Both the position numbers and the translations under genes were made by a program. A DNA stretch of 64,000 nucleotides from Myxococcota bacterium (GTDB lineage Bacteria > Myxococcota_A > UBA796 > UBA9615 > JAKLKC01). Under the pieces are notes generated by a model. The model saw nothing but the letters and a program-made list of their open reading frames with translations, had not been told where the DNA came from and searched no databases. Numbering within the stretch: the stretch's first letter is position 1; every line of letters begins with the position of its first letter. Location of the stretch: positions 34,927 through 98,926 of the forward strand of contig JAKLKC010000022.1 in the NCBI GenBank assembly GCA_023150875.1. Direction: 5' to 3'. Positions 1 to 64,000 of this stretch are shown piece by piece.

Positions 1-481
1 GCCGCCGCCAGATCTCCCCGTGGCCCCCCTCGGCGTCGAAGGCGCCGCCAACGGCGAACACCTCGTCGCCGAGGGCATAGACCCCGTAGAGGGTCGCCTC
101 GGTGGGCACGTCCTCCCGGGTGCGCACCCCGTCCACGGAATGCACGATCCGGCCCGCCTCGCCCACCGCGTACCACTCTCCGGCCCGCGGTCCGTGGACC
201 CACCACAGGGTCTTGTCGGCGACGTCCCGCTCCACGCAGAGGCGGTCGCCGTCCCAGGTCACGGCGATGCCTCCACCGGAGCCGATCTCGCCCCCCACCA
301 TCAGCAGGGTGTCGCCGTCGCTCCACGCCGACATCAGGGCGCCCCCGGCGATGCGGTCGGCCATCAGCGAGAAGGTCGGTCCCTCCTCCACGGGCGGGTC
401 CTCGGTGCAACCTTGCAGCCCCAGGACCGCCAGCGCCGCCGCGCCGATCCGCCTCCTCCCCCCCCAGGAACGCCTCGTCAT
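1..481 (-). CDS. Lipoprotein with beta-propeller-like repeats, 3' end cut by window edge
   Basis: Reading leftwards from an ATG at 481 the frame is open to the window edge (about 160 codons visible). The N-terminus has an Arg-rich n-region, a hydrophobic stretch and the lipobox LQGC with Cys at residue 25, so it is probably an outer-surface lipoprotein. The rest contains short repeats of the type seen in BNR/YCF48-like propellers (VMVGGEIG-like, WYAVGEAGRIVHS, VFAVGGAFDAEGG), a pattern inferred by eye. Product function is not known. It diverges from the lipoprotein gene at 598, and an AT-rich pocket lies between them. Confidence 0.7.
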   Translation of the reverse strand, partial: MTRRSWGGRRRIGAAALAVLGLQGCTEDPPVEEGPTFSLMADRIAGGALMSAWSDGDTLLMVGGEIGSGGGIAVTWDGDRLCVERDVADKTLWWVHGPRAGEWYAVGEAGRIVHSVDGVRTREDVPTEATLYGVYALGDEVFAVGGAFDAEGGHGEIWRR

Positions 482-533
482 GCCGCACGCCTCCACGCTC
501 CCGCCGGTGGACGGACGGGAGTTTCAGCCGATA

Positions 534-540
534 GTATAAT
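534..540. promoter_or_regulatory. Putative -10 region between divergent lipoprotein genes
   Basis: The only AT-rich pocket in the 482-597 gap. TATAAT is read on the plus strand at 535-540, and TATACT on the minus strand from 534-539. It could serve either or both divergent genes. No convincing -35 hexamer is visible at 16-18 bp on either side. Confidence 0.4.
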
Positions 541-597
541 CCACTGAGTGCGTCCGCCGTCGCCCTGATGCGGCGGCGGGCCCGGGGAGCACCGGTC

Positions 598-1161
598 ATG
601 CCTCCTTCCCTCGTCCCGCCCTCCCTTGGCGTCGTCCCCCTGGCGACCCTCCTCGCGGTCCTCGCCCCGGGCTGCAACCCCGACGGCACCGACGACGACA
701 CCGGGGGGGAAGTGGTGGAGGGCACCTGCACCCTCGGCCTCACCGACGCCGAGGGCACCTTCGTGCCCCTGGGGGAGGGCGCGGACCGGCTGGAGCTGAT
801 CCTCGGGTTCCAGGGCTTCATCTGGATCGAGGTCAACCTCCGGGTCGAGCCCGAGTGCCCCGAGCTGGTGGACGCCTCCACCGGGATCACCATGGACGGC
901 CACGGGTCCATCGGGGGAGCCCAGCCCCTGGTCACCCTCGACCCCACGGGGAGCGGGGACTACCTCAGCGAGGACATCCTCATGTTCCTCAACGGGGGGA
1001 GCATGAGCGAGTACGTGGGGCGCGCCGCGGACCTGGCGGTCGCCCTGGAGGGGGACGGATGGCGTTGCGTGGCCTCGGCGGCGGGGATCCTGGTGGACGA
1101 CGACCCTTGCATCCACACGGGCGAGGACACGGACTGCGAGGAGGAGGGGGAGGACCCGTGA
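598..1161 (+). CDS. Hypothetical lipoprotein
   Basis: Encodes 187 residues. The ATG at 598 is preferred over the ATG at 568 because it has a GGGAG sequence just upstream and gives a compact signal peptide with lipobox APGC (Cys 26) followed by an Asp-rich linker, the standard export signature in this window. The mature part has acidic beta-rich sequence and four Cys but no motif I recognise. Its TGA stop overlaps the GTG start of the next gene (GTGA at 1158), so the two are probably co-transcribed and translationally coupled. Confidence 0.7.
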   Translation: MPPSLVPPSLGVVPLATLLAVLAPGCNPDGTDDDTGGEVVEGTCTLGLTDAEGTFVPLGEGADRLELILGFQGFIWIEVNLRVEPECPELVDASTGITMDGHGSIGGAQPLVTLDPTGSGDYLSEDILMFLNGGSMSEYVGRAADLAVALEGDGWRCVASAAGILVDDDPCIHTGEDTDCEEEGEDP

Positions 1162-3605
1162 GCCGATACGCCGCGAACCTGATGGCGGCGGTCCTCGTCG
1201 CCGGGGCCGCTGCGGCCTGCGAGCCCGAGTGGACCCCGAGGTCCCTGGAGCCCTACGTCAACTCCTTCGGACCCGGGGACCGCCTCTGGTCGGAGCAGCC
1301 CGTCCGGGAGAAGCCCACCGAGGTCGTCGTGGACGCCGCGGGCGAGAAGGCCTACGTCGCCCTGATGGGCACCTTCGACACCCCCGGGAACGCCGTCGCC
1401 GTGGTGGACCTGGAGACCGGGCAGGCGACGGCGAGGATCGAGGTCGGATCGGCCCCCGGCGGCCTCGCCCTCCACCCCGACGGCCGCCACCTGCTGGTGC
1501 TCAACCGCCTGAGCAACTTCGCCTCGGTGATCGACACCGAGACCGACAAGGTGGTGGAACAGGTGCCCACCGAGTTCTACGCCATGGAGGCGGTCTTCAC
1601 CCCCGACGGGCGCGAGGCGTGGGTGACCAACCGCTGGCTGGACGCCGTGGTGAGGTGGGAGGTCGACCCCACCCCCGGCTCCTTCTCCATCCAGTCCACT
1701 GGGCTGCGGCTTCCGGTCTCCCCGAACCCCCGGGACGTGGCGATCTCCGCCGACGGCAAGGTCGTGGCGGTCGGCGCCATCTCGGGGCTGGACCTCACCC
1801 TGGTGGACGTCCCCTCCCGGGAGGTGTCCGCGACCCTGTCCCTGGGGGCTCCCTCCAACGGTGTCGCCATCGTGGGGGACCTGCTGGTGGCGGCCACGAT
1901 GTCCGCCTCGACCCACCACCTCCCGACGGAAGGTCCCGACAGCGACGGCGACGGAAACCCCGGCGACGGTACCCCCAACGTGAACTTCCAGGACCTGCAG
2001 AACGAGATCGCCGTCTTCCGCGCCTCGACGGGGGAGGCGCTGAAGCGCTACACCTCGGACACGATCTGCTGCATGGACTACCGGGACGTGGACCCCGGCG
2101 ACGAGGGGCGCTACGCGGAGATGCTGCCCCCCCGGGAGGACTGGATCGTCGAGGGGGCCCTGCCTGAGCAGGTGACGGCGGTGGAGAGGGGAGGCCGCAC
2201 CGAGGTGTGGGTGACCTACTCGGCCTCCGACCAGATGCAGCGGTTCATCGCCGACCCCGCCACCGGGGCCCTGACGCCGGACGGGACCTTCCCCACCTCG
2301 GGCCACGCCCCCCACGGCGTGGCGGTCGCCGGGGACCGGGTGCTGGTGGCCCACCGGCTGTCCGAGACCCTGGGGATCTACGACGCCGACTCCGGAGCCC
2401 TCCTGCACGACGTGGTGGTGGGGGACGTGACGGGGGGGGAGTTCCCCGCGACGGACGCGGAGATCGGGGAGCTGTTCTTCTTCGTCACCGCGCCCTTCAC
2501 CATCGACGGCGACCAGGCGTGCAGCCACTGCCACCGGGAGATGGGGAACGTCGACAAGGCCCTGTCCATGCCCCTCACCCGCTACGCGGGCCGGGGCTCG
2601 CGCCTGAACCAGGCGTGCCGCGGCGCCGCCGACACGAGGCCCTGGTTCTTCGAGTCGGCGATGGACGAGACCAACTTCCGGCCGGTGATCAACGAGTTCG
2701 CCCGCATCGAGAACTTCTGCTGCGACGACTACACCCTGTGGCCCGACGGCGCTCCCGCCGGCTGCGCCGACGACCCGCCGCCGGAGTGCGCGACCGAGCC
2801 CAACGCCTCGTCCCTGGACGGCTTCGCGGCGGTACGGGGCGTCGAGGGGGTGGTCCTCCATCCCCGGGCGACCTCGGCGCCGTCCCGGAACCGGTTCTTC
2901 CTGGAGGCCTCGGCCCAGGTGTTCGGACGCACCGAGTCCTTCGGCGACGGGATCTACTTCGAGAACCTGGTCACCGGCGAGCGGGAGCCCATCAACCTGG
3001 ACTTCGACGGGACGACCCAGGCCCTGGGCCTCTTCCTGCTGGCGAACACCGGGCTCCCCCCCAACCCCCACGACCCCGAGTCGGCGATGGCGAGGCGCGG
3101 TCGGGCGATATACGAGGACCCGCGGACCGCGTGTGCCACCTGCCACCCGGCGCCGGCCTTCACCGTCTCCACCGACGTGAACCCGGGCAACATCTCCCTG
3201 TTCTTCGGGCCGGTGGTGACCCCCAACCGGGACGAGGACGGAACCAACCTCGACATCTTCTCAGACGGCTTCATCGACTCCTTCCCCCTGGTCTCCCAGG
3301 ATAGCTGCGAGGACCTCTGCGGGCCGGAAGCCTGCGCCGCGGATCCCTTCGTGTGCGACGACATCCGCAACGTCCTCCTGGGCGCGACCACGCTGCGGGG
3401 GATCTGGGACCGTTCCCCGTCGATGCTCCACGACGGCCGCGCCCAGGGGCTGAGGGAGGTCCTCTGCACTCCGGGCCACCCGGCGCTCCAGCCCGGGGAG
3501 ACGGGGTTCAACGAGCGGGACGGCGTGCCGGACACCCACGGCGGCACCAGCCACCTGTCCGCCGCCGACATCGACGACCTGATCGCTTACATCCTGACGC
3601 TGTAG
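1158..3605 (+). CDS. Lipoprotein: YVTN-type beta-propeller fused to diheme cytochrome c / peroxidase-like domain
   Basis: 815 residues from a GTG that overlaps the preceding stop. It has a signal peptide with lipobox AAAC (Cys 21). Residues about 45-430 contain YVTN/surface-antigen propeller repeats (VAVVDLETG, GLALHPDGR, VFTPDGREAWVTN). Two c-type heme sites follow: CSHCH at 455-459 and CATCH at 659-663, in the arrangement of the MauG/CCP-like (bacterial diheme peroxidase) superfamily. The C-terminus has GATTLRGIWDRSPSMLHDGR, a sequence type common next to the second heme in that family. It is likely an outer-membrane-anchored redox protein; its substrate is unknown. A longer upstream ORF in the same frame overlaps the preceding gene and is not used. 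Confidence 0.85.
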   Translation: MSRYAANLMAAVLVAGAAAACEPEWTPRSLEPYVNSFGPGDRLWSEQPVREKPTEVVVDAAGEKAYVALMGTFDTPGNAVAVVDLETGQATARIEVGSAPGGLALHPDGRHLLVLNRLSNFASVIDTETDKVVEQVPTEFYAMEAVFTPDGREAWVTNRWLDAVVRWEVDPTPGSFSIQSTGLRLPVSPNPRDVAISADGKVVAVGAISGLDLTLVDVPSREVSATLSLGAPSNGVAIVGDLLVAATMSASTHHLPTEGPDSDGDGNPGDGTPNVNFQDLQNEIAVFRASTGEALKRYTSDTICCMDYRDVDPGDEGRYAEMLPPREDWIVEGALPEQVTAVERGGRTEVWVTYSASDQMQRFIADPATGALTPDGTFPTSGHAPHGVAVAGDRVLVAHRLSETLGIYDADSGALLHDVVVGDVTGGEFPATDAEIGELFFFVTAPFTIDGDQACSHCHREMGNVDKALSMPLTRYAGRGSRLNQACRGAADTRPWFFESAMDETNFRPVINEFARIENFCCDDYTLWPDGAPAGCADDPPPECATEPNASSLDGFAAVRGVEGVVLHPRATSAPSRNRFFLEASAQVFGRTESFGDGIYFENLVTGEREPINLDFDGTTQALGLFLLANTGLPPNPHDPESAMARRGRAIYEDPRTACATCHPAPAFTVSTDVNPGNISLFFGPVVTPNRDEDGTNLDIFSDGFIDSFPLVSQDSCEDLCGPEACAADPFVCDDIRNVLLGATTLRGIWDRSPSMLHDGRAQGLREVLCTPGHPALQPGETGFNERDGVPDTHGGTSHLSAADIDDLIAYILTL

Positions 3606-3626
3606 GGCCGGCGGTCCCGAGGGCGG

Positions 3627-4160
3627 TCAGAGCAGCGTGGACGCCAGCCATCCGGCGGTGATCATCGCGACGGAGCTGGTCCAGTCCATGCCGATGGCCC
3701 GGTACACGGGCTCGATGCGGTAGCCGATCCAGAACAGCACGCGCCCCGCCGTCCAGATCCCCACCAGGAAGGGCAGGACGAAGGTGTGCTCGGGATCGAT
3801 GCGGAGCGCGAGGGCGGCCAGCATCGGCGAGAAGATCGCGGCCTGTTCCAGGGTGTTGTCCATCACCCGCTGGTTGATCTTCCAGCCCCGGCTCTCCATC
3901 CCGTCGAGCACCCGCGTCTCCGCCTCGACGGTGTCGCCGGCGCGCCACAGGCCTTGGAGGACGAGCATCACCACGGCGGCGGGGAGGGCCTGGAGCTGCA
4001 CGGCGAGGAGCAGGCGATCCAGGGGGGCCTCGATGGGGGCGAGGCGCGGGGCGAGGTTCCACGTAGCCAGGAACACGACCACGAAGCTGGTGTAGCCCAT
4101 CGCGATCCACTTGAGGACGCGGGCACGGGGTGCGGCGAAGGCGGCGAGTCGGGCGATCAC
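3627..4160 (-). CDS. MAPEG-family membrane protein
   Basis: 177 residues with about four hydrophobic segments. The NxxE-like stretch (NQRVMDNTLEQAAIF) and the closing run of hydrophobic helices match the MAPEG family (membrane-associated eicosanoid/glutathione metabolism), whose members bind glutathione or related thiols at the membrane. The specific reaction is unknown. Its start overlaps the stop of the TetR gene by four bases (ATGA on the minus strand), so the two form an operon under the TetR promoter. Confidence 0.75.
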   Translation of the reverse strand: MIARLAAFAAPRARVLKWIAMGYTSFVVVFLATWNLAPRLAPIEAPLDRLLLAVQLQALPAAVVMLVLQGLWRAGDTVEAETRVLDGMESRGWKINQRVMDNTLEQAAIFSPMLAALALRIDPEHTFVLPFLVGIWTAGRVLFWIGYRIEPVYRAIGMDWTSSVAMITAGWLASTLL

Positions 4161-4777
4161 GGTTCATCCTCCGGTAGCCGGGGCGCGAGGGCACGGGGGT
4201 CGCGGGCGAGCATGTCCAGGATGGCGCGGATCCCGGCGAGGGCGGCTCGACTCGACTGGTCTGCGTCGTTCCCCCAGTTGGCGTGGAGCACGTCCCAGGC
4301 GTAGGGCGAGCCGAGCAGGTCCAGGAGCCCCAGGGCCATGCGCCTCTCCTCGGGCGGCAGGGGGGCCAGCGTGGACGCGAACATGTACTCGAGGGGGTGC
4401 GGGCCCCGGATCCGCGACCGGGTGGGGACGGCAAAGAAGGCGCGGAAGACGGCGGGATCGGCCTGCATCGCCGCGAACTGGCGGCGGATGAGGGCCTCCC
4501 CGTCCTCCCGGGTGTAGCGTGTCGGGTGCTGCGGGTCGTCGCCCTCCGCTCCGAGCTTCTCGAAGAGCCGGTCGGAGAGCGCCAGGAACAGGTCGTCCGC
4601 GCGCGGGAAGTGGCGGTACACCGTGCGCACGGAGACCTGGGCCTCGGCCGCGAGGAGCTCGAACGTGAGGTCCGCCGCGCGGGTGGTGCGCAGCAGAACC
4701 CACGCGGTGTCGAGGATGCGGGCGCGCGTGGCGAGGGCTTGGGACTCGCGGAGGGGGGAGCGATAGGTCCGTGCCAT
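4157..4777 (-). CDS. TetR/AcrR-family transcriptional regulator
   Basis: 206 residues. The N-terminal 60 residues form the TetR helix-turn-helix (RARILDTAWVLL, then AEAQVSVRTVYRHFPRADDLF); the variable C-terminal half is the presumed ligand-binding and dimerisation domain. It is transcribed divergently from the diheme cytochrome gene at 4850, with a 20-bp palindrome between them that lies over the promoter. It probably represses itself, MAPEG and the cytochrome until a ligand binds. The ligand cannot be told from sequence. Confidence 0.9.
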   Translation of the reverse strand: MARTYRSPLRESQALATRARILDTAWVLLRTTRAADLTFELLAAEAQVSVRTVYRHFPRADDLFLALSDRLFEKLGAEGDDPQHPTRYTREDGEALIRRQFAAMQADPAVFRAFFAVPTRSRIRGPHPLEYMFASTLAPLPPEERRMALGLLDLLGSPYAWDVLHANWGNDADQSSRAALAGIRAILDMLARDPRALAPRLPEDEP

Positions 4778-4796
4778 TTCGTGACGTATCCGTGTA

Positions 4797-4827
4797 TTGA
4801 CAGCAGGGATGGTACATCAATACCATC
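4797..4827. promoter_or_regulatory. Divergent promoter with palindromic TetR operator
   Basis: A perfect inverted repeat GATGGTA (4808-4814), six-base spacer, TACCATC (4821-4827) lies between the TetR start and the cytochrome start. A consensus -35 TTGACA lies at 4797-4802, and 17-18 bp later the right arm of the palindrome forms a weak -10. Bound repressor would therefore cover the spacer and -10. The spacer base run CATCAA reads TTGATG on the other strand and could be the -35 for the tetR side. Confidence 0.7.
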
Positions 4828-4849
4828 GACCTGCCAGCGGAGGTGCCCC

Positions 4850-5860
4850 ATGGTGGCGTGGAAGAAGTGGTTGAAGGTGGGCGGAGGGACCCTCGGAGGC
4901 GGCTCCGCGATGCTGGGCGGGGTGGTCTTCTGGGCGGGTACGACGGGGGAGCAGGACCTCCAGTTCCCCGACTGGCCCATGCCCGAGCTCGCGGCCTCCA
5001 CCGATCCGGAGGTGATCGAGAGGGGGCGGTACCTGGCCTACGGGCCCGCCCACTGCGCCATCTGCCACACGGGCGAGGACCGCGACCATCCGGAGCGGGT
5101 GATGCAGGAGCCCTTCGACGGGGGGCTCGAGTTCGCCATGGGCCCCCTCGGCACCCGCTACGCGCCTAACCTCACCCCGGATCCCGAGACGGGGATCGGG
5201 CGGTACACCGACGCCGAGGTGGCGCGGGCGATCCGCACCGGTGTCCTGCCCAGCGGGGAGCTCTCGGTCTTCATGAGCGTGTCCGTGGGCGAGCTGAGCG
5301 ACCAGGACCTCGTGGCCGTCCTCTCGTTCCTCCGTTCGCTGCCCCCGGTGAGGAACGAGGTCCGGCAGGGGAGCTGGAGCTTCCTCACCCGGGCCTTCTT
5401 GCGGCTCGGCCTCTTCGGCCTGGAACCGCGGCCGCTCGAGGGGCCCGCCCACGTCCCCCCCGGGGACGAGCCCAGCGTGGAGCGGGGGAAGTACCTCGCC
5501 GACCACGTCGCGTTCTGCCAGGGCTGCCACAGTCCCGTCGACATGGCCACGTTCCGGGTGACCGGGCCGCCATACAGCGGCGGGAACGTGGAGCCCAGCC
5601 ACGGCGCCGACACGGAGTTCGAGTACGCCCCCACGAACCTCACCCCCTCGCCGACGGGTTACGTGGGGAAGGTGGACGAGGACGCCTTCGTGGCGCGGCT
5701 CAGGGGGGGCCGGCAGCACCTCACGTCGATCATGCCCTGGGAGAACTTCGGCACGATGACCGACGCCGACCTGCGGAGCATCTACCGGTACCTCAAGACG
5801 GTACCCCCCGTCGATCGGGACACGGGACCGGGCTACCGCGAGATCGGTAGCTGGCCGTAG
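4850..5860 (+). CDS. Membrane-anchored diheme cytochrome c
   Basis: 336 residues. The ATG at 4850 (MVAWKKWLK) is chosen because it gives a basic n-region and one hydrophobic N-terminal helix and lies just after the operator; the frame extends upstream only into the divergent gene. Heme motifs are CAICH (69-73) and CQGCH (223-227), each followed by cytochrome c fold sequence with candidate distal Met residues. Tandem-heme cytochromes of this shape often serve as the electron acceptor subunit of periplasmic dehydrogenases, but no dehydrogenase gene is adjacent. Regulation by the neighbouring TetR protein is likely. Confidence 0.85.
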   Translation: MVAWKKWLKVGGGTLGGGSAMLGGVVFWAGTTGEQDLQFPDWPMPELAASTDPEVIERGRYLAYGPAHCAICHTGEDRDHPERVMQEPFDGGLEFAMGPLGTRYAPNLTPDPETGIGRYTDAEVARAIRTGVLPSGELSVFMSVSVGELSDQDLVAVLSFLRSLPPVRNEVRQGSWSFLTRAFLRLGLFGLEPRPLEGPAHVPPGDEPSVERGKYLADHVAFCQGCHSPVDMATFRVTGPPYSGGNVEPSHGADTEFEYAPTNLTPSPTGYVGKVDEDAFVARLRGGRQHLTSIMPWENFGTMTDADLRSIYRYLKTVPPVDRDTGPGYREIGSWP

Positions 5861-5902
5861 GGGAAACGGCGCGCTGCCCTTTCCGGTCTACTCCGGATCT
5901 TC

Positions 5903-6170
5903 TCAGGCGGGGCCCGCCGAACGGGCCAGCAGCCGCACCGCATCCCCCGGGGCGACCTCTCCCTCCTCCAGCACCCGTACCTTCCACCCCGGACCGATGG
6001 ATCCGGGGCCGCGGGCGCTCCCGGGATCCCGGGGCGCGCGGGGGGGAGGCACGCGGCGGGAGCACGCCGTGGACGGGCCAGAAACCCACCCCGATGGCTC
6101 GCGCGCTGGTGGTTGACCCGGTGCAAGAGGTTGCGCGACCAGGAGGTTGTCGAGGCGGGGATCGAGCCCC
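5903..6170 (-). pseudogene. Decayed C-terminal copy of the MOSC gene
   Basis: Read on the minus strand, 5903-6060 is a near copy of 7565-7719, the end of the intact MOSC gene, including the shared run GPGW followed by RVLEEGEVAPGD and the stop. From 6060 to about 6170 the match weakens, but DPRL and NLL still align with the intact gene, with seven residues missing between there and the RRVPPP motif. There is no start or N-terminal half. The AAA ATPase gene begins 20 bp beyond the end of the match, so the break point lies at that gene. Confidence 0.75.
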
Positions 6171-6189
6171 CTGTGGCCTCGGTGGCGGG

Positions 6190-7344
6190 TCAGAGGGGGT
6201 CCAGGTCCTGGAGGAGCCTCGCCATCGCCACCGCCCGCACCTTCGGGGCCAGCGGGAATGTGTCCGGGCCGGCGTGAACCACGTCCAGGCGCTCCAGACC
6301 CAGCACCGTGAGGGCCGAGCGCATGGACGGGGTCAGGTGCGGCGCCGAGGTGCGCTTGAACTCGAATCCGAGCCGGAGGCCGCCCCGCACCACCAGCAGA
6401 TCCAGCTCGGCGCCGGTGTGGACGGCCCAGAAGAAGCACTCTTCGTGCTCCGCGCCGAGGCGGGCGACGACCTGATCGAGGGCGAAGCCCTCCCAGGAGG
6501 CCCCGACCTTGGGGTGGGAGAGGAGGTCCTCGCGGTCGAAGACGGCAAGGAGGCGATGCAGCAGGCCCGTGTCGGCGAGGTACACCTTCGGCGAACGGAC
6601 CTCCCGCTTGCCCATGTTGGCGTGCCACGGGGACAGGCGGCGGACCATGAGCGTTCCCACGAGGACGTCCAGGTAGTTGCGGACGGTGGACTCGGAGACC
6701 GAGAAGGCGCGCGCCAGCTCGGCGCCGTTCCAGATCTGGGCGTGGTAGTGGGCCAGCATGGTCCAGAAGCGTCGGATGGTCTCGGGAGCCAGCCGCAGCC
6801 CCAGCTCGGGCAAGTCCCTCTCGACGTGGGTCCGCACGAGCGCGCCCAGCCATCGGAACGCCGCCGCGTCGGTCGTTGCCAGGAACGCGCGGGGGAAGCC
6901 GCCGCGCAGCCAGAGCCGGTCCCCATCCCCCGCCACCTCGTCGAGGGCTAGCCCGGTCAGCTCGTGGTAGGCGACGCGACCCGCGAGGGACTCCGAGGTC
7001 TGCCGCAGGAACGGGGGAGAGGCGCTCCCGGACAGCAGGAAGCGGGCGGGTGCGGACGGCCGGTCGGCCAGGACGCGCAGGACGCGGAAGAGGTCGGGGA
7101 CGCGCTGGACCTCGTCCAGGATGACCAGTCCCTCCAGGGGCTCCAAGGCCAGGACGGGGTCGGCGAGGCGCGCAACGTCCCGCGGATCCTCCAGGTCGAA
7201 GAAGTGGACCGGACCGCCCTCGTGGACGGCGACCTGGCGCGCAAGGGTGGTCTTGCCCACCTGCCTCGGCCCGAGAATGCCGACGACGGGGAACTCCTGG
7301 AGCAGGAGGCGGAGGTGATCGACGTGGCGGCGGCGAGGGATCAT
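6190..7344 (-). CDS. AAA-family ATPase with DUF4143 domain
   Basis: 384 residues from the ATG at 7344 (MIPRRRHVDH, the usual start for this family); an in-frame TTG nine bases upstream is less likely. Walker A is GPRQVGKTT at about residues 25-33, Walker B is LVILDEVQR, followed by the arginine-finger region and a C-terminal DUF4143 domain with a winged-helix-like stretch. These orphan ATPases are widespread, occur in variable copy number and have no settled role. Here it sits between an intact MOSC gene and a decayed copy of the end of that gene, both on the same strand, which suggests arrival by insertion or duplication. Confidence 0.9.
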   Translation of the reverse strand: MIPRRRHVDHLRLLLQEFPVVGILGPRQVGKTTLARQVAVHEGGPVHFFDLEDPRDVARLADPVLALEPLEGLVILDEVQRVPDLFRVLRVLADRPSAPARFLLSGSASPPFLRQTSESLAGRVAYHELTGLALDEVAGDGDRLWLRGGFPRAFLATTDAAAFRWLGALVRTHVERDLPELGLRLAPETIRRFWTMLAHYHAQIWNGAELARAFSVSESTVRNYLDVLVGTLMVRRLSPWHANMGKREVRSPKVYLADTGLLHRLLAVFDREDLLSHPKVGASWEGFALDQVVARLGAEHEECFFWAVHTGAELDLLVVRGGLRLGFEFKRTSAPHLTPSMRSALTVLGLERLDVVHAGPDTFPLAPKVRAVAMARLLQDLDPL

Positions 7345-7564
7345 GGGATACAACTACCATGAAAATCTGTGTGTATCTTGCAGGATTTCCTGGTGTTGAC
7401 GCCTGGATGGCACTTTCGCAGATCGGACTGGTCCGGGATCATGCCGGCCGACCAGATGAGGGACAACCTATCGGATCGTCGAGGGCGCACGGCGGGGACG
7501 GAACACCGAAGCCGCGGTCCGCGGATGCCCGCCCCTGGTCACCGATGCTCCCGCGGAGCCCGGA

Positions 7565-8233
7565 TCAGGCCGCCGGACCCCGGGCCAGCAGCCGCACCGG
7601 ATCCCCAGGGGCCACCTCGCCCTCCTCCAGCACCCGCGCCTTCCAGCCCGGTCCGAGGGATCCGGGGCCCCGGGCGCTCCCGGGATCCCGGGGTGCACGG
7701 GGGGGAGGCACGCGGCGGGCCAGGGCGTCGGCCACCGGCTCAGGCAGCAGGGCGTCCACCAGCCGGGAACCCCCCTCCCGGGCGACCCGCTCCAACTTTC
7801 CCGCGACGGAAAGGGGCATCAGCAGGTCCATCAGGCGGGGATCGATGGCGTCCAGGGTCCGGCACGGGGTCCGGACGCGGCTGATCTGGATCACCGCCCC
7901 GCCGATGGAGAGCACGTCCCCCACCTCCAGGGCCTGGAGGTCGAGCCCCTGGAGGGTCAGGTTCTCGGCCAGGGCGCCGGGGGAGAGGCGGGGCAGGCCC
8001 AGCGCCTCCAGGCGGCGGTAGTTCTCGACGCTGAACAGGCAGACCGCCTGCTCGGGGCCGCCGTGGCGGCGGGGGTGGGCGACGGCGTCCCCGGCCAGCC
8101 CCTCGCGGCCGAGGAAGGCGCGGGGCTGGGGGTGGTTGGGGATCCCCCCGGCGCCGACGCACACGGCGATCACCGCCCCGTCCGCCGGGGTGGCGGGTGG
8201 CGTGCTGCGGGAGGGGGAGGGCGGTGTCGTCAC
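7565..8233 (-). CDS. MOSC-domain protein
   Basis: 222 residues. It matches the MOSC domain (C-terminal domain of molybdenum cofactor sulfurase, stand-alone YiiM-like form): AVCVGAGGIP near the N-terminus, HGGPEQAVCLFS, GALAENLTL and the conserved RTPC with the family Cys at about residue 128. Such proteins bind the molybdenum cofactor or transfer sulfur; YiiM homologues reduce N-hydroxylated compounds. The C-terminal 50 residues are duplicated at 5903-6060. It faces away from the DUF59 gene at 8406. Confidence 0.85.
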   Translation of the reverse strand: MTTPPSPSRSTPPATPADGAVIAVCVGAGGIPNHPQPRAFLGREGLAGDAVAHPRRHGGPEQAVCLFSVENYRRLEALGLPRLSPGALAENLTLQGLDLQALEVGDVLSIGGAVIQISRVRTPCRTLDAIDPRLMDLLMPLSVAGKLERVAREGGSRLVDALLPEPVADALARRVPPPRAPRDPGSARGPGSLGPGWKARVLEEGEVAPGDPVRLLARGPAA

Positions 8234-8405
8234 GGAGGGTCCTCGGGGCGGGGCGCGGGCGGCGGGGCTATTCTAGTCCCTCCCCGCGGCGGGTCGGGAG
8301 GGGCGCTGCCCCCCTGGGGGGCGGAGGGTCAGCCCCCCCACTTGCCTCGCCGGCCCGGCGGACCCCATGGATCGCCCGGTCTCGGGGGGAAGGAGTCCGA
8401 ACGAG

Positions 8406-8798
8406 ATGACCGACTGGTTCCAGTGGATGCGGCGGGCGGCGGGGGGTCCCCCCGGGGAGGGGGAGCCCTCGGCGCCGATGCCGGAGGCGGACGGGGCGAC
8501 CCGGGAGGCGGCGCTCCGGGCCCTGGAGGGGGTCATCGACCCCGAGCTGGGGGTGGACGTGGTGTCCCTGGGCATGGTGCGGCGGGTGGAGCGGGAGGGG
8601 GATGTGGCCCGGATCGCCCTGGCGCTGACCTCCCCCGCCTGTCCCGCGGGCTCGTGGATCGCCGAGCAGGCGAGGAGCGCGGTCCTGGAGGCGCTCCCCG
8701 AGCTGCGGGACGTCGCGGTGGACCTGGTCTCGGACCCGCCGTGGAGCCCCGAGGACATGAGCGAGTCCGCCCGGCGCGCCCTGGGCATGGGGTCCTGA
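8406..8798 (+). CDS. MIP18/DUF59-family protein (PaaD/SufT-like)
   Basis: 130 residues from the ATG at 8406, which has GGAG ten bases upstream; an ATG at 8367 has no ribosome binding site. The DUF59 core is complete: ALEGVIDPELGVDVVSLGMV, then LTSPACPAGSWI with the conserved Cys, then DPPWSPEDMS. Members take part in iron-sulfur cluster assembly or maturation (SufT, PaaD). It lies two bases upstream of the NnrS-like membrane protein gene and is surely in one transcript with it. Confidence 0.85.
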   Translation: MTDWFQWMRRAAGGPPGEGEPSAPMPEADGATREAALRALEGVIDPELGVDVVSLGMVRRVEREGDVARIALALTSPACPAGSWIAEQARSAVLEALPELRDVAVDLVSDPPWSPEDMSESARRALGMGS

Positions 8799-8799
8799 G

Positions 8800-10056
8800 G
8801 TGAGCGGAGCGAGGCCGGCGAGGGGGGACGCGCCGCGGATCTCCCCGCGCCTGGAGCGCCTGCCGCTCCTGGCGCCGGGGATGCTGTCGCTGCTGGCGGG
8901 GCTGTGGGCGGGGCTCTCCCGGCTGGGGTGGCTGGACCCCACCGTCGGCCCCGCCCCGGGGGCCCACGGACCCCTGATGGTCTCGGGCTTCCTGGGCACG
9001 CTGATCTGCGTCGAGAGGGCGGTGGCCCTGGAGCGGCCCTGGGCCTGGGGGGTGGCCGCCGTGGCCGGGGCGGGGGCCCTCGCCACCCTCGTGGGGGCGC
9101 CCTGGCCGGTGGCCCCGGCGGCGACCCTGGTGGCGGGGCTCGGGCTGGTGGCGATCTTCCTGGCGCTGCTGCGCCGCGAGCCCGCGTTCCACCTGGCGGT
9201 GATGGTGGGCGGGGCGGCCGCGTGGGTGGCGGGCACCGGGGCCTGGCTCCGGGGCGCGGCGTTCTCGGCGGTGGCGTGGTGGTGGGTGGGCTTCCTGGTG
9301 CTCACCATCGTCGGCGAGCGGATCGAGCTGAACCGCGTCCGGGGCCTGAGCGCCCGGAACCGCGGGGTCTTCGCGGTCCTGGTGCTCCTCCTGGTCGCGG
9401 CCCTCGGCCTGGCGCACGCCGCCCCCGCCCTGGGGATCCGGGTCCTGGGGGCGGTGCTGCTGGCCCTGGCGGGGTGGCTCGTGGCCTACGACGTCGCCCG
9501 GCGCACCGTGGCGGCGGGCGGGTTGACCCGGTACATCGCCTTCTGTCTGCTCTCCGGCTACGCCTGGCTGGGGATCGGCGGGGCCCTGGCGCTGGGGCTG
9601 GGGGCGGCCTCGGCGGGGCCGGTGTACGACGCCCAGCTCCACGCGGTGCTGGTGGGCTTCGTGATGTCCATGGTGCTGGGTCACGCCCCGGTGATCTTCC
9701 CCGCGGTGCTGCGGGTGCCCATGGCCTTCGGCCCCTCGTTCTACGGCCCCCTGGTCCTCCTCCACGCCTCGCTGGCCCTACGGATCGGCGGCGATCTCGG
9801 CGGCTGGCAGGGGGCGAGGCGCTGGGGGGCGATGCTCTCGGCCCTGGCCCTGGTCGCCTTCGTCGGCAACGTGGTCCGGGCCACCCTGGTGGGTGCCCGG
9901 GCCCCCCGGCCGGCCTCAGCGGAAGGTGCCCACCACCACCGCGAAGGCGAGGAGGCTCGCCCCCACCAGGGTCCACCCCGCCGCCCGCACCCGGCGCGGG
10001 GGCCAGCGCAGCAGGGCGACGAGCCCGGCGGCCACGGCGAGGGGGGCGACCGCTAG
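8800..10056 (+). CDS. NnrS-like polytopic membrane protein
   Basis: 418 residues from a GTG; roughly 11-12 hydrophobic helices. Two His-containing helix starts stand out: HGPLMVSGFLGTLICVERAV and QLHAVLVGFVMSMVLGHAP, a pattern shared with NnrS and other heme-copper-binding membrane proteins. NnrS proteins act in nitrosative-stress protection; assignment here is by pattern only. The last 45 residues are hydrophilic and overlap the convergent YwiC-like gene by 141 bp, so the tail may be a read-through extension of a shorter ancestor. Confidence 0.65.
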   Translation: MSGARPARGDAPRISPRLERLPLLAPGMLSLLAGLWAGLSRLGWLDPTVGPAPGAHGPLMVSGFLGTLICVERAVALERPWAWGVAAVAGAGALATLVGAPWPVAPAATLVAGLGLVAIFLALLRREPAFHLAVMVGGAAAWVAGTGAWLRGAAFSAVAWWWVGFLVLTIVGERIELNRVRGLSARNRGVFAVLVLLLVAALGLAHAAPALGIRVLGAVLLALAGWLVAYDVARRTVAAGGLTRYIAFCLLSGYAWLGIGGALALGLGAASAGPVYDAQLHAVLVGFVMSMVLGHAPVIFPAVLRVPMAFGPSFYGPLVLLHASLALRIGGDLGGWQGARRWGAMLSALALVAFVGNVVRATLVGARAPRPASAEGAHHHREGEEARPHQGPPRRPHPARGPAQQGDEPGGHGEGGDR

Positions 10057-10689
10057 GGGGGTGGTGCCGGGCACCGCCCCGGCGGCGGCCAGGGACGCCG
10101 AGGCGGCGAACCCCCCGCCCACGGTGGCGAGGGCCGGGACGGCGGGGGCGAGTCCCGGGGCGCCCCGCCGCTCCATCATGGAGCGGACCGCCACGGTGCC
10201 CGCGGCGAACCCGATGGCCCACACCCACCAGATCCCGAGGGCCGCCGCCCAGGTGGCGCCCCCGGCCAGGGCGACCGGCAGCGCGGTGGCGCTCAGGGCG
10301 ACGGCGGCCAGGACCTCGCCCCGGGTGGTCTTCTCCTGGCGGCGGGCGAGGAGGGCGGCCACGGCGAGGCCCACCGCGACGGGCACCACCACGGCGACCC
10401 AGGCGTCCGCGGGGGCGCGGGAGGCGGCGAGCCAGGCGGCGCCGCCGCCCAGGAGGCCGAGGACGGCGAGGCGGAGGCGGGCGCGGGGGGCGTCCTCCCT
10501 CAGCGCCCGGCGCCCGCGGTGTCCCAGCAGGACCCGGATGGGCTCCAGGGCGAGGAAGACGAGGGCGGCCCCCGCGGCCAGGGCGAGGGCGCCGGCGGCG
10601 GCGTCCCCCACCGCCAGCGCGCTGGCGAGGGGGAGGGAGAGCTGGGCGTAGGCCCCGTGCTCGCGGGGGAAGAGGGTGGCGGACGTCAA
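9916..10689 (-). CDS. YwiC-like integral membrane protein
   Basis: 257 residues from a TTG at 10689 with GGAG six bases upstream; the frame stays open to 10878 but that upstream part is Pro/Arg-rich and unlike protein. The N-terminal FPREHGAYAQL is the signature of the YwiC-like family, followed by about eight hydrophobic helices. In Bacillus subtilis ywiC is located in the nitrate-respiration region; function is unknown. It converges on and overlaps the NnrS-like gene. Together with MOSC and DUF59 it hints at a nitrogen-oxide or molybdenum theme. Confidence 0.75.
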   Translation of the reverse strand: MTSATLFPREHGAYAQLSLPLASALAVGDAAAGALALAAGAALVFLALEPIRVLLGHRGRRALREDAPRARLRLAVLGLLGGGAAWLAASRAPADAWVAVVVPVAVGLAVAALLARRQEKTTRGEVLAAVALSATALPVALAGGATWAAALGIWWVWAIGFAAGTVAVRSMMERRGAPGLAPAVPALATVGGGFAASASLAAAGAVPGTTPLAVAPLAVAAGLVALLRWPPRRVRAAGWTLVGASLLAFAVVVGTFR

Positions 10690-10928
10690 GGGGGGGCTCC
10701 GGGGGTGCCGGGGGGCGGACGTGGACCGCGGGGGATCCCGGGTCCGCGCTCCGCAGGGAATAGCAACGGAGGGGGCACTTGGGCCAGGGCTTCCGCTGCC
10801 CGACCGTGCCGGGAGACGCCCCCGCCCTCCCCCCGGTCGTCTTCCGGTCCCGTCGCCGATCCCGCCCCGGGGGTACACTCGGCGGAGCCGAGGCGCCGCC
10901 CGGCCGACCGGGGGCGAGGAGTCGAGCC

Positions 10929-12809
10929 CTGTCCGAGTCCCCTCCCACCGCTCCCCCTCCCCGCCGCCGCCCCGGCCCCGGCCTGCGCGCGTGGCGCGGC
11001 CTGGCCCGGGCGCTCCGGGGCCCCCCCCTCACCCTCGTCCACCACGACGCCTACAACCCCGGCCCCACGGGGTTCGTGGACCCCTACCGCGGCGCCCGGA
11101 TCCGCGCGTGGCTGGTGGAGCACGCCCTGGTGGGGCCGCGGGCCGTGCTGGTGCCCGAGAGGGCCGGGATCGCCGACCTGGACCGGGTCCACGACCCCGA
11201 GTACCTCGCCCACCTCCAGGATCGGGGGGGCCTCGACCGGATCTTCCCGGGCCTCGGCGAGGGGGCCGCCCAGGCCGCCCTCGGCGCCCAGCGCTGGATG
11301 GTGGGGGGCACCCTCCTGGCCGCCCGCAAGGCGGTGGAGGCGGGGCGCCGGGGCGGGCCGGTGGTGAACCTGGGCGGGGGCCTGCACCACGCCCGGCGGG
11401 GCCAGGGATCGGGCTTCTGCGCCTTCCACGACGTGGCCATCGCCATCCACGCGCTCAGGCAGGAAGGCTTCGGCGGGAGGGTGCTGATCGTGGACCTGGA
11501 CCTCCACCAGGGGGACGGGACGCGGCGGATCTTCGCCGCGGACGAGACCGTCTACACCTTCTCGATCCACGCGGTGGCCTGGGACGAGGAGCCGGCGGTG
11601 GCGGACCTGGACGTGGCCCTGGGGCCGGGGATCGGCGACGCGGCGTACCACGCCGCCCTGGACGAGCACCTCCCCCGCGCCTTCGCCGAGGCCCGGCCCG
11701 ACCTGGTGTTCTACGTCGCCGGGGTGGACGTGGCGCTGGAGGACCTGGTGGGGAACTGGCGCCTCTCCGGGGACGGGATCGCCGCCCGGGACCGCAAGGT
11801 GATGGAGCGGGCCCGGGACCTGCCGCTGGTGTGGACCCTGGCGGGGGGCTACGGCCCCGACGCCTGGCGCCACACCGCCCGGAGCCTGGCGTGGGTCGCC
11901 GACGGCCGGGACGCGCCCATCCCCACCGGGACCGAGGTCAGCCTCGCCCGGTTCCGGCACATCGCCGGGGGACTCGGCCGGGAGGAGCTGAGCGGCGGCG
12001 GGGAGGACGCCGACTTCGGGATCACCCTGGCCGACGTCATGGGGGACCTCGGCGGGACGCGACCGGAGACCCGCCTGCTGGGGTACTACACGCCCTACGG
12101 CGTCGAGGTGGCCATGGAGCGCTACGGCGTGACCGAGGCCATCCGCCGCCAGGGGATCCCCCGGACCCGGGTGGAGTTCGACCTGGCCAACCCCACGGGC
12201 CACCTGGTGCGGGTGTACGCCGACGACGGCGGGGGGGAGCTGCTCATCGAGCTGGTGACCCGGGAGACCCGGGAGATCCCCCCCTTCCGGCTGCTGCTGG
12301 TGGAGTGGCTGATGCTCCAGAACCCCCGCGCCGGGGCGGATCCCGGCCGCCCCCTGCTGCCGGGCCAGCGGCACCCGGGCCTCGGGTGCCTGCTGGAGGT
12401 GATCGGGATGCTCACCATGGCGGCGGTGCGCCTCCAGTTCGACGGGGTCCTGTTCCGCCCGGGCTGGTACCACATGGCGGTGCTGGCCCGGGGGCACATG
12501 GCGTTCTGGGAGCCCCGCGACGAGGCGCGCTTCGCGGCGCTGCGGCAGGCGCTGGAGGGGGTGCCCCTCGTGGAGGCGACCCGCGCGGTGGCCGAGGGGC
12601 GGGTCGTGGACGTCGCCACCGGCGAGGCGGCGCGGTGGACGGCTCCGGCGATGGTCTACCCGCTGGCCCCGGCCCTGGCGGAGCACGTCCGGGGGGCCGC
12701 GTACGACGCCGCGGTGGAGGCGGCGGCGGCGGGGCTGAGCTATCGCCGGGTGGGGAGGCGGGAGGCGGCGGCCGTGGGGGCGGGGCCGGGGGGCGGCGCG
12801 GCCGGGTGA
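10929..12809 (+). CDS. Histone deacetylase-family enzyme with a C-terminal extension
   Basis: The frame is open from a TTG at 10779. AGGAG is placed seven bases before a CTG at 10929, where protein-like sequence begins, so the start is uncertain (626 residues from here). Residues about 25-330 form the zinc-dependent deacetylase domain: GGGLHHARRGQGSGFCAFHD, DLDLHQGDGT (zinc Asp and His), AGVDVALEDL (zinc Asp) and the GGY motif. Bacterial members act on acetylated polyamines, acetoin-type or other small amides. The last 270 residues are not part of the usual fold and I do not recognise them. Confidence 0.8.
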   Translation: MSESPPTAPPPRRRPGPGLRAWRGLARALRGPPLTLVHHDAYNPGPTGFVDPYRGARIRAWLVEHALVGPRAVLVPERAGIADLDRVHDPEYLAHLQDRGGLDRIFPGLGEGAAQAALGAQRWMVGGTLLAARKAVEAGRRGGPVVNLGGGLHHARRGQGSGFCAFHDVAIAIHALRQEGFGGRVLIVDLDLHQGDGTRRIFAADETVYTFSIHAVAWDEEPAVADLDVALGPGIGDAAYHAALDEHLPRAFAEARPDLVFYVAGVDVALEDLVGNWRLSGDGIAARDRKVMERARDLPLVWTLAGGYGPDAWRHTARSLAWVADGRDAPIPTGTEVSLARFRHIAGGLGREELSGGGEDADFGITLADVMGDLGGTRPETRLLGYYTPYGVEVAMERYGVTEAIRRQGIPRTRVEFDLANPTGHLVRVYADDGGGELLIELVTRETREIPPFRLLLVEWLMLQNPRAGADPGRPLLPGQRHPGLGCLLEVIGMLTMAAVRLQFDGVLFRPGWYHMAVLARGHMAFWEPRDEARFAALRQALEGVPLVEATRAVAEGRVVDVATGEAARWTAPAMVYPLAPALAEHVRGAAYDAAVEAAAAGLSYRRVGRREAAAVGAGPGGGAAG

Positions 12810-12815
12810 GCGCCG

Positions 12816-13652
12816 TCAGGGTCCGCAGCCGGACTCGGGGAAGCGCCCCCGGGCGCGGCTCGGGAAGGTCCACTCGGGGGTGACCAGGGGGCCGGGGCCT
12901 TCGGCGGGGTACCAGGGGTCCAGGGAGGAGCCCGGGGCCCTCAGCACGTGGACCTGCTGGGCGGGCATGTAGCTCTGCACCAGCAGGAAGGCGCGGCGCC
13001 CGCGGCCGTCCTCGGCGACGTCGGCGACCAGCACGGCGTGGCCCGGGAAGCCCCCCTGGACGAAGACGTCCCCCGCCTCCACGGGGGCGGAGGCGGGCAC
13101 GGGGACGAGATCCCGGGCCAGGGAGGCGGAGCCGGCGTAGGTGAACACGGCGTCGAGGTAGCGCCGGAAACTGGCCGGCCCGCCGTCGGGTGGCGCGGCG
13201 GCGGCCCAGGTCACCCGGGAGCCCGAGATCCTCGGCCTCTCCCCGTCCCGCCAGCGGCTCCAGGGGGCGGGATCCCCGCTGGTGAACCGGAAGCAGATCG
13301 CCTCGTCCCTGCCCGAGGCCCTCTGGTACTCCGCCCGGAGGCGGATCGCCGCGTCGGCGCACTGCTGGAGGTCCCGGCTCCCGACGTCGAGGTCCACCAC
13401 GGCGAAGTGCGCGTCCTGGTTGGACTTCCTGCGCCCGTCGTACAGGAGAACCGGCGGGCGGCCGGGGAGCAGGGGCAGGCGGCGCAGGAAGGCCGCGAAG
13501 CTCCCCCCCGGCGCCGGGACCCGCTGGAACCCTGGCGGGGGCGGGATCCGGGCCTCGATGGCCGCCGCCGCGGCGGCGGGCTCGGCGCGGGCGGGCGGGG
13601 CAGCGGCCAGGGCCAGGAGGAGGAGGGGGAGGGCGAGGCGGAGGGCGACCAT
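12816..13652 (-). CDS. DUF4846 secreted protein
   Basis: 278 residues with a clear signal peptide ending around PARA-EPA. The body carries the DUF4846 landmarks: PPPPGFQRV, FAAFLRRLPL, VLLYDGRRK, QQCADAAIRLRAEY, ICFRFTSG and a final WYPAEGPGPL. Members are about this length and are usually exported; their function is not established. An ORF in this frame stays open well upstream over the P-type ATPase gene, but the ATG at 13652 is where signal-peptide sequence begins. It converges on the deacetylase-family gene with six bases between stops. Confidence 0.85.
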   Translation of the reverse strand: MVALRLALPLLLLALAAAPPARAEPAAAAAAIEARIPPPPGFQRVPAPGGSFAAFLRRLPLLPGRPPVLLYDGRRKSNQDAHFAVVDLDVGSRDLQQCADAAIRLRAEYQRASGRDEAICFRFTSGDPAPWSRWRDGERPRISGSRVTWAAAAPPDGGPASFRRYLDAVFTYAGSASLARDLVPVPASAPVEAGDVFVQGGFPGHAVLVADVAEDGRGRRAFLLVQSYMPAQQVHVLRAPGSSLDPWYPAEGPGPLVTPEWTFPSRARGRFPESGCGP

Positions 13653-13711
13653 GGGAGCACGGTAGGGCGAGGGCGTCGCCACCGCCACGGCGGGCCACCC
13701 CCCCGACCGCC

Positions 13712-16189
13712 TCAGGCCTCCCGCGCCGGGCGCCCCACCCACCTCGCCCCCAGCTTCCATAGCTCCACCGCCGACACCGGGATCAGCCCCAGCGCGACGC
13801 AGAGGAGGGCCTGCTCCGGGGAGAGCGGCACCAGGCGGAACAGCTCCCGGGTGGGCTCCCAGGCGTGCAGGGCGGCCTGGAGGAGCATCGAGATCCCGAT
13901 CACCCCCAGCAGGGCCAGGTTGGTGAGGGCGCCCACCTCCCAGAAGATCCTCTGGGGGCTGCGGGCGGCGAAGGCCCGGAGCAGCTCGCTGGCCACCAGG
14001 GTGTCGAAGGCCAGGGTCCGGGCGAGGTCCAGGCCGTGGCGGGGCAGGGCCAGGGCGAAGACCGTCCCCACCAGGGCCGCCTCCAGCACCCCGACCGCCG
14101 CCACCGCCTTCCACTGGGGTCGCCCCAGCATGGGCTCGCCCGGTGGGCGCGGGGGGCGCCGGAGCACGTCGGGATCGGGGGGATCCACCACCAGGGACAG
14201 GGCGGGCAGGCCGTCGGTGACCAGGTTGATCCACAGCAGGTGGATGGGCACCAGGGGCGAGGGCAGGGCCACGAGGGCGGTGCCCAGCATCAGCGACAGC
14301 TCCGCGGCGTTCCCCGTCAGCAGGTAGACCAGGGTCTTGCGGATGTTGCCGTGGATCGCCCTCCCCTCCCGGACGGCGGCGACGATGGTGGCGTAGTTGT
14401 CGTCGGCCAGGACCAGGTCCGCGGCCTCCCGGGTGACCTCGGTGCCGGTGCGCCCCATGGCCACGCCGATGTGGGCCTCCCGCAGGGCCGGCGCGTCGTT
14501 CACGCCGTCCCCGGTCATCGCCACCACCGCCCCCCGTTCCTTCCACTGCCGCACGATGCGGATCTTGTCCTCGGGGGTCGCCCGGGCGTGGACCCGCTCC
14601 CGGGGGTCCTCGCCCTCCCCCACGATCCCCATCTCCCGGGCGATGGCCCGGGCGGTGTCGGGGTGGTCCCCGGTGATCATCACGGTGGCGATCCCCGCCC
14701 GCCGCGCCGCCGCCACCGCGTCGATGGCCTCGGGGCGGGGCGGATCGGCGAGCCCCACCAGGCCGACCAGCTCCAAGTCCCCCTCCAACGGCCCCTCCCC
14801 CACCGCCACCGCCAGGACCCGGAGCCCCCGGGAGGCGAGGGCGCGGTTGGCCTTCTCCGCCCCCGCCGTCCCCCGGGAGCACAGGGGCAGCACCGACTCC
14901 AGCGCCCCCTTCACGTACAGGCGGCCGTCCCCCCGGTGGATCGACATGCGGCGCCGGGCGGTCTCGAAGGGGTGGACTTCCAAACGGGGGCGTGCCGACT
15001 CGATGTCCTCGCGGCGGATCCCCCGTTTCCAAGCGGCGGCGAGGAGGGCGATCTCGGTGGGATCTCCGGTGCCGTCCCCCCCACCGGGGCCGAGCTCGGC
15101 GTCGCAGCAGGCGGCGGCGGCGTCCAGCACCCGGTCCGGGTCCTCGCCCCGGACCTCCCGCACCGCCATGGCGCCCGCGGTGAGGGTGCCGGTCTTGTCG
15201 GTGCAGATCACCGTGGCGCTGCCCAGGGTCTCGACGGCGGCGAGGCGGCGGACGAGGGCGTGGCGCCTGGCCATGCGCTGCACCCCCACGGCGAGGGCGA
15301 TGGTGACGATGGCGGGCAGCCCCTCGGGCACGGCGGCGACGGCGAGGGAGACCGACAGCAGCAGCACTTCCAGCGGATCCTGGCCCCGGAGCAGCCCCAG
15401 CCCGAAGACCAGGGCCACCACGGCGAGGCAGGCGAGGATCAGGGTGCGCCCCACCCGGGCGAGCTGGACCTGGAGGGGGGTGGCGCCCCGCTCGGCGGTC
15501 TCCAGCAGGCCGGCGATCCGCCCCATCTCGGTGGCCATGCCGGTGCCGGTGACCTCGGCGAGCCCCGCGCCGGTGGCGATGGCGGTGCCCAGGAAGATCC
15601 GGTCGGTGCGCTCGGCGAGGGGGGCGCCGGGGGAGGTGGGCTGGGTGCCCTTGGACACCGGCACGCTCTCGCCGGTCAGGGGAGCCTCGACGGCGCTCAG
15701 CTCGTGGGCCTCCCGGAGCACCCCGTCGGCGGCCACCACGTCCCCGGCCTCCAGCAGCAGCAGGTCTCCGGGCACGACCTCCCGGGCGGGGACGACCGTC
15801 GCCCGGCCCTCCCGCCGGACCCGGGCCCGGGGGGCGATCATGGAGCGGAGCGCCAGCAGGGCCCTCTCGGCGCGGTGCTCCTGCACGAAGCCGACGACGG
15901 CGTTGAGCACCAGGATGGTGGCGATGGCGACGGCGTCGGCGACCTCCCGGAGCGCCAGCGACACCGCGGCGGCGACGGCGAGCAGGGCCACCATGGGGCT
16001 CACGAACTGCCGGGCCAGCACCCTCCAGGCGGGGATCCCCGCGGCGTGGCGCAGCTCGTTGGGCCCGAACTCGGCGAGGCGCCGGGCCGCCTCAGGGGCG
16101 CTCAGGCCCGCGGATCCCTCGGGAGGCGCGGGCCTCCCTGGGCCGGGGGCGGCTCTCGACTCGCTGGGGGCGTCCGGCTTCGTGCTCAT
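13712..16189 (-). CDS. P-type cation-transporting ATPase, type II (calcium-pump-like)
   Basis: 825 residues from the ATG at 16189 ([11 protein letters not shown]); the ATG at 16204 is an alternative. All core parts are present: N-terminal cation-ATPase domain ([12 protein letters not shown]), actuator TGES, M4 motif VPEGLP, phosphorylation motif DKTGTLT with Asp about residue 331, TGD and the hinge [12 protein letters not shown]. The PEGLP motif and layout fit type II pumps such as PacL/SERCA-like Ca2+ ATPases; the ion is inferred. A TATCAT box (minus strand, 16203-16208) could be the -10 for a short-leader transcript. A broken copy of the first part, including this upstream box, lies at 24357-24885. 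Confidence 0.9.
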
Positions 16190-16514
16190 CGTCCGAGGCG
16201 CCATGATAGGCGGGGGGAGCGAGGGAGGCGAGCCGGGGCGCGCCCCCGGCGCCGCAGCAGGTCGCCGGGCAGGCGAAGGCCCTGCCGCGTGGCATGTCGC
16301 CGCGGCTACGATCCCGCTTGACACCGCTTCGCGCGCCTCGTAGCGTCCAGAGTACGGGATGAGTCCGCCCGGCCGTCGGGTCGATTCGGGTGGGACGCGG
16401 TGCCCAAGGAAGGGGGATCAGGTCATGGAAGAGCAGCGCGTAGGGGGGCAGGGTGCGGTGCTTCCGGCGGTCGGCCGGCGGGGGAACCTGGGATCCTCGG
16501 CGGTCCGCTAGACG

Positions 16515-16988
16515 ATGGTCCTCTCGGTCCTGGCGGGCCTGGCGGTCTCGGAGCGGGTCTCGGCGCAGGGCTTCTCGGGCAGCTCCAGCGGCACCGTCGA
16601 GTTGTGGGGGAGCCGCACGCTGCTGGACCTGAAGCTCGCCCAGCTCGGCTGCGCCATCGACCCCGCCTGCCTGGACGGATTCCAAGGTGCCATCGACTTC
16701 CACCCGGTGAACGGCGCTCCCGGCGTCCGCATCGACCTGTCCGCCGGGACCTCGGCGACGCCGATCCTCGACTGGGCCGCGAGCCACCCCAGCGCGGTGT
16801 CCGTGGAGGAGCGCATCGTCACCGAAGGGGGAACCTCGGCGACGCGGCTCCTCGTGGTGATCGCGGGTCCGGACCCCCAGGCGCTCTGGCCCGGCCTCGT
16901 GGCCGCCGCCGCGAGTCTCGACGTGGGAGCGGTCGCGCTCTGGACTCCCGAGCCCGCCCGACCGCCGGGCTGCACCCCGACCTCTTGA
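16515..16988 (+). pseudogene. 5' part of the giant secreted protein gene, cut off by a frameshift
   Basis: 157 codons beginning MVLSVLAGLAVS with signal-peptide character, then GTVELWGSRTLLDLKLAQLG and FHPVNGAPGVRIDL. The same sequence type recurs at 17719 onward as VAFWGSATLLEMI and FDPVTGAPQLRLAL in the next reading frame, so this is the first half of a tandem repeat. The frame ends at TGA 16986-16988; the repeat continues one base back in frame from about 16962. An ATG at 16425 in this frame has a much better ribosome binding site (AAGGAAGGGGG), but a TAG at 16509 separates the two. A one-base deletion, assembly error or -1 frameshift would each explain it. Confidence 0.6.
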
Positions 16989-18800
16989 ACCTGTCCTCGG
17001 CGTTCGGCGCGTGCCAGGGGGACGGCGCCTGCGTCTCGGGGCTGGAGTCCGGCCGCCCTTGGTTCGATGCCGCCACCTCGGCGGCGGCGGTGTCGTTGTC
17101 CGTGCGTGCCGCCGCCGACGCCTCCAACGTCTCCGCCATCGAGTCCTGGCTCTCGGGCCTCTCCTGGGCCGGGACGCCGCGCGTCCAGGTGGTGCAGGCC
17201 CCCACCCTCACCCGGGTGGTGGCGAGCGGCCCGCTCTCCGCGTCCACCCTTGGGGGCTTGCCGCAGGAGGCGTTCCTCTCCGGCAAGGAGTGGCACACCC
17301 GCCCCCTGCGGGACGAGGAGCGGACGGACTCCTGGCTGCGGCTGGACGTGGTGGGGGCGTCCGTGGGGGTGGAGCGGTGCGGCGGTCCCCCGCCCTGCGA
17401 GGACGGGAGCGATCTGCCGGTCCCCGCGGTCCTGGATGCCAGCGGGCGCGTCCTCGTCCGCGTGGCGCCCCGCACCGGTGGGTCCACGGCCCTGGACGCC
17501 TTCGTCGCGGCGGGCTGGAGCGAGCTGGGCTCCCTCGCCGACGCCTCCGGCACCGTTCACGTCGTCGGGTGGGCGGACGCCGTGGCCCTCCTGGAGCTCG
17601 GCCGCGGCCACGCCGTCCCCGGCGGCCTGACGGTCACGCTCGGTGTCGCGGAGGACCTCGCCTCCCTTGGGCTGGGCTCCGGCCCGGACGACCTGTCGTT
17701 CCTCATGGACGGTCCCGTGGCCTTCTGGGGCAGCGCCACCCTCCTGGAGATGATCGGGGCCGAGCGCCAGTGCGCCGAGGATCCGGGTTGCCTCTCCTAC
17801 TACCAGGGTCGGGTGGCCTTCGACCCGGTGACCGGCGCTCCGCAGCTCCGGCTCGCCCTCCCCGCCGGAGAGGACGCGGGGATCGTGGACGCCTGGGCCA
17901 CCCGCCATCCGGACCGGGTACGGATCCTGGAGCGCTGGGTCCTGGCGGACGCGCTCACCTTCATCGAGTGGACGGTGTCCGTGGCGGGGGAGGACGACGG
18001 CGGCGTATGGATGGAGCTGCTGTCGGACCTGTCCACGGGCCTCTCCGCCGCCACCGACGTCGGGATCACGCCGGAGCCGCTCCGTGCGCCGGGCCTGCAC
18101 GGGGACGTGATCGGCCTGCTGGATCCGGTGGTCGCGTGTGCCGGCGACCCGGCCTGCATCGAGCCCCTGGCGGAGGGGCGGGCGTGGTTCGACGCCACGG
18201 ACATGACGGCCGCGCTGGAGCTGGCGGTGGCCGCGGATCCGTCGGGCGCGGACGCCGCCGCCGTCGCGCAGGAGGTGGCGGCCCTGGGCTGGACCGGCGG
18301 AGCCACCCTTCGGACGGTGGACACACCGCTTGGGGTGCGGGTCGAGGCGCTCGGGCGCCTGCCCCTGTCGGCCCTCGAGTCCCTCGGCCAGGAGCCGGCG
18401 CTGTCGGGCCGCCCCTGGTCGACCCGGCCCCAGCGGGACGAGGAGGTCACCGGCGCGCGCCTCTCCATCGCGGCGCTGGTCACGGCGGACCAGGTCCGCG
18501 CCTGCCTGGACGAGCCGGCGTGCGTCCCCGGACAGGACTACCCCCTCCCCGCGGTCGTGGAACCCGACGGCCGGATCCTGGCGCGCCTGGAGCCCGCCTC
18601 GGGGAGCGCCCAGGCCCTCCTCGACTACGCCACGCCGGGATGGACCGCCCTCGGGGACGAGAGCACGTCCACGGACCTGGTGGTGGTGGGATGGGTGACC
18701 TGGGACGGGGTGGCGCACTTCGGCAAGGGAGTCCCGGTGACCGACGACGTGGTCCCCGCGGGCCTGGACCTGTTGCTGGCCCACCTCGACGACCTGCCGG
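16596..18800 (+). repeat. Two tandem ~1.1-kb coding repeats in the giant gene
   Basis: Unit 1 covers about 16596-17715, unit 2 about 17719-18800. Matching landmarks in order: VELWGS / VAFWGS; PVNGAPGVRIDL / PVTGAPQLRLAL; TPEP..PGLHPDLL / TPEPLRAPGLHGDVI; GRPWFDAATSAAAVSLSV / GRAWFDATDMTAALELAV; TRPLRDEE / TRPQRDEE; LPVPAVLDASGRVLVR / YPLPAVVEPDGRILAR. Unit 1 is only continuous if the frame changes near 16950-16985. Confidence 0.75.
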
Positions 18801-21800
18801 GCACGGGCGACGACGACGTAGCGTCCGACGACGACGCGGACCCGCCCCCGGACGACGACTGGAGCATCGGCGACGACGACGTCTCCTACGGGGACGACGA
18901 CGTCACCGTGGGGGACGACGACACCGCTCCGCCCGTCGTCGACCCGGATCCGCCGATGGTCGACATCGCGAACCCGCAGGGGCTCACCTCCATCGAGGGG
19001 GCTCGCCCCGGGGACTGCGGGGACTTCTTCCCCCGGCATGGGTGGATGGAGACGACGGCGGCTCCGGAGGACTTCCCCCTGATGGCCAACGCCGACTTCT
19101 ACCTGGATCCCGCTGCCGTCAACGGCGACCCCGTCCTCGCCTATGCCGACTACCCCTCGCCCGTGGCCGAAGGACCGAGTCGTTCCGTGCTCCAGGACTA
19201 CTACGTCTGCCGGCGGTACCGGGAGGCAGGCCCCGCGGCGTCGGTGGACGTGCCCGCCTGGTGCCCGCCGACCGGGAGCGAGGACGACTGGTACTCCTTG
19301 GCGAGGGGCTCGGTGCAAGATCCGGGGGTGTACGACGACGAGTCGGTGTCCGGGCCGTTCCTGGACGGCGTGCGGATCACCGCGGCGGAGGTGTACTTTC
19401 CCGAGCCGCTGGAGGTCGTCGCCTCGTTGTCCGAGTCCACGGCCGCGACTCCGACCCTGCCCTGGCGCACCCCTGCGCAGTTCGAGGTCATCGTGCGCCT
19501 TCGGGCCGGGGAGTTCAGCGCCGATGTCCACTTCACGAAGGCCGACGCCTCCACCCTCGACGTCCACGTCACCGGAGGGGGGAGCCCGGAGTCCTGGGTC
19601 GACGTGCCCGTGACCTTCTCGATCCTGAGATCCACCGCGGGTGTGGCGCTCCCGGTCCTCGGCGGTGCCGATGGCGATCCGCCCCCGCTCCCGCTGGCGC
19701 TGGACGTGTCGGCGGACCTGGACCCCCGGAGCGCTGGGCCCATCGGGGTCGCTTGGTGGTACGAGGGTTTGCCACCCACCGGCGATCCAGGCGTGGAGGA
19801 GCAGATCGGCTCATTGGTGTACCGGGTGGTGGGCGCCGCCCTCGCCGACGCCATCGCCGACGAGACCGCGAACTTCGCGGAGGGCCTTCAGGCGTTCCTC
19901 GGTGGGTACGTGTTCGCTCTGAACGACGCCTTCGGCTGCCCGGGGCGGCTGGGGCCGGGCTGCGACGTGCCCATCGACTTCCCGGCATCCTGTACGACGC
20001 CGGGCTTCTGGACCTGCGAGGACGTCACCCTCCCCTCGATCATGGCGGTGCTGCCGACGCAGCCGGCGGTCGACTCGGTGGACGGCAACGACCTCACGGA
20101 CTGCGAGCGCGGGGGCTGGGGCTCGACGTCGGGGGCGACGTTCGTCCTGCAGCTCTCGGACGAGGACCCCATCGGGTTCCCCCCGCGGTCCCCGTCCACG
20201 CTCGGAGCGTTCGGTACGGTCGCCCTTTCGCCCGAGCTGCTCGCCGGGGGGGCGGCCGTGGGGGACGTCGTCGCCGCCATCGGGGACCTCGACGATCCCC
20301 GCCACCCCTTCCACCCGACCGATCCGGGCGACGACCCGGACGACCAGGTGACGTCGCTCGGGGCCCTGCTGAGCCGCGTCGTGGACAGCGTCGTGCGCCT
20401 GACCGTCCCCCACGACGACGCCCGGTACTGCGACCGCAAGTACGCCGATGCCTACGGCGGCCTGGGGGACGAGGTGGCGCGGTGCGTGGAGGAGTGCGCC
20501 GTCCTGTCCTCGGGGTCGCGGTCGCTGGCTTCGGCGGGCAACATCGACGCTACGGCGGACCTACTCGGAGGACTTCTGGGCGGCGAACTCACTGCCGACG
20601 ACGCCCAGGAGGTTCTCCGCGGGCTGGAGACGGTGACCTGCAATCCCTCCTGCCTCGGGGTGGAGCACGACCTGCGGGACTACTGGGCACGTACTTGCCG
20701 CGATACCGTCACCGCGCAGGCGGAGCCTCCGGGGGACGTCGATGACTGCCTCGCCGCCGCCTGGGACTCGGACGGCGACGGCCGCCCGGACGACGAGGAG
20801 TACTGCTCGCTCTACCTGGACGACCAGCCGCTGGACTGCGTCCCCGGCCCGTTCGCCTGGAAGATCGCCGACGCCGAGGACGGCACCTTCCGGGTGGAGG
20901 TGCACTCCGCCCACTTCGAGGGCGGCGACTGTACCCTGGTGGCCGACGTGTTGCTCGACGTGGACGGCGACGGCATCCCGGACGGGGACGATCCGGACGT
21001 CGTCGACCCCGACGGCGACGGGTTCCCCAACCACCTCGACCCGATCTCCCGCGTGGACCCCGACGGGGACGAGGAGGTGGACGGCGAGGACACCATCGCT
21101 CTCGACGGGGAGACGGGGATCGGCGAATACGGAGTGGACTTGGACCCCGACAACCAGGTGCGCTTCACGTCGGTGCAGCGGGTGGGGGACACCTGCACCC
21201 GGACCAACGTCACGGGCGTGCGCCTGTACGGTCCCGAGGGTGCCGCCGACGAGTCGGTGCCGGCCTTGGAGGACGGGTCCGAGGATCCGGCGCCTCGGCT
21301 GGTCCTTTGGGACGGAACCTCCTTCGGGCTCGCGGCCGAGGTCCCCGCCATCGTGGTGTCGGACACGCTGGTGCTGCACGGCCGCGCCGACGTGGACGCC
21401 GCCATGGACCTGGTGGAGATCCACGGGGAGCTGGGGGAGACGTGCAACGGGACGTTCAGCGACCCTGTCTTCATGGAGGCGGATTACGACTTCGAGGTGA
21501 CGTTGAAGGGGGTGGACGTGGCGCTGCCGGTGACCGTGGAATGGACGCTGCCGCTGGCCGAGGACCGGGCCTGGCAATGGGGCCAGGCTTGGCGGGAGGC
21601 GCAGTTCATCGCGCCTGGACTGAGCCCCCTGCTCACGGCTCTGCTGTCCGCGGACAGCCTGGAGACCACCCCGGTGATGGCGGCCGTGGACGTGGCGATG
21701 ACCCCCGGGACCCCGACCCTGACCCCGCCCCCGTGGCAGTACTGGGAGTGCCAATGCCAGGGTTACCCGGGGTGCGAGGTCCCCACCCCCGAGTACTGCG

Positions 21801-22702
21801 GGGTGGATGTGGAGGGATTCTGCGGCGATGGCATCGACGGCGACGGGGACGGAGCCCTCGACTGCGCGGACTCCGACTGCACCGGCCACCCCGCCTGCTG
21901 GATGGACGTGGACTACGCCGCGCCGGTCGAGCTGCTCGACGTGTTCCTCCCGCCGTTCGGGGAGATGGTCGATCACATCCTCCTCTACCTGCTCAACGCC
22001 TCGATGAAGCCGGGGGAGAACTACGCCGAGTGGGACTCGATCGCCAGTACCAGCCCCCTCTCGGATCTGGCGAGCACGCTCCACTCCAAGCTCGACCTGG
22101 ACGGCCGGGGCCACATCTTCGCCGCCGCGGTCCCGTACTTCGACCGGGTGGGGTTCTGGGAGGATCTGGGGGACAGCTCCCGGGGGATGGATGGCCTGTT
22201 CCCCGACATCGACGAGCTGGAGTTGCTCCCGGCCCTGCTGCGGATCCTGCCCGGCCTGTCCATCGACACCCTCGACGTGAGCGCCCTGGGACTCGACCGC
22301 TTCCTGGGCCCCTCGGTGCAGTTCATGCTGGTGGACGCCGGGGTCCCGGGAGGGGGACCCTCCCAGGCGCTGGCTGCGGAGATGATGCTCGACGGGCTGA
22401 ACCCGGCCGGGACCCTCGCTGGGGTGCGGGAGGATCTGTTCAAGGCGCTGTGGGACGATGTGGCGGCGTCCCTCGCCTCGCGGATGCTCGCCCCCGAGCA
22501 GTCCTTGTACGCCGGCTGGCAGCTCTCGCCCACGCTCGTCCCTGGCGCCAGCGAGGGTGCCTGGAGCGGCGAGGCGTACCTCGGCTTCTACCGGCTGCTC
22601 TATCCCGACCGGGAGCTTCCCGCCGACGCCCACGACCTGTTCATCTGGGAGTGGCGGGGGGTGGAGCTGCCCGTGGTCACGCCGGGGGTGGCCGGTGAGT
22701 AG
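16985..22702 (+). CDS. Giant Asp-rich secreted protein with tandem repeats and thrombospondin-type-3-like calcium motifs
   Basis: About 1905 codons from the TTG that overlaps the preceding stop (TTGA); the upstream 200 codons of this frame are not protein-like. Order: rest of repeat 1 (to about 17715), repeat 2 (17716-18800, about 360 residues), an Asp-rich linker (GDDDVSYGDDDV), a long beta-rich part, TSP3-like calcium motifs near 20970-21090 (DVDGDGIPDGDDPD, DPDGDGFPNHLDP), a second motif GDGIDGDGDGALDCADSDC near 21826, and an alpha-helical tail. It has many Cys in pairs, fitting an extracellular protein. No enzyme motif was recognised. Its stop overlaps the GTG of the FG-GAP lipoprotein, so they form an operon. 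The bracket of P-type ATPase copies suggests acquired DNA. Confidence 0.75.
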   Translation: MNLSSAFGACQGDGACVSGLESGRPWFDAATSAAAVSLSVRAAADASNVSAIESWLSGLSWAGTPRVQVVQAPTLTRVVASGPLSASTLGGLPQEAFLSGKEWHTRPLRDEERTDSWLRLDVVGASVGVERCGGPPPCEDGSDLPVPAVLDASGRVLVRVAPRTGGSTALDAFVAAGWSELGSLADASGTVHVVGWADAVALLELGRGHAVPGGLTVTLGVAEDLASLGLGSGPDDLSFLMDGPVAFWGSATLLEMIGAERQCAEDPGCLSYYQGRVAFDPVTGAPQLRLALPAGEDAGIVDAWATRHPDRVRILERWVLADALTFIEWTVSVAGEDDGGVWMELLSDLSTGLSAATDVGITPEPLRAPGLHGDVIGLLDPVVACAGDPACIEPLAEGRAWFDATDMTAALELAVAADPSGADAAAVAQEVAALGWTGGATLRTVDTPLGVRVEALGRLPLSALESLGQEPALSGRPWSTRPQRDEEVTGARLSIAALVTADQVRACLDEPACVPGQDYPLPAVVEPDGRILARLEPASGSAQALLDYATPGWTALGDESTSTDLVVVGWVTWDGVAHFGKGVPVTDDVVPAGLDLLLAHLDDLPGTGDDDVASDDDADPPPDDDWSIGDDDVSYGDDDVTVGDDDTAPPVVDPDPPMVDIANPQGLTSIEGARPGDCGDFFPRHGWMETTAAPEDFPLMANADFYLDPAAVNGDPVLAYADYPSPVAEGPSRSVLQDYYVCRRYREAGPAASVDVPAWCPPTGSEDDWYSLARGSVQDPGVYDDESVSGPFLDGVRITAAEVYFPEPLEVVASLSESTAATPTLPWRTPAQFEVIVRLRAGEFSADVHFTKADASTLDVHVTGGGSPESWVDVPVTFSILRSTAGVALPVLGGADGDPPPLPLALDVSADLDPRSAGPIGVAWWYEGLPPTGDPGVEEQIGSLVYRVVGAALADAIADETANFAEGLQAFLGGYVFALNDAFGCPGRLGPGCDVPIDFPASCTTPGFWTCEDVTLPSIMAVLPTQPAVDSVDGNDLTDCERGGWGSTSGATFVLQLSDEDPIGFPPRSPSTLGAFGTVALSPELLAGGAAVGDVVAAIGDLDDPRHPFHPTDPGDDPDDQVTSLGALLSRVVDSVVRLTVPHDDARYCDRKYADAYGGLGDEVARCVEECAVLSSGSRSLASAGNIDATADLLGGLLGGELTADDAQEVLRGLETVTCNPSCLGVEHDLRDYWARTCRDTVTAQAEPPGDVDDCLAAAWDSDGDGRPDDEEYCSLYLDDQPLDCVPGPFAWKIADAEDGTFRVEVHSAHFEGGDCTLVADVLLDVDGDGIPDGDDPDVVDPDGDGFPNHLDPISRVDPDGDEEVDGEDTIALDGETGIGEYGVDLDPDNQVRFTSVQRVGDTCTRTNVTGVRLYGPEGAADESVPALEDGSEDPAPRLVLWDGTSFGLAAEVPAIVVSDTLVLHGRADVDAAMDLVEIHGELGETCNGTFSDPVFMEADYDFEVTLKGVDVALPVTVEWTLPLAEDRAWQWGQAWREAQFIAPGLSPLLTALLSADSLETTPVMAAVDVAMTPGTPTLTPPPWQYWECQCQGYPGCEVPTPEYCGVDVEGFCGDGIDGDGDGALDCADSDCTGHPACWMDVDYAAPVELLDVFLPPFGEMVDHILLYLLNASMKPGENYAEWDSIASTSPLSDLASTLHSKLDLDGRGHIFAAAVPYFDRVGFWEDLGDSSRGMDGLFPDIDELELLPALLRILPGLSIDTLDVSALGLDRFLGPSVQFMLVDAGVPGGGPSQALAAEMMLDGLNPAGTLAGVREDLFKALWDDVAASLASRMLAPEQSLYAGWQLSPTLVPGASEGAWSGEAYLGFYRLLYPDRELPADAHDLFIWEWRGVELPVVTPGVAGE

Positions 22703-24344
22703 GGGCGCGGTGCTGGTCGCCACCGTGTTCCTCGCGGGTTGCGCCGCTCCCCAGGAGGACGACGACAGCGCGGGGCCGACCCCGGAGGAGCTGGAGGCGA
22801 CCTGCACCGCGATGCACGGCCCGGTGGCCGGCTGCTCCGCGGAGAAGTGCGCCGCGTACCCCGGCTGCCAGATCCCGATGGTCCGCATTGCCGAGGACTG
22901 GCCGCGCTTCGCGGTGGACGAGCGGGAGACCGACTCCGACGCGATCACCGCCGTTCGGACTCCCGACGGGAGGGTGGTGCTCCTGTCGGAGTATAGCGAC
23001 GCCTACATGGACTCGTCCCTGAGGGGGATCTACGGCTACCTCCTCCCCGAGCGCCCATGGCCGGCGGGACGGACGCTGCTGGGTCTGGACCGGACCCTGT
23101 TCCGCTTCGACTGGATCTATCCGCCCCGGTGGGAGCACGACGACTACGTGGTGCGTTACGAGGTGGGGCGGGTCGGGGAGGACGAGGGGCTGGACCACGT
23201 GGTCGGGGGGCTTCTGGGGCCGGTCCTGGAGGACGCGGATGCGTGGGAGTGGGGGGATGGGTACACGCTGCTCGCCTGGGACGACACGGCCCTCTCTCCA
23301 GGGACGCTGCCCGACCCATGGCTGGAGCTGGTCCCCAACACCGGGGCTCCGTCCAGCCTGGTGGGGGACATCGATGGCGGCGGGCGCGACGACTACGCCA
23401 TCTCGTCGGGGGCCGACCTGTACATCTACGCGGGGGAGGGTCCCGGCCCGCAGGAGGGCGGCGCCGCCTTGGCGGTGCTGTGGAACGAGTGGGACGTGGT
23501 GGGCCGGCTCCGGTTCGACCCCCGCCGCACCGGCGACCTCACCGGCGACGGGGTGGACGACCTGGTGGTCGGCTGGACCACCAGCATCTACGCCCACCAC
23601 ACGGACGACCGGTACCAGGGGGAGGTCTTCGTGTTCCCGGGAGGGCCCGACCTGAAGGGGGAGCTGTACCCGGTGGACGCTCCACTCCACTTCCGCCCGG
23701 TGGGTCCCTTCGCCGTGACCGACTGCGACCTCGAGCCAGAGTACCCGTGGTACCTGAATGGTCCGCTGCGGGCCGCGGGGGGCGACGTGGACGGAGACGG
23801 GCTCGGGGACGTCGTCATCTCGGCGCGGGAGGATCCGCCCCGCGACCCGGAGTGCCCGGCTCGAAGCGAGACCGGCGGCGACGACTTCCCGGCGGTAAGG
23901 GTGTTCCTGAACCCGGGTACGTGGCCGGAGTATTCGGAGCCGGAGGACTCGGTGGTCCTGCGGTTCCCGGCGCCGACCTGGAACAACGGGACCGGTGCGG
24001 GCCTGCTGGTCAGCGACGTGGACGGGGACGGGTTGGACGACGTGATGGTGCCGCTTCGCCACGGCCGTTTCGTCGACTGGATGGAGCTGGGGACAAACTC
24101 CATCACCGCCGCCCTGTGGACCGGACGCTCCATTGCCGCCTCGGCGCCAGGGGTCGAGGTGTGGCCCGACCTGCTCCTGGCCGCGGGGGACTACGCCCCG
24201 GTCAGCGAGGGAACCGTCACCGAAGGGACGGACGGAGTCGACCTGCTGCTCGACGACGACATGCTCCTGCTGGTTCTCGCCGACAAGGCCGGCATCCAGG
24301 CTATCCCCCTCGCCGAAATGGCGAGCGCGCTGGAGGCGCGATGA
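22695..24344 (+). CDS. FG-GAP repeat lipoprotein
   Basis: 549 residues from a GTG that overlaps the stop of the giant gene. The signal peptide ends in lipobox LAGC (Cys 16) followed by EDDDSAG. The mature protein contains several FG-GAP/VCBS-type units with calcium-loop sequence (GDIDGGGRDDYAIS, GDLTGDGVDDLVVG, GDVDGDGLGDVVIS, SDVDGDGLDDVMVP), as in integrin-alpha-like propellers. It is probably displayed on the outer membrane, perhaps as partner of the giant protein. It ends 13 bp before the broken P-type ATPase copy. Confidence 0.8.
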   Translation: MSRGAVLVATVFLAGCAAPQEDDDSAGPTPEELEATCTAMHGPVAGCSAEKCAAYPGCQIPMVRIAEDWPRFAVDERETDSDAITAVRTPDGRVVLLSEYSDAYMDSSLRGIYGYLLPERPWPAGRTLLGLDRTLFRFDWIYPPRWEHDDYVVRYEVGRVGEDEGLDHVVGGLLGPVLEDADAWEWGDGYTLLAWDDTALSPGTLPDPWLELVPNTGAPSSLVGDIDGGGRDDYAISSGADLYIYAGEGPGPQEGGAALAVLWNEWDVVGRLRFDPRRTGDLTGDGVDDLVVGWTTSIYAHHTDDRYQGEVFVFPGGPDLKGELYPVDAPLHFRPVGPFAVTDCDLEPEYPWYLNGPLRAAGGDVDGDGLGDVVISAREDPPRDPECPARSETGGDDFPAVRVFLNPGTWPEYSEPEDSVVLRFPAPTWNNGTGAGLLVSDVDGDGLDDVMVPLRHGRFVDWMELGTNSITAALWTGRSIAASAPGVEVWPDLLLAAGDYAPVSEGTVTEGTDGVDLLLDDDMLLLVLADKAGIQAIPLAEMASALEAR

Positions 24345-24356
24345 CGATGTGCGGAC

Positions 24357-24839
24357 CCGGTCGGTGCGCTCCGCCAGGGGGGTGCCCGGGGCGGTGGCGG
24401 TGGTGCCCTTGACCTCCCGGGCGGGGACCACTGTCGCCCTGCCCTCCCGCCGGACCCGCGCCCGGGGGGCGGTCATGGAGCGGAGCGCCAGCAGGGCCCT
24501 CTCGGCGCGGTGCTCCTGCACGAAGCCGACGACGGCGTTGAGCGCCAGGATGGTGGCGATGGCGACGGCGTCGGCGACCTCCCGGAGCGCGAGCGAGACC
24601 GCGGCGGCGGCGGCCAGCAGCGCCACCATGGGGCTGGCGAACTGCCGGGCGAGCACCCTCCAGGCGGGGACCTCGGCGGCGTGGCGCAGCTCGTTGGGCC
24701 CGGCCTCGGCGAGGCGCCGGGCCGCCTCCGCGGCGCCGAGCCCCACGCCCGCCACGGGCCGCGCCAGGCTCCCGGGGCCCGGAGCGGCGCTCGACTCGCT
24801 GGGGGCGTCCGGCTTCGTGCTCATCGTCCGTGGCGCCAT
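24357..24839 (-). pseudogene. Truncated second copy of the P-type ATPase N-terminus
   Basis: On the minus strand from ATG 24839 the reading matches the P-type ATPase at 13712-16204 residue for residue over long stretches ([51 protein letters not shown]). After the motif PAREV, 41 codons present in the intact gene (through TGES) are missing in frame, and the match ends at ERTDRV near 24357 with no continuation. The upstream similarity runs on to about 24885, including the TATCAT box. It cannot make a pump. Confidence 0.85.
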
Positions 24840-24923
24840 GATATGCGGGGGGAGCGGGGGAGGCGAGCGGGGGCGCGCCCAGGTCAGGGCACCGCCACCG
24901 CCTACTCCTGGGCCCCCGTTGGT

Positions 24924-25017
24924 CGTGCCACCGTGATCCCGCTCGTGCCGCCGTGTTCGTGGCCGCGTCGCGTGGGCGTCTCGCGCGACCGTGTCCGTGC
25001 CACCGTGTTCGTGGCCG
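24924..25017 (+). repeat. Intergenic CGTG-type short repeats
   Basis: A 22-base unit (CGTGCC, A or G, CCGTGTTCGTGGCCG) occurs at 24944-24965 and 24996-25017, with a partial unit at 24924-24935. Six-base periodicity of CGTG runs through the whole stretch. No coding sequence is supported. The wider gap 24886-25163 holds nothing else that I can identify. Confidence 0.55.
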
Positions 25018-25163
25018 TGACCTTCGTCGCCGCCCGCCCCGGGCGAGCACATGGAACCCCCTCGTGCCGGGCCCGGGGCCTTGAAGGGCGGCTCCCTGCC
25101 GGTGTAAGGATGGCCGGGCGGGGTCCCATGGCCCCGCCGCGCCACCCCGCAGGGAGGGGCAAG

Positions 25164-26759
25164 TTGAGAGCGGTTCCAGGGATCGGGGAGGTGCTCGCGG
25201 CGTCCTGCGCCGCCCTGCTCGCGGGCTGCCTCGCCCCCCCGGGGGTCCCCGGGGATGACGACGCGGCCGACGACGACGCCGGGTCCGACGACGACGCCGG
25301 GTCCGACGACGACGCCGCCGATCCCGACTCCGACGGCGACGGGCATCCGGCCTCGGTGGACTGCGACGACGGCGATCCCGAGGTCCACCCCGGGGCCGAG
25401 GATCCCTGCGGCGACGGGCTCGACCAGGACTGCGACGGGGACTCCTGGGAGTGCCGGCTGGCGGGCGACGTGCCGGTCTCCACCGCCCACGCCGCCTTCG
25501 TCGGCAACTCCACCTGGGGCAACGCCGGCTGGACCGTCGCCGGGGCGGGGGACGCCGATGGCGACGGCCTGGGAGACGTCCTCGTGGCGGTCCCCTCGGA
25601 CGAGACCGGGGGCACCTGGGCGGGTGCCGTCTACCTGCTGCGGGGACCCATCCAACCCGGGACCTCCGACCTGGAGTCCGGCGCCGGCGCCGTGCTCGTG
25701 GGCGAGGGAGGGACCTTCGGCGAGGGCCTGGCCTCGGGCGACTTCAACGAGGACGGGATCTCCGACGTCGTCGTCGGTGCCCCGTGGAAGGACCGGATCT
25801 ACGTCTTCTTCGGCCCCATGGCGGGGCGGGTGGACGCGGTGGACGCCGACCTGATCCTGACCGGGGAGTCGTCGGGGGACCAGGCGGGGTACGCCGTGGC
25901 GAGCGCTGGGGACGTGGACCGGGACGGAGCCCCGGACCTGCTCGTCGGCGCGCAGGAGGCCGCGGGCGGGCGGGGCCGGGCCTACCTGTTGCGCGGTCCC
26001 CTGGGCACCGGAACGCGGTCCCTGTCCACGGCGGACGCGGTCCTCACGGGGGAGCGGACCGGCGACCGGGCCGGGTGGTCGGTGGCGGGGGCCGGGGACA
26101 CCGACGGGGACGGCTACGCCGACCTCCTCATCGGCGCGCCCTGGCAGAACGATGCCGGCAGCTACGCCGGAGCCGCCTACCTGGTGCGGGGCCCGGTCTC
26201 GGGCTCGGTGGGCCTGGGCGGAGCCACCACGAGGATCTACTCGCCGGAACCCAACTGGGAGCTGGGAACGGGGGTCGTCGGCCCGGGTGACTTGGACGGC
26301 GACGGGCTGGACGACGTCCTGATCGGTACCGATGCCGGGGAGGCCTACGTCTTCCTCGGGCCCCTCCCGGCGGGCCCGGTCCTCCTCGGGGAGGCCTACT
26401 CGACGCTGGTGGCCCCCAGCGACGAGAACTTCGGGGGCTGGAACGCCGCCGCCGGCGACGTCGACGGCGACGGCCTGGCGGACATCCTCCTCGGGGCTCC
26501 CAGCCGCGACGCGCCCTACGTGGACGGAGGCGCGGCCTACCTGGTCTACGGTCCTCCCCCGGAGGGGACCGCGGTGCTGGACCGGGACTGCGCCGTCTTC
26601 CTCGCGGCGGCGGCGGGCGACGCCACGGGCCGGGGGCTCGCCGGGGCCGGGGACGTGGACCGGGACGGGTTCGGCGACCTGGTGATCGGGGCGTACGCCG
26701 CGGACGACGGGACCACGGACGGCGGGGTCGCCCGGATCTACCGGGGATCGGGGCCGTGA
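25164..26759 (+). CDS. FG-GAP (integrin-alpha-like) lipoprotein with MopE-type metal-binding motif
   Basis: 531 residues. The TTG at 25164 is chosen over ATGs at 25110 and 25128 because GGAGGGG lies just upstream and the product begins directly with a signal peptide ending LAGC (Cys 22). Asp-rich repeats (DDDAGSDDDAG) follow, then the MopE/putative metal-binding motif (DCDDGDPEVHPGAEDPCGDG, DQDCDGD), then about seven FG-GAP repeats such as GAGDADGDGLGDVLVAVP. It is likely a calcium-stabilised surface propeller. A decayed copy of its final repeat lies 35 bp after the stop. Confidence 0.85.
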   Translation: MRAVPGIGEVLAASCAALLAGCLAPPGVPGDDDAADDDAGSDDDAGSDDDAADPDSDGDGHPASVDCDDGDPEVHPGAEDPCGDGLDQDCDGDSWECRLAGDVPVSTAHAAFVGNSTWGNAGWTVAGAGDADGDGLGDVLVAVPSDETGGTWAGAVYLLRGPIQPGTSDLESGAGAVLVGEGGTFGEGLASGDFNEDGISDVVVGAPWKDRIYVFFGPMAGRVDAVDADLILTGESSGDQAGYAVASAGDVDRDGAPDLLVGAQEAAGGRGRAYLLRGPLGTGTRSLSTADAVLTGERTGDRAGWSVAGAGDTDGDGYADLLIGAPWQNDAGSYAGAAYLVRGPVSGSVGLGGATTRIYSPEPNWELGTGVVGPGDLDGDGLDDVLIGTDAGEAYVFLGPLPAGPVLLGEAYSTLVAPSDENFGGWNAAAGDVDGDGLADILLGAPSRDAPYVDGGAAYLVYGPPPEGTAVLDRDCAVFLAAAAGDATGRGLAGAGDVDRDGFGDLVIGAYAADDGTTDGGVARIYRGSGP

Positions 26760-26793
26760 GGGGGCGGGTCCACCCCTCCCCGCCAGGAGCGGA

Positions 26794-26895
26794 ATGCGCC
26801 GGCTCGCCGATCTCCTGATCGGGTCCTGTGCCGCGGACGACGGGATCTCGGACGGCGGGGGCGCCCCGGTCTACCCGACTCGATCCCCGGGATGA
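26794..26895 (+). pseudogene. Decayed copy of the last FG-GAP repeat
   Basis: A 33-codon reading frame with AGGAG upstream of ATG 26794. Its sequence ADLLIGS, CAADDGISDGG and APVY matches the end of the preceding gene (GDLVIGA, YAADDGTTDGG, ARIY) in order and spacing. It reads as the relic of a duplicated C-terminus, or possibly a tiny expressed peptide. The gap 26760-27087 holds nothing else obvious. Confidence 0.6.
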
Positions 26896-27087
26896 CCCGG
26901 GCCCGGGAAGGCGATCCCCACGGGGCGCGCCTTGCGCGGGCGGGGAGGGGGGAGAGGGCAGGATCGGGGCTTGGGGGGGCCGAGCCACGGCGCGAGGGGA
27001 GGGGACCCTCCCCCGCCGGGGGCGGCGCCCTGGAGCGGCGTGCACCGGGGGAGGCGGGTCGGTCCCGCCCGAGGGAGAGGTCGCACC

Positions 27088-28557
27088 GTGTGCCGGCTCC
27101 CGGGAGAGGGGGGTGGTCTGCCCCTGGTGGCGTTCGTGGCCCTGGCGGTGGTTCGGCCGGCGGCGGAGCCTCCCGCCCACGAGGCGGTGCGGCAGGCGCG
27201 CCTGCTGGAGCGCGCCTTCGTGGACGTCACGGCGCGGGTCGAGACGGTGGTGGTGCGGATCGAGGCCATGACCCGGCCCGCCGGGGACGCGGGATCGCCG
27301 TGGGAAGGAGACGACGGCTCCGGAGGTTGGGGCCCTCCTCGCCCCCCGGGCGATCCCCCGTCCCCCTCTCCGGCCCGCCCGGTGGTGCCCCGGGGGGGCA
27401 GCGGGATCGTCATCACCCCGGACGGCTGCGTGCTGACCAACGAGCACGTCATCGCCGGGGCGGAGCGGATCGTGGTGCGCCTGCACGACGGGCGGCGCCT
27501 GGACGCCCGGGTGCGGGGGATCGATCCCGACACCGATCTGGCCGTGGTGTGCGTCCCGGCCGAGGGGCTGCCCACCGCCCCGTTCGGGGACTCCGACGGG
27601 GTGAAGGCGGGCCAGTGGGCCATCGCCATCGGCGCCCCCTTCGGCCTGGAGCACACCGTCACCGTCGGGCACATCTCGGGGACGGGGAGGGTGATCGACA
27701 TGCCCCACGTCCGCTTCCAGGACTTCATCCAGACCGACGCCAGCATCAACCCCGGGAACTCCGGGGGACCGCTGGTGGACCTGGACGGGAAGGTGGTGGG
27801 GGTGAACTCGGCGATCCTGGGGGTGGGCACGGGGGTGGGCTTCGCCATCCCGGCTTCCCTGGCCGAGCGGGTGGGGCGACAGCTCGTCGCGGACGGGAAG
27901 GTGGTGCGCCCGTGGCTGGGCCTGGAGCTCCAGGACCTCGGCGCCGAGCTGGCGGACGCCCTGGGCGCCCCCCCGGGGGGAGGGGCGGTGGTCCTGGAGG
28001 TGCTGCCCGGTGGGCCCGCGGCGGACTCGGGCCTCCGGCCGGGGGACGCCCTCGTCACCCTGGACGGCCGCCCCCTGCGGTCACCCCACGACCTGGCGAA
28101 CCGGATCGCCCGGGGGCGGATCGGGCAGGAGGTCGAGGTCGGCTACGTGCGGCACGGGAAGCGGGGGCGGATCCGAATCGCCACCGGTCCGGGACCGATT
28201 CCCGACGTGGACTGGCCGGACCTCCGGCCCCAGGGGGACGCGCGGCCCCTGGGGCTCCACGTGGCCCCGGCGCTGGGCAGGACCTCCCCCCTGCCCGAAG
28301 GGGGCGCGGGGGCGCTGGTGCAGAGGGTCGACCCGGGGGGCCTCGCCGCGGCGTCGGGCCTGCTGGCGGGGGACGTGATCCTGAGCGTCGGGCCCCGGCC
28401 GGTGCGCTCCTCCGACGACGTGGCCTCCGCCCTCGCCTCGGCCCCCCGCCGCCACGTCGCCCTGGTGGTGTGGAGGGAGGGCACCCGCAAGGTGATGGCC
28501 CTGGAACGGCCCACCCCGGAGGCCGGCCCGGGACCGGCGTCGGCGCCCCGCCACTGA
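27088..28557 (+). CDS. HtrA/DegP-family serine protease with two PDZ domains
   Basis: 489 residues from a GTG with GGGAGAGG upstream; the longer upstream frame is Gly/Arg-rich and not protein-like. It has a hydrophobic N-terminal export segment, a Pro/Gly-rich linker, then a trypsin-like domain with the catalytic triad His in TNEHVI, Asp in DTDLAVV and Ser in GNSGGPLV. PDZ1 starts near RPWLGLELQDLG and PDZ2 near ALVQRVDPGGLAAASG. Members degrade or refold damaged envelope proteins. It stands alone, converging on the glycosidase-like gene. Confidence 0.92.
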   Translation: MCRLPGEGGGLPLVAFVALAVVRPAAEPPAHEAVRQARLLERAFVDVTARVETVVVRIEAMTRPAGDAGSPWEGDDGSGGWGPPRPPGDPPSPSPARPVVPRGGSGIVITPDGCVLTNEHVIAGAERIVVRLHDGRRLDARVRGIDPDTDLAVVCVPAEGLPTAPFGDSDGVKAGQWAIAIGAPFGLEHTVTVGHISGTGRVIDMPHVRFQDFIQTDASINPGNSGGPLVDLDGKVVGVNSAILGVGTGVGFAIPASLAERVGRQLVADGKVVRPWLGLELQDLGAELADALGAPPGGGAVVLEVLPGGPAADSGLRPGDALVTLDGRPLRSPHDLANRIARGRIGQEVEVGYVRHGKRGRIRIATGPGPIPDVDWPDLRPQGDARPLGLHVAPALGRTSPLPEGGAGALVQRVDPGGLAAASGLLAGDVILSVGPRPVRSSDDVASALASAPRRHVALVVWREGTRKVMALERPTPEAGPGPASAPRH

Positions 28558-28587
28558 AGGGATCCCCCTCCACCTCCCCCTCCCCCT

Positions 28588-30114
28588 TCACTCCCCCCGC
28601 GCCCTCCCCGGCCGCTCTTCCCCGCCGTTGCGCCACGCCAGCACCGGATCCTCCCCCACCGGCACCTCCCGCGCGTCCGGGTAGCGCTCCCCGGCGCGGA
28701 TCGCCTCGGGATCCCCGGAGGTCCTCACCACCTCCACCGGGCCCCGGCCCAGCCAGCGCGACAGGTCCACGGGGCGGGCCTCCCCCTCCCGCCACAGGGC
28801 CACGGCGTCCCCCCGACCCTCCCGCACGATCCGGTACGTCCTCCCCTCCCGGTCCAGCCGCTCGGTCCGCGCGTGCCCCGCCAGCACATCCGAGAGGCGG
28901 GCGAAGGCCGCCCCCGAGGGCTTGACCTCCCGGCCCCTGCAGGTCCTCCCCCGGGGCCCCGCCGGCACCGGGGCCAGGCAGCCCCACAGGGAGTTGGTCC
29001 CGAACATCTTCCACGCCCGATTGCCGGGGTTCGGGGGGGCGTCCCCCAGGGAGTGCCAGAAGACCCGCTCCACCGCCCCGCTCCCCAGGGCCCGCACCAC
29101 CCTCCGCACCACCTCCCCCGCCTGCCGCCGCCGGTCCCACCCCCGGGCGGCCCGGGGATCCGAGGGCACGCTGGTCTCGGTCAGCCAGATCGGCCGAGGC
29201 TCCCCCAACGACGCCCGGAGCAGGGCGAGCTTGTCGTCCAGGGACGCGGGATCCTCCCCGTAGTCGTGGAGGTCCACGGCGTCCACGAGGCGCGCCAGCT
29301 CCCCCCCCCGCAGGGCGAAGAGGCGGCGCACGTAGTCCGTGCCCGGGCTCCGCTCCCGCCGGATGGTCACCAGGGTCCCGGTCATCAGTCGCGCCTCGGG
29401 ATCCGCCTCGCGCGATGCCTGCCGGGCCGCCTCCACCACCCGGAAGTAGTCCTCCGGGGGCAGGTACTCGATCCCCCGGGCCCGGCAGTCCTGCCACTTC
29501 AGGTCCACCTCGTTGTCCACCTGCCACCACCGCACCGGCCGGAGCAGGCCGGGCATGTCGTCCACGCCGTCGCCGTCGTAGCGCTCGACCATCCGGCGCA
29601 CGTACTCCCGGAAGCGCCTCCAGCCCTCCTCGCTCCGGGGCGCGTAGTGCTGGGGCCGGTAGACCTCGTCGTCCCGGCAGGTGGCGTCGGCCCGCTCGGG
29701 GCCGATCATCAACAGGACCTCGAAGCCCCTCTCCCCCAGGGCCCGCACCAGGGCGTCCCGGTGGGCCATGTCCCAGCCGCTGGCCTCCACGTCCCGCTGG
29801 GCGAACCACGGGTACTCCATGGTGTTGGCGCGGTACCAGCGGGCCCCCAGCCGGGCGGCCCGGTCGGCGTCCGCCCGGACCTGCTCCCCGTAGCGCGAGA
29901 AGTCCCAGCTCGCCGCCAGCCGCCGGGGGACGGCGCCGATCCCCTGGTTGATCCCGAGGGGGTGGGCGGGATCCGGCCGGTCATCGCCCGCCCGCTCCGC
30001 GGGGATCTCCCCGGCCCCTCCCGCCGGCGGGGCGACGGCGAGCAGCGCGGCGGCGGCGAGGACGATCCACCCGACGCCCCGGACGGCCACGGCGGCTCGG
30101 CGCGGAGGCTCCAT
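28588..30114 (-). CDS. Secreted glycoside hydrolase-like protein (clan GH-A fold)
   Basis: 508 residues from ATG 30114, which gives an Arg-rich n-region and a hydrophobic export segment; an in-frame start at 30168 is less likely. It has TIM-barrel glycosidase hallmarks: RWYRANTMEYPWF near the N-terminus, WWQVDNEVDL (NE-type acid/base) and IWLTETSVPSD (candidate nucleophile Glu), at the spacing of clan GH-A. The family (GH39-like or other) and substrate are not decidable by eye. It is located next to HtrA and has no obvious operon partner. Confidence 0.6.
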   Translation of the reverse strand: MEPPRRAAVAVRGVGWIVLAAAALLAVAPPAGGAGEIPAERAGDDRPDPAHPLGINQGIGAVPRRLAASWDFSRYGEQVRADADRAARLGARWYRANTMEYPWFAQRDVEASGWDMAHRDALVRALGERGFEVLLMIGPERADATCRDDEVYRPQHYAPRSEEGWRRFREYVRRMVERYDGDGVDDMPGLLRPVRWWQVDNEVDLKWQDCRARGIEYLPPEDYFRVVEAARQASREADPEARLMTGTLVTIRRERSPGTDYVRRLFALRGGELARLVDAVDLHDYGEDPASLDDKLALLRASLGEPRPIWLTETSVPSDPRAARGWDRRRQAGEVVRRVVRALGSGAVERVFWHSLGDAPPNPGNRAWKMFGTNSLWGCLAPVPAGPRGRTCRGREVKPSGAAFARLSDVLAGHARTERLDREGRTYRIVREGRGDAVALWREGEARPVDLSRWLGRGPVEVVRTSGDPEAIRAGERYPDAREVPVGEDPVLAWRNGGEERPGRARGE

Positions 30115-30150
30115 CCCCCCAGGATGGCGCGCCCCCACCGGAAAGAGAAG

Positions 30151-30163
30151 GGTGTCAGGCACC
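30151..30163. repeat. Single REP-like GGTGTCAGGCACC element
   Basis: A short near-palindrome followed by an AT-rich stretch (ACACATTTACATTTAC) in the gap 30115-30303. The sequence resembles the GGTGCCTGACACC-type elements that accompany REP-associated tyrosine transposases, from memory of such repeats. No transposase lies nearby. The rest of the gap shows nothing else. Confidence 0.35.
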
Positions 30164-30303
30164 AACACATTTACATTTACGCCCCCCTCGACCCAGGGTG
30201 GCCCCCCCAGCGGCCTTTACACCCCCCCGCGCTTGGAGGAACATGCCCACGAGGCGCGGGAACCCGAGCCGGCCCCCCTCGGAGCCCGCCTCCCCGGATC
30301 CCC

Positions 30304-32856
30304 ATGCGCCGTCTCCTGCCCCGCCTCCTCCCCCTCCTGATCCTGGGCCTCGCCGGTTGCACCGACGAACCCGACGCGACCCCCGCGGACGACGACGCCA
30401 CCGGGGACGACGACACCACCCCCCCCGACGACGACACCGCGCCCCTCCCGCCGGAGCTGGTCCTGGCGCTGGACGAGGCCGCGTCCCGGGCCGGCGACGA
30501 CGTCGGCTACCGGCTGCTCCTGGTCGCCGACGGCGTCGAGACCCCCGTCTCGGGCGCCCTGGTCTCGGACCTGGAGCCCGGCCTCGCCTTCGACGAGGAC
30601 AGCCTCCGCCCCACGGTGGCGGGGGTCCACACCGTCACCGCCACCGCCGACGTGTCGGGGGAGGCGCGGCAGGTCTCGGCGTCGCTGGAGGTCGGTCCCG
30701 GCCCCGCCGACGACCTGGACCTGGTCCTCTCCGCCCCGTCCTTCGCCGTGGGGGGCTCCGTCACCTACGCCGTCACCGCCGCCGACGCCTACGGCAACGC
30801 CGTGGACGGGGGCCCGGCGGCCGTCTCGGGGAGCAGCCCGGACCTCACCGTGTCCGGCGGCACCGTCACCGGGACGGTGGTGGGCACCTACCAGGTCACC
30901 GCGAGCCTGGACGGCGCCACCGACCACGAGACGGTGGCGGTCACCGAGGGCGCGCCCGCGTCGGTGGAGCTCACCCTGGACGACATGGCCCTGGAGGTGG
31001 GCGACCACACCTACGCCACCGTCGCCGTGTGGGACGCCCACGGCAACCCGGTGGACGCCGCCTACACCCTGGAGGTGACCGGCGGTCCCGCGACCCTGAC
31101 GGGGGACGACATCGAGGTCCTCGGGGAGGGCTGGTACACCTTCTGGGCGCGGATCGACGGCACGGCCCTGGCGGACTCCGTCGGCCCCCTCCTGGTGGAC
31201 TCCACGGGGCCGGTGGTGATCATCGAGTCCCCGGACCGGGGCGCCACCGCCGCCGAGGGGACCGGCTCGGTGTGGGGCACGGCCACCGACGCCGCCTCGG
31301 GGATCGTCTCGCTCACGGTGAACGGCACGTCCGTGCCGGTCTCGGACGACGGATCCTTCAGCGCCAACGTCCCTTGGGGCTTCGGACTCAACGTCGTGGA
31401 GGTCGCCGCCGTGGACGGGGACGGCAACGGGACCACGGTGAACCGCGCCGTCCTCGCCGGCGACTTCCGCGCCGCCGGGGCCAGCGTCGGCGGCGGCGTC
31501 CTGGCCCGCCTGAACGAGGGCCCGGGCGGGATCGACGAGCTGGAGGAGATCGGCGAGGGCCTGATCGGCTCGGCGGAGCTGGACGACCTGATCCCGAGCC
31601 CGGTGTTCTCGGACAGCTACGAGGAGTGCGTCTGGGGCTTCTGCTTCACGGTCTACTCCGCGACCGTCTACGTGAACAACCCCTACATCGGCGGCACCGA
31701 TCTCCAGATCGACCCCGGAGGCGACGGGAGGCTCCGGGCTAGCCTGACGGTCTCGAACCCCTCCCTCCAGTGGAGCGCGAGCGGGGACCTGGCCGAGATC
31801 GGGTACTCCGGCTCGGGCTCGATCTGGGCGGACTCCATCACCGTGGGCATGGCGCTCCTCCCCAGCGTCTCGGGGGGGAACATCGCCCTCTCGGTGGAGT
31901 CGGTCTGGGTCTCCAGCAGCGGCTTCCACTTCGACGTGGATAGCTGGCTGTACGACGTCCTGGAGTTCTTCGGGGTCGACCTGAACTCCTTGATCCAGGG
32001 GTACATGGAGGACGCGCTCTACGACGCGGTGTACGACGCCGTGCCGGACCTCCTGGGCGACGCCCTCCAGGACCTGGAGCTGGCGTACACCCTGTCCCTC
32101 CTGGGCCAGGACTACCACGTCCTCGCTCCCCCGGACCGCGTCTCGGTGGACGAGACCGGGCTGACCGTCTCCCTGGCCACCACCTTCTGGCCCGACGACC
32201 GGATCGTGTCGGGTCCGGGCAGCCTGTACGCCGGCTACCCCGCGCCGGCCCTGGGCGGCGGGAACGGGCTGATCGCCGGCCTCTCCCAGGACTTCCTGAA
32301 CCAGGCCTTCGAGGGGTTCTGGGGGGGCGGCATGCTCCACCAGACCTTCACCGACGAGGACCTGGGCCTCGACGTGGCCGATCTCGCCCTGTTCGTGCCC
32401 GGCCTGACGGACCTCAGCATCACCACCGAGCCCTACCTTCCCCCGGTGGTGGTGCCCGGCAGCGGCGCCTCCATGCTCGACCTCGGGGTGGGCGACCTGC
32501 TGGTGACGGTGTGGAACGGCGCCGCTGCCCCGGGCAACGAGGTGCTCCAGGCGTGGGTGTCGGCGATCGCCGGGCTGGACCTGGTGGCCGCCGGCGACGC
32601 CTCCTTCACCGCGACCCTGGGCGACGCGGAGATCTGGGTGGACGTGGTGTGGCCCGAGGCGAACACCTCGGAGGCGGCGGCCTACGAGGGGCTGGTGCAG
32701 ATGCTGGTCCCCCCCCTCCTTCCCGAGGTGGCGGGGGCCCTGGGGGAGATCGCCATCCCCGAGATCGCGGGCTTCACCCTCACCGGGGTGAGCGCCGGGA
32801 TCGCCGGCGCCGAGGGGGGCTACGTCACCCTGGGCGGGGACCTGGTCAGCCTCTAG
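30304..32856 (+). CDS. Large lipoprotein with Ig-like N-terminal half
   Basis: 850 residues. The signal peptide ends in lipobox LAGC (Cys 19), then a DDDATGDDDTT linker. Residues about 45-400 look like successive Ig-like or invasin-type beta-sandwich domains (VTYAVTAADAYGNAVDGG, ATVAVWDAHGNPVDAAYT, VNGTSVPVSDDGSFSANVP). Residues about 400-850 alternate long amphipathic beta-strands with a helical stretch (SLIQGYMEDALYDAVYDAV), a look that recalls lipid-binding TULIP/BPI folds, but this is only an impression. It may bind lipid or a surface ligand. It forms no tight operon. Confidence 0.65.
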   Translation: MRRLLPRLLPLLILGLAGCTDEPDATPADDDATGDDDTTPPDDDTAPLPPELVLALDEAASRAGDDVGYRLLLVADGVETPVSGALVSDLEPGLAFDEDSLRPTVAGVHTVTATADVSGEARQVSASLEVGPGPADDLDLVLSAPSFAVGGSVTYAVTAADAYGNAVDGGPAAVSGSSPDLTVSGGTVTGTVVGTYQVTASLDGATDHETVAVTEGAPASVELTLDDMALEVGDHTYATVAVWDAHGNPVDAAYTLEVTGGPATLTGDDIEVLGEGWYTFWARIDGTALADSVGPLLVDSTGPVVIIESPDRGATAAEGTGSVWGTATDAASGIVSLTVNGTSVPVSDDGSFSANVPWGFGLNVVEVAAVDGDGNGTTVNRAVLAGDFRAAGASVGGGVLARLNEGPGGIDELEEIGEGLIGSAELDDLIPSPVFSDSYEECVWGFCFTVYSATVYVNNPYIGGTDLQIDPGGDGRLRASLTVSNPSLQWSASGDLAEIGYSGSGSIWADSITVGMALLPSVSGGNIALSVESVWVSSSGFHFDVDSWLYDVLEFFGVDLNSLIQGYMEDALYDAVYDAVPDLLGDALQDLELAYTLSLLGQDYHVLAPPDRVSVDETGLTVSLATTFWPDDRIVSGPGSLYAGYPAPALGGGNGLIAGLSQDFLNQAFEGFWGGGMLHQTFTDEDLGLDVADLALFVPGLTDLSITTEPYLPPVVVPGSGASMLDLGVGDLLVTVWNGAAAPGNEVLQAWVSAIAGLDLVAAGDASFTATLGDAEIWVDVVWPEANTSEAAAYEGLVQMLVPPLLPEVAGALGEIAIPEIAGFTLTGVSAGIAGAEGGYVTLGGDLVSL

Positions 32857-32945
32857 GGACGCGGGCCGCCCGGGTCCGCCGCCGTTCTGGCATGATCCCC
32901 CCGTGAGCCCCGGGGCCTCCCCGGGGTGCACCGGAGCCGTCGCCG

Positions 32946-34985
32946 TTGAGTCCGCCCGCAGCCGAGCCCCTCGCCGCCGTCCCGCCCGGGGAGGAGGCCC
33001 GCACCCCCGCGCCCTCGGGGGTGGGGCCGGGGATCTGGATCGCGCTGCTGGGCGCGGCCTGGGTGGGGCTCCTGTGGCTGGCGCTGCGGGGGACGCCGCA
33101 CCCGGCGCCGGGGCTGATCACCCCCGAGTCCCTCGCCCGGAACCTGCTGGGCCTGGCGGTGGTGTGCTTCCTGCCCGGAGTGCCCGTGGCCCTCCTGGTG
33201 TACCGGCACGAAGGGGCCCCCGGCGGCCCGGGCGGCCTCGATCCCGTGCCCTTCGCCCTCCAGGCCTTCATCGCCAGCACCTTCACGGCGGTGGTCAACT
33301 TCACGACCCTCAAGCTCGCCGGCCTGACCGTCACCGCCGTGCCCCTGCTCCTCCTGGTGGGGGCCGAGACGCTGGTCTTCTCGTACCTCGCCCGGTCGGC
33401 GATCCGCGGCGCGCGCTTCCGGGCCCTCCCCTGGGGCATGGTCCTCGGGCTGCTCCTCTCCGCGGGGATCCTCGGGGGCTGGGCCTGGACGAGCCGGCCC
33501 ATGCTCACCCCCGACCTCTCCCACTACTTCTTCAGCCACGTGCTGGACCGGGGGGAGTCCGAGCCCGTGAACCTCAGCGGCATGGGGCTCTCGCTGGTCC
33601 CCGAGGGGGGGTGGCCCACCCGCCCCGGAAGCCCGGCCCCGTACCGACCCGGCATGGCCCTGCGGGTCGAGAACTCCGGGAGCGTCACCCGGACCCTGCC
33701 CCTGTGGGTGCTGTGGCGGGGGCCGGTGGGCACCCAGGCGGCCTTGGAGCTCTCGGGGCAGGAGGTCGCTTCGGCCCAGGTGGTCCGCCGCACCGCCGAG
33801 AACGAGCGGGAGGGGCCGGTGGAGCGATACTGGGACTGGGGGATCGCCGAGCTCCGCGCCGAGCTGGAGGTACCGCCAGGCGGGGTCCGGGTGGACCTGG
33901 AGGCCACCGGCTTCGACGACGCCGAGGGGGGGCGGTGGCCCCGGGAGCAGGCCCAGGTCTACGACCTGATCAACGTCGATCTCGAGGTCCTGGCCCCCGC
34001 GCTGCCCAAGCTCGGGCTCCGGCCGATGCACTACTACCAGCTCCTCAACGTCGCCGAGAACGTGCGCTGGGCGGACGAGTACACCCGGGACCTCTACGTC
34101 ACCCTCAACCAGCCCCCCCTCTGGAGCTACGTCTACGCCCCGATCCGGGTGCTGATGGGCCCGCACCTGTTCAGCGTCCGCCTCTTCTTCCTGCTCATGC
34201 TCCTGGGCATCGTGGCGGTGTCGGCCCGCCTGCTGGAGACCGAGGTGGGGAGCGTGCCGGCCCTGGCCCTGGCGCCCCTGGCCCTGGTCGCCGCTTCCCA
34301 CGGGCGCCTCATGGACGGCAACGGATCGGTGAACTTCCCGGACAACCTCTTCGCCTTCGCGGTGCTGGCCTCGGTGCTGTTCGCGGTGCGGGACCAGGTC
34401 CGCTCCTTCGCGAGCTGGTCCTTCGCGGCGACGCTGCTGCGGTACCCCGGCTCCACCGTGGTGACCTTCGTGTTGGCGGGCCTGGCCCTGTTCTATCGGG
34501 GGCGACGCCGCTCCGTGGGGCGCCTCGCGGTGGCGATGTGGGGCTCCATCGGCCTCTTCTGCCTGTCGATGGTGGTGGGGGGCGCGTGGACGGGGCAGCT
34601 CGGGGAGTGGCTCGACGTCCTCTTCTTCGAGACCGTCCCCGAGCACTTCTCCAACAACGCCCAACCCCTCCCCGTGTGGATGCGCCCCTTCGAGTTCCTG
34701 AAGGAGCTGGCCTTCTTCTCGGGGCTGCTCCTGCCCTTCGCCCTGCTGCGCCCCGGCCGGCTGGCCCGCCTGACCCTCTTCGTCACCTTCTGCTACTTCC
34801 CCTTCCTGGCCTTCGTGGACCACTTCAGCCACCACTACTACCTGCCCATGCTCCCCCTGGTCGCCGTCGCCGCCGTCACCTGCGCCCTGAAGGTCGAGTC
34901 GAGGCTCCTGCGCCACGGCCTCATCGCCGCCCAGGGCGTCGCCGCCGCCTCGGCCCTCTACCTGACCACGGCGTGGAACTGGTAG
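32946..34985 (+). CDS. Polytopic membrane protein, glycosyltransferase-39/ArnT-like
   Basis: 679 residues from a TTG with GGAG nine bases upstream; no ATG or GTG in frame fits better. About 12 hydrophobic segments with large periplasmic loops, one containing DLSHYFFSHVL and another YTRDLYVTLNQPPLWSYVYA, which resembles the substrate loop of lipid-linked glycosyl/mannosyltransferases of the GT39/GT83 type. The family is inferred from topology and this loop. Its substrate is unknown. Confidence 0.6.
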   Translation: MSPPAAEPLAAVPPGEEARTPAPSGVGPGIWIALLGAAWVGLLWLALRGTPHPAPGLITPESLARNLLGLAVVCFLPGVPVALLVYRHEGAPGGPGGLDPVPFALQAFIASTFTAVVNFTTLKLAGLTVTAVPLLLLVGAETLVFSYLARSAIRGARFRALPWGMVLGLLLSAGILGGWAWTSRPMLTPDLSHYFFSHVLDRGESEPVNLSGMGLSLVPEGGWPTRPGSPAPYRPGMALRVENSGSVTRTLPLWVLWRGPVGTQAALELSGQEVASAQVVRRTAENEREGPVERYWDWGIAELRAELEVPPGGVRVDLEATGFDDAEGGRWPREQAQVYDLINVDLEVLAPALPKLGLRPMHYYQLLNVAENVRWADEYTRDLYVTLNQPPLWSYVYAPIRVLMGPHLFSVRLFFLLMLLGIVAVSARLLETEVGSVPALALAPLALVAASHGRLMDGNGSVNFPDNLFAFAVLASVLFAVRDQVRSFASWSFAATLLRYPGSTVVTFVLAGLALFYRGRRRSVGRLAVAMWGSIGLFCLSMVVGGAWTGQLGEWLDVLFFETVPEHFSNNAQPLPVWMRPFEFLKELAFFSGLLLPFALLRPGRLARLTLFVTFCYFPFLAFVDHFSHHYYLPMLPLVAVAAVTCALKVESRLLRHGLIAAQGVAAASALYLTTAWNW

Positions 34986-35033
34986 GGGACGCCCCAACTC
35001 CGGATCGAATCTTGTGGGGACCGCACTTTCCTC

Positions 35034-35065
35034 TTGACAGGGCGACAGGGGGGGGGGGGCATCGT
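35034..35065 (+). promoter_or_regulatory. Candidate promoter with a 12-G tract in the spacer
   Basis: A consensus -35 TTGACA at 35034-35039 is followed by GGGCGACA and a run of twelve G at 35048-35059, then CATCGT at 35060-35065 as a weak -10. Spacing is 20 bp as sequenced and would be 17 with nine G. It drives the small-protein island that starts at 35147. Slippage in the G run would change spacing and so expression. Confidence 0.4.
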
Positions 35066-35146
35066 CCCGAACGAGTCTGGTCGGCACACCGTCGGTTCGA
35101 GATGCGGCCGGCGCAAGGTGGAGCCGCCGGCAGACGGAGGTACGTC

Positions 35147-35497
35147 ATGGGATGCGGGGAGTTCAAGCAGTTCCGGATCGGACCCACCAAGCTGTCTGTA
35201 GGCGCTGACGTCTACTTCGACACCATCCAGTCCATTGATCTGGCCGGCACTCGGGAGGCTTGCGTCACGCTTACGGTGCTGAGCGACAACGGTGGTACGT
35301 TCACCGCCTTTCAGCTCGTGAGCGGACCGGAAAACGACACAGCGTTCTTCGACGACGTCCCGAGTGGTGCGCCCAGCACGCTCGTGGAAGGGCCTCACCA
35401 GATCTACATTTCGCAGTACTCCCGCTTCCTGAACTTCAAGTACTCGGCGTCGAGCGCGGGGCCGACCGTGGTCATCGACGTCGTCCCGAAGTGCTGA
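35147..35497 (+). CDS. Small protein A of the 35-kb island, paralogue of the protein at 35976
   Basis: 116 residues; ATG with GGAGG six bases upstream. There is no signal peptide or membrane segment, so it is probably cytoplasmic or exported by a non-Sec route. The sequence is beta-rich. It shares RIGPTKL, LTVL, YI.Q.SR.LNF and DVVPK with the protein at 35976 in the same order, so the two arose by duplication. I do not recognise the family. Base composition is visibly poorer in GC than the rest of the window. Confidence 0.75.
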   Translation: MGCGEFKQFRIGPTKLSVGADVYFDTIQSIDLAGTREACVTLTVLSDNGGTFTAFQLVSGPENDTAFFDDVPSGAPSTLVEGPHQIYISQYSRFLNFKYSASSAGPTVVIDVVPKC

Positions 35498-35552
35498 GTG
35501 CCGACCGTCGCGGACGCCGCGTCGGATCGGCGTCCGGATTGGGGGAGAGCGC

Positions 35553-35894
35553 ATGGCCAGCAAGACGTACCGGATCGAGTCCCACTGGGTGGCGGTGGGT
35601 CCGGGGATCACGGTGACTCATGGAGACGCGGACCTGGCGACCCAGGGCTACATCGCCTCCTACGGATCGGGGGAACGCCTCCTGATCTACTTCATGGAGG
35701 ATCCTGGGCCCTCACCTCCTCACACGTATGACGAAGAAACCGGAGTCGCGGCGATCTTCGTCCCTTTGACGGCGATGCCGTCATATTTGGGCATCCTGGT
35801 CCGCGGGGAGGTGTACGCCTACGTCAATAGCGATAGTCCCCAATGGAACTGCATCAAGACGAGTCCAGGGGAGATGGCGGCGGAGAAGACGTAG
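35553..35894 (+). CDS. Small hypothetical protein B of the island
   Basis: 113 residues, ATG with GGGGGAG at good spacing. No signal peptide or membrane helix. The sequence is beta-rich with several aromatics (YGSGERLLIYF, YLGILVRGEVYAYV). It lies between the two paralogues A and C, 55 bp after A and 81 bp before C, same strand. It does not align clearly with them but has similar size and character. Function unknown. Confidence 0.7.
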   Translation: MASKTYRIESHWVAVGPGITVTHGDADLATQGYIASYGSGERLLIYFMEDPGPSPPHTYDEETGVAAIFVPLTAMPSYLGILVRGEVYAYVNSDSPQWNCIKTSPGEMAAEKT

Positions 35895-35975
35895 CCGCGG
35901 CTGTCGATGCGGTACGGACCGATGTGGCCAGGGGCGGCGGCGAGGTTCCCTTCCGAATGCGGGTGGAGGTGAGGG

Positions 35976-36353
35976 ATGAGCGGTGAGAAGAAGGTCTTGC
36001 GAATCGGCCCCACGAAGTTGACGAGCACGACGGCCAACACGAAGTTCGATCTGTTGCAGACGATGGATCTTCTGGGCTATCGGGAATTCAGTGCCCTGCT
36101 CACGGTACTGGGCAGTTCGGGCACGTCCCAGACTCTGGACCTGGCCCTGATCCACGGTGCGGTGAACAACGAGGACCTCATGGTCGCGTTCCCCACGGGC
36201 GGGAGCTTCACCCAGGTGACCGCGGCCGCGTCCCTGCCCACCGTCAGGCAGCTCTACATCGTGCAGTTCTCGCGATATCTCAACTTCCAGTATACGCTCG
36301 GCGGAACGAACCCCACGTTTACGATCCAGTTTGACGTGGTGCCGAAGGTTTGA
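35976..36353 (+). CDS. Small protein C of the island, paralogue of the protein at 35147
   Basis: 125 residues, ATG directly preceded by GGAGGTGAGGG. It matches protein A over nearly its full length: RIGPTKL near residue 9, LLTVLGSSG, VQFSRYLNFQYTLGGTNPTF and a closing DVVPK. The middle is longer by several residues than in A. No signal peptide. The conserved ends with a variable middle would suit a structural or binding beta-sandwich; this is inference. Family not recognised. Confidence 0.75.
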   Translation: MSGEKKVLRIGPTKLTSTTANTKFDLLQTMDLLGYREFSALLTVLGSSGTSQTLDLALIHGAVNNEDLMVAFPTGGSFTQVTAAASLPTVRQLYIVQFSRYLNFQYTLGGTNPTFTIQFDVVPKV

Positions 36354-36379
36354 TGACTTTCATCTGGTGATTGTGGTCG

Positions 36380-36409
36380 GTCACCCAGGGCCGAGGGATG
36401 CCGGGTGAC
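36380..36409 (+). other. Inverted repeat in the gap between C and D
   Basis: GTCACCC (36380-36386) and GGGTGAC (36403-36409) pair perfectly around a 16-base loop. No T-run follows, so it is not a standard terminator; it may attenuate or separate D and E from the upstream genes, or bind a regulator. Confidence 0.3.
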
Positions 36410-36474
36410 TGAACGGCAGTCATCGTCTCGGTGAACACACGTCGCGGCGTTCGGGGCCGCGTGGGAGGCGAGCG

Positions 36475-36846
36475 ATGGGAGTTCCTGCACTCGGAGGACG
36501 CGGTGGGAAGCCAGCGCTAGGTGGTACTGGGCATGTGCCTCCCCTGGGGGGCATCGCCAGCACGCCTGGTGCGTCGAACGTCATGGATCCCGGCAACCCC
36601 GCCGATACTCTCCCACGCAATCAAGGGCTCATCACGTGGGACTGTCGCCATGATCGCTATGAGCTTGGCGCCGATGGGAAGTACCATTCCATCCAGGCGT
36701 GCACTCTGTGGTGGAACTCTCTCTTCCTGACCGTCCCAATCGGAGAAGCGGAACGAGACGGCGGAGTCGTCTCGGGGACGCACTGTGGCCTCATCACACC
36801 CGATGAACGAGAGACCGACCAGCCGCCGCTCTCGAGGCGGTTCTAG
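36475..36846 (+). CDS. Small Gly/Pro-rich N-terminus protein D of the island
   Basis: 123 residues, ATG with GGAGG seven bases upstream. The first 35 residues are Gly/Pro-rich and near-repetitive (VPALGGRGGKPALGGTG, HVPPLGG); the rest has two Cys-containing stretches (WDCRHDRYE, ACTLWWNS) and ends basic. No signal peptide. No family recognised. Sits 29 bp upstream of the membrane protein gene and probably co-transcribed with it. Confidence 0.6.
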   Translation: MGVPALGGRGGKPALGGTGHVPPLGGIASTPGASNVMDPGNPADTLPRNQGLITWDCRHDRYELGADGKYHSIQACTLWWNSLFLTVPIGEAERDGGVVSGTHCGLITPDERETDQPPLSRRF

Positions 36847-36875
36847 TCTCAAGTGGACTTGGGGGACGGCGGAAA

Positions 36876-37595
36876 ATGCCTGACGTGCGGATATCGGAAG
36901 TCGGGCTCGGCTCGGCGAACGGGCTGTCAGAGCGGTGGGCTTCGAGATCGCGGTTCCTAGCGAGGTGGGTGGCGGCGGCTATTGCCGCAGACGCGCTGGG
37001 ATCATCCCTCGTCTACTCCCTCCTCGTTGCGATCCCTTCCGCGTCCGGCATCGACTACACGGAGTCCCTGGCTGCGATTGCGGTTGCAGTCCTGGGGCTC
37101 GCGGTGCTCCGCAGTCTACTTCTGGGATGGGGGCAGGCGCTGGTGCTTCGTACTCTCGCTCCGTCCTTGCGCCTGAAGGACTGGATTCTGCCGACGATGT
37201 TCGCGGGCGTTGCGGCGCAGGCCACCGCAGTCCTCGGGGGAGGTGGGGTCCCCACTCTGGGCATTGCCCACTCGGCTGGGCAGGATGGGGTGGCCGTCTG
37301 GATGGCCAGCGGCCTTGCAATGGGTGCGGTTCAGTGGCTCGCTCTCAGACATGTCGTCGGTCGAGCCGCGTGGTGGATCCCTGTGTGGTCCGTCGCCATG
37401 CCGCTCTCCATCATCGTGTCGAAGTGGATCCTGTCCCGGACTTTCCGGATCGCCGATGCGGACCACTTTCGGCCCGACGGACCGCTGTTCTGGTCTGTCG
37501 CGATCAGCGTCATCCTGACGGCATCGATTCAAGCCGCCATCACCGGAACCGGCCTGATCGCACTGTCCCGCCGGCCCCGATCACGGCGAACGTAA
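36876..37595 (+). CDS. Hypothetical six-helix membrane protein E of the island
   Basis: 239 residues with about six hydrophobic helices and short loops. The repeated GWGQALVLR and GAVQWLALRHVVGRAAWWI resemble a family of uncharacterised membrane proteins with a Q(W)LxLR motif in cyanobacteria and Chloroflexi, from memory. GGGGA lies at ribosome-binding distance from the ATG. It is the last gene of the island; composition is still lower in GC than the flanks. Function unknown. Confidence 0.65.
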   Translation: MPDVRISEVGLGSANGLSERWASRSRFLARWVAAAIAADALGSSLVYSLLVAIPSASGIDYTESLAAIAVAVLGLAVLRSLLLGWGQALVLRTLAPSLRLKDWILPTMFAGVAAQATAVLGGGGVPTLGIAHSAGQDGVAVWMASGLAMGAVQWLALRHVVGRAAWWIPVWSVAMPLSIIVSKWILSRTFRIADADHFRPDGPLFWSVAISVILTASIQAAITGTGLIALSRRPRSRRT

Positions 37596-37818
37596 GTCGG
37601 ACCTTTGTCGCGGAGCACGCAGGGGAGGCTGCCCTCCCGGTGGCGTGGCTGGAGTCCCGTTCGAGGTGGGCCCGGCACGGTTGACCCGCCGGGGGGACGG
37701 GGACGCGAGATCGGGTCGCGGCGCGACACGGGCGCGGGGTTCGGATATCCTTGTGGGGCGCGTCGCCGGGGGGTGGACGGTCCGACCCAGGGGAGGGCCG
37801 TCCGAGGGGGAGTGGACC

Positions 37819-38277
37819 ATGTCGGACAAGCGGCCACCGCCGGAGGGGCGATCCGGGGACCTCCTCAGGATCCTGTTGATCGACGACCAGGAGGAGCTCC
37901 GCGAGATCCTCCGCCAGACCCTGGCCTCCCGGGGCTACGGGGTGGACTCGGTCGCCTCGGGCACCGAGGGCATCGAGAGGCTGCGCCGGGGAGGGATCGG
38001 GATCGTGCTGGCGGACCTGGGCCTGCCGGACGCCTCGGGGTGGGAGGTGGCGGCCACCGCCAAGGCCCTGTGCGCGAGCACCGCGGTGGTGCTGATGACG
38101 ATCTGGTCGGGAGAGGTGGACCCCCGCTCCCTGCGGGCCCACGGGGTGGACCTGATGCTGCCCAAGCCCTTCCGGAGCGAGGAGCTGCTCCGGGCGATGG
38201 AGAGGGTGGCGACGCCTCGCCCGCACCCCGGGCCTCCAATCGCCGCGGGGGGCCTGGCGACGCCGGATCTGCTGTAG
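37819..38277 (+). CDS. Single-domain response regulator
   Basis: 152 residues from ATG 37819 (GGGGGAG upstream); the longer in-frame reading from 37645 is not protein-like. A complete receiver domain: acidic pair D22 D23, phosphoacceptor D66 in LADLGLP, T94 and K116 in PKPF. No output domain follows, only a short Pro-rich tail, so it acts as a stand-alone receiver or phosphorelay/chemotaxis-type protein. No cognate kinase gene is adjacent. Confidence 0.9.
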   Translation: MSDKRPPPEGRSGDLLRILLIDDQEELREILRQTLASRGYGVDSVASGTEGIERLRRGGIGIVLADLGLPDASGWEVAATAKALCASTAVVLMTIWSGEVDPRSLRAHGVDLMLPKPFRSEELLRAMERVATPRPHPGPPIAAGGLATPDLL

Positions 38278-38315
38278 CGGTTCGGCGCCCCGCGTCGGGG
38301 TGAGGAGGGTTCGAA

Positions 38316-39092
38316 ATGGACGGCACGGGATCCGGCGGGCGGCCCACGCGGCGCGGCGCCCTGGTGGGGGTGGCGGCGGCGCTGGGGTGGGCCTGGGGCG
38401 GCGCGGCGATGGCCCAGGGGGAGCCGGGCCGGGTGGCGGCGGCGCGGCGCCGGCGGGAAGAGGCGGTGCGGGCCCTGTTCACCGCGCGATCCCTGCCCTA
38501 CCCCCCGGCGGGGATCTTCGTGCGGATCTTCAAGCACGAGGGGGTGGTGGAGCTGTGGGGCCGGAAGGCCGGCGTCGCCGAGCACGTCCTGGTCAAGACC
38601 TTCCCCGTCTGCGCCCCCTCGGGGACCCTCGGGCCCAAGCGGCGGCAGGGGGATCTCCAGGTGCCCGAGGGCTTCTACTCGGTGAGCGTGCTCAACCCCT
38701 GGAGCTCCTACCACCTCTCCCTGGGCCTCGACTACCCCAACGCCTCGGACCGGGTCCTCTCGGATCGGAAGCACCCCGGGGGGGACATCTTCATCCACGG
38801 CGACTGCGTCACCATCGGCTGCGTCCCCCTGGGCGACGACGGGATCGAGGAGCTCTACCTGGCGGTGCTGGACGCGCGGGCGGCGGGCCAGCGGAAGGTC
38901 CCGGTGCACCTCTTCCCCACCCGCTTCGACGCCGCCGGCCTCCGGGCGATGCGCGCCGTCGCCGCCGAGGGCGATCCCCTGTGGCGCTTCTGGGCCGATC
39001 TCCGGGTGGGCCACGACGCCTTCGAGTCCACCCGCAGGGTGCCGAGGGTCACGGTGTCGCCGGAGGGGCGGTACGGGGTGACTCCGGGGTGA
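38316..39092 (+). CDS. L,D-transpeptidase (YkuD/YafK-like)
   Basis: 258 residues with an N-terminal PTRRGALVGVAAALGWAWGG segment, a Tat-like or Sec signal. The catalytic motif IHGDCVTIGCVPL near residue 160 carries the YkuD His and Cys. The layout (EGFYSVSVLNPWSSYHLSLG, LDYPNASDR) matches YafK/ErfK relatives, which form or cleave peptidoglycan 3-3 cross-links or attach proteins to peptidoglycan. It starts 38 bp after the response regulator and may be co-transcribed with it. Confidence 0.88.
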   Translation: MDGTGSGGRPTRRGALVGVAAALGWAWGGAAMAQGEPGRVAAARRRREEAVRALFTARSLPYPPAGIFVRIFKHEGVVELWGRKAGVAEHVLVKTFPVCAPSGTLGPKRRQGDLQVPEGFYSVSVLNPWSSYHLSLGLDYPNASDRVLSDRKHPGGDIFIHGDCVTIGCVPLGDDGIEELYLAVLDARAAGQRKVPVHLFPTRFDAAGLRAMRAVAAEGDPLWRFWADLRVGHDAFESTRRVPRVTVSPEGRYGVTPG

Positions 39093-39357
39093 TGGCGGCG
39101 GCCGACCATGCCGCCCTGAGGCGGAAGCACGCGTCGCTTCCCGCCCAGACGACCCAACTCGCCCACGCGGTCGCGGAGATCTGGATGCGCGCCTGCGCTG
39201 ACACTGGGCGACCGCCCGATCACGAGTGCCCGGATGGACCCGTTTCTGGCGGCGTTTCCCATCACCCGCTCCTGGTCCTGATGGCTGGCGCAACCGGCCG
39301 AACGCGAGTTGACAGTCCCGGCCGAGCGTGCCAGGGTCGTCCCCAGGAGGTGGGAAC

Positions 39358-42120
39358 ATGACCCCTACGAGCCGTCGCGTGGCTTCGCCGAGAGCCTGGG
39401 TGCCCGTCCTGGTCCTTGGGGGTGCTGCGGCCTGCACGGGCGTGTTGATGCTCGATGGCCCCCCCCCCCCGGCAGGCGGGCTCGGCGTCGGTGCGGTGCT
39501 GTCCCTCGATGACGGCGGCTACGTAGACGCGGAGTTTCCCACGTCGGTGGAGGTCGGATCCGCGCACGTCTTCCGATTCCGGGTGATCGCCGGCGCGGGG
39601 GGGATCGACGCGGGGGCAAAGGTGCGGCTCCGGGTGCCGGGGACCTTCGCCCGTCCCCAGCGGGGCGAAGGGGGGACCGAAGGCTGGGTCACCGCACGAT
39701 CCGACGAGGAGGAGGCGATCGACGTCCTGACCTGGGTCGCCGAGGCGGGGGATCACCTCACGGGGACCGAGGGGTGGTACGTCGACGGAACCCTCGGCGA
39801 GGCGGTGGCCAGCGGCCAGGCCGTGGAGGTGGTCTACGGAGACACCAGCGGCGGCTCCTTTGGGGCCCGCGTCTCGTTCCTGGCGCGGCCGGCGTTCCCC
39901 TTCGAGGTGAGCCTCGACGACGACGGAGACGGAACCTTCGACCGCGTCGAGACCTTCACCGTCGAGACGCTTGCCGGGGAGCCGGTGGAGCTCCGGGTGG
40001 CTGCCCAGTCCACGGTGGTCCAGGGCATGGGAGCGCTCGTCCAGGCCGCCGCGTTCGACCTGCTGGGGAACCCCGCCGATGGGGTGGGCGGCTCGATCTC
40101 GTGTGAGTGGACGGCCGGGGAGGCCGTGGAGCCCGGCGGCACCGTCACCCTGGCCGGCGGCGACCTCCACGGGGAGATCGGCCAGGCGACGTTCACCGCT
40201 CCCGCGGAGCCCGGGCCGTGGCGACTGGCCTGCTCCCACGACGCCCTGCCGGTGACAGTGCTGGGCGCGACGATCGTGCAGCCGCTGGGCGCCGAGTACC
40301 TGATGGGCGGCGGCGCGGGTGGGGGCTCGGTCCTCTTGTGGGGGGATCTGCACATCCACTCGTCGGTGAGCGGGGACGCCGGCACCGCGTCCTTGGACCC
40401 CGACGACATCTACGACCGGGCCCAGAACAACGCGATGCTGCGGTTCGCGGCCATCTCCGACCACGACCGGGGCGGGATCGACGCCGGCTCGTGGATCTCC
40501 GACGCCGTCGTTCCGGCCAACGACGCCCACGACGACGGGACCTTCGTGACCTTGCTCGGGTGGGAGTGGACGGACAGCCCGTCGGCCACCGAGGGAGGCC
40601 ACAAGATCGTGTACTACGTCCAGGGCGACGGCTCGTCCTACTGCACCGCTACCGGCACCGACTGTCCCACCGGAGCGACCGAGCCGGTGGCGTACTTCTC
40701 GAACCTCTCCACGGACTACGATTCGAGCTGCGAGCTGTGGGAAGCCCTCGCGCTCCAGATGGACGACGAGGACGTGGGAGTGGAGGCGATCACCGTGCCC
40801 CACCACGTGGCCACGACGGGCACGCCGCCATTCACCGCGTGGGACACGTTGCCCGACGACTGTAGTGGAGGGCCCCCGTATGTCGGTCGCGGGCTCCAGC
40901 CGCTGGTGGAGCTGTACAGCGACCACGGCAGCGCCGAGGGTTGGAACGGGGCGACCCCCGCCCCCATCGAGGACCCGGTGGAGTGTACGCCCGACCTGGA
41001 CCTGACGGTCCAGGAAGCGCTGGAGTACCAGTTGGGGAGCTCCTCGGACGAGGCCCACTACCTGGGGATCGTCGCCTCGGGGGACAGCCACTTCGGTCGC
41101 CCCGGCCAGGATCCCCTGCCCCTGGTCGATGAGGTCAACAACAACGGCGGGACGGCGGGGGTCGGAATCCGATGCCCCGGCGGCCCTGGGGAAGACCCCA
41201 TCTTCCGCTGGCGGGAGGTGGGCCTGGCGGCCGTGTGGGTCGAGGCCGCCAGCCTGGCGGCGGCCACGGACCGGGCCGAGGTGTTCGAGTCCCTGAAGCG
41301 CCGCCGCACGTACGGAACGACCGGCTCACGCATCACCCTGAGCTACTACCTCACCGACAACACCGGGGGCGCCGACACCGTCATCGACCAGGGCGGTGCG
41401 CCCCCTTCGGGGGCGACCGACTACGACGACCCCGAGTACGCCATCGTCGGCGCCGCCTCCCACACCACCACGTTGCACTTCACCGACATCTGCCCCGGCA
41501 CCGGCTCCCTCGACACCGTGCGACTGTTCCACGGCTACGACAACGCCGGCACATGGACCTGGGCGCTCCGGAAGACCTGGTCGTCCGCCGACTTCACGGG
41601 CGGCTGCCTCCTGTCCAAGACCGTCCCCCTCATCGTGGGTGGCACCGTCAACGGCACCAACCTGAAGGAAGGCAAGAACGTCTACTACGTCAAAGTCAAG
41701 GAGGCCGACACCAAGCCCATCATCGTCGGGACCGGGCGGAACACATTGCGTCTCACGCCCGACGGCGGCTCCCCGACCCCCTGCGAGCTGACTTCGGGGA
41801 GCTGGTTGCCGGCGGTCTATGCATCCTCAGGAGATCTCGAGGGCGACCTGGAGAGCTGCCTGCCCACGCTGGACTTCGCCGTGAGCTACAACGCCGGCGC
41901 CCCCACGGACCCCAACCGGCTCGTGATCTCGGCAGACACCGCGTTCGCCATGGACGGCGACTTCTCCGCAAACGTCAAGGCAACCATGGCGATGCTCGGC
42001 TTCGCCCAGGTGGACCAGGCTAGCGCGACCTCCCACACCAGCGACGACCAGGTCCAACCGGCTGTCAACGCCGAGTTCGCCTGGAGCTCGCCCATCTGGA
42101 TCGACTATGTGGAACCGTAG
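39358..42120 (+). CDS. DUF3604 (PHP-like) lipoprotein
   Basis: 920 residues from ATG 39358 with AGGAGG eight bases upstream; an in-frame start at 39328 lacks this. The signal ends GAAAC (Cys 26). Residues about 45-320 are beta-sandwich type; from residue 330 the DUF3604 metal-binding domain begins (WGDLHIHSSVSGDA, AAISDHDRGG, LLGWEWTD, VPHHVA, ASGDSHFGRPG), a PHP-like predicted phosphoesterase fold. A run of twelve C (39459-39470) encodes Pro residues just after the lipobox and could shift frame. First gene of an overlapping three-gene operon. Confidence 0.85.
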   Translation: MTPTSRRVASPRAWVPVLVLGGAAACTGVLMLDGPPPPAGGLGVGAVLSLDDGGYVDAEFPTSVEVGSAHVFRFRVIAGAGGIDAGAKVRLRVPGTFARPQRGEGGTEGWVTARSDEEEAIDVLTWVAEAGDHLTGTEGWYVDGTLGEAVASGQAVEVVYGDTSGGSFGARVSFLARPAFPFEVSLDDDGDGTFDRVETFTVETLAGEPVELRVAAQSTVVQGMGALVQAAAFDLLGNPADGVGGSISCEWTAGEAVEPGGTVTLAGGDLHGEIGQATFTAPAEPGPWRLACSHDALPVTVLGATIVQPLGAEYLMGGGAGGGSVLLWGDLHIHSSVSGDAGTASLDPDDIYDRAQNNAMLRFAAISDHDRGGIDAGSWISDAVVPANDAHDDGTFVTLLGWEWTDSPSATEGGHKIVYYVQGDGSSYCTATGTDCPTGATEPVAYFSNLSTDYDSSCELWEALALQMDDEDVGVEAITVPHHVATTGTPPFTAWDTLPDDCSGGPPYVGRGLQPLVELYSDHGSAEGWNGATPAPIEDPVECTPDLDLTVQEALEYQLGSSSDEAHYLGIVASGDSHFGRPGQDPLPLVDEVNNNGGTAGVGIRCPGGPGEDPIFRWREVGLAAVWVEAASLAAATDRAEVFESLKRRRTYGTTGSRITLSYYLTDNTGGADTVIDQGGAPPSGATDYDDPEYAIVGAASHTTTLHFTDICPGTGSLDTVRLFHGYDNAGTWTWALRKTWSSADFTGGCLLSKTVPLIVGGTVNGTNLKEGKNVYYVKVKEADTKPIIVGTGRNTLRLTPDGGSPTPCELTSGSWLPAVYASSGDLEGDLESCLPTLDFAVSYNAGAPTDPNRLVISADTAFAMDGDFSANVKATMAMLGFAQVDQASATSHTSDDQVQPAVNAEFAWSSPIWIDYVEP
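39459..39470 (+). repeat. 12-C homopolymer inside the 5' coding region
   Basis: Twelve consecutive C at codons 34-38 of the DUF3604 lipoprotein, a few codons after the lipidation Cys. The frame is open at this length. A change of one or two bases would shift the frame at the start of the mature protein, a typical layout for slipped-strand phase variation. Confidence 0.6.
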
Positions 42121-43906
42121 GCTCGGCCTCGCGGCCACTTCGGCCCTCCTCGTGGCCTGGGCCGTGCTCGGGACGTCCTCCGCCGAGGCCCGCAACTGGT
42201 GGGTGGACCCCTCCGGGGCGCCGGCCCACTTCCTGAGTATCGAGGAAGCGCTGGCGGCGGCGGCCCCCGGGGACGTGGTGCGGCTCGCCGAGGGCGTACA
42301 CGCGCTGCACTCCGCCGAGGACGTGTTGATCCCGTCCGACGTGACCGTCGTCGGGAGCCCCGAACAGCCCGGGGCGGTGGAGGTGGTGACCGCCATCCCC
42401 GACCTGTATGCGCAGGGCCTGGTCTTTATCAATCCGAACGGGACCCTGGTGGGGGTGACGCTGACCATGCCGGATGCCCCCGCCCTCCTAGAGGCTTGCG
42501 CCACGGTGACAGGTCGGTTTCTGTTGGGCCGATGCGTTGGCCCGTCGTATTGGCGGGGACTCTTCCTCAATGAAGGCAGCCTCACCGCCGGCGTCGACGT
42601 CGAAGGGCCCTTCGGGGAAGAGGCGTTGTACATGTTCGAAGGGAGCGAGTTCCGCAACTCCCGGATCGTCGGCTCCTCCTCCCTTCACAGCGTTGGGTCG
42701 TACGGCGGCCTCATCGCCAACTGCGTCTTCTCCGGGATCGAGACGCTGGGGTCGGTCCCTTACGGCGCATCGAGCCCCGGCTGGGCGATGATGGTCTACT
42801 CATACAGCTACGGTGGCGACGTGTACAACAACACGTTCGTGGCCAACGGCCTGCTCGGGGAGGCGGGCTCCACCATCCGGACCGACGGCGGGGAGTATGC
42901 GTCCAACCCCTTCGTCAACAACCTGGTCGCGTTCAACCGGGTCCACGGGATCGCCGTCTACTTCACGGACGCGGCCCACACCACCTACCTCCACCACAAC
43001 GACGCCTACGGCAACGCCGACTGCGACTACTGCACCGTCGGGTCCCCCTACGAGACCCCCTACCTCGGCGGCCCCCACTACGACGCGGACCCCCTCTTCG
43101 TCGACTTCACCGACGACGGGGACTGGGACAACGACGACCTCCGCCTCCTCCCCGGCTCCCCCCTCATCGACGCCGGAGATCCCTCGATCCTCGATCCCGA
43201 CGGCTCCGTGTCGGACGTGGGCGCCTACGGGGGACCCGGGGCCGACCTCGACGGCGACGGCCTCGGCCCCCTCTCCGGCGACTGCGACGAGGGGGATCCC
43301 GAGGTGAGGGAGTTCATCCAGGAGCGGGTCAACGGCCTCGACGACGACTGCGACGGGCTCGTGGACGAGGACACCACCGCCCACGACGACGACGGCGACG
43401 GGTGGACCGAGGACGACGGGGACTGCTCCGACCGTCTGGAGACCATCTACCCCGGCGCCCCCGAGGTCCCGGGGAACGGCTGGGACGACGACTGCGACGG
43501 GCTGACCGACGAGACCGAGGGGGGCGACGACGACACCGCGCCCGACGACGACACCGCCCCACCCGACGACGACACCGCGGCCGACGATGACACCGCGGCC
43601 GACGATGACACCGCGGCCGACGATGACACCGCCCCACCCGACGACGACACCGCGGCCGACGACGACTCCACGTCCGTGGACGACGACACCGCCCCCGATG
43701 ATGACGCCTCCGGGGACGACGACGCCGCGGCGGACGACGACGCCTCCCCCGGTGGCCAGGACGATGGGGACGGCGGCGGATGTTCCTGCGCCGCCTCCCC
43801 GTCGCGCCCCCCACCCGCCGCCTGGCTCGCTGGCCTCGCGGCACTCGCCGGCGTCGGCACCCGCCGCCGTAAGGCGGAGCCGATCCGGCGCTTCCAACGT
43901 CCGTGA
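42107..43906 (+). CDS. Secreted right-handed beta-helix protein with MopE motifs, DDDTA repeats and MYXO-CTERM-like tail
   Basis: 599 residues; the ATG overlaps the end of the DUF3604 gene by 14 bp. Signal peptide ending SSAEA-RNW. Residues 30-350 have parallel beta-helix/pectate-lyase-type rungs (FISIEEALAAAAPGDVVRLAE-like start, NNTFVANGL, NNLVAFNRVHGIAV, YDADPLFVD, GSPLIDAGD). Two MopE metal-binding motifs (NGLDDDCDGLVDED, GNGWDDDCDGLTDE) follow, then about 15 DDDTA-type repeats, then a Cys-containing CSC motif, a hydrophobic segment and RRRK, which fits a MYXO-CTERM surface-sorting tail. Likely anchored at the outer surface. Confidence 0.85.
   Translation: MWNRRLGLAATSALLVAWAVLGTSSAEARNWWVDPSGAPAHFLSIEEALAAAAPGDVVRLAEGVHALHSAEDVLIPSDVTVVGSPEQPGAVEVVTAIPDLYAQGLVFINPNGTLVGVTLTMPDAPALLEACATVTGRFLLGRCVGPSYWRGLFLNEGSLTAGVDVEGPFGEEALYMFEGSEFRNSRIVGSSSLHSVGSYGGLIANCVFSGIETLGSVPYGASSPGWAMMVYSYSYGGDVYNNTFVANGLLGEAGSTIRTDGGEYASNPFVNNLVAFNRVHGIAVYFTDAAHTTYLHHNDAYGNADCDYCTVGSPYETPYLGGPHYDADPLFVDFTDDGDWDNDDLRLLPGSPLIDAGDPSILDPDGSVSDVGAYGGPGADLDGDGLGPLSGDCDEGDPEVREFIQERVNGLDDDCDGLVDEDTTAHDDDGDGWTEDDGDCSDRLETIYPGAPEVPGNGWDDDCDGLTDETEGGDDDTAPDDDTAPPDDDTAADDDTAADDDTAADDDTAPPDDDTAADDDSTSVDDDTAPDDDASGDDDAAADDDASPGGQDDGDGGGCSCAASPSRPPPAAWLAGLAALAGVGTRRRKAEPIRRFQRP
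43525..43747 (+). repeat. DDDTA-type tandem coding repeat
   Basis: Short in-frame units encoding DDDTA with A, P or S between them, in the beta-helix gene. Within this run the unit GCGGCCGACGATGACACC is repeated exactly three times near 43578-43631. Similar Asp-rich linkers occur in most lipoproteins of this window. Confidence 0.7.
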
Positions 43907-44982
43907 TGGCGCCACCCGCGCGACACCTCGCCCCCTGGCTCCTGACGGCGGCCTGGCTCCTCCTTGGAGGCTGCAACCCGTCCGGGTCCGCCGTTGACGA
44001 CGACGCAGCAGCGGACGATGATGCCGCGGGCGACGATGATGTGACCGGGGACGACGACGCCACGGGCGACGACGATGTGACAGCGGACGACGACGCCACG
44101 GGCGACGACGATGTGACAGCGGACGACGACACCGGCGACGACGACGCCATCATCCCCGACGACGACTCCGGCGGAGACGTCTCGGAGTCGTTCGTGGCCG
44201 TGGCTCCCGGCACCTTCACGATGGGGGCGCCGGAGTTCGAGCTGGGACGGGACTCGGACGAGGTCCAGCACGAGGTCACCCTGACGCGGGGCTTCGACCT
44301 CCAGGCGACCGAGGTCACCCAGGGGCAGTGGGAGGCGCGCATGGGGAACAACCCGTCCCAGTACGACGATTGCGGCGACGACTGCCCCGTCGAGCACGTC
44401 AACTGGTGGGAGGCGGCAGCTTACGCCAACGAGGTCTCCGCGGCCGAGGGCTTGGCGAAGTGCTACGTCCTGGACGGCTGCGGCGACAGGCTGCCCGGGG
44501 AGGACATGGAGTGCGACTCCGTCACGGTGAACGCGCCCGGCGGAGATCCCACCCTGTGCGAGGGGTATCGCCTGCCCACGGAGTCGGAGTGGGAGTACGC
44601 CTACCGGGCCGGGACCACCACCCCGATCTACAACGGCGAGCTCACCTACGCGGCGTGCGGCGTGGACCCCCTCCTCGATCTGAGCGCCTGGTACTGCGGC
44701 AACGCCGGCGGCATGGTCCACCGGGTGGCGCAGAAGATTCCCAACGCCTGGGGACTCTACGACATGGCCGGCGGCATGTGGGAGTGGTGCGGGGACTGGT
44801 ACGGCGAGTACCCGGAGAGCTCGACCGATCCTACGGGACCCGCGACGGGGACGAGCCGGATGATGAGGGGCGGATCGTGGATCTCCGACGCGCACCAGGC
44901 GCGGGCCGCGGAGCGGGCCGGTAGCCATCCAGAGTACACGCACTACTCGATCGGCTTCCGCCTCGCCCGCTCCTGGCCCTGA
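43906..44982 (+). CDS. FGE/sulfatase-modifying-factor-like lipoprotein lacking catalytic cysteines
   Basis: 358 residues from ATG 43906, which overlaps the preceding stop (TGATG). The signal ends LGGC (Cys 23) and a long GDDDVTADDD-type linker follows. Residues about 90-355 form a C-type-lectin-like FGE domain (TFTMGAPEFE, ATEVTQGQWEARMG, VNWWEAAAYANEVS, YRLPTESEWEYAYR, WEWCGDWYG, MRGGSW, GFRLAR). The two active-site Cys of true formylglycine-generating enzymes are Ser and Ala here, so it is not an FGE of that type. It is probably a binding protein or a different enzyme of the fold. Confidence 0.85.
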   Translation: MAPPARHLAPWLLTAAWLLLGGCNPSGSAVDDDAAADDDAAGDDDVTGDDDATGDDDVTADDDATGDDDVTADDDTGDDDAIIPDDDSGGDVSESFVAVAPGTFTMGAPEFELGRDSDEVQHEVTLTRGFDLQATEVTQGQWEARMGNNPSQYDDCGDDCPVEHVNWWEAAAYANEVSAAEGLAKCYVLDGCGDRLPGEDMECDSVTVNAPGGDPTLCEGYRLPTESEWEYAYRAGTTTPIYNGELTYAACGVDPLLDLSAWYCGNAGGMVHRVAQKIPNAWGLYDMAGGMWEWCGDWYGEYPESSTDPTGPATGTSRMMRGGSWISDAHQARAAERAGSHPEYTHYSIGFRLARSWP

Positions 44983-45038
44983 CGGCCGGTGCCAGCCGCC
45001 CGACCCCCCGCCGCCCCGGCGCGTGGGCCAGGCCCGGG

Positions 45039-46241
45039 CTACTCCACCACCCCGTACAGCACCTTCAGGTAGCGGCCCTCGGGGAAGCCCAGGGGGATGG
45101 GGTGGTCGGCGCCGGCGCCACCCCGGGCCACCAGGCGGAAGGTGCGGCCGGTGGCGGCGAGGCCGATCCGGGTGGCGTCGGCGTGGTCCTCCTCGGTCCA
45201 GCGGGCGGTGCACGATGCGGTGATCAGCAGGCCCCCCGGGGCCACCACCTTCCCCAGGAGGCGGTGGAGGCGCAGGTAGGCCTGCCGCGCCCGGGGGAGC
45301 TGCTCCTTGGCGTGGGCGAAGGCGGGGGGATCGCTCACCACCACGTCCCAGCGGCGCTTCTCCTGGACCGCCTGCTCCAGGAAGGCGAAGGCGTCCCGGG
45401 GGACGAAGGCGTGGGGCTCCGGATCCAGGCCCGAGCGCCGGAACGCCTCCCGCGCCGTGGTCAGGGCGCCCTCGGCGACGTCCACGCTGGTGACCTCGGC
45501 GGCGCCGGCCCTCGCCATGGCCACCGAGAAACCCCCGGTGAAGCTGTACAGGTTGAGGCAGCGGTCCCCCGGGCGCGCCAGGGCCTCCACGGCGTCGCGG
45601 TTGGGGCGCTGGTCCAGGAAGAAGCCGGTCTTCTGGCCCCTCCCGGGGGTGACGGGGTAGATCCGATCCCCCTCGCGGATCTCCACCTCCTCCGGGGCCT
45701 CGCCCCACAGGACCCGCGCCGCGCCCCCCTCGCCGCCCTCCGCCGCGGGGTCCCGCTCCGAGCGCACGATGGCCTCGATCTCCCCCCCCGCCTTGGCGAG
45801 GAGCGCCTCCACGATCCGGGGGATCAGGGGCTCCCAGGCCGAGAAGTAGACCCTCACCACCAGCACCGCGCCGTAGCGGTCCACCACCAGGCCGGGCAGG
45901 TCGTCCCCCTCGCCGTGCACCTGCCGGAAGCCGGTGATCCGGCCGAGGTCCAGGGTGCGCTCCCGCAGGCGGCGGGCGGCGGCGATCCGGGGGAAGAGGG
46001 CGTCCCGGAGGGGCGGTGCCCCCTCGTCCCGCGTCCAGACCCGGAGGGGGATGGGGGAGGTGGGATCCGCCAGGGCGCGGCCCACGAAGGCCCCCTTGGG
46101 ATCGTGCAGGTCCACCTCGTCCCCGGGGCTCAGGCGGTGGTCCTTGGGGAGCTGGTCCCCGTAAACCCAAGGGTGCCCGCGCACCACCGCCTCGGCGGTG
46201 CGTCGGTCCAGGGCGATCCGGGCCTTCCTGGGGGCGGTCAT
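45039..46241 (-). CDS. Class I SAM-dependent rRNA methyltransferase, RlmI-like
   Basis: 400 residues. N-terminal PUA domain (RIALDRRTAEAVVRGHPWVY), EEHD-like middle domain and a Rossmann methyltransferase with the SAM motif NLYSFTGGFSVAMA, QKTGFFLDQRPNR and DPPAFA; a PASCT-like TASC motif supplies the catalytic Cys. This architecture matches RlmI, which makes m5C in 23S rRNA, but the exact target is inferred. It is monocistronic and converges on the FGE-like gene. Confidence 0.85.
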   Translation of the reverse strand: MTAPRKARIALDRRTAEAVVRGHPWVYGDQLPKDHRLSPGDEVDLHDPKGAFVGRALADPTSPIPLRVWTRDEGAPPLRDALFPRIAAARRLRERTLDLGRITGFRQVHGEGDDLPGLVVDRYGAVLVVRVYFSAWEPLIPRIVEALLAKAGGEIEAIVRSERDPAAEGGEGGAARVLWGEAPEEVEIREGDRIYPVTPGRGQKTGFFLDQRPNRDAVEALARPGDRCLNLYSFTGGFSVAMARAGAAEVTSVDVAEGALTTAREAFRRSGLDPEPHAFVPRDAFAFLEQAVQEKRRWDVVVSDPPAFAHAKEQLPRARQAYLRLHRLLGKVVAPGGLLITASCTARWTEEDHADATRIGLAATGRTFRLVARGGAGADHPIPLGFPEGRYLKVLYGVVE

Positions 46242-46354
46242 GGCGGTCCTCGGGGGCGGCGGGGGGGGAGCCGCGGGGGCGGGACTCTACACCGGAGGGG
46301 GTGGGCTGGCGATGCGGTGGGGTGTCGTGGTGGGGCAGGGGTATGGGCGCCGGG

Positions 46355-46468
46355 CACGAACGCGAACACGAACACGAACGAGAGCACGAACGCGAACACG
46401 AACACAAACACGAACACGAACACGAACGAAAGCATACGCACGAACGCGAGCACGAGCACGAGCCCGAG
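46355..46468 (+). repeat. GAACAC/GAACGC hexamer array, intergenic
   Basis: About 19 units of a six-base repeat (ACGAAC-type with G/A/C variants) in the 407-bp gap 46242-46648. Read on the minus strand it is GTGTTC/GTGCTC. A second weaker CGTGAC-type run lies at 46501-46558. All six frames through it give simple-repeat peptides, so it is not coding. It resembles the repeats at 24924-25017 and 54937-54970. Confidence 0.75.
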
Positions 46469-46648
46469 GTACGACGGCGTGGACGGGATCGTGAAGTCAT
46501 GACTGTGAGCGTGAACGTGGACGTGACCGTGGCGTCGTGACCGTGACCGTGCTCGCCACATCGCGGCGAAGGACCCGTGCGCCAGCGGCGAGCTCCCCGG
46601 CCGCGGTATGATCCCCGAATCGTGCGACCCACACCCGCCGGAGGAGGC

Positions 46649-47557
46649 ATGAACGGGCCAATCCGCCGCGTCCTGTGGCTCGTCCTCGGCCTCGCCGCGG
46701 GCTGCGGTCCCGCCCCGGGGGACGACGACACCGCCGGCGACGACGACGACACCGCCGGCGACGACGACGCCTCGGACGACGACGCCGGGACCAGCGACAC
46801 CGGGGGCTACGTCGCCCTGGACGCGGACCTGTTCTACGGCGCCGGGGACGAGCCGGTGCGGCAGTTCGCCATCTTCGCCGGGTTCAGCACCTACACCGTG
46901 ATCCAGGAGGGGACCGGCTCCTCGCGGGAGGAGCTGGACCCCCTGGACGGGGAGGACGACTGCGGCCTGTGGCGGTACGAGGCTGGGGCCAGCTCGGGGG
47001 CGGTGGTGGAGTACACCTACCACTCCGCGGGGACGATCGCCGTGCGGGGCGAGGGTCAGGAGTTCCTGCTGGACCCCATCGTCGAGACCGACGGGTGGGT
47101 CCACTACGCCGCCTACCCATCCGACGAGGGGGTGGAGCCCGTGACGGGCCTGCCCTACTCCGCGTCCGCCCCCGGCGACGACTTCCCCGCCTTCGCCGCC
47201 GATCCCGGCGCCGCCCTCCCCGATCCCCTGGACCTCGTCGCCCCCGACCTGCGGGGGTGGCCCTCGATCCCGAGGGGGGACGTCGACCTCGCCTGGACCG
47301 GGTCCGGGGAGGAGCCCCTGTCCTTGGGCCTCTCGGTGCGCACCGACGACGGCGACACCCTCCAGGTCCTGTGCCAGCCCGCCGACGACGGCGCCTTCAC
47401 CCTGCCCTCGGGCGTCGTCGATCCGCTCCCCGCCTACGACATGGCGTACCTCTACCTGGTGCGGCAGGGCTCGGGGACCACCGTGGACCTGGGGGGCGGC
47501 ATCGCCGTCCACGTCTCCGCCAGCGCCGGGGTGTCGGGCTACTTCGCGCTAGAGTGA
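46649..47557 (+). CDS. Asp-rich hypothetical lipoprotein
   Basis: 302 residues from an ATG with GGAGGAGG upstream; TATGAT at 46607-46612 may be its -10. The signal ends AAGC (Cys 19), then a DDDTAGDDDDTAG linker. The mature domain of about 250 residues is beta-rich with one Cys near a DGEDDCGLW loop and no motif I recognise. It overlaps the convergent PHP gene by nine bases. Confidence 0.7.
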   Translation: MNGPIRRVLWLVLGLAAGCGPAPGDDDTAGDDDDTAGDDDASDDDAGTSDTGGYVALDADLFYGAGDEPVRQFAIFAGFSTYTVIQEGTGSSREELDPLDGEDDCGLWRYEAGASSGAVVEYTYHSAGTIAVRGEGQEFLLDPIVETDGWVHYAAYPSDEGVEPVTGLPYSASAPGDDFPAFAADPGAALPDPLDLVAPDLRGWPSIPRGDVDLAWTGSGEEPLSLGLSVRTDDGDTLQVLCQPADDGAFTLPSGVVDPLPAYDMAYLYLVRQGSGTTVDLGGGIAVHVSASAGVSGYFALE

Positions 47558-48481
47558 CGCTCCCGCGGCGGGCGGGGGAGGCGGAGCCGCCGGCCGGGGG
47601 CGGCGGGACTCCAGCGCGTCCACCACCTCCAGGGGGACGTGCAGGCCGCCCCACCCCGAGCCCAGGTGGACCCCGGGGAGGACCGTGGGGCCGTGGAAGT
47701 CCGAGCCCCCCGTCACCACCAGGTCCAGGCCCCGGGCGAGGCCCGAGAAACGGCGGCGCTGCTCCCGGGTGTGGCCGGAGTGGAGGGCCTCGACCCCCGC
47801 CAGGCCCGCCGCCTTCAGCTCGGCCAGGATCCCCCTCCACTGGTCCCCCGGGACCCGGGAGTAGGCGGCGGGGTGGGCGAGCACCGGCACGGCTCCCGCC
47901 CGGCGGAGCAGGGCGATCCCCGCCGCGGCCCCGATCCGCTCCCTCTCGACGTAGGCGGCGCCCCGCTCCGACAGGTAGCGCTCGAAGGCCTCGAAGACGT
48001 CGGCGGCGTGCCCCGCCTCCACCAGGGCTCGGGCCAGGTGGGGCCGGCCCACCGGGGCGCGGCCTGCGATCCGCCCCACCGCCTCCGCCGAGACCGGCGC
48101 CCCCAGGGCCCGGAGCCGGGCCAGGAGGGCCTCGTTGCGCCGCTCCCGCTCCCCCCTCGCCTGCTGGAGCCGGGCCCGCAGCTCCCCGCTCCCCGGGTCC
48201 ACGAAGTAGCCGAGGACGTGCAGCTCCTCGGCGGGGCGGCGGGGGCCGGCGGGGAGCTCGACGCTCAGCTCGATCCCGTCCACCAGGCGGATCCCGTGCT
48301 CCCGCGCCGCCTCCCGGGCCTCGGCCAGCCCGTCCACGGTGTCGTGGTCGGTCAGGGCCAGCACCCTCACCCCCGCCGCCGCGGCGGCCGCCACCACCCG
48401 CGCCGGGGGCCACTCGCCGTCCGAGCAGGTGGAGTGGCAGTGCAGGTCGACCGGAGACGACGATGGGAGGGGCTGGGGCAT
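47549..48481 (-). CDS. PHP-domain phosphoesterase (RNase AM/TrpH-like)
   Basis: 310 residues from ATG 48481; a longer in-frame reading reaches 49225 over the next gene and is rejected. The PHP metal motifs are complete: VDLHCHSTCSDG, ALTDHDTVDGL, GIELSV, PVLAHPAAYS and TGGSDFHG. This matches the YciV/TrpH group, which includes 3',5'-nucleotide phosphatases and the 5'-3' exonuclease RNase AM. It is transcribed divergently from the HEAT-PilT gene. Confidence 0.88.
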   Translation of the reverse strand: MPQPLPSSSPVDLHCHSTCSDGEWPPARVVAAAAAAGVRVLALTDHDTVDGLAEAREAAREHGIRLVDGIELSVELPAGPRRPAEELHVLGYFVDPGSGELRARLQQARGERERRNEALLARLRALGAPVSAEAVGRIAGRAPVGRPHLARALVEAGHAADVFEAFERYLSERGAAYVERERIGAAAGIALLRRAGAVPVLAHPAAYSRVPGDQWRGILAELKAAGLAGVEALHSGHTREQRRRFSGLARGLDLVVTGGSDFHGPTVLPGVHLGSGWGGLHVPLEVVDALESRRPRPAAPPPPPAAGASL

Positions 48482-48716
48482 GGTCCTGTTGGAGGCGGGG
48501 CGTCGGGGACGCGCCCGCGAGGGAGAAGGATCGCCGCCGGGGAGCCCCCGCGCAACGGGCGGGGCGGCGGGATCGGGGACTCGGCGGGGCTGCGGGCTCG
48601 GGTGGAGCCCCGTCATGGGATACCATGGGGGCCCCGCCCGCCCCCTCCGCCCCACGGGGGGGGTCGCGCCGGCGCCGGGATCCGCCGATGAGATCGTTCC
48701 TGCCCCGAGGGACCGA

Positions 48717-51518
48717 GTGACCGATCCCAGAGCCCTCCTCGCCGAGTTCCGGGCCGCCCCCTGGTCCAGCTCCGCGGACCTGGACGACTTCGTCGGCCGC
48801 TGCCAGGCCCTTCCCCCCGCCCGCGCCCGGGAGGTCCTGGACCTCGCCCTCCGGCCCCCCGCGGGCCACTCGCCCCGCCAGGTCCAGGCGATGACCGCCA
48901 TCGCCTGCCGGCTGGTGCTCACCCACAAGGACGGGGGCGCGGGACCGGCGATCATCGACGCGCTGCGCACCGCCGATCCCTCCCTCCACCGGTTCCTCGT
49001 CCCCACCCTGGTCCAGCTCAACGACCCCGCCTGGCATCCCCAGGTCTTCGCGCTGCTCCGCCACAAGGAGGAGCGGGTGCGGCAGGCCGCGAGGGACGTG
49101 CTGGTGAAGGTGGGGGGCCGCACCGTGTTCGGGCTCATCGAGGACAGCCTGCGGGAGTCCTGGCCCGGGCGGGTGGAGCTGGTGGACGTGGTCGCCGAGG
49201 TCGCCGGCCACCACGGGATCCCCATCCTCGCCGCCCTCTTCGAGCAGTGCGACCGCCCGGAGCGGGTGCGGATCCTCCAGGTCCTCGGGGAGGAGCGCTA
49301 CGTGAAGGTGAGGCGGGAGGAGGCCCTCGCCGTGCTGCGCCGCGCCCTCTCGGACGGGGACTCCGTCATCCGGGGGCGGGCGGCGGGCGCGGTGGCGCGC
49401 CTCGGCGACGCCGACGCGGTCCCGGCCCTGGCCGCCCTGGTGCGGGACCCGAGCCCCTACTGCGCCAAGGCCGCCGTCGCCGCCCTCGCCACCCTGGCGG
49501 GCCTGGAGGTCGCCGCCGCCCTCCACGAGCTGGGGGAGGCCACCCGGGCGCCGGTCCTGGACGTGCAGGTCGCCGCCGTGGAGGCCCTGGGCCAGTGGGG
49601 CGGGATCGACGCCGTCCCGCCCCTGGTGGGGGTGATCGAGTCGGCGCCCCTGGCCCTGCGCAACGCCGCCATCGACGCCCTGGGCCAGATCGGCCGCTCC
49701 GGCCGCGCCGACCTCGCCCGGATCCTGCTGATCATGTCGCAGCGACCCGAGGTCGGGGTGCGCCGGGCGGTGGTGGAGTTGATCGGCCTGGTGGGGGACC
49801 CCGACGGCACCCTCTGGCGGCGCCTGGTGCGGGCGCTGCGGGACGAGGACTGGTGGGTGCGGGAGTCCGCCACCGAGGTCCTGGTGGAGGTGGGGGGGCC
49901 CCAGGTCGTCCCCCACGTCGTCGAGCTCCTCGCCGAAGAGAGCGACGTGGTGCGCCGCTACGCCGTGGAGGTCCTGCTGCGCCTGAAGGCCCACGAGGCC
50001 CTGCCCCACCTCGCCCGCGCCGCGCGGGACGACACCGACTGGTGGGTGCGGGAGCGGGCCATCGAGGCCCTGGGGGAGCTGGGGGACGCCCGGGCGGTGC
50101 CCCTGCTGGTGTCCATGCTGGGCGAGTCGGACTACCACTTCGTGATCGTCCAGGCCCTGGGTCGCCTCCGGGATCCCCGCGCGGTCCCCTACCTCGCCCC
50201 CCTCGCGGAGCTGGGGGATCCCGACTTCCGGATGCTGGTGGCCCGCACCCTGGCTGAGATCGGCGGCGAGCGCGCCGCGGCGGCGCTGCGGGAGCGGATC
50301 GCGGACCCCGACCGGGAGGTGCGCCGCTTCGTCCTCCAGGCGCTCCAGGACCTCCAGGTGAGCCTGGACTCGGCCGACGTGGAGCGCGCCGCCCTCCGCC
50401 ACCTCACGCTCCTGGAGCGGATGCTCGAGGCGACCCGGGAGGCCGGCGGCACCGATCTCTACTACTTCCCGGGTGCCCCCCCGAGCATGAAGCTCTCGGG
50501 CAGGGTGGTGCCCCTGGGCTCCCGCCCCCTGGAGGTGGACGACGTCCAGGAAGCGCTGCGCCAGGTGTTCCGCGACGAGTCCGACGCCGCCCTCGCTGGC
50601 CAGGACGACCGCGACGCCGCCTTCCAGAGCCGGGGAGGCCGGGAGCGGTACCGGGTCCACGCCTTCCGCCGCAAGGGGGGCGTCAACGTGGTGTTCCGGG
50701 TGATCCGGGACGAGATCATGCCCTTCGACCAGCTCGGGCTGCCGCCCCACGTCCTGGAGTTCACCGACGCCTCCTCGGGGCTGCTGATCGTGTCCGGGCC
50801 GTCGGGCTCGGGCAAGACGACGACCCTCTCGGCCCTGGTGGACCACGTCAACCGCACGTCGGCGCGGCACGTCATCACCCTCGAGGACCCCATCGAGGCC
50901 CTGCACCACAACGCCCGCTCGATGATCCACCAGCGGGAGGTCTCGGCCCGGACCGGAGGCGCCCGCAGGGCCCTGCGGGGCCTCCTGCGCCAGGACCCCG
51001 ACGTGATCCTGATCGGCGAGATGCGCGACCTCGACACCGTGTCGTTCGCCGTGACCGCCGCCGAGACCGGCCACCTCGTGCTCGCCACCTTCCACACCAC
51101 CAGCGCCGCCCAGACCATCGAGCGGCTCATCGACATCTTCCCCAATCACCAGCAGTCCCAGGTGCGGGCGATGATCTCGGAGAGCCTGCTGGGGGTGGTC
51201 TGCCAGCAGCTCCTGGGTCGCAGGGACGGCCAGGGGCGGGTGCTGGCGGCGGAGATCCTCGTCAACAACACCGCCGTCGCCCACATGATCCGCCAGGGCA
51301 AGGCCCACCAGATCCCCAACCTCGTCGCGACGAGCTACGAGGCGGGGATGCGCGAGATGGACCGCGAGATGCTCTCCCTGGTGGAGCGGGGCGTGGCCCG
51401 GGCCGACGAGGCCTACGCCAAGGCCCAGGACAAGAAGACCTTCGAGCGGTTCTTCCAGCCCGAGGAGCCCGCCGCCGAGCCGCGGCCCCTGTCCGCGGCG
51501 GGTGGACGGAGGCCCTGA
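48717..51518 (+). CDS. HEAT-repeat protein fused to a PilT-family ATPase
   Basis: 933 residues from a GTG (GAGGGA upstream); the longer upstream frame is low-complexity. Residues about 100-550 are at least ten HEAT/PBS-lyase-type helical repeats (DSVIRGRAAGAVARLGDADA, DWWVRESATEVLVEVG, DWWVRERAIEALGELGDARA). Residues about 570-930 are a PilT retraction-type ATPase: Walker A GPSGSGKTT at 694, LEDPIE, Asp box PDVILIGEMRDLDT, His box LATFHTTSAAQT, and the C-terminal IRQGKAHQI. PilT is about 350 residues normally, so the N-terminal half is an added scaffold. Three bases separate it from the second pilT. Confidence 0.9.
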   Translation: MTDPRALLAEFRAAPWSSSADLDDFVGRCQALPPARAREVLDLALRPPAGHSPRQVQAMTAIACRLVLTHKDGGAGPAIIDALRTADPSLHRFLVPTLVQLNDPAWHPQVFALLRHKEERVRQAARDVLVKVGGRTVFGLIEDSLRESWPGRVELVDVVAEVAGHHGIPILAALFEQCDRPERVRILQVLGEERYVKVRREEALAVLRRALSDGDSVIRGRAAGAVARLGDADAVPALAALVRDPSPYCAKAAVAALATLAGLEVAAALHELGEATRAPVLDVQVAAVEALGQWGGIDAVPPLVGVIESAPLALRNAAIDALGQIGRSGRADLARILLIMSQRPEVGVRRAVVELIGLVGDPDGTLWRRLVRALRDEDWWVRESATEVLVEVGGPQVVPHVVELLAEESDVVRRYAVEVLLRLKAHEALPHLARAARDDTDWWVRERAIEALGELGDARAVPLLVSMLGESDYHFVIVQALGRLRDPRAVPYLAPLAELGDPDFRMLVARTLAEIGGERAAAALRERIADPDREVRRFVLQALQDLQVSLDSADVERAALRHLTLLERMLEATREAGGTDLYYFPGAPPSMKLSGRVVPLGSRPLEVDDVQEALRQVFRDESDAALAGQDDRDAAFQSRGGRERYRVHAFRRKGGVNVVFRVIRDEIMPFDQLGLPPHVLEFTDASSGLLIVSGPSGSGKTTTLSALVDHVNRTSARHVITLEDPIEALHHNARSMIHQREVSARTGGARRALRGLLRQDPDVILIGEMRDLDTVSFAVTAAETGHLVLATFHTTSAAQTIERLIDIFPNHQQSQVRAMISESLLGVVCQQLLGRRDGQGRVLAAEILVNNTAVAHMIRQGKAHQIPNLVATSYEAGMREMDREMLSLVERGVARADEAYAKAQDKKTFERFFQPEEPAAEPRPLSAAGGRRP

Positions 51519-51520
51519 GC

Positions 51521-52585
51521 GTGGCGCGCATCGACACCTTCCTGAGGCTGGTGGTGGAGCAGCGGGCGTCGGACCTGCACCTGGGTGGCGGGGCGCCCCC
51601 GGCGATCCGCTCCCAGGGCGACCTGGTCTTCGTCCGCTTCCGCTCCCTCTCCGACGTCGAGGCGAAGCGCTTCCTCAGGGAGATCCTCTCGCCGGAGCAG
51701 GCGGCGGAGTTCGACCGGTCGGGGGAGCTGGACTTCGCCTACGAGGTGCCGGGGATCGGGCGCTTCCGGGTGAACCTCTACGTCCAGGCCGGGGGCATGG
51801 CGGGGGCGTTCCGGGTGATCCCCAGCGAGCCCCCCACCCTCGACGGGCTCGGGCTCCCCAAGGTGCTGGGCCGCCTCGTCTCCCTGGACTCCGGGCTGGT
51901 GCTGGTGACCGGGCCCACGGGCTCGGGCAAGTCCACCACCCTGGCGGCCATGGTGGAGCACGTCAACCGCGAGGCGGAACGCCACGTCCTCACCATCGAG
52001 GACCCCATCGAGTTCGTGTACACCCCCAGGCGATCGCTGATCTCCCAGCGGGAGATCGGCCGCCACGCCTCCTCGTTCGCCGACGCGCTGCGGGCGGCGA
52101 TGCGGGCCGCCCCCGACGTCATCCTCGTGGGGGAGCTGAGGGACTCCGAGACGATCTCCATGGCCCTGAGCGCCGCCTCCAGCGGCAGCCTGGTCCTCGC
52201 CACCCTCCACACCAGCTCCGCGGCCCAGACGGTGGACCGCATCGTGGACAGCTTCGCCGAGGACCAGCAGGACCAGGTGCGGGGCACCCTGGCGATGGTG
52301 CTGCGGGGGGTGGTCAGCCAGCAGCTCTGCAAGACCGCCGACGGCACCCGGCGGGTGGCGGCGGTGGAGGTGCTGGTGGCGTCCCTGGCGGTGGCCAACA
52401 TGATCCGCGAGAACAAGGCGTACCAGATCCCCTCGTACATGGAGACCGCCGGGTTCGAGGCCACGGGGATGGAGACGATGGACCAGTGCCTCATGCGCCT
52501 CGTGCGCCGTGGGGAGATCGCCGCCGAGACGGCGCGCTTCCACGCGATGGACCGGGTCCGTTTCGACCGCATGGTGGAGGAGTGA
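51521..52585 (+). CDS. PilT/PilU-type ATPase
   Basis: 354 residues from a GTG, the normal length for PilT. N-terminal PAS-like domain (VEQRASDLHLGGG), Walker A GPTGSGKST at 131, EDPIEF, Asp box PDVILVGELRDSET, His box LATLHTSSAAQTVDR and MIRENKAYQI. PilT powers type IV pilus retraction; PilU is the accessory form, and this pair cannot be split by eye. It is the middle gene of the operon, between the HEAT-PilT fusion and the TPR-kinase, with five bases to the next gene. Confidence 0.92.
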   Translation: MARIDTFLRLVVEQRASDLHLGGGAPPAIRSQGDLVFVRFRSLSDVEAKRFLREILSPEQAAEFDRSGELDFAYEVPGIGRFRVNLYVQAGGMAGAFRVIPSEPPTLDGLGLPKVLGRLVSLDSGLVLVTGPTGSGKSTTLAAMVEHVNREAERHVLTIEDPIEFVYTPRRSLISQREIGRHASSFADALRAAMRAAPDVILVGELRDSETISMALSAASSGSLVLATLHTSSAAQTVDRIVDSFAEDQQDQVRGTLAMVLRGVVSQQLCKTADGTRRVAAVEVLVASLAVANMIRENKAYQIPSYMETAGFEATGMETMDQCLMRLVRRGEIAAETARFHAMDRVRFDRMVEE

Positions 52586-52590
52586 GGCCG

Positions 52591-54660
52591 ATGTCCGGGC
52601 GCGGTCCCGATCTGGAGCTGGCCCGCCGCGCCCTGGAGCGGGGCGAGCGGATGCGGGCCGCGGGGCACCCCGGCCTGGCCATCCCCGCCTTCCTGGAGGC
52701 GGGCGCGGCGTTCCGGGGCGCGGGGCTCCACCGGCAGGCCGCCGACGCCTACGTGCGCGCCGAGCGCCTGGACCTGGCGGGGGAGTGCCTGGTCCAGGAC
52801 GGCGACCGCCTCGCCGCGGCCCGCCTCCTCGCCCGGGGAGGGGAGGGGCGCCGCGCCGCCGCCCTCTTCGAGGAGATCAAGCACTTCGCGGACGCCGCCT
52901 CCTGCTACGAGTCGATCCCCGAGTGGTCCGAGGCGGCGCGGCTCTGGGCGCGCCTCGGGCGCCACCGCCGCGCCGGCCAGGCCCTGCTCCAGGCCGGCAG
53001 GGCCGAGGAGGCGCTGGAGACCCTCGCCCTCGCCGGGGGCGACGGCGGGGATCCCCTGGACCTCGCGGAGGACGCCCTGGTCGCCCTGGAGGCGGGGGCG
53101 CGCCTGACCGTGGCCGGGGAGAGGGCCGTCGCCGCGATCCACCAGCTCCTCCCCTCCCGCGCCACCGCCCCCCTCATGGCCCGCCTCGCCCGGATCTACC
53201 GGCGCGACCGCCTGGACGAGGCCGCCGACGCCCTGTGGACCCGGGTCGCCGCCGTCCCCGGCTTCAGCGCGGAGGCGGGGAGCGGGTCCCTGGAGCGCGC
53301 CCGGGAGCGGGCCAGCGGCCGGGGAGCCCCCTCCGCGCCGGGCCTTGACCTCGACGCCCTGTCCCTGCCCGATCCCGAGTCGGTCGCCGCCCGGGCCCGG
53401 GAGGCCGTCGGCTCCGCCCCGAGCCGCCCCCCCGCGGCCGAGTCCGATCCGGCCGCGCGGGCGAGGTCCCCCTGGACCGACCCGGGGAGCCCGCCTCCGC
53501 GCTGGGTCCCGCCGGCCGCGGCCCCCTCGGATCCCTTCGTCCTCCCCGCCGCCCGCCCCTCGCAACCGACCCTGGAGAGGGGGGGACCGCCCGCTCCCGC
53601 CGCGCCCCCCCCGCGCCCCACCGCCACCGGCGCCGCCTCCCCCGGCCGGACGATCGCCGGCCGCTACCGGCTGGAGTCGGTGCTGGGGGCCGGGGCGATG
53701 GGGCAGGTGTGGGCGGCCACCCACCTCGCCCTGGACCGCAGGGTGGCGCTGAAGGTGCTGCTCCCGGGGTCCACCGGGGCGGACGAGAGGGAGACCCTCT
53801 TCCTGCGGGAGGCCCGCTCGGCGAGCCGCCTGTACCACCCCAACGTGGTGCAGATCCTCGACTTCGGGCGGGACGACGCCTTCGGGCTCTACCTGGTCAT
53901 GGAGTACCTCCCCGGGCGGCCCCTGAACGACCTGGCCCGCCGGGAGGCCCCCCTCGCCCCCCACCGCGCCGTCGACCTCGTGGTGCAGGTCCTGGCCGCC
54001 CTGGAGGCCGCCCACCGGGAGCGGATCCTCCACCGGGACGTGAAGCCCGGCAACGTGATGGTCCTGGACACCCCGGGCCGCCCCGACTTCGTGAAGGTGG
54101 TGGACTTCGGGATCGCCCGGGCCATGGGGTCCGCCGATCCGGACTCCCTCCAGGCGACCCGGGAGGGGCTGGTGCGGGGCACGCCGGTCTACATGGCCCC
54201 CGAGCAGGCCCAGGGGCACACCCTCGACGCCCGGGCCGACGTGTACGCCGCGGGGGTGATGCTGTGGGAGCTGCTGACGGGCCGCCTCCCCCACGCCGGC
54301 CAGGACGTGCTCACCCTGCTCTACGCGAAGGTCCACCGGGACCCCGAGCCCCCCTCCCAGCTCGCGGACGGGCGCCCCCTGCCCGGCCCGGTGGCGGCGG
54401 CGCTGATGCGCGCCCTCGCCCGGAAGCCCGGGTCCCGCTGGACCGACGCCGCCGCGTTCCGCGAGGCGCTTCGCCCCTACGCGGCGCCCGAGGGGTGGCG
54501 GGGAGCCCCCGGGCGGGCGGCGCCGGCCGCGTCCCCCGAGCCCGGCCGGGAGGCGCCCACCTGGACCCGCGGGGCGCCGCCCCCCGCCGCCCCCGATCCC
54601 CCCCCCGGCGGGTGGGGGGACGGAACGTCGGCCTTCTTCGGCGGCGACGACGAGGGGTGA
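52591..54660 (+). CDS. TPR-like / Ser-Thr protein kinase fusion
   Basis: 689 residues. Residues 1-230 are alpha-helical repeats of TPR type (ARRALERGERMRAAGHPGLA, YVRAERLDLAGECLVQDGD, YESIPEWSEAARLWARLG). A long Pro/Ala-rich linker (about 240-355) leads to a Hanks-type kinase at about 360-630: GAGAMGQVW, VALKVL (Lys), HRDVKPGN (catalytic Asp about 483), DFGIA and MAPEQ. No transmembrane helix follows, so it is cytosolic. It shares an operon with two PilT ATPases, suggesting control of motility or pili by phosphorylation. Confidence 0.9.
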   Translation: MSGRGPDLELARRALERGERMRAAGHPGLAIPAFLEAGAAFRGAGLHRQAADAYVRAERLDLAGECLVQDGDRLAAARLLARGGEGRRAAALFEEIKHFADAASCYESIPEWSEAARLWARLGRHRRAGQALLQAGRAEEALETLALAGGDGGDPLDLAEDALVALEAGARLTVAGERAVAAIHQLLPSRATAPLMARLARIYRRDRLDEAADALWTRVAAVPGFSAEAGSGSLERARERASGRGAPSAPGLDLDALSLPDPESVAARAREAVGSAPSRPPAAESDPAARARSPWTDPGSPPPRWVPPAAAPSDPFVLPAARPSQPTLERGGPPAPAAPPPRPTATGAASPGRTIAGRYRLESVLGAGAMGQVWAATHLALDRRVALKVLLPGSTGADERETLFLREARSASRLYHPNVVQILDFGRDDAFGLYLVMEYLPGRPLNDLARREAPLAPHRAVDLVVQVLAALEAAHRERILHRDVKPGNVMVLDTPGRPDFVKVVDFGIARAMGSADPDSLQATREGLVRGTPVYMAPEQAQGHTLDARADVYAAGVMLWELLTGRLPHAGQDVLTLLYAKVHRDPEPPSQLADGRPLPGPVAAALMRALARKPGSRWTDAAAFREALRPYAAPEGWRGAPGRAAPAASPEPGREAPTWTRGAPPPAAPDPPPGGWGDGTSAFFGGDDEG

Positions 54661-54700
54661 GCGCGGCAGGCCGCCGACGCGCCGGCCGGGCCTACCTCTC

Positions 54701-55082
54701 GGAAGGAACCATGCTTATCCGGATGCCACCCAGGGCGGTTCGTGACGACTGCCGGCCGGAATGAATGGCTCGCCGTCCTGGGCTCGCCCACAGAGGCACG
54801 GAGCGGCCCGTCCGGGGCCCACAGAGAACACAGAGGGAAGAGCGGGGAGGCCTGGAGCTTTGTGCGGCAAACGGATAGGCAATGAAGGAACCATGCCTAT
54901 CCGGATGCCCCACCATGCTCCCCCTGCCTTCCGTTCGTGCCCGAGCCCGTGCCCGAGCCCGTGCCCGAAGTCCTGGACCATCGGGGGGATCGGGCACGGG
55001 CCTTCGGCCCTGGCCCCGTGGCACGTGTACGGGGGCGCCCAAGGGACTGTAGTGGCCGAAACGGATAGGCATTGAAGGAACC
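54701..55082. repeat. Intergenic repeat element with hairpin and short tandem repeats
   Basis: The gap 54661-55081 carries no supported gene. GAAGGAACCATGC, T or C, then TATCCGGATGCC occurs at 54702-54727 and 54884-54909, and a partial copy ends at 55082. CGGATAGGCA (54872-54881) pairs perfectly with TGCCTATCCG (54894-54903). ACAGAGGCACGGAG and ACAGAGAACACAGAGG near 54790-54835 resemble repeats often seen in environmental genomes. A GTGCCCGAGCCC unit repeats 2.8 times at 54937-54970. It looks like a small non-coding mobile or REP-type element; no transposase is present. Confidence 0.6.
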
Positions 55083-56227
55083 TACTCCCCCACCGGGATC
55101 CGCGGGATCCGCTCGTGGATCCGCGTGGTGACCTCGTAGTTGATGGTCCCCGCCCACTGGGCCACCTGCTCGGCGGTGACGGTCTCCTCTCCCTGGGCCC
55201 CCAGCAGGACCGCCTCCTTCTCGGGCTCGACCCCGCCCACGTGGGTGACGTCCACCACCACGGTGTTCATCGCCACCCGACCCCGCACCGGCGCCCGCTG
55301 GCCGCGGACGAGGACGTGGGCGAGGTTGGACAGGGAGCGGTCGTAGCCGTCGTAGTAGCCGACGGGCAGTACCGCCAGGCGGGAGGCGTGGGTGGTGCGG
55401 TAGGTGCAGCCGTAGCCGACGTAGGCCCCGGCGGGCACCTCCTTCACCTGGGCGATCCGCGCCTTCCAGGTCAGCGCCGGCCGGAGCCGCACCTCGCCTC
55501 GCCCCTCCAGGTGCGCCGACACCCGGGTCTCGGGGGAGGGCCACATGCCGTAGCAGGCGATCCCGCACCGCACCAGGTTGAAGTGCACGTCGGGCCACAG
55601 GATCGTCGCCGCGGAGTTGGAGATGTGCCGGTAGCGCGGGCGGATCCCCCGGGACTCCAGGTCCTCGCAGAAGGCCCGGAACCGCGCCACCTGGCTGCGG
55701 GCGAAGCCGTGGTCCGTGGTGTCCTCGACGTTGGCGAAGTGGGAGGCGACCCCCTCCAGCACCAGCCCCGGCGTGGAGGCGATCCGCCGCGCCAGCTCCA
55801 ACGCCGGGCCGTGCTCGATCCCCTGGCGGTGGTTGCCGGTCTCGAGCTTCAGGTGCAGCCGCGCCGGCTCCGCCCCCTCGGGCCGGCGGAGCCGGGCCAG
55901 CGCCTCCACGGTCTCGAAGTTGTAGACCACCATCCGCAGGCCGTAGGAGAGGGCCTCCTCCAGGTCGTCCCGGGCCACGTACCCCACGGCGTACAGCGGC
56001 GCCTCCATCCCCGCCTGCCGCAGCGCCCGGGCCTCGTACAGGGCGTTCACCGACAGCCAGTCCGCCCCTCCCCGCAGGAAGGCCCGCGCCGCCAGCACCA
56101 GCCCGTGGCCGTAGCCGTTCCCCTTCACCGCCGGCGCCAGCACCGCCCCGGGCCCCACCAGGCGCCGCATCTCGGCGACGTTGGCCACCAGCGCGGGGAC
56201 GTCCACCTCGATCCAGGTCAGCTCCAT
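55082..56227 (-). CDS. alr: Alanine racemase
   Basis: 381 residues. PLP-binding lysine is K35 in AVKGNGYGHG, with the N-terminal TIM-barrel signature; the C-terminal domain has the catalytic Tyr region VGYGCTYRTTHASR and VGYYDGYDRSLSN. It supplies D-alanine for peptidoglycan. Third gene of the udk-lipoprotein-alr transcript: its ATG directly abuts the lipoprotein stop. It is the gene nearest the 54.7-55.1 kb repeat element, which touches its 3' end. Confidence 0.95.
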   Translation of the reverse strand: MELTWIEVDVPALVANVAEMRRLVGPGAVLAPAVKGNGYGHGLVLAARAFLRGGADWLSVNALYEARALRQAGMEAPLYAVGYVARDDLEEALSYGLRMVVYNFETVEALARLRRPEGAEPARLHLKLETGNHRQGIEHGPALELARRIASTPGLVLEGVASHFANVEDTTDHGFARSQVARFRAFCEDLESRGIRPRYRHISNSAATILWPDVHFNLVRCGIACYGMWPSPETRVSAHLEGRGEVRLRPALTWKARIAQVKEVPAGAYVGYGCTYRTTHASRLAVLPVGYYDGYDRSLSNLAHVLVRGQRAPVRGRVAMNTVVVDVTHVGGVEPEKEAVLLGAQGEETVTAEQVAQWAGTINYEVTTRIHERIPRIPVGE

Positions 56228-56692
56228 CTACAGGCAGTCCCCCTCCGGGCAGATCTGGATGGCCCGGTCGTCGGCCCCCGAGCAGCCGCCGGAGTCCACG
56301 GCGGTGACCACCAGGGCGTGGATCCCCTCCCCGAGGCCGTTGTGGTCGAACTCGAACACCGCGTACTCCAGGTCCACCACCCCACCGTCGGGCCCCATCT
56401 CGGTGGTCCGGGGCGGCGGGACCTCCAGCACCCCGTCCAGGCTGTCCTCGAAGGTGACCTGGAGGTCGCCGGGGGCGTCCCGGTCGTCCTCCACCTTCAC
56501 GATGAAGTGGATGGACTCCCCGGGCGCGAAGCTCACCCCCTCCCCGGGCTGGATGAAGTCCACCACCGGGGCCTCGTTGTCGCCGGGCTGGCCGGCGCAG
56601 TCCAGGGGGACGTCCTCCTCGGGGGCGCAGGCGGGGGAGGCGAGGACCAGGGCCAGGGCGGCCGGGGCGAAGGGAAGGGCGAAGATCTTCAT
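56228..56692 (-). CDS. Small hypothetical lipoprotein
   Basis: 154 residues. The signal ends ASPAC (Cys 22) and the rest forms one Ig- or cadherin-like beta-sandwich (APVVDFIQPGEGVSFAPGES, VKVEDDRDAPGDLQVTF, LVVTAVDSGGCSG). The start overlaps the udk stop by four bases (ATGA) and the stop abuts alr, so it is translationally coupled to both. Function unknown; the coupling to a cell-wall gene hints at an envelope role. Confidence 0.75.
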   Translation of the reverse strand: MKIFALPFAPAALALVLASPACAPEEDVPLDCAGQPGDNEAPVVDFIQPGEGVSFAPGESIHFIVKVEDDRDAPGDLQVTFEDSLDGVLEVPPPRTTEMGPDGGVVDLEYAVFEFDHNGLGEGIHALVVTAVDSGGCSGADDRAIQICPEGDCL

Positions 56693-57360
56693 CGGGAGGG
56701 TCTCGCGGGGATGGGCTCCGCCACCGCGGCGAGGCGCCGGCGGACGGAGGCGACCGCCTCGTCGAAGGTGGGCGCGCCCGCCTCGGGATCGCCCCTCACG
56801 ATCAGGTCGGCCCAGCGCATGCTGGGGTCCACGTACCGGTTGTGCCCCCTCCGGACCGAGCGCTCGTACTGGTCGAGCACCGACTCCAGCGAGCGCCCCC
56901 TCTCGGCCACGTCCCGGCGCAGCCGGCGCGCCAGCCGCACGTCCGCCTCCGCCTCCACGTAGATCCCGAGGTCCAGCCGCTCCCGCAGCGGGGCGTGCCA
57001 CAGGGTGAAGAGGCCCTCGACCACCACCACCTCCCGGGGGCCCTCCACCACCCGCTCGGGCCTGCGGGTGTGGGTGGGGAAGTCGTAGCTCGGCTTCTCG
57101 ATGGCCGCGCCCTCCCGGAGGGCGCCCACGTGCTCGGCCAGCAGGTCCAGGTCCACCGCCGAGGGGTGGTCGAAGTCCACCTCCCGGGCGGGGATCCCCC
57201 CGTGCTCGGCGAGGTCCCGGTAGTACGAGTCCTGGCCGATCGCCAGGACCCTCCCCGGGCCGAGGGCGGTGGCGATGGTCCGGGCCAGGGTGGTCTTTCC
57301 CGAGCCGGTGCCGCCGGCGATGCCGACGACGAGGAGGGGGGGATGCCTTGGGCTGCTCAT
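56689..57360 (-). CDS. udk: Uridine kinase
   Basis: 223 residues. Walker A GGTGSGKTT at 16-24, the nucleoside motif DSYYRDL, DFDHPSAVD, and Lid-like RRLRRDVAERGRSLESV with the Tyr-containing PSYDFPTHTR. This is a complete uridine kinase/PRK-family enzyme that phosphorylates uridine and cytidine with ATP or GTP. Second gene of a minus-strand operon, 45 bp after the small gene at 57406. Confidence 0.92.
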   Translation of the reverse strand: MSSPRHPPLLVVGIAGGTGSGKTTLARTIATALGPGRVLAIGQDSYYRDLAEHGGIPAREVDFDHPSAVDLDLLAEHVGALREGAAIEKPSYDFPTHTRRPERVVEGPREVVVVEGLFTLWHAPLRERLDLGIYVEAEADVRLARRLRRDVAERGRSLESVLDQYERSVRRGHNRYVDPSMRWADLIVRGDPEAGAPTFDEAVASVRRRLAAVAEPIPARPSR

Positions 57361-57405
57361 CGGTGTCCCGGGCGGGGAGGGGGCCGCCCCCCCGGCGGCG
57401 CCTCG

Positions 57406-57687
57406 TCAGGTGATGTTCCCACGCCCGATCCGCGTGGGGAAGCCCGCGGCGCGGACTTCGGCCTCCACCTCCTCGGCGGCGCGGTCCTCGACCCGGAGCG
57501 CGTGCACGGTGGACCCGGCCAGGGCGGAGAGATCGCACCGCAACACCCTGCCCACCACCACGGTGCCGTCCGAGCGGACGGTGGGGCGGACCTCGTCCAC
57601 GGCCCGGATCGCCACCGCCCGCGCCCCTCCTTCGCGGGCCGCGCGGAGGAACGCCGGGAGATCGGGGTGCTGGATGCGCTCGCTCAT
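57406..57687 (-). CDS. Small hypothetical protein
   Basis: 93 residues from ATG 57687 (MSERIQHPDLPAF). No signal peptide. A stretch VVVGRVLRCDLSALAGSTVH suggests one beta-rich domain. No clear ribosome binding site and no family recognised. It is the promoter-proximal member of the udk transcript, divergent from the ABC ATPase gene. Confidence 0.5.
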   Translation of the reverse strand: MSERIQHPDLPAFLRAAREGGARAVAIRAVDEVRPTVRSDGTVVVGRVLRCDLSALAGSTVHALRVEDRAAEEVEAEVRAAGFPTRIGRGNIT

Positions 57688-57733
57688 GGGGAAGAACCGC
57701 CGGGGCGGAGGGTTGTAGCACACCGCCGGGGGG

Positions 57734-57763
57734 TTGATGGACGGGGCGTCCCGCTGGTATGAA
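57734..57763 (+). promoter_or_regulatory. Promoter for the ABC ATPase gene
   Basis: TTGATG (57734-57739), an 18-bp spacer and TATGAA (57758-57763), 43 bp before the ATG at 57806. It is a rare AT-containing pair in this GC-rich region. Confidence 0.5.
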
Positions 57764-57805
57764 CACGCCGCCCGGGGGCCCCCCCTCGGTCGGGAGGAAA
57801 CGACG

Positions 57806-58765
57806 ATGGCGGCCATCGAGGTCGAGAAGCTCACCAAGAGCTACGGCAGCCACCAGGCGCTGAGGGGAGTCACCTTCCAGGTGGAGCGGGGCCAGGTGCT
57901 CGGCTTCCTGGGGCCCAACGGCGCCGGCAAGACCACCACCATGCGGATCCTCACGGGTTCCATGGGGCCCACCTCGGGCAGCGCCCGCATCGAGGGCTTC
58001 GACGTCGTCACCGACTCCCTGGAGGTGCGCCGGCGCCTGGGCTACCTGCCCGAGAGCGCGCCCTTGTACCTGGACATGACCGCGCGGGAGTACCTCGGGT
58101 TCATCGCCGACGTGCGGGGGATCGACCCCTCCCGGCGCGCCGCGGCCATCGACGGCGCCGCCCGGGACTGCGACATCCGCGACGTGCTGGGGCGCCCCAT
58201 CGGGCAGCTCTCCAAGGGCTACCGGCAGCGGGTCGGCCTCGCCCAGGCGCTGCTGCACGCGCCGGAGATCCTGATCCTCGACGAGCCCACCTCGGGCCTC
58301 GACCCCAACCAGATCGTCGAGATCCGCGAGGTGATCCGCCGGATCGGCCGCGAGAAGACGGTGGTCCTCTCCAGCCACATCCTCTCCGAGGTGCAGGCCA
58401 CCTGCGACCGGGTGCTCATCGTCCACCAGGGCCAGATCGCCGCCGACGGGACCGCCGCCGAGCTCGCCCGCCACGCCGAGGGCCGGGCGCGGATCTCCAT
58501 CACCGTCCGGGCCCCCGCCGGCCTGGCCCGGGAGGCCCTGGCGGCAAAGATCCGGGCGGCGGTGCCGGGGATCCTCGAGGTCGAGGCCGGCGACGACGAG
58601 GCGGGCGCCTTCGGCTTCCACCTGACCACGGACCCGGGCCACGATGCCCGGGGCGACCTCTTCCGCTTCGCCGTCGACACCGGCCTCGTGCTCCTGGAGA
58701 TGCGCCGCGAGCTCCGCAGCCTGGAGGACGTGTTCCGCCAGCTCACCGGCCAGGCGGCGGCCTGA
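57806..58765 (+). CDS. ABC transporter ATP-binding protein (GldA/NosF-like)
   Basis: 319 residues; ATG with GGGAGGAAA upstream. Walker A GPNGAGKTT at 36-44, Q-loop GYLPESAPLY, signature LSKGYRQRVGLAQAL, Walker B ILILDEPTSGLD and H-loop SSH. The 90-residue C-terminal extension fits the GldA/CcmA-type gliding or NosF-like subfamily. No permease gene follows directly, so the partner must be elsewhere. Gliding in this lineage is possible but unproven here. Confidence 0.88.
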   Translation: MAAIEVEKLTKSYGSHQALRGVTFQVERGQVLGFLGPNGAGKTTTMRILTGSMGPTSGSARIEGFDVVTDSLEVRRRLGYLPESAPLYLDMTAREYLGFIADVRGIDPSRRAAAIDGAARDCDIRDVLGRPIGQLSKGYRQRVGLAQALLHAPEILILDEPTSGLDPNQIVEIREVIRRIGREKTVVLSSHILSEVQATCDRVLIVHQGQIAADGTAAELARHAEGRARISITVRAPAGLAREALAAKIRAAVPGILEVEAGDDEAGAFGFHLTTDPGHDARGDLFRFAVDTGLVLLEMRRELRSLEDVFRQLTGQAAA

Positions 58766-58869
58766 ACGCCCGCCGGTCCGGGCTCCTCCCACCCCCTCGG
58801 TCCGACCCGGTCCAGCGCACCTCCACGCGCAACGACGCTGGCCAGGGGAACGGCCGCCCCTAGTTTGAA

Positions 58870-58875
58870 TATACT
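58870..58875 (+). promoter_or_regulatory. Putative -10 box for the FHA-rodA operon
   Basis: TATACT inside an AT-rich pocket (TTTGAATATACT), 71 bp before the ATG at 58947. No good -35 hexamer is visible. Confidence 0.4.
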
Positions 58876-58946
58876 GGGGGCCGCCCCGTCGCCGGGGGCG
58901 GCGTTCCGCGCCGCGGGAGCGCGGCGCCGGAGGTCACCGAGGAAGC

Positions 58947-61412
58947 ATGGCGGGCACCTGGAAGCAGTGGCTGCGGGGACTCATCTCCCCCGGATCGGTC
59001 CGCGCTCGCGAGGAGGGTCGCTGGCTCGCGGTCGACCCCACCCCCGGCGGGTACTACGACGGGCGGGTGATGCGCTTCCGTGCCGAGGGCGACCTCGTGG
59101 GCTACCCGGAGTACGTCTGGAGCAACTCGCCGTACTGGGCGGCGCGGGGCGGCCTGTCGGTCCACTTCGAGGAGGTCGCCGAGTCCCAGAAGGGCGCGGT
59201 GTACGGCGACGTCCTGGTGGTGCTCTCCCCCGAGACGTGGAAGCGCGGCCGGGAGGACCTGCTCCACCCCTGGGAGGACCGCCTCCGCCAGCAGTTGGAG
59301 CACGCCTTCGGGGAGGCGCGCCAGAAGAGGGAGTGGACCCTCGCCCACCCCCGGCGGCCCCTGACGGTGCAGGCGATCGTGGACGGGGGACCGGAGATGC
59401 ACGGCGCCACCCTCGGCCTCGAGGGCGCCGAGTTCGCCACCGTGCTCTCCCCCAACCTCTACGTCGGTCCCGGGGCGGAGAGCCGCCCCCTCTTCGAGGT
59501 CTTCGTCCGCCTCCCCTCGGATCCCCGCGCGGGGGAGCGGTTCCGGGCGGTGGGCACGTTCTGGGACGACCAGCTCGCGTTCACCGTGGGGGCCCACTGG
59601 CTGGACAACGGGCGGGTTCCGGCGCTGCCCTGCTCGGCCCTCTACACCCTCCACCGCTACCCCGGCCGCGAGGGCGTCAACCACCACCTTTCCCCCGAGG
59701 TGCAGGACCGGTACGTGCTCCAGCGGGCGGCGGCCGGCGGGGGCGAGAAGGTCACCATCGAGGACGTCGAGTCCGGGGACGTGCTGGTGGAGGTGATGCT
59801 CATCGCCGCCGAGGGCGCGTTCCTGGGTGAGATCCCCGGCTCCACCCCGTCCCGCGGAGACCCGACCCCCGACCTCCAGAAGACCTTCGTGCCCGAGGAC
59901 CTGCCCCTGGGGGGCGGGCTCACCATCATCCCCGATCCCGAGCCCACCCCGACGCTGGTGCTGTCGGAGCGGGCCTTCCTGCTCCAGAAGGTGCACTTCT
60001 CCGAGGTGATGACCGGCTACCGGGTGGACGTGGGCCCCGCGGGCGAGGTCGCCCCCTCCCTGCCCGAGCCCGTGGGTCGCTTCCGGGTGGAGGGGCGGGA
60101 GGTGTCCTTCGAGCCCCTCCGCCGCGACCTCACCGTGGACGGGCTGCCGGTGGTGGCGGGGCGGCGGATCCCCCTGCACAAGCCCGAGCACCGCGTCGCC
60201 TGGGGGGACGTGGAGGTCCTGTACCGCGCCCTGGAGCACGCCCGGGACCCCCGGTGGCCCTACCTGGCCTCGGTCTCGGTGCCCAGCCGCTCCCACGGCA
60301 TGCCCTTCGGCGAGAAGTACTCCATCGGCCGCGACCAGCGCCGGTGCGAGCTGACGCTGCCGGACCGCCCCGGCCACGCCAACATCCACTGGGCCCCGGG
60401 GGCCGGGGAGGGCGCCGACGTCCGCACCCGGGGGGGCCGGATCACCCGGGATCGCCTGACCACGGACGCCATCATGGTGGCCGGGCGCCACGCGAGCCTG
60501 GACCTGACGGGTCCGGTCCCGGTGGTGCGGGCGGCGAGCGTGAGCTGCGCGGTCTTCGTGCGGAGGGGGGACGGCGAGGTGGTGCGCCTGACCATCGCCG
60601 CGGGGGCCGAGGAGGGGGCGGGGACCGAGCTGCGTCCCGACGACGAGCTGCTGGTGGGGAACAGCCTGTTCCGGGTGGGCCTGCCCCCCCAGCCCCACGG
60701 CGAGGGGCGGGCCCGGGGAGGCCGGGGTCGGGGGAAGACCGCCGATCTCGCCGCCATTGCCCGGGCCGCCCTGGCGGCGGAGGAGGGGGAGGCGGGGCGA
60801 GCCCCCGCGGCGGACGGCGGGTCCCCCGAGGCGTCTCCGGCCCTCCTGCCCGCTCCCCGGGGCGACGTCGTCGACGTCAGCTTCACCGAGGGGCCCCCGG
60901 CGACCCCGGACCCGCCGGGCCCGGGCCCGGGGGTGAAGGGAGGCCCGGCTTTGGCTCCGCCCTCCGAGCCCGCCCCCTCCACCGCGTCCACCGGGAGGCG
61001 TCGGGCGCCGCCCCCGTCCCCGGAGGAGCCGGAGATCGGCCCCGACGACGAGCTCCCGCCGCTGCGGCGGCCGGCGGCCTCCCCCCTCCCGGGCAAGCTG
61101 CCGCCGTGGACGGAGGCGCCCACGATCATGGGGGCCGTCCCGGTGCCCCGCCATCCCCGACACGGGGATCCCCCGCCCGAGCCCCCCGGGGAGAAGGCGG
61201 CGGCGGCGTCCCGGGGCCCCCTCGGGGCCTCCGACGTGCCCGAGCCGGAGCGCGCCCGCGAGGCGTTGCGCCGCCGCGGGGAGGCGCCGCGGGGAGGCGC
61301 CGCGGGGTCCGCCCCGGCGCCGGCCCGGGACCCCTCCAGGGCGCGTGCCCCCCGGGGCGGAGGGGATCCCCTCCCCGAGATCGACGTCCTGCCCACGCGC
61401 CAGGACGACTGA
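58947..61412 (+). CDS. Large FHA-like domain protein with FhaA-type N-terminus
   Basis: 821 residues, ATG with GGTCACCGAGGA upstream. Residues about 60-150 (VYGDVLVVLSPETW, WEDRLRQQLEHAF) resemble the DUF3662 domain at the start of actinobacterial FhaA, an impression from sequence shape. Residues about 330-560 contain an FHA-like segment (YSIGRDQRRCELTL, GHANIHW, VAGRHASLD). The last 250 residues are Pro/Ala-rich and disordered. FHA domains bind phosphothreonine, so it may link kinase signalling to the RodA-type protein encoded eight bases downstream. Confidence 0.6.
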   Translation: MAGTWKQWLRGLISPGSVRAREEGRWLAVDPTPGGYYDGRVMRFRAEGDLVGYPEYVWSNSPYWAARGGLSVHFEEVAESQKGAVYGDVLVVLSPETWKRGREDLLHPWEDRLRQQLEHAFGEARQKREWTLAHPRRPLTVQAIVDGGPEMHGATLGLEGAEFATVLSPNLYVGPGAESRPLFEVFVRLPSDPRAGERFRAVGTFWDDQLAFTVGAHWLDNGRVPALPCSALYTLHRYPGREGVNHHLSPEVQDRYVLQRAAAGGGEKVTIEDVESGDVLVEVMLIAAEGAFLGEIPGSTPSRGDPTPDLQKTFVPEDLPLGGGLTIIPDPEPTPTLVLSERAFLLQKVHFSEVMTGYRVDVGPAGEVAPSLPEPVGRFRVEGREVSFEPLRRDLTVDGLPVVAGRRIPLHKPEHRVAWGDVEVLYRALEHARDPRWPYLASVSVPSRSHGMPFGEKYSIGRDQRRCELTLPDRPGHANIHWAPGAGEGADVRTRGGRITRDRLTTDAIMVAGRHASLDLTGPVPVVRAASVSCAVFVRRGDGEVVRLTIAAGAEEGAGTELRPDDELLVGNSLFRVGLPPQPHGEGRARGGRGRGKTADLAAIARAALAAEEGEAGRAPAADGGSPEASPALLPAPRGDVVDVSFTEGPPATPDPPGPGPGVKGGPALAPPSEPAPSTASTGRRRAPPPSPEEPEIGPDDELPPLRRPAASPLPGKLPPWTEAPTIMGAVPVPRHPRHGDPPPEPPGEKAAAASRGPLGASDVPEPERAREALRRRGEAPRGGAAGSAPAPARDPSRARAPRGGGDPLPEIDVLPTRQDD

Positions 61413-61419
61413 GCCCCCC

Positions 61420-64000
61420 GTGTCGGCCCTCTACGCCTTCACCTGGGCGGGCGTGCTCGCCGCCCTCGTCCTGGGCTCGACCCTCTGGCGCCGCCCCCCG
61501 AGGCCGGTGGAGGCCCTGCGCCAGGGAGCCCTGGCGCTGGCGGTGGCGCTGCTGTCGGCCTGGGGGCTCGCCCGCACCGCCGACGGCCGGGGGGCCGGGT
61601 TCGAGGTCGTCTCCTACAGCTTCGAGCCCTCCGAGTCCCCCCTGACCCTGGGGACCGGGGGGGGGAACGACCTGGTGCTGCTGGACGGCTACGCGGCGCC
61701 GGTCCACGCCTCGGTCCGCCTCGTCCGGGACGAGGGGGGCCTCGCCCTCGCCGCCCGCTCCCTCACCGCCGAGCGCCGCATGGAGCGGAACGGCGTCGAC
61801 GTCCACTCCGCGGACCTGGAGGTGGGCAGCGTCCTGGAGCTGGACGGCGAGGAGCTGGTGGTCCAGGCGATCTCCGGCTCCCTGCCGTCCATCACCGTCT
61901 CCGGCCCCGCCGGTCCCGAGACCCTCCACGCCTCGTTCCTGCGCCGCCTCGCCGCGGCGATCCCGGGGATCGGGTCCCGCATGGAGGTGGCGGTCGGGCG
62001 CCTGGAGCCCGGATTCGGGGCGCGGGTCCTCCCCACCGACCTGCCCTGGGGGGATCGCCCCGCGGCGGAGATCGCCTTCCGGGGCGGGCGGGCCCTGCTG
62101 CGCTTCCCGAGCCCCGCGGACCGGGACGCCCACCCGCTGAGGGTGCGGCGGCCGGGGGAGACGGAAGGGGTGCGCCCCGCCGACCGGGAGGCCCTGCTGC
62201 GGGACGGGGACCGGATCACCCTCGGCTACAGCCAGTACGTCCTGTTCCTCCCGCCCACGGGCCGGGCCGAGCTGCGGGTGGTCCGGGGGGGAGCCCGCCA
62301 CCCCCTGCCCCGGGGGGGCGACGGCCTGTGGATGCTCGGCGGCTCGGGCGCCGGGCCGTCGCTGCCGTGGGCGGCGGACCACCCGATCCCCGTGCTGTAC
62401 CAGGCCGGGGACGACGGCTCCCTGCGGATCGCCTCGGCCTCCCCCGACGCGAAGTTCTCCGACGTCATGGGCGAGCTGCGCCTGGAGCCGGGCCGGGGTC
62501 CCCGCACCGCCGAGCTGGTCCCGGGCAGCGCGGGGCTGCTGCGCCTGCGCTCCGCCCGCTCCGAGGTGGCCCTGCGCCTCCGGGGCGCCGAGCGCCCCCT
62601 GGCCTTGGCCCGGGGCGACGACCCCAGCGATCCCGGGACGGCCCGGTGGCGGGCGATGCTGGCCCTGGCGGGGATCTACCTCGTCGGCTCCCTGGTCCTG
62701 GGCTTCCGGGGGGTGCTGGGGGCCGCCTCGGGGGTCTTCTTCCACGGGCTGATGCTGGTCTTCGGCCAGGGCCTCGCGGGGCTGTCCCAGCTCTCGGTGC
62801 CCGGGGATCCCCGCCTCGGCGGCTTCGTGGACAAGCAGGCCCTCCTGGGGGCGGTGGGGATGGGGGCGACGGTGCTGGCCCTCCTCGTCCTCTCCTTCCC
62901 CCGCCGCCGGCCCGAGCCGCGGCTCCACCCCTTCCAGTGGCTCGGCCTGCCCCTGGGGGGTCGTGGCGCCGCCCGGGGCCGGGCCTTCGCCCTCCCGGGC
63001 CAGCCCCGGATCTGGATCGTCTTCGCCCTCGCCTGCCTGTTCCTGCTGCCCCAGCTCCCCTTCGGCGAGCAGGGGGTGAGCCTGCCGGGCCTGGGATCGG
63101 TGCAGCCGGTGGAGGCCACCAAGACCTGCCTGCTGGTCTTCCTGGCGTGGTTCACGGTGCGGGCGCTGGAGGACAAGGACTTCCGGATCCGAGGAGGCAC
63201 GGAGGGGCTGGCGGCCCGCTGGGGCTACATGATCCACGCCGCCTCCCTCATCGCCATCGTCGTCCTGTGCTTCGGCCTGGACGACATCTCGCCCATCCTG
63301 ATCTTCGGGACCTTCCTGATGGGCATGTACTACCTGAGCCTGTCCCGCCCCGAGATGGGGATCTGGCCCCCCCGGCGGCTGGTCCAGAACTTCGCCCTGG
63401 AGCAGTTCCTGATGATCGCCGTCCTGCCGCCGCTGCTCGTGTGGGCGGCCCTCCACCACGGGGGCACGGTGTCCCGCCGCTTCAAGGTGTGGACCGATCC
63501 CTTCCTGCACACCGGGGACGCCGGGCAGTTCGTGACCTCGCTGTGGACCCTGGCCCGGGCGGGGATCTGGGGCGCGGGCTGGGGGGGGCGCAACGGGATG
63601 CTCCCGCCCGCGGTGCAGGACGACTTCGCCCTGGCGATGCTCACCGCCCACACCGGCCTCGCCGGGCTGGTCCTGCTGGTGGCCACCTACGCCGTCGCCC
63701 TGGGCGCGGGGGTGGTGGCGGCGGCCCGGGTGGCGGCGGAGCGCCCCGACCTGCCCAACGACGGCACCCGGGAGCGGGTCCAGCTCCTGGCGGTGGGGGC
63801 GGTGATGCTGGTGGGGATCCAGCTCCTGGTGGTGCTGGGATCGGTGACGGGGTGGATGCCGGTGATGGGCCAGCCCCTGCCCTTCGTGGCGGCGGGGGGG
63901 TCCCACCTCCTCCTCTTCTGCTTCCCCGCCGTGGCCTTCGTCCTCGCGGCGTCGCGGCGGGTGGACCCCCGGAGCGCCCGCCCCTTCCTGGGGAGGGTCC
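61420..64000 (+). CDS. RodA/FtsW-family protein with long N-terminal extension, 3' end cut by window edge
   Basis: GTG at 61420, eight bases after the FHA gene; at least 860 codons, still open at the edge. It has a membrane segment, then a soluble part of about 330 residues with FHA-like features (LGTGGGNDLVLLDGYAAPVH, ITLGYSQYVLFLP), then about eight or more helices of SEDS type from about residue 410: KVWTDPFLHTGDAGQFVTSL, GAGWGGRN, DFALAMLTAHTGLAGL and GQPLPFVAAGGSHLLL. SEDS proteins polymerise peptidoglycan glycan strands. An N-terminal sensor/binding domain on such a protein is unusual. Confidence 0.8.
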   Translation, partial: MSALYAFTWAGVLAALVLGSTLWRRPPRPVEALRQGALALAVALLSAWGLARTADGRGAGFEVVSYSFEPSESPLTLGTGGGNDLVLLDGYAAPVHASVRLVRDEGGLALAARSLTAERRMERNGVDVHSADLEVGSVLELDGEELVVQAISGSLPSITVSGPAGPETLHASFLRRLAAAIPGIGSRMEVAVGRLEPGFGARVLPTDLPWGDRPAAEIAFRGGRALLRFPSPADRDAHPLRVRRPGETEGVRPADREALLRDGDRITLGYSQYVLFLPPTGRAELRVVRGGARHPLPRGGDGLWMLGGSGAGPSLPWAADHPIPVLYQAGDDGSLRIASASPDAKFSDVMGELRLEPGRGPRTAELVPGSAGLLRLRSARSEVALRLRGAERPLALARGDDPSDPGTARWRAMLALAGIYLVGSLVLGFRGVLGAASGVFFHGLMLVFGQGLAGLSQLSVPGDPRLGGFVDKQALLGAVGMGATVLALLVLSFPRRRPEPRLHPFQWLGLPLGGRGAARGRAFALPGQPRIWIVFALACLFLLPQLPFGEQGVSLPGLGSVQPVEATKTCLLVFLAWFTVRALEDKDFRIRGGTEGLAARWGYMIHAASLIAIVVLCFGLDDISPILIFGTFLMGMYYLSLSRPEMGIWPPRRLVQNFALEQFLMIAVLPPLLVWAALHHGGTVSRRFKVWTDPFLHTGDAGQFVTSLWTLARAGIWGAGWGGRNGMLPPAVQDDFALAMLTAHTGLAGLVLLVATYAVALGAGVVAAARVAAERPDLPNDGTRERVQLLAVGAVMLVGIQLLVVLGSVTGWMPVMGQPLPFVAAGGSHLLLFCFPAVAFVLAASRRVDPRSARPFLGRV

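What the first reader, a model, noticed from the sequence alone, without database searches (positions are those of the whole stretch)
35034..37595. Low-GC island of five small genes with tandem paralogues and no recognised family
Five same-strand genes with strong ribosome binding sites encode proteins of 116, 113, 125, 123 and 239 residues. Proteins A (35147) and C (35976) are paralogues sharing RIGPTKL, SR.LNF.Y and a DVVPK end, and B lies between them. The last gene is a six-helix membrane protein. Composition differs from the flanks: 34 of the 60 bases from 36001 are G or C by hand count, whereas neighbouring core genes are visibly richer. No transposase or phage gene is present. This is the best candidate in the window for an undescribed accessory module, perhaps a structural or binding protein pair with a membrane partner.
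Basis: partly seen in the sequence, partly recalled or inferred. Interest (0 to 1): 0.7.

Follow-up and report, generated by a model that had tools for sequence, protein, structure and literature searches.

The report
Jelly-roll carrier cassette, payload unknown
A foreign-looking patch of a bacterial genome holds two copies of a small protein predicted to fold like a virus-shell jelly roll; in related bacteria genes of the same family mostly sit just before genes for predicted cutting enzymes and a predicted lipoprotein, so the patch is likely a version of an undescribed kit in which the jelly roll would carry a secreted weapon.

Summary
Five same-strand ORFs at 35147-37595 lie in nearly the lowest-GC stretch of the window (0.64 against 0.74; GC3 0.66-0.84 against at least 0.90 in 39 other genes). 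A and C are 45% identical paralogues without a Pfam or PHROG match. D and E are orphans, so "always near E" fails.

In the same class, most relatives sit directly upstream of a large enzyme without an evident signal peptide: a zincin, often with a HExGHxxxGxxHC signature, or a beta-lactamase-fold hydrolase (17 of 21 downstream genes; these motifs in 8 and 1 of 241 background proteins). A lipoprotein gene follows 11 of 15. A converse search with the zincin found the jelly roll upstream in 21 of 30 loci, 13 of them new.

I read this as an undescribed carrier-payload-immunity cassette. The window copy is divergent: two jelly rolls around protein B, but no recognisable enzyme or lipoprotein. Its payload, delivery route and function are inferred.

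The parts
35147..35497 (+). Gene A, 116 aa, jelly-roll family paralogue of C (Cys near both ends: MGCG... and ...DVVPKC)
35553..35894 (+). Gene B, 113 aa, new family of which three members were found (here, contig C25 of the same genome, and one probably on the contig that also codes relatives of A and C); low-confidence alpha/beta model (pLDDT 65)
35976..36353 (+). Gene C, 125 aa, predicted jelly roll; best structural alignment to a phage capsid cement protein
36475..36846 (+). ORF D, 123 aa, Gly/Pro-rich N-terminus, no relative in 92 other genomes; gene status uncertain; occupies the payload position
36876..37595 (+). Gene E, 239 aa, membrane protein (five hydrophobic segments by my scan), no relative in 92 other genomes; occupies the partner position

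Best explanation
A and C are two copies of a protein predicted to be a jelly roll, of a family whose genes in related genomes mostly lie directly upstream of a predicted hydrolase without evident signal peptide and then a predicted lipoprotein, so the island is likely a horizontally acquired, divergent copy of a carrier-payload-immunity cassette in which the jelly rolls would carry or load an exported antibacterial enzyme. Shown: the gene order jelly roll - hydrolase - lipoprotein in relatives, change of the hydrolase type (zincin, beta-lactamase-fold, M23) behind the same jelly-roll family, and atypical composition of the window copy. Predicted: the jelly-roll fold. Inferred: that the hydrolase leaves the cell without Sec by a particle or injection machine, that the jelly roll is its adaptor, that the lipoprotein protects the producer, and that D and E fill the payload and partner slots here.
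Against: The window copy has no HExxH or S[VIL]SK enzyme nearby and no lipoprotein. D and E have no relatives in 92 other genomes, so their roles are guesses. Export of any member is unproven, and signal peptides were judged by simple hydropathy only. Eight of 28 cassette-type jelly rolls have no recognised hydrolase, among them the 131-aa protein beside B's paralogue in the same genome, which was part of the query alignment and is not found by independent profiles. Two zincin loci with room lack a clear jelly roll (L098, L111). Foldseek alone ranks an Eph receptor domain first and the cement protein third, all at E near 2e-4. Contractile systems occur in 68 of 71 genomes, so co-occurrence tells nothing.
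Confidence: 0.4

Rival explanations
1. A, B and C are remnants of a phage or phage-like mobile element (capsid decoration proteins) left in the chromosome, with D and E unrelated passengers.
For: Predicted fold aligns best to phage cement proteins, and viral model matches include many unnamed tailed-phage proteins; profile link to Pfam Bbp16 (hhalign 97%); foreign composition; more distant relatives sit in a mobile-element-like cluster, and one cassette adjoins such genes (L050).
Against: No phage family match in the five proteins; two pattern-based scans of IMG/VR found no relative; tblastn of 50,697 phage records gave one 28% hit at E 0.5 for C and none for a G039 relative; the mobile-element jelly rolls are not confidently related to A/C (hhalign 9%); close relatives pair with hydrolases instead.
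Confidence: 0.2
2. The jelly rolls are TNF-like lectins or adhesins that bind sugars on target cells; the downstream hydrolases are secreted with them as lectin-enzyme pairs.
Confidence: 0.2
3. The window island is a decayed or incomplete cassette: the jelly-roll genes persist but the hydrolase has been lost, and D is a remnant or not a gene.
For: No hydrolase present; D has weak coding statistics; in G039 another jelly roll is followed by a lipoprotein-like gene without a hydrolase (L013).
Against: A, B and C keep clear codon-position structure, and relatives of B and C elsewhere are 71-75% identical, which argues for selection on A-B-C.
Confidence: 0.2

Closest known systems
Bbp16 cement protein of Bordetella phage BPP-1 (Pfam PF21190; PDB 3j4u)
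   Different: A and C do not match PF21190 directly, no capsid gene is beside them, and close relatives pair with hydrolases.
VgrG2b metallopeptidase effector with periplasmic immunity protein, T6SS of Pseudomonas aeruginosa (PMC6899460, passages seen)
   Same: HExxH enzyme gene followed by a small gene; there the product is a periplasmic immunity protein, in the cassettes a predicted lipoprotein.
   Different: VgrG2b is a thermolysin-like gluzincin fused to a spike; most cassette zincins have a HExGHxxxGxxHC signature, no Pfam match in the 11 tested, and a separate jelly-roll gene. No sequence relation was tested.
TNF-like lectins PLTL and BC2L-C N-domain (PDB 9ib7, 2wq4)
   Different: They did not appear in the PDB sequence searches with C or with the cassette jelly-roll profile; no evidence of sugar binding.
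Extracellular contractile injection systems (eCIS) and their cargo
   Same: Sheath-family genes in 68 of 71 genomes of the class; the window's genome has a sheath and tube-like and baseplate-like genes on contig C180; one family member sits beside such a cluster in G026 (L075).
   Different: The window island is on another contig than that cluster; sheath genes also occur in phages, and the control genomes E. coli and B. subtilis have them; no cargo signal was tested.

Membership tests
Bbp16 / phage capsid cement protein | Sequence match to PF21190 above its cut-off | tested here: not met
   No Pfam hit for A or C at E<=1; only profile-profile linkage
Bbp16 / phage capsid cement protein | Jelly-roll fold | tested here: met
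Bbp16 / phage capsid cement protein | Encoded beside an HK97-type major capsid gene in a phage head operon | tested here: not met
   No PHROG match in A-E; Pfam of the three flanking genes gives no capsid family
Jelly-roll/hydrolase/lipoprotein cassette (defined here) | Member of the jelly-roll family | tested here: met
   C also found by the independent profile (1.3e-9)
Jelly-roll/hydrolase/lipoprotein cassette (defined here) | Hydrolase gene without signal peptide directly downstream | tested here: not met
   No HExxH or S[VIL]SK ORF among A-E; D and E match no family
Jelly-roll/hydrolase/lipoprotein cassette (defined here) | Lipoprotein gene after the hydrolase | tested here: not met
   The last gene E is a polytopic membrane protein by its sequence
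Effector/immunity (polymorphic toxin) systems | Toxicity of the enzyme and protection by the downstream gene | not testable with these tools
   Needs an experiment
eCIS cargo | Encoded in or beside an eCIS cluster, or carrying a known loading signal | tested here: inconclusive
   Window island is on another contig than the sheath cluster; G026 has an adjacent member; loading signal not tested
TNF-like lectin | Sugar-binding site residues | not tested
   Only fold similarity seen

The most novel reading that the evidence does not exclude
Bacteria have turned a phage capsid-cement jelly roll into the carrier of a modular, non-Sec weapon system: jelly-roll adaptor, interchangeable hydrolase payload (a new zincin family, a beta-lactamase-fold hydrolase or an M23 peptidase) and dedicated lipoprotein immunity. 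The window holds a variant with doubled jelly rolls, an extra partner B, and a payload of a kind not yet recognised.
Probability: 0.3. Interest if true: 0.8.

Novelty: new variant of a known kind. Interest (0 to 1): 0.58.

Why it matters
If true, a virus-shell fold has been reused as a delivery adaptor, and a set of genes without family names in one bacterial class gains a testable role. The gene order also gives a way to find new enzymes and their immunity proteins: look downstream of the jelly roll. The zincins with the HExGHxxxGxxHC signature match no Pfam family in the cases tested and could be a new peptidase family.

Tried and rejected
The E link: no homologue of E or D in 92 other genomes. 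Phage origin of the close family: two pattern-based IMG/VR scans found no relative; tblastn of phage records gave one 28% hit at E 0.5. The G067 hit lies inside a 259-aa lipoprotein ORF that looks to me like an alpha/beta hydrolase and is not found by the family profile; dropped. Direct repeats near the island, RNA families and sigma-70-type promoters: none; the only tRNA of the window is at 18136. Structure of B: pLDDT 65, too poor to search. PDB sequence searches with the 1011-aa protein of C25 and one zincin: none, and two weak unrelated hits. The 164-aa protein of G197 (L087:8589-9083) looked to me like a DcrB/DUF1795-type chaperone, but neither Pfam nor PDB supports it. Co-occurrence with contractile systems: uninformative. 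VIA-align list: families absent from it are not excluded. Literature: searches found no paper, one and four; in those listings (titles and starts of abstracts) I saw none that describes this cassette. Only open-licence PMC papers are held.

Limits of the counts: gene calls are from my own simple frame-statistics script; lipoproteins and signal peptides were judged by simple rules of mine, not by a dedicated predictor; the background sets come from the same fetched loci. The 39 places include C25 of the own genome, which was in the query alignment (circular), and the query also held three proteins from G039 and G048. L050 was first put in the mobile-element group and later found to be a jelly-roll/zincin cassette; the 17-of-21 figure leaves it out. 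The 12 of 16 printed includes the 1011-aa protein of C25, not a recognised hydrolase; I use 11 of 15. Only 30 of the 52 zincin places were held as loci, and 8 of the 21 positives were already known. The Bbp16 rows were themselves found with an A/C profile. A phylum scan scored at most 16 candidates per genome.

Full report
Observation. A (35147-35497) and C (35976-36353) are 45% identical and share the motifs named. The stretch 35034-37595 has GC 0.638 against a window mean of 0.739, and only 0.18% of equal-sized windows are as low. GC3 of A to E is 0.81, 0.79, 0.84, 0.66 and 0.75, while 39 other predicted genes of the window average 0.953 with a minimum of 0.903. So the island is foreign in composition. 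None of the five proteins matches PHROGs, and the few Pfam hits are far below cut-off. D is the weakest gene call. No direct repeat, RNA family or nearby tRNA marks an insertion.

Where the family lives. A 22-row profile finds 39 places in 18 of 71 genomes of the class. Two are A and C. Ten lie in a conserved gene cluster that looks like a mobile element (L058, L062, L063, L072-L074, L076, L078-L080). The A/C profile is not confidently related to those (hhalign 9%, six sequences) but is to two groups of the rest (97% with seven sequences, 95% with five). The other 27 places include L050.

The cassette. One search examined 26 of those 27 places (all but L050) plus one extra jelly roll found beside a hydrolase (L048:12437-12763), 27 in all. 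21 of them have a predicted same-strand gene within 2.2 kb downstream. 13 of these 21 proteins contain HExxH and 4 contain S[VI]SK, together 17 of 21, against 8 and 1 of 241 other proteins of at least 200 aa from the same fetched loci (Fisher 8e-17). The misses are L011, L013, L059 and L071; L059 and L071 have under 1 kb left before the contig end. Of the six without a predicted downstream gene, six-frame reading shows a 641-aa SxSK ORF in L053 and a HExxH ORF in L060 whose likely start lies 8 bases after the jelly-roll stop; L054, L055, L075 and L082 show nothing convincing. L050, added later, has a zincin 78 bases downstream. So 20 of 28 have a recognised hydrolase. All five SxSK proteins match Pfam Beta-lactamase. 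Eleven HExxH proteins were scanned and none matches a Pfam family above its cut-off. Ten of the 13 fall into one zincin profile at E<=1e-8, six of them its training set; L052, L056 and L077 do not. None of the 21 downstream proteins has a lipobox by my rule; peak N-terminal hydropathy is 2.8 in L013 and at most 1.8 in the rest. The gene after the hydrolase encodes a lipoprotein by the same rule in 11 of 15 cases with a same-strand neighbour within 1 kb, against 54 of 436 genes overall (Fisher 4e-8); five of the 11 overlap the hydrolase gene by 4 to 16 bases. In G068 two cassettes stand in a row with different hydrolases (L048).

Converse and out-of-sample tests. A zincin profile (A13) finds 52 places in 16 of 71 genomes at E<=1e-6. 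Of the 30 held as loci, 21 have a jelly roll upstream on the same strand at E<=2e-17. 22 of the 30 have at least 400 bases of room, and 20 of those 22 have it; L098 has none and L111 only a 29-residue weak match. 13 of the 21 are loci not seen before. Reversed sequences give nothing better than E 0.37. In 11 of the 13 new loci the zinc motif is readable: HE-x-(G/A)-H, then G, then HC, often followed by CxF or CCFE. A phylum scan of 282 genomes with jelly rolls other than A/C recovers window C at 2.4e-7 and adds new loci: G028 repeats jelly roll, HExxH enzyme, lipoprotein-like gene; G051 C161 has jelly roll and zincin (L089); G197, outside the class, has a low-GC island with three jelly rolls (one fused to a longer part), a 164-aa protein, an 865-aa protein with an M23 peptidase domain (1.8e-10) and a small lipoprotein-like gene. 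Two further hits of that scan are short fragments with no cassette seen (L090, L091).

The window copy. It has two jelly rolls, B between them, then D and E. No HExxH or S[VIL]SK enzyme is near. B has two homologues: one probably on the 2113-base contig above, the other on contig C25 of the same genome, followed by a 131-aa protein and a 1011-aa protein without a family match. That 131-aa protein was in the A3 query, and independent jelly-roll profiles do not find it, so it is a candidate only. Under the cassette reading D holds the payload position and E the partner position; this is inference.

Mechanism. An enzyme without signal peptide followed by a lipoprotein resembles effector/immunity pairs; VgrG2b is a known HExxH effector with a periplasmic immunity protein (PMC6899460, passages seen). 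The jelly roll comes first and stays while the enzyme changes, as an adaptor or carrier would. A contractile machine is a possible route: sheath-family genes occur in 68 of 71 genomes, the own genome has a sheath with tube-like and baseplate-like genes, and one family member adjoins such a cluster (L075). Near-universal presence makes co-occurrence uninformative, and sheath genes also occur in phages.

Verdict. The gene order is well supported and was not seen described in the searches made. The function is a hypothesis at about 0.4. The window locus is a divergent member by its jelly rolls and fails the hydrolase and lipoprotein features, so I do not file it as a complete cassette.

Noticed in passing
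L058, L062, L063, L072, L073, L074, L076, L078, L079, L080 (genomes G058, G068, G051, G060, G023): A conserved gene cluster: membrane-type and beta-rich proteins and a distant jelly roll. The members of L078 that were scanned match no Pfam family above cut-off and PHROGs only weakly (jelly roll to a major tail protein family at 0.003). L072 has a SNF2-helicase/N6-methylase protein nearby (Pfam), L078 a similar-looking one. It looks like an undescribed mobile element or virus, on four contigs of G058. tblastn of one member against phage records found nothing.
   Followed up: partly
L050:1116-5355 (G023 C125): A jelly-roll/zincin cassette directly beside genes of that mobile-element cluster, which suggests the element may carry cassettes.
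   Followed up: partly
L085 (G000 C180, about 135-147 kb): Contractile-injection-type cluster in the window's own genome: sheath by Pfam search, tube-like and baseplate-like proteins by look.
   Followed up: partly
L066, L067 (CAMAWH01): Record titled Klebsiella pneumoniae MAG, yet its two contigs have the lengths and hits of G039, a genome of the window's class; probably a mislabelled record.
   Followed up: no
L050:3844, L060:9231 (- strand), L077:531, L048:12766: Several zincins start with a short Cys-rich leader (MACxC or CGCG); A also starts MGCG. Possibly a shared loading or anchoring tag.
   Followed up: no
window 37819-39092: Response-regulator gene and L,D-transpeptidase (YkuD) gene just downstream of the island, normal high GC.
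   Followed up: no
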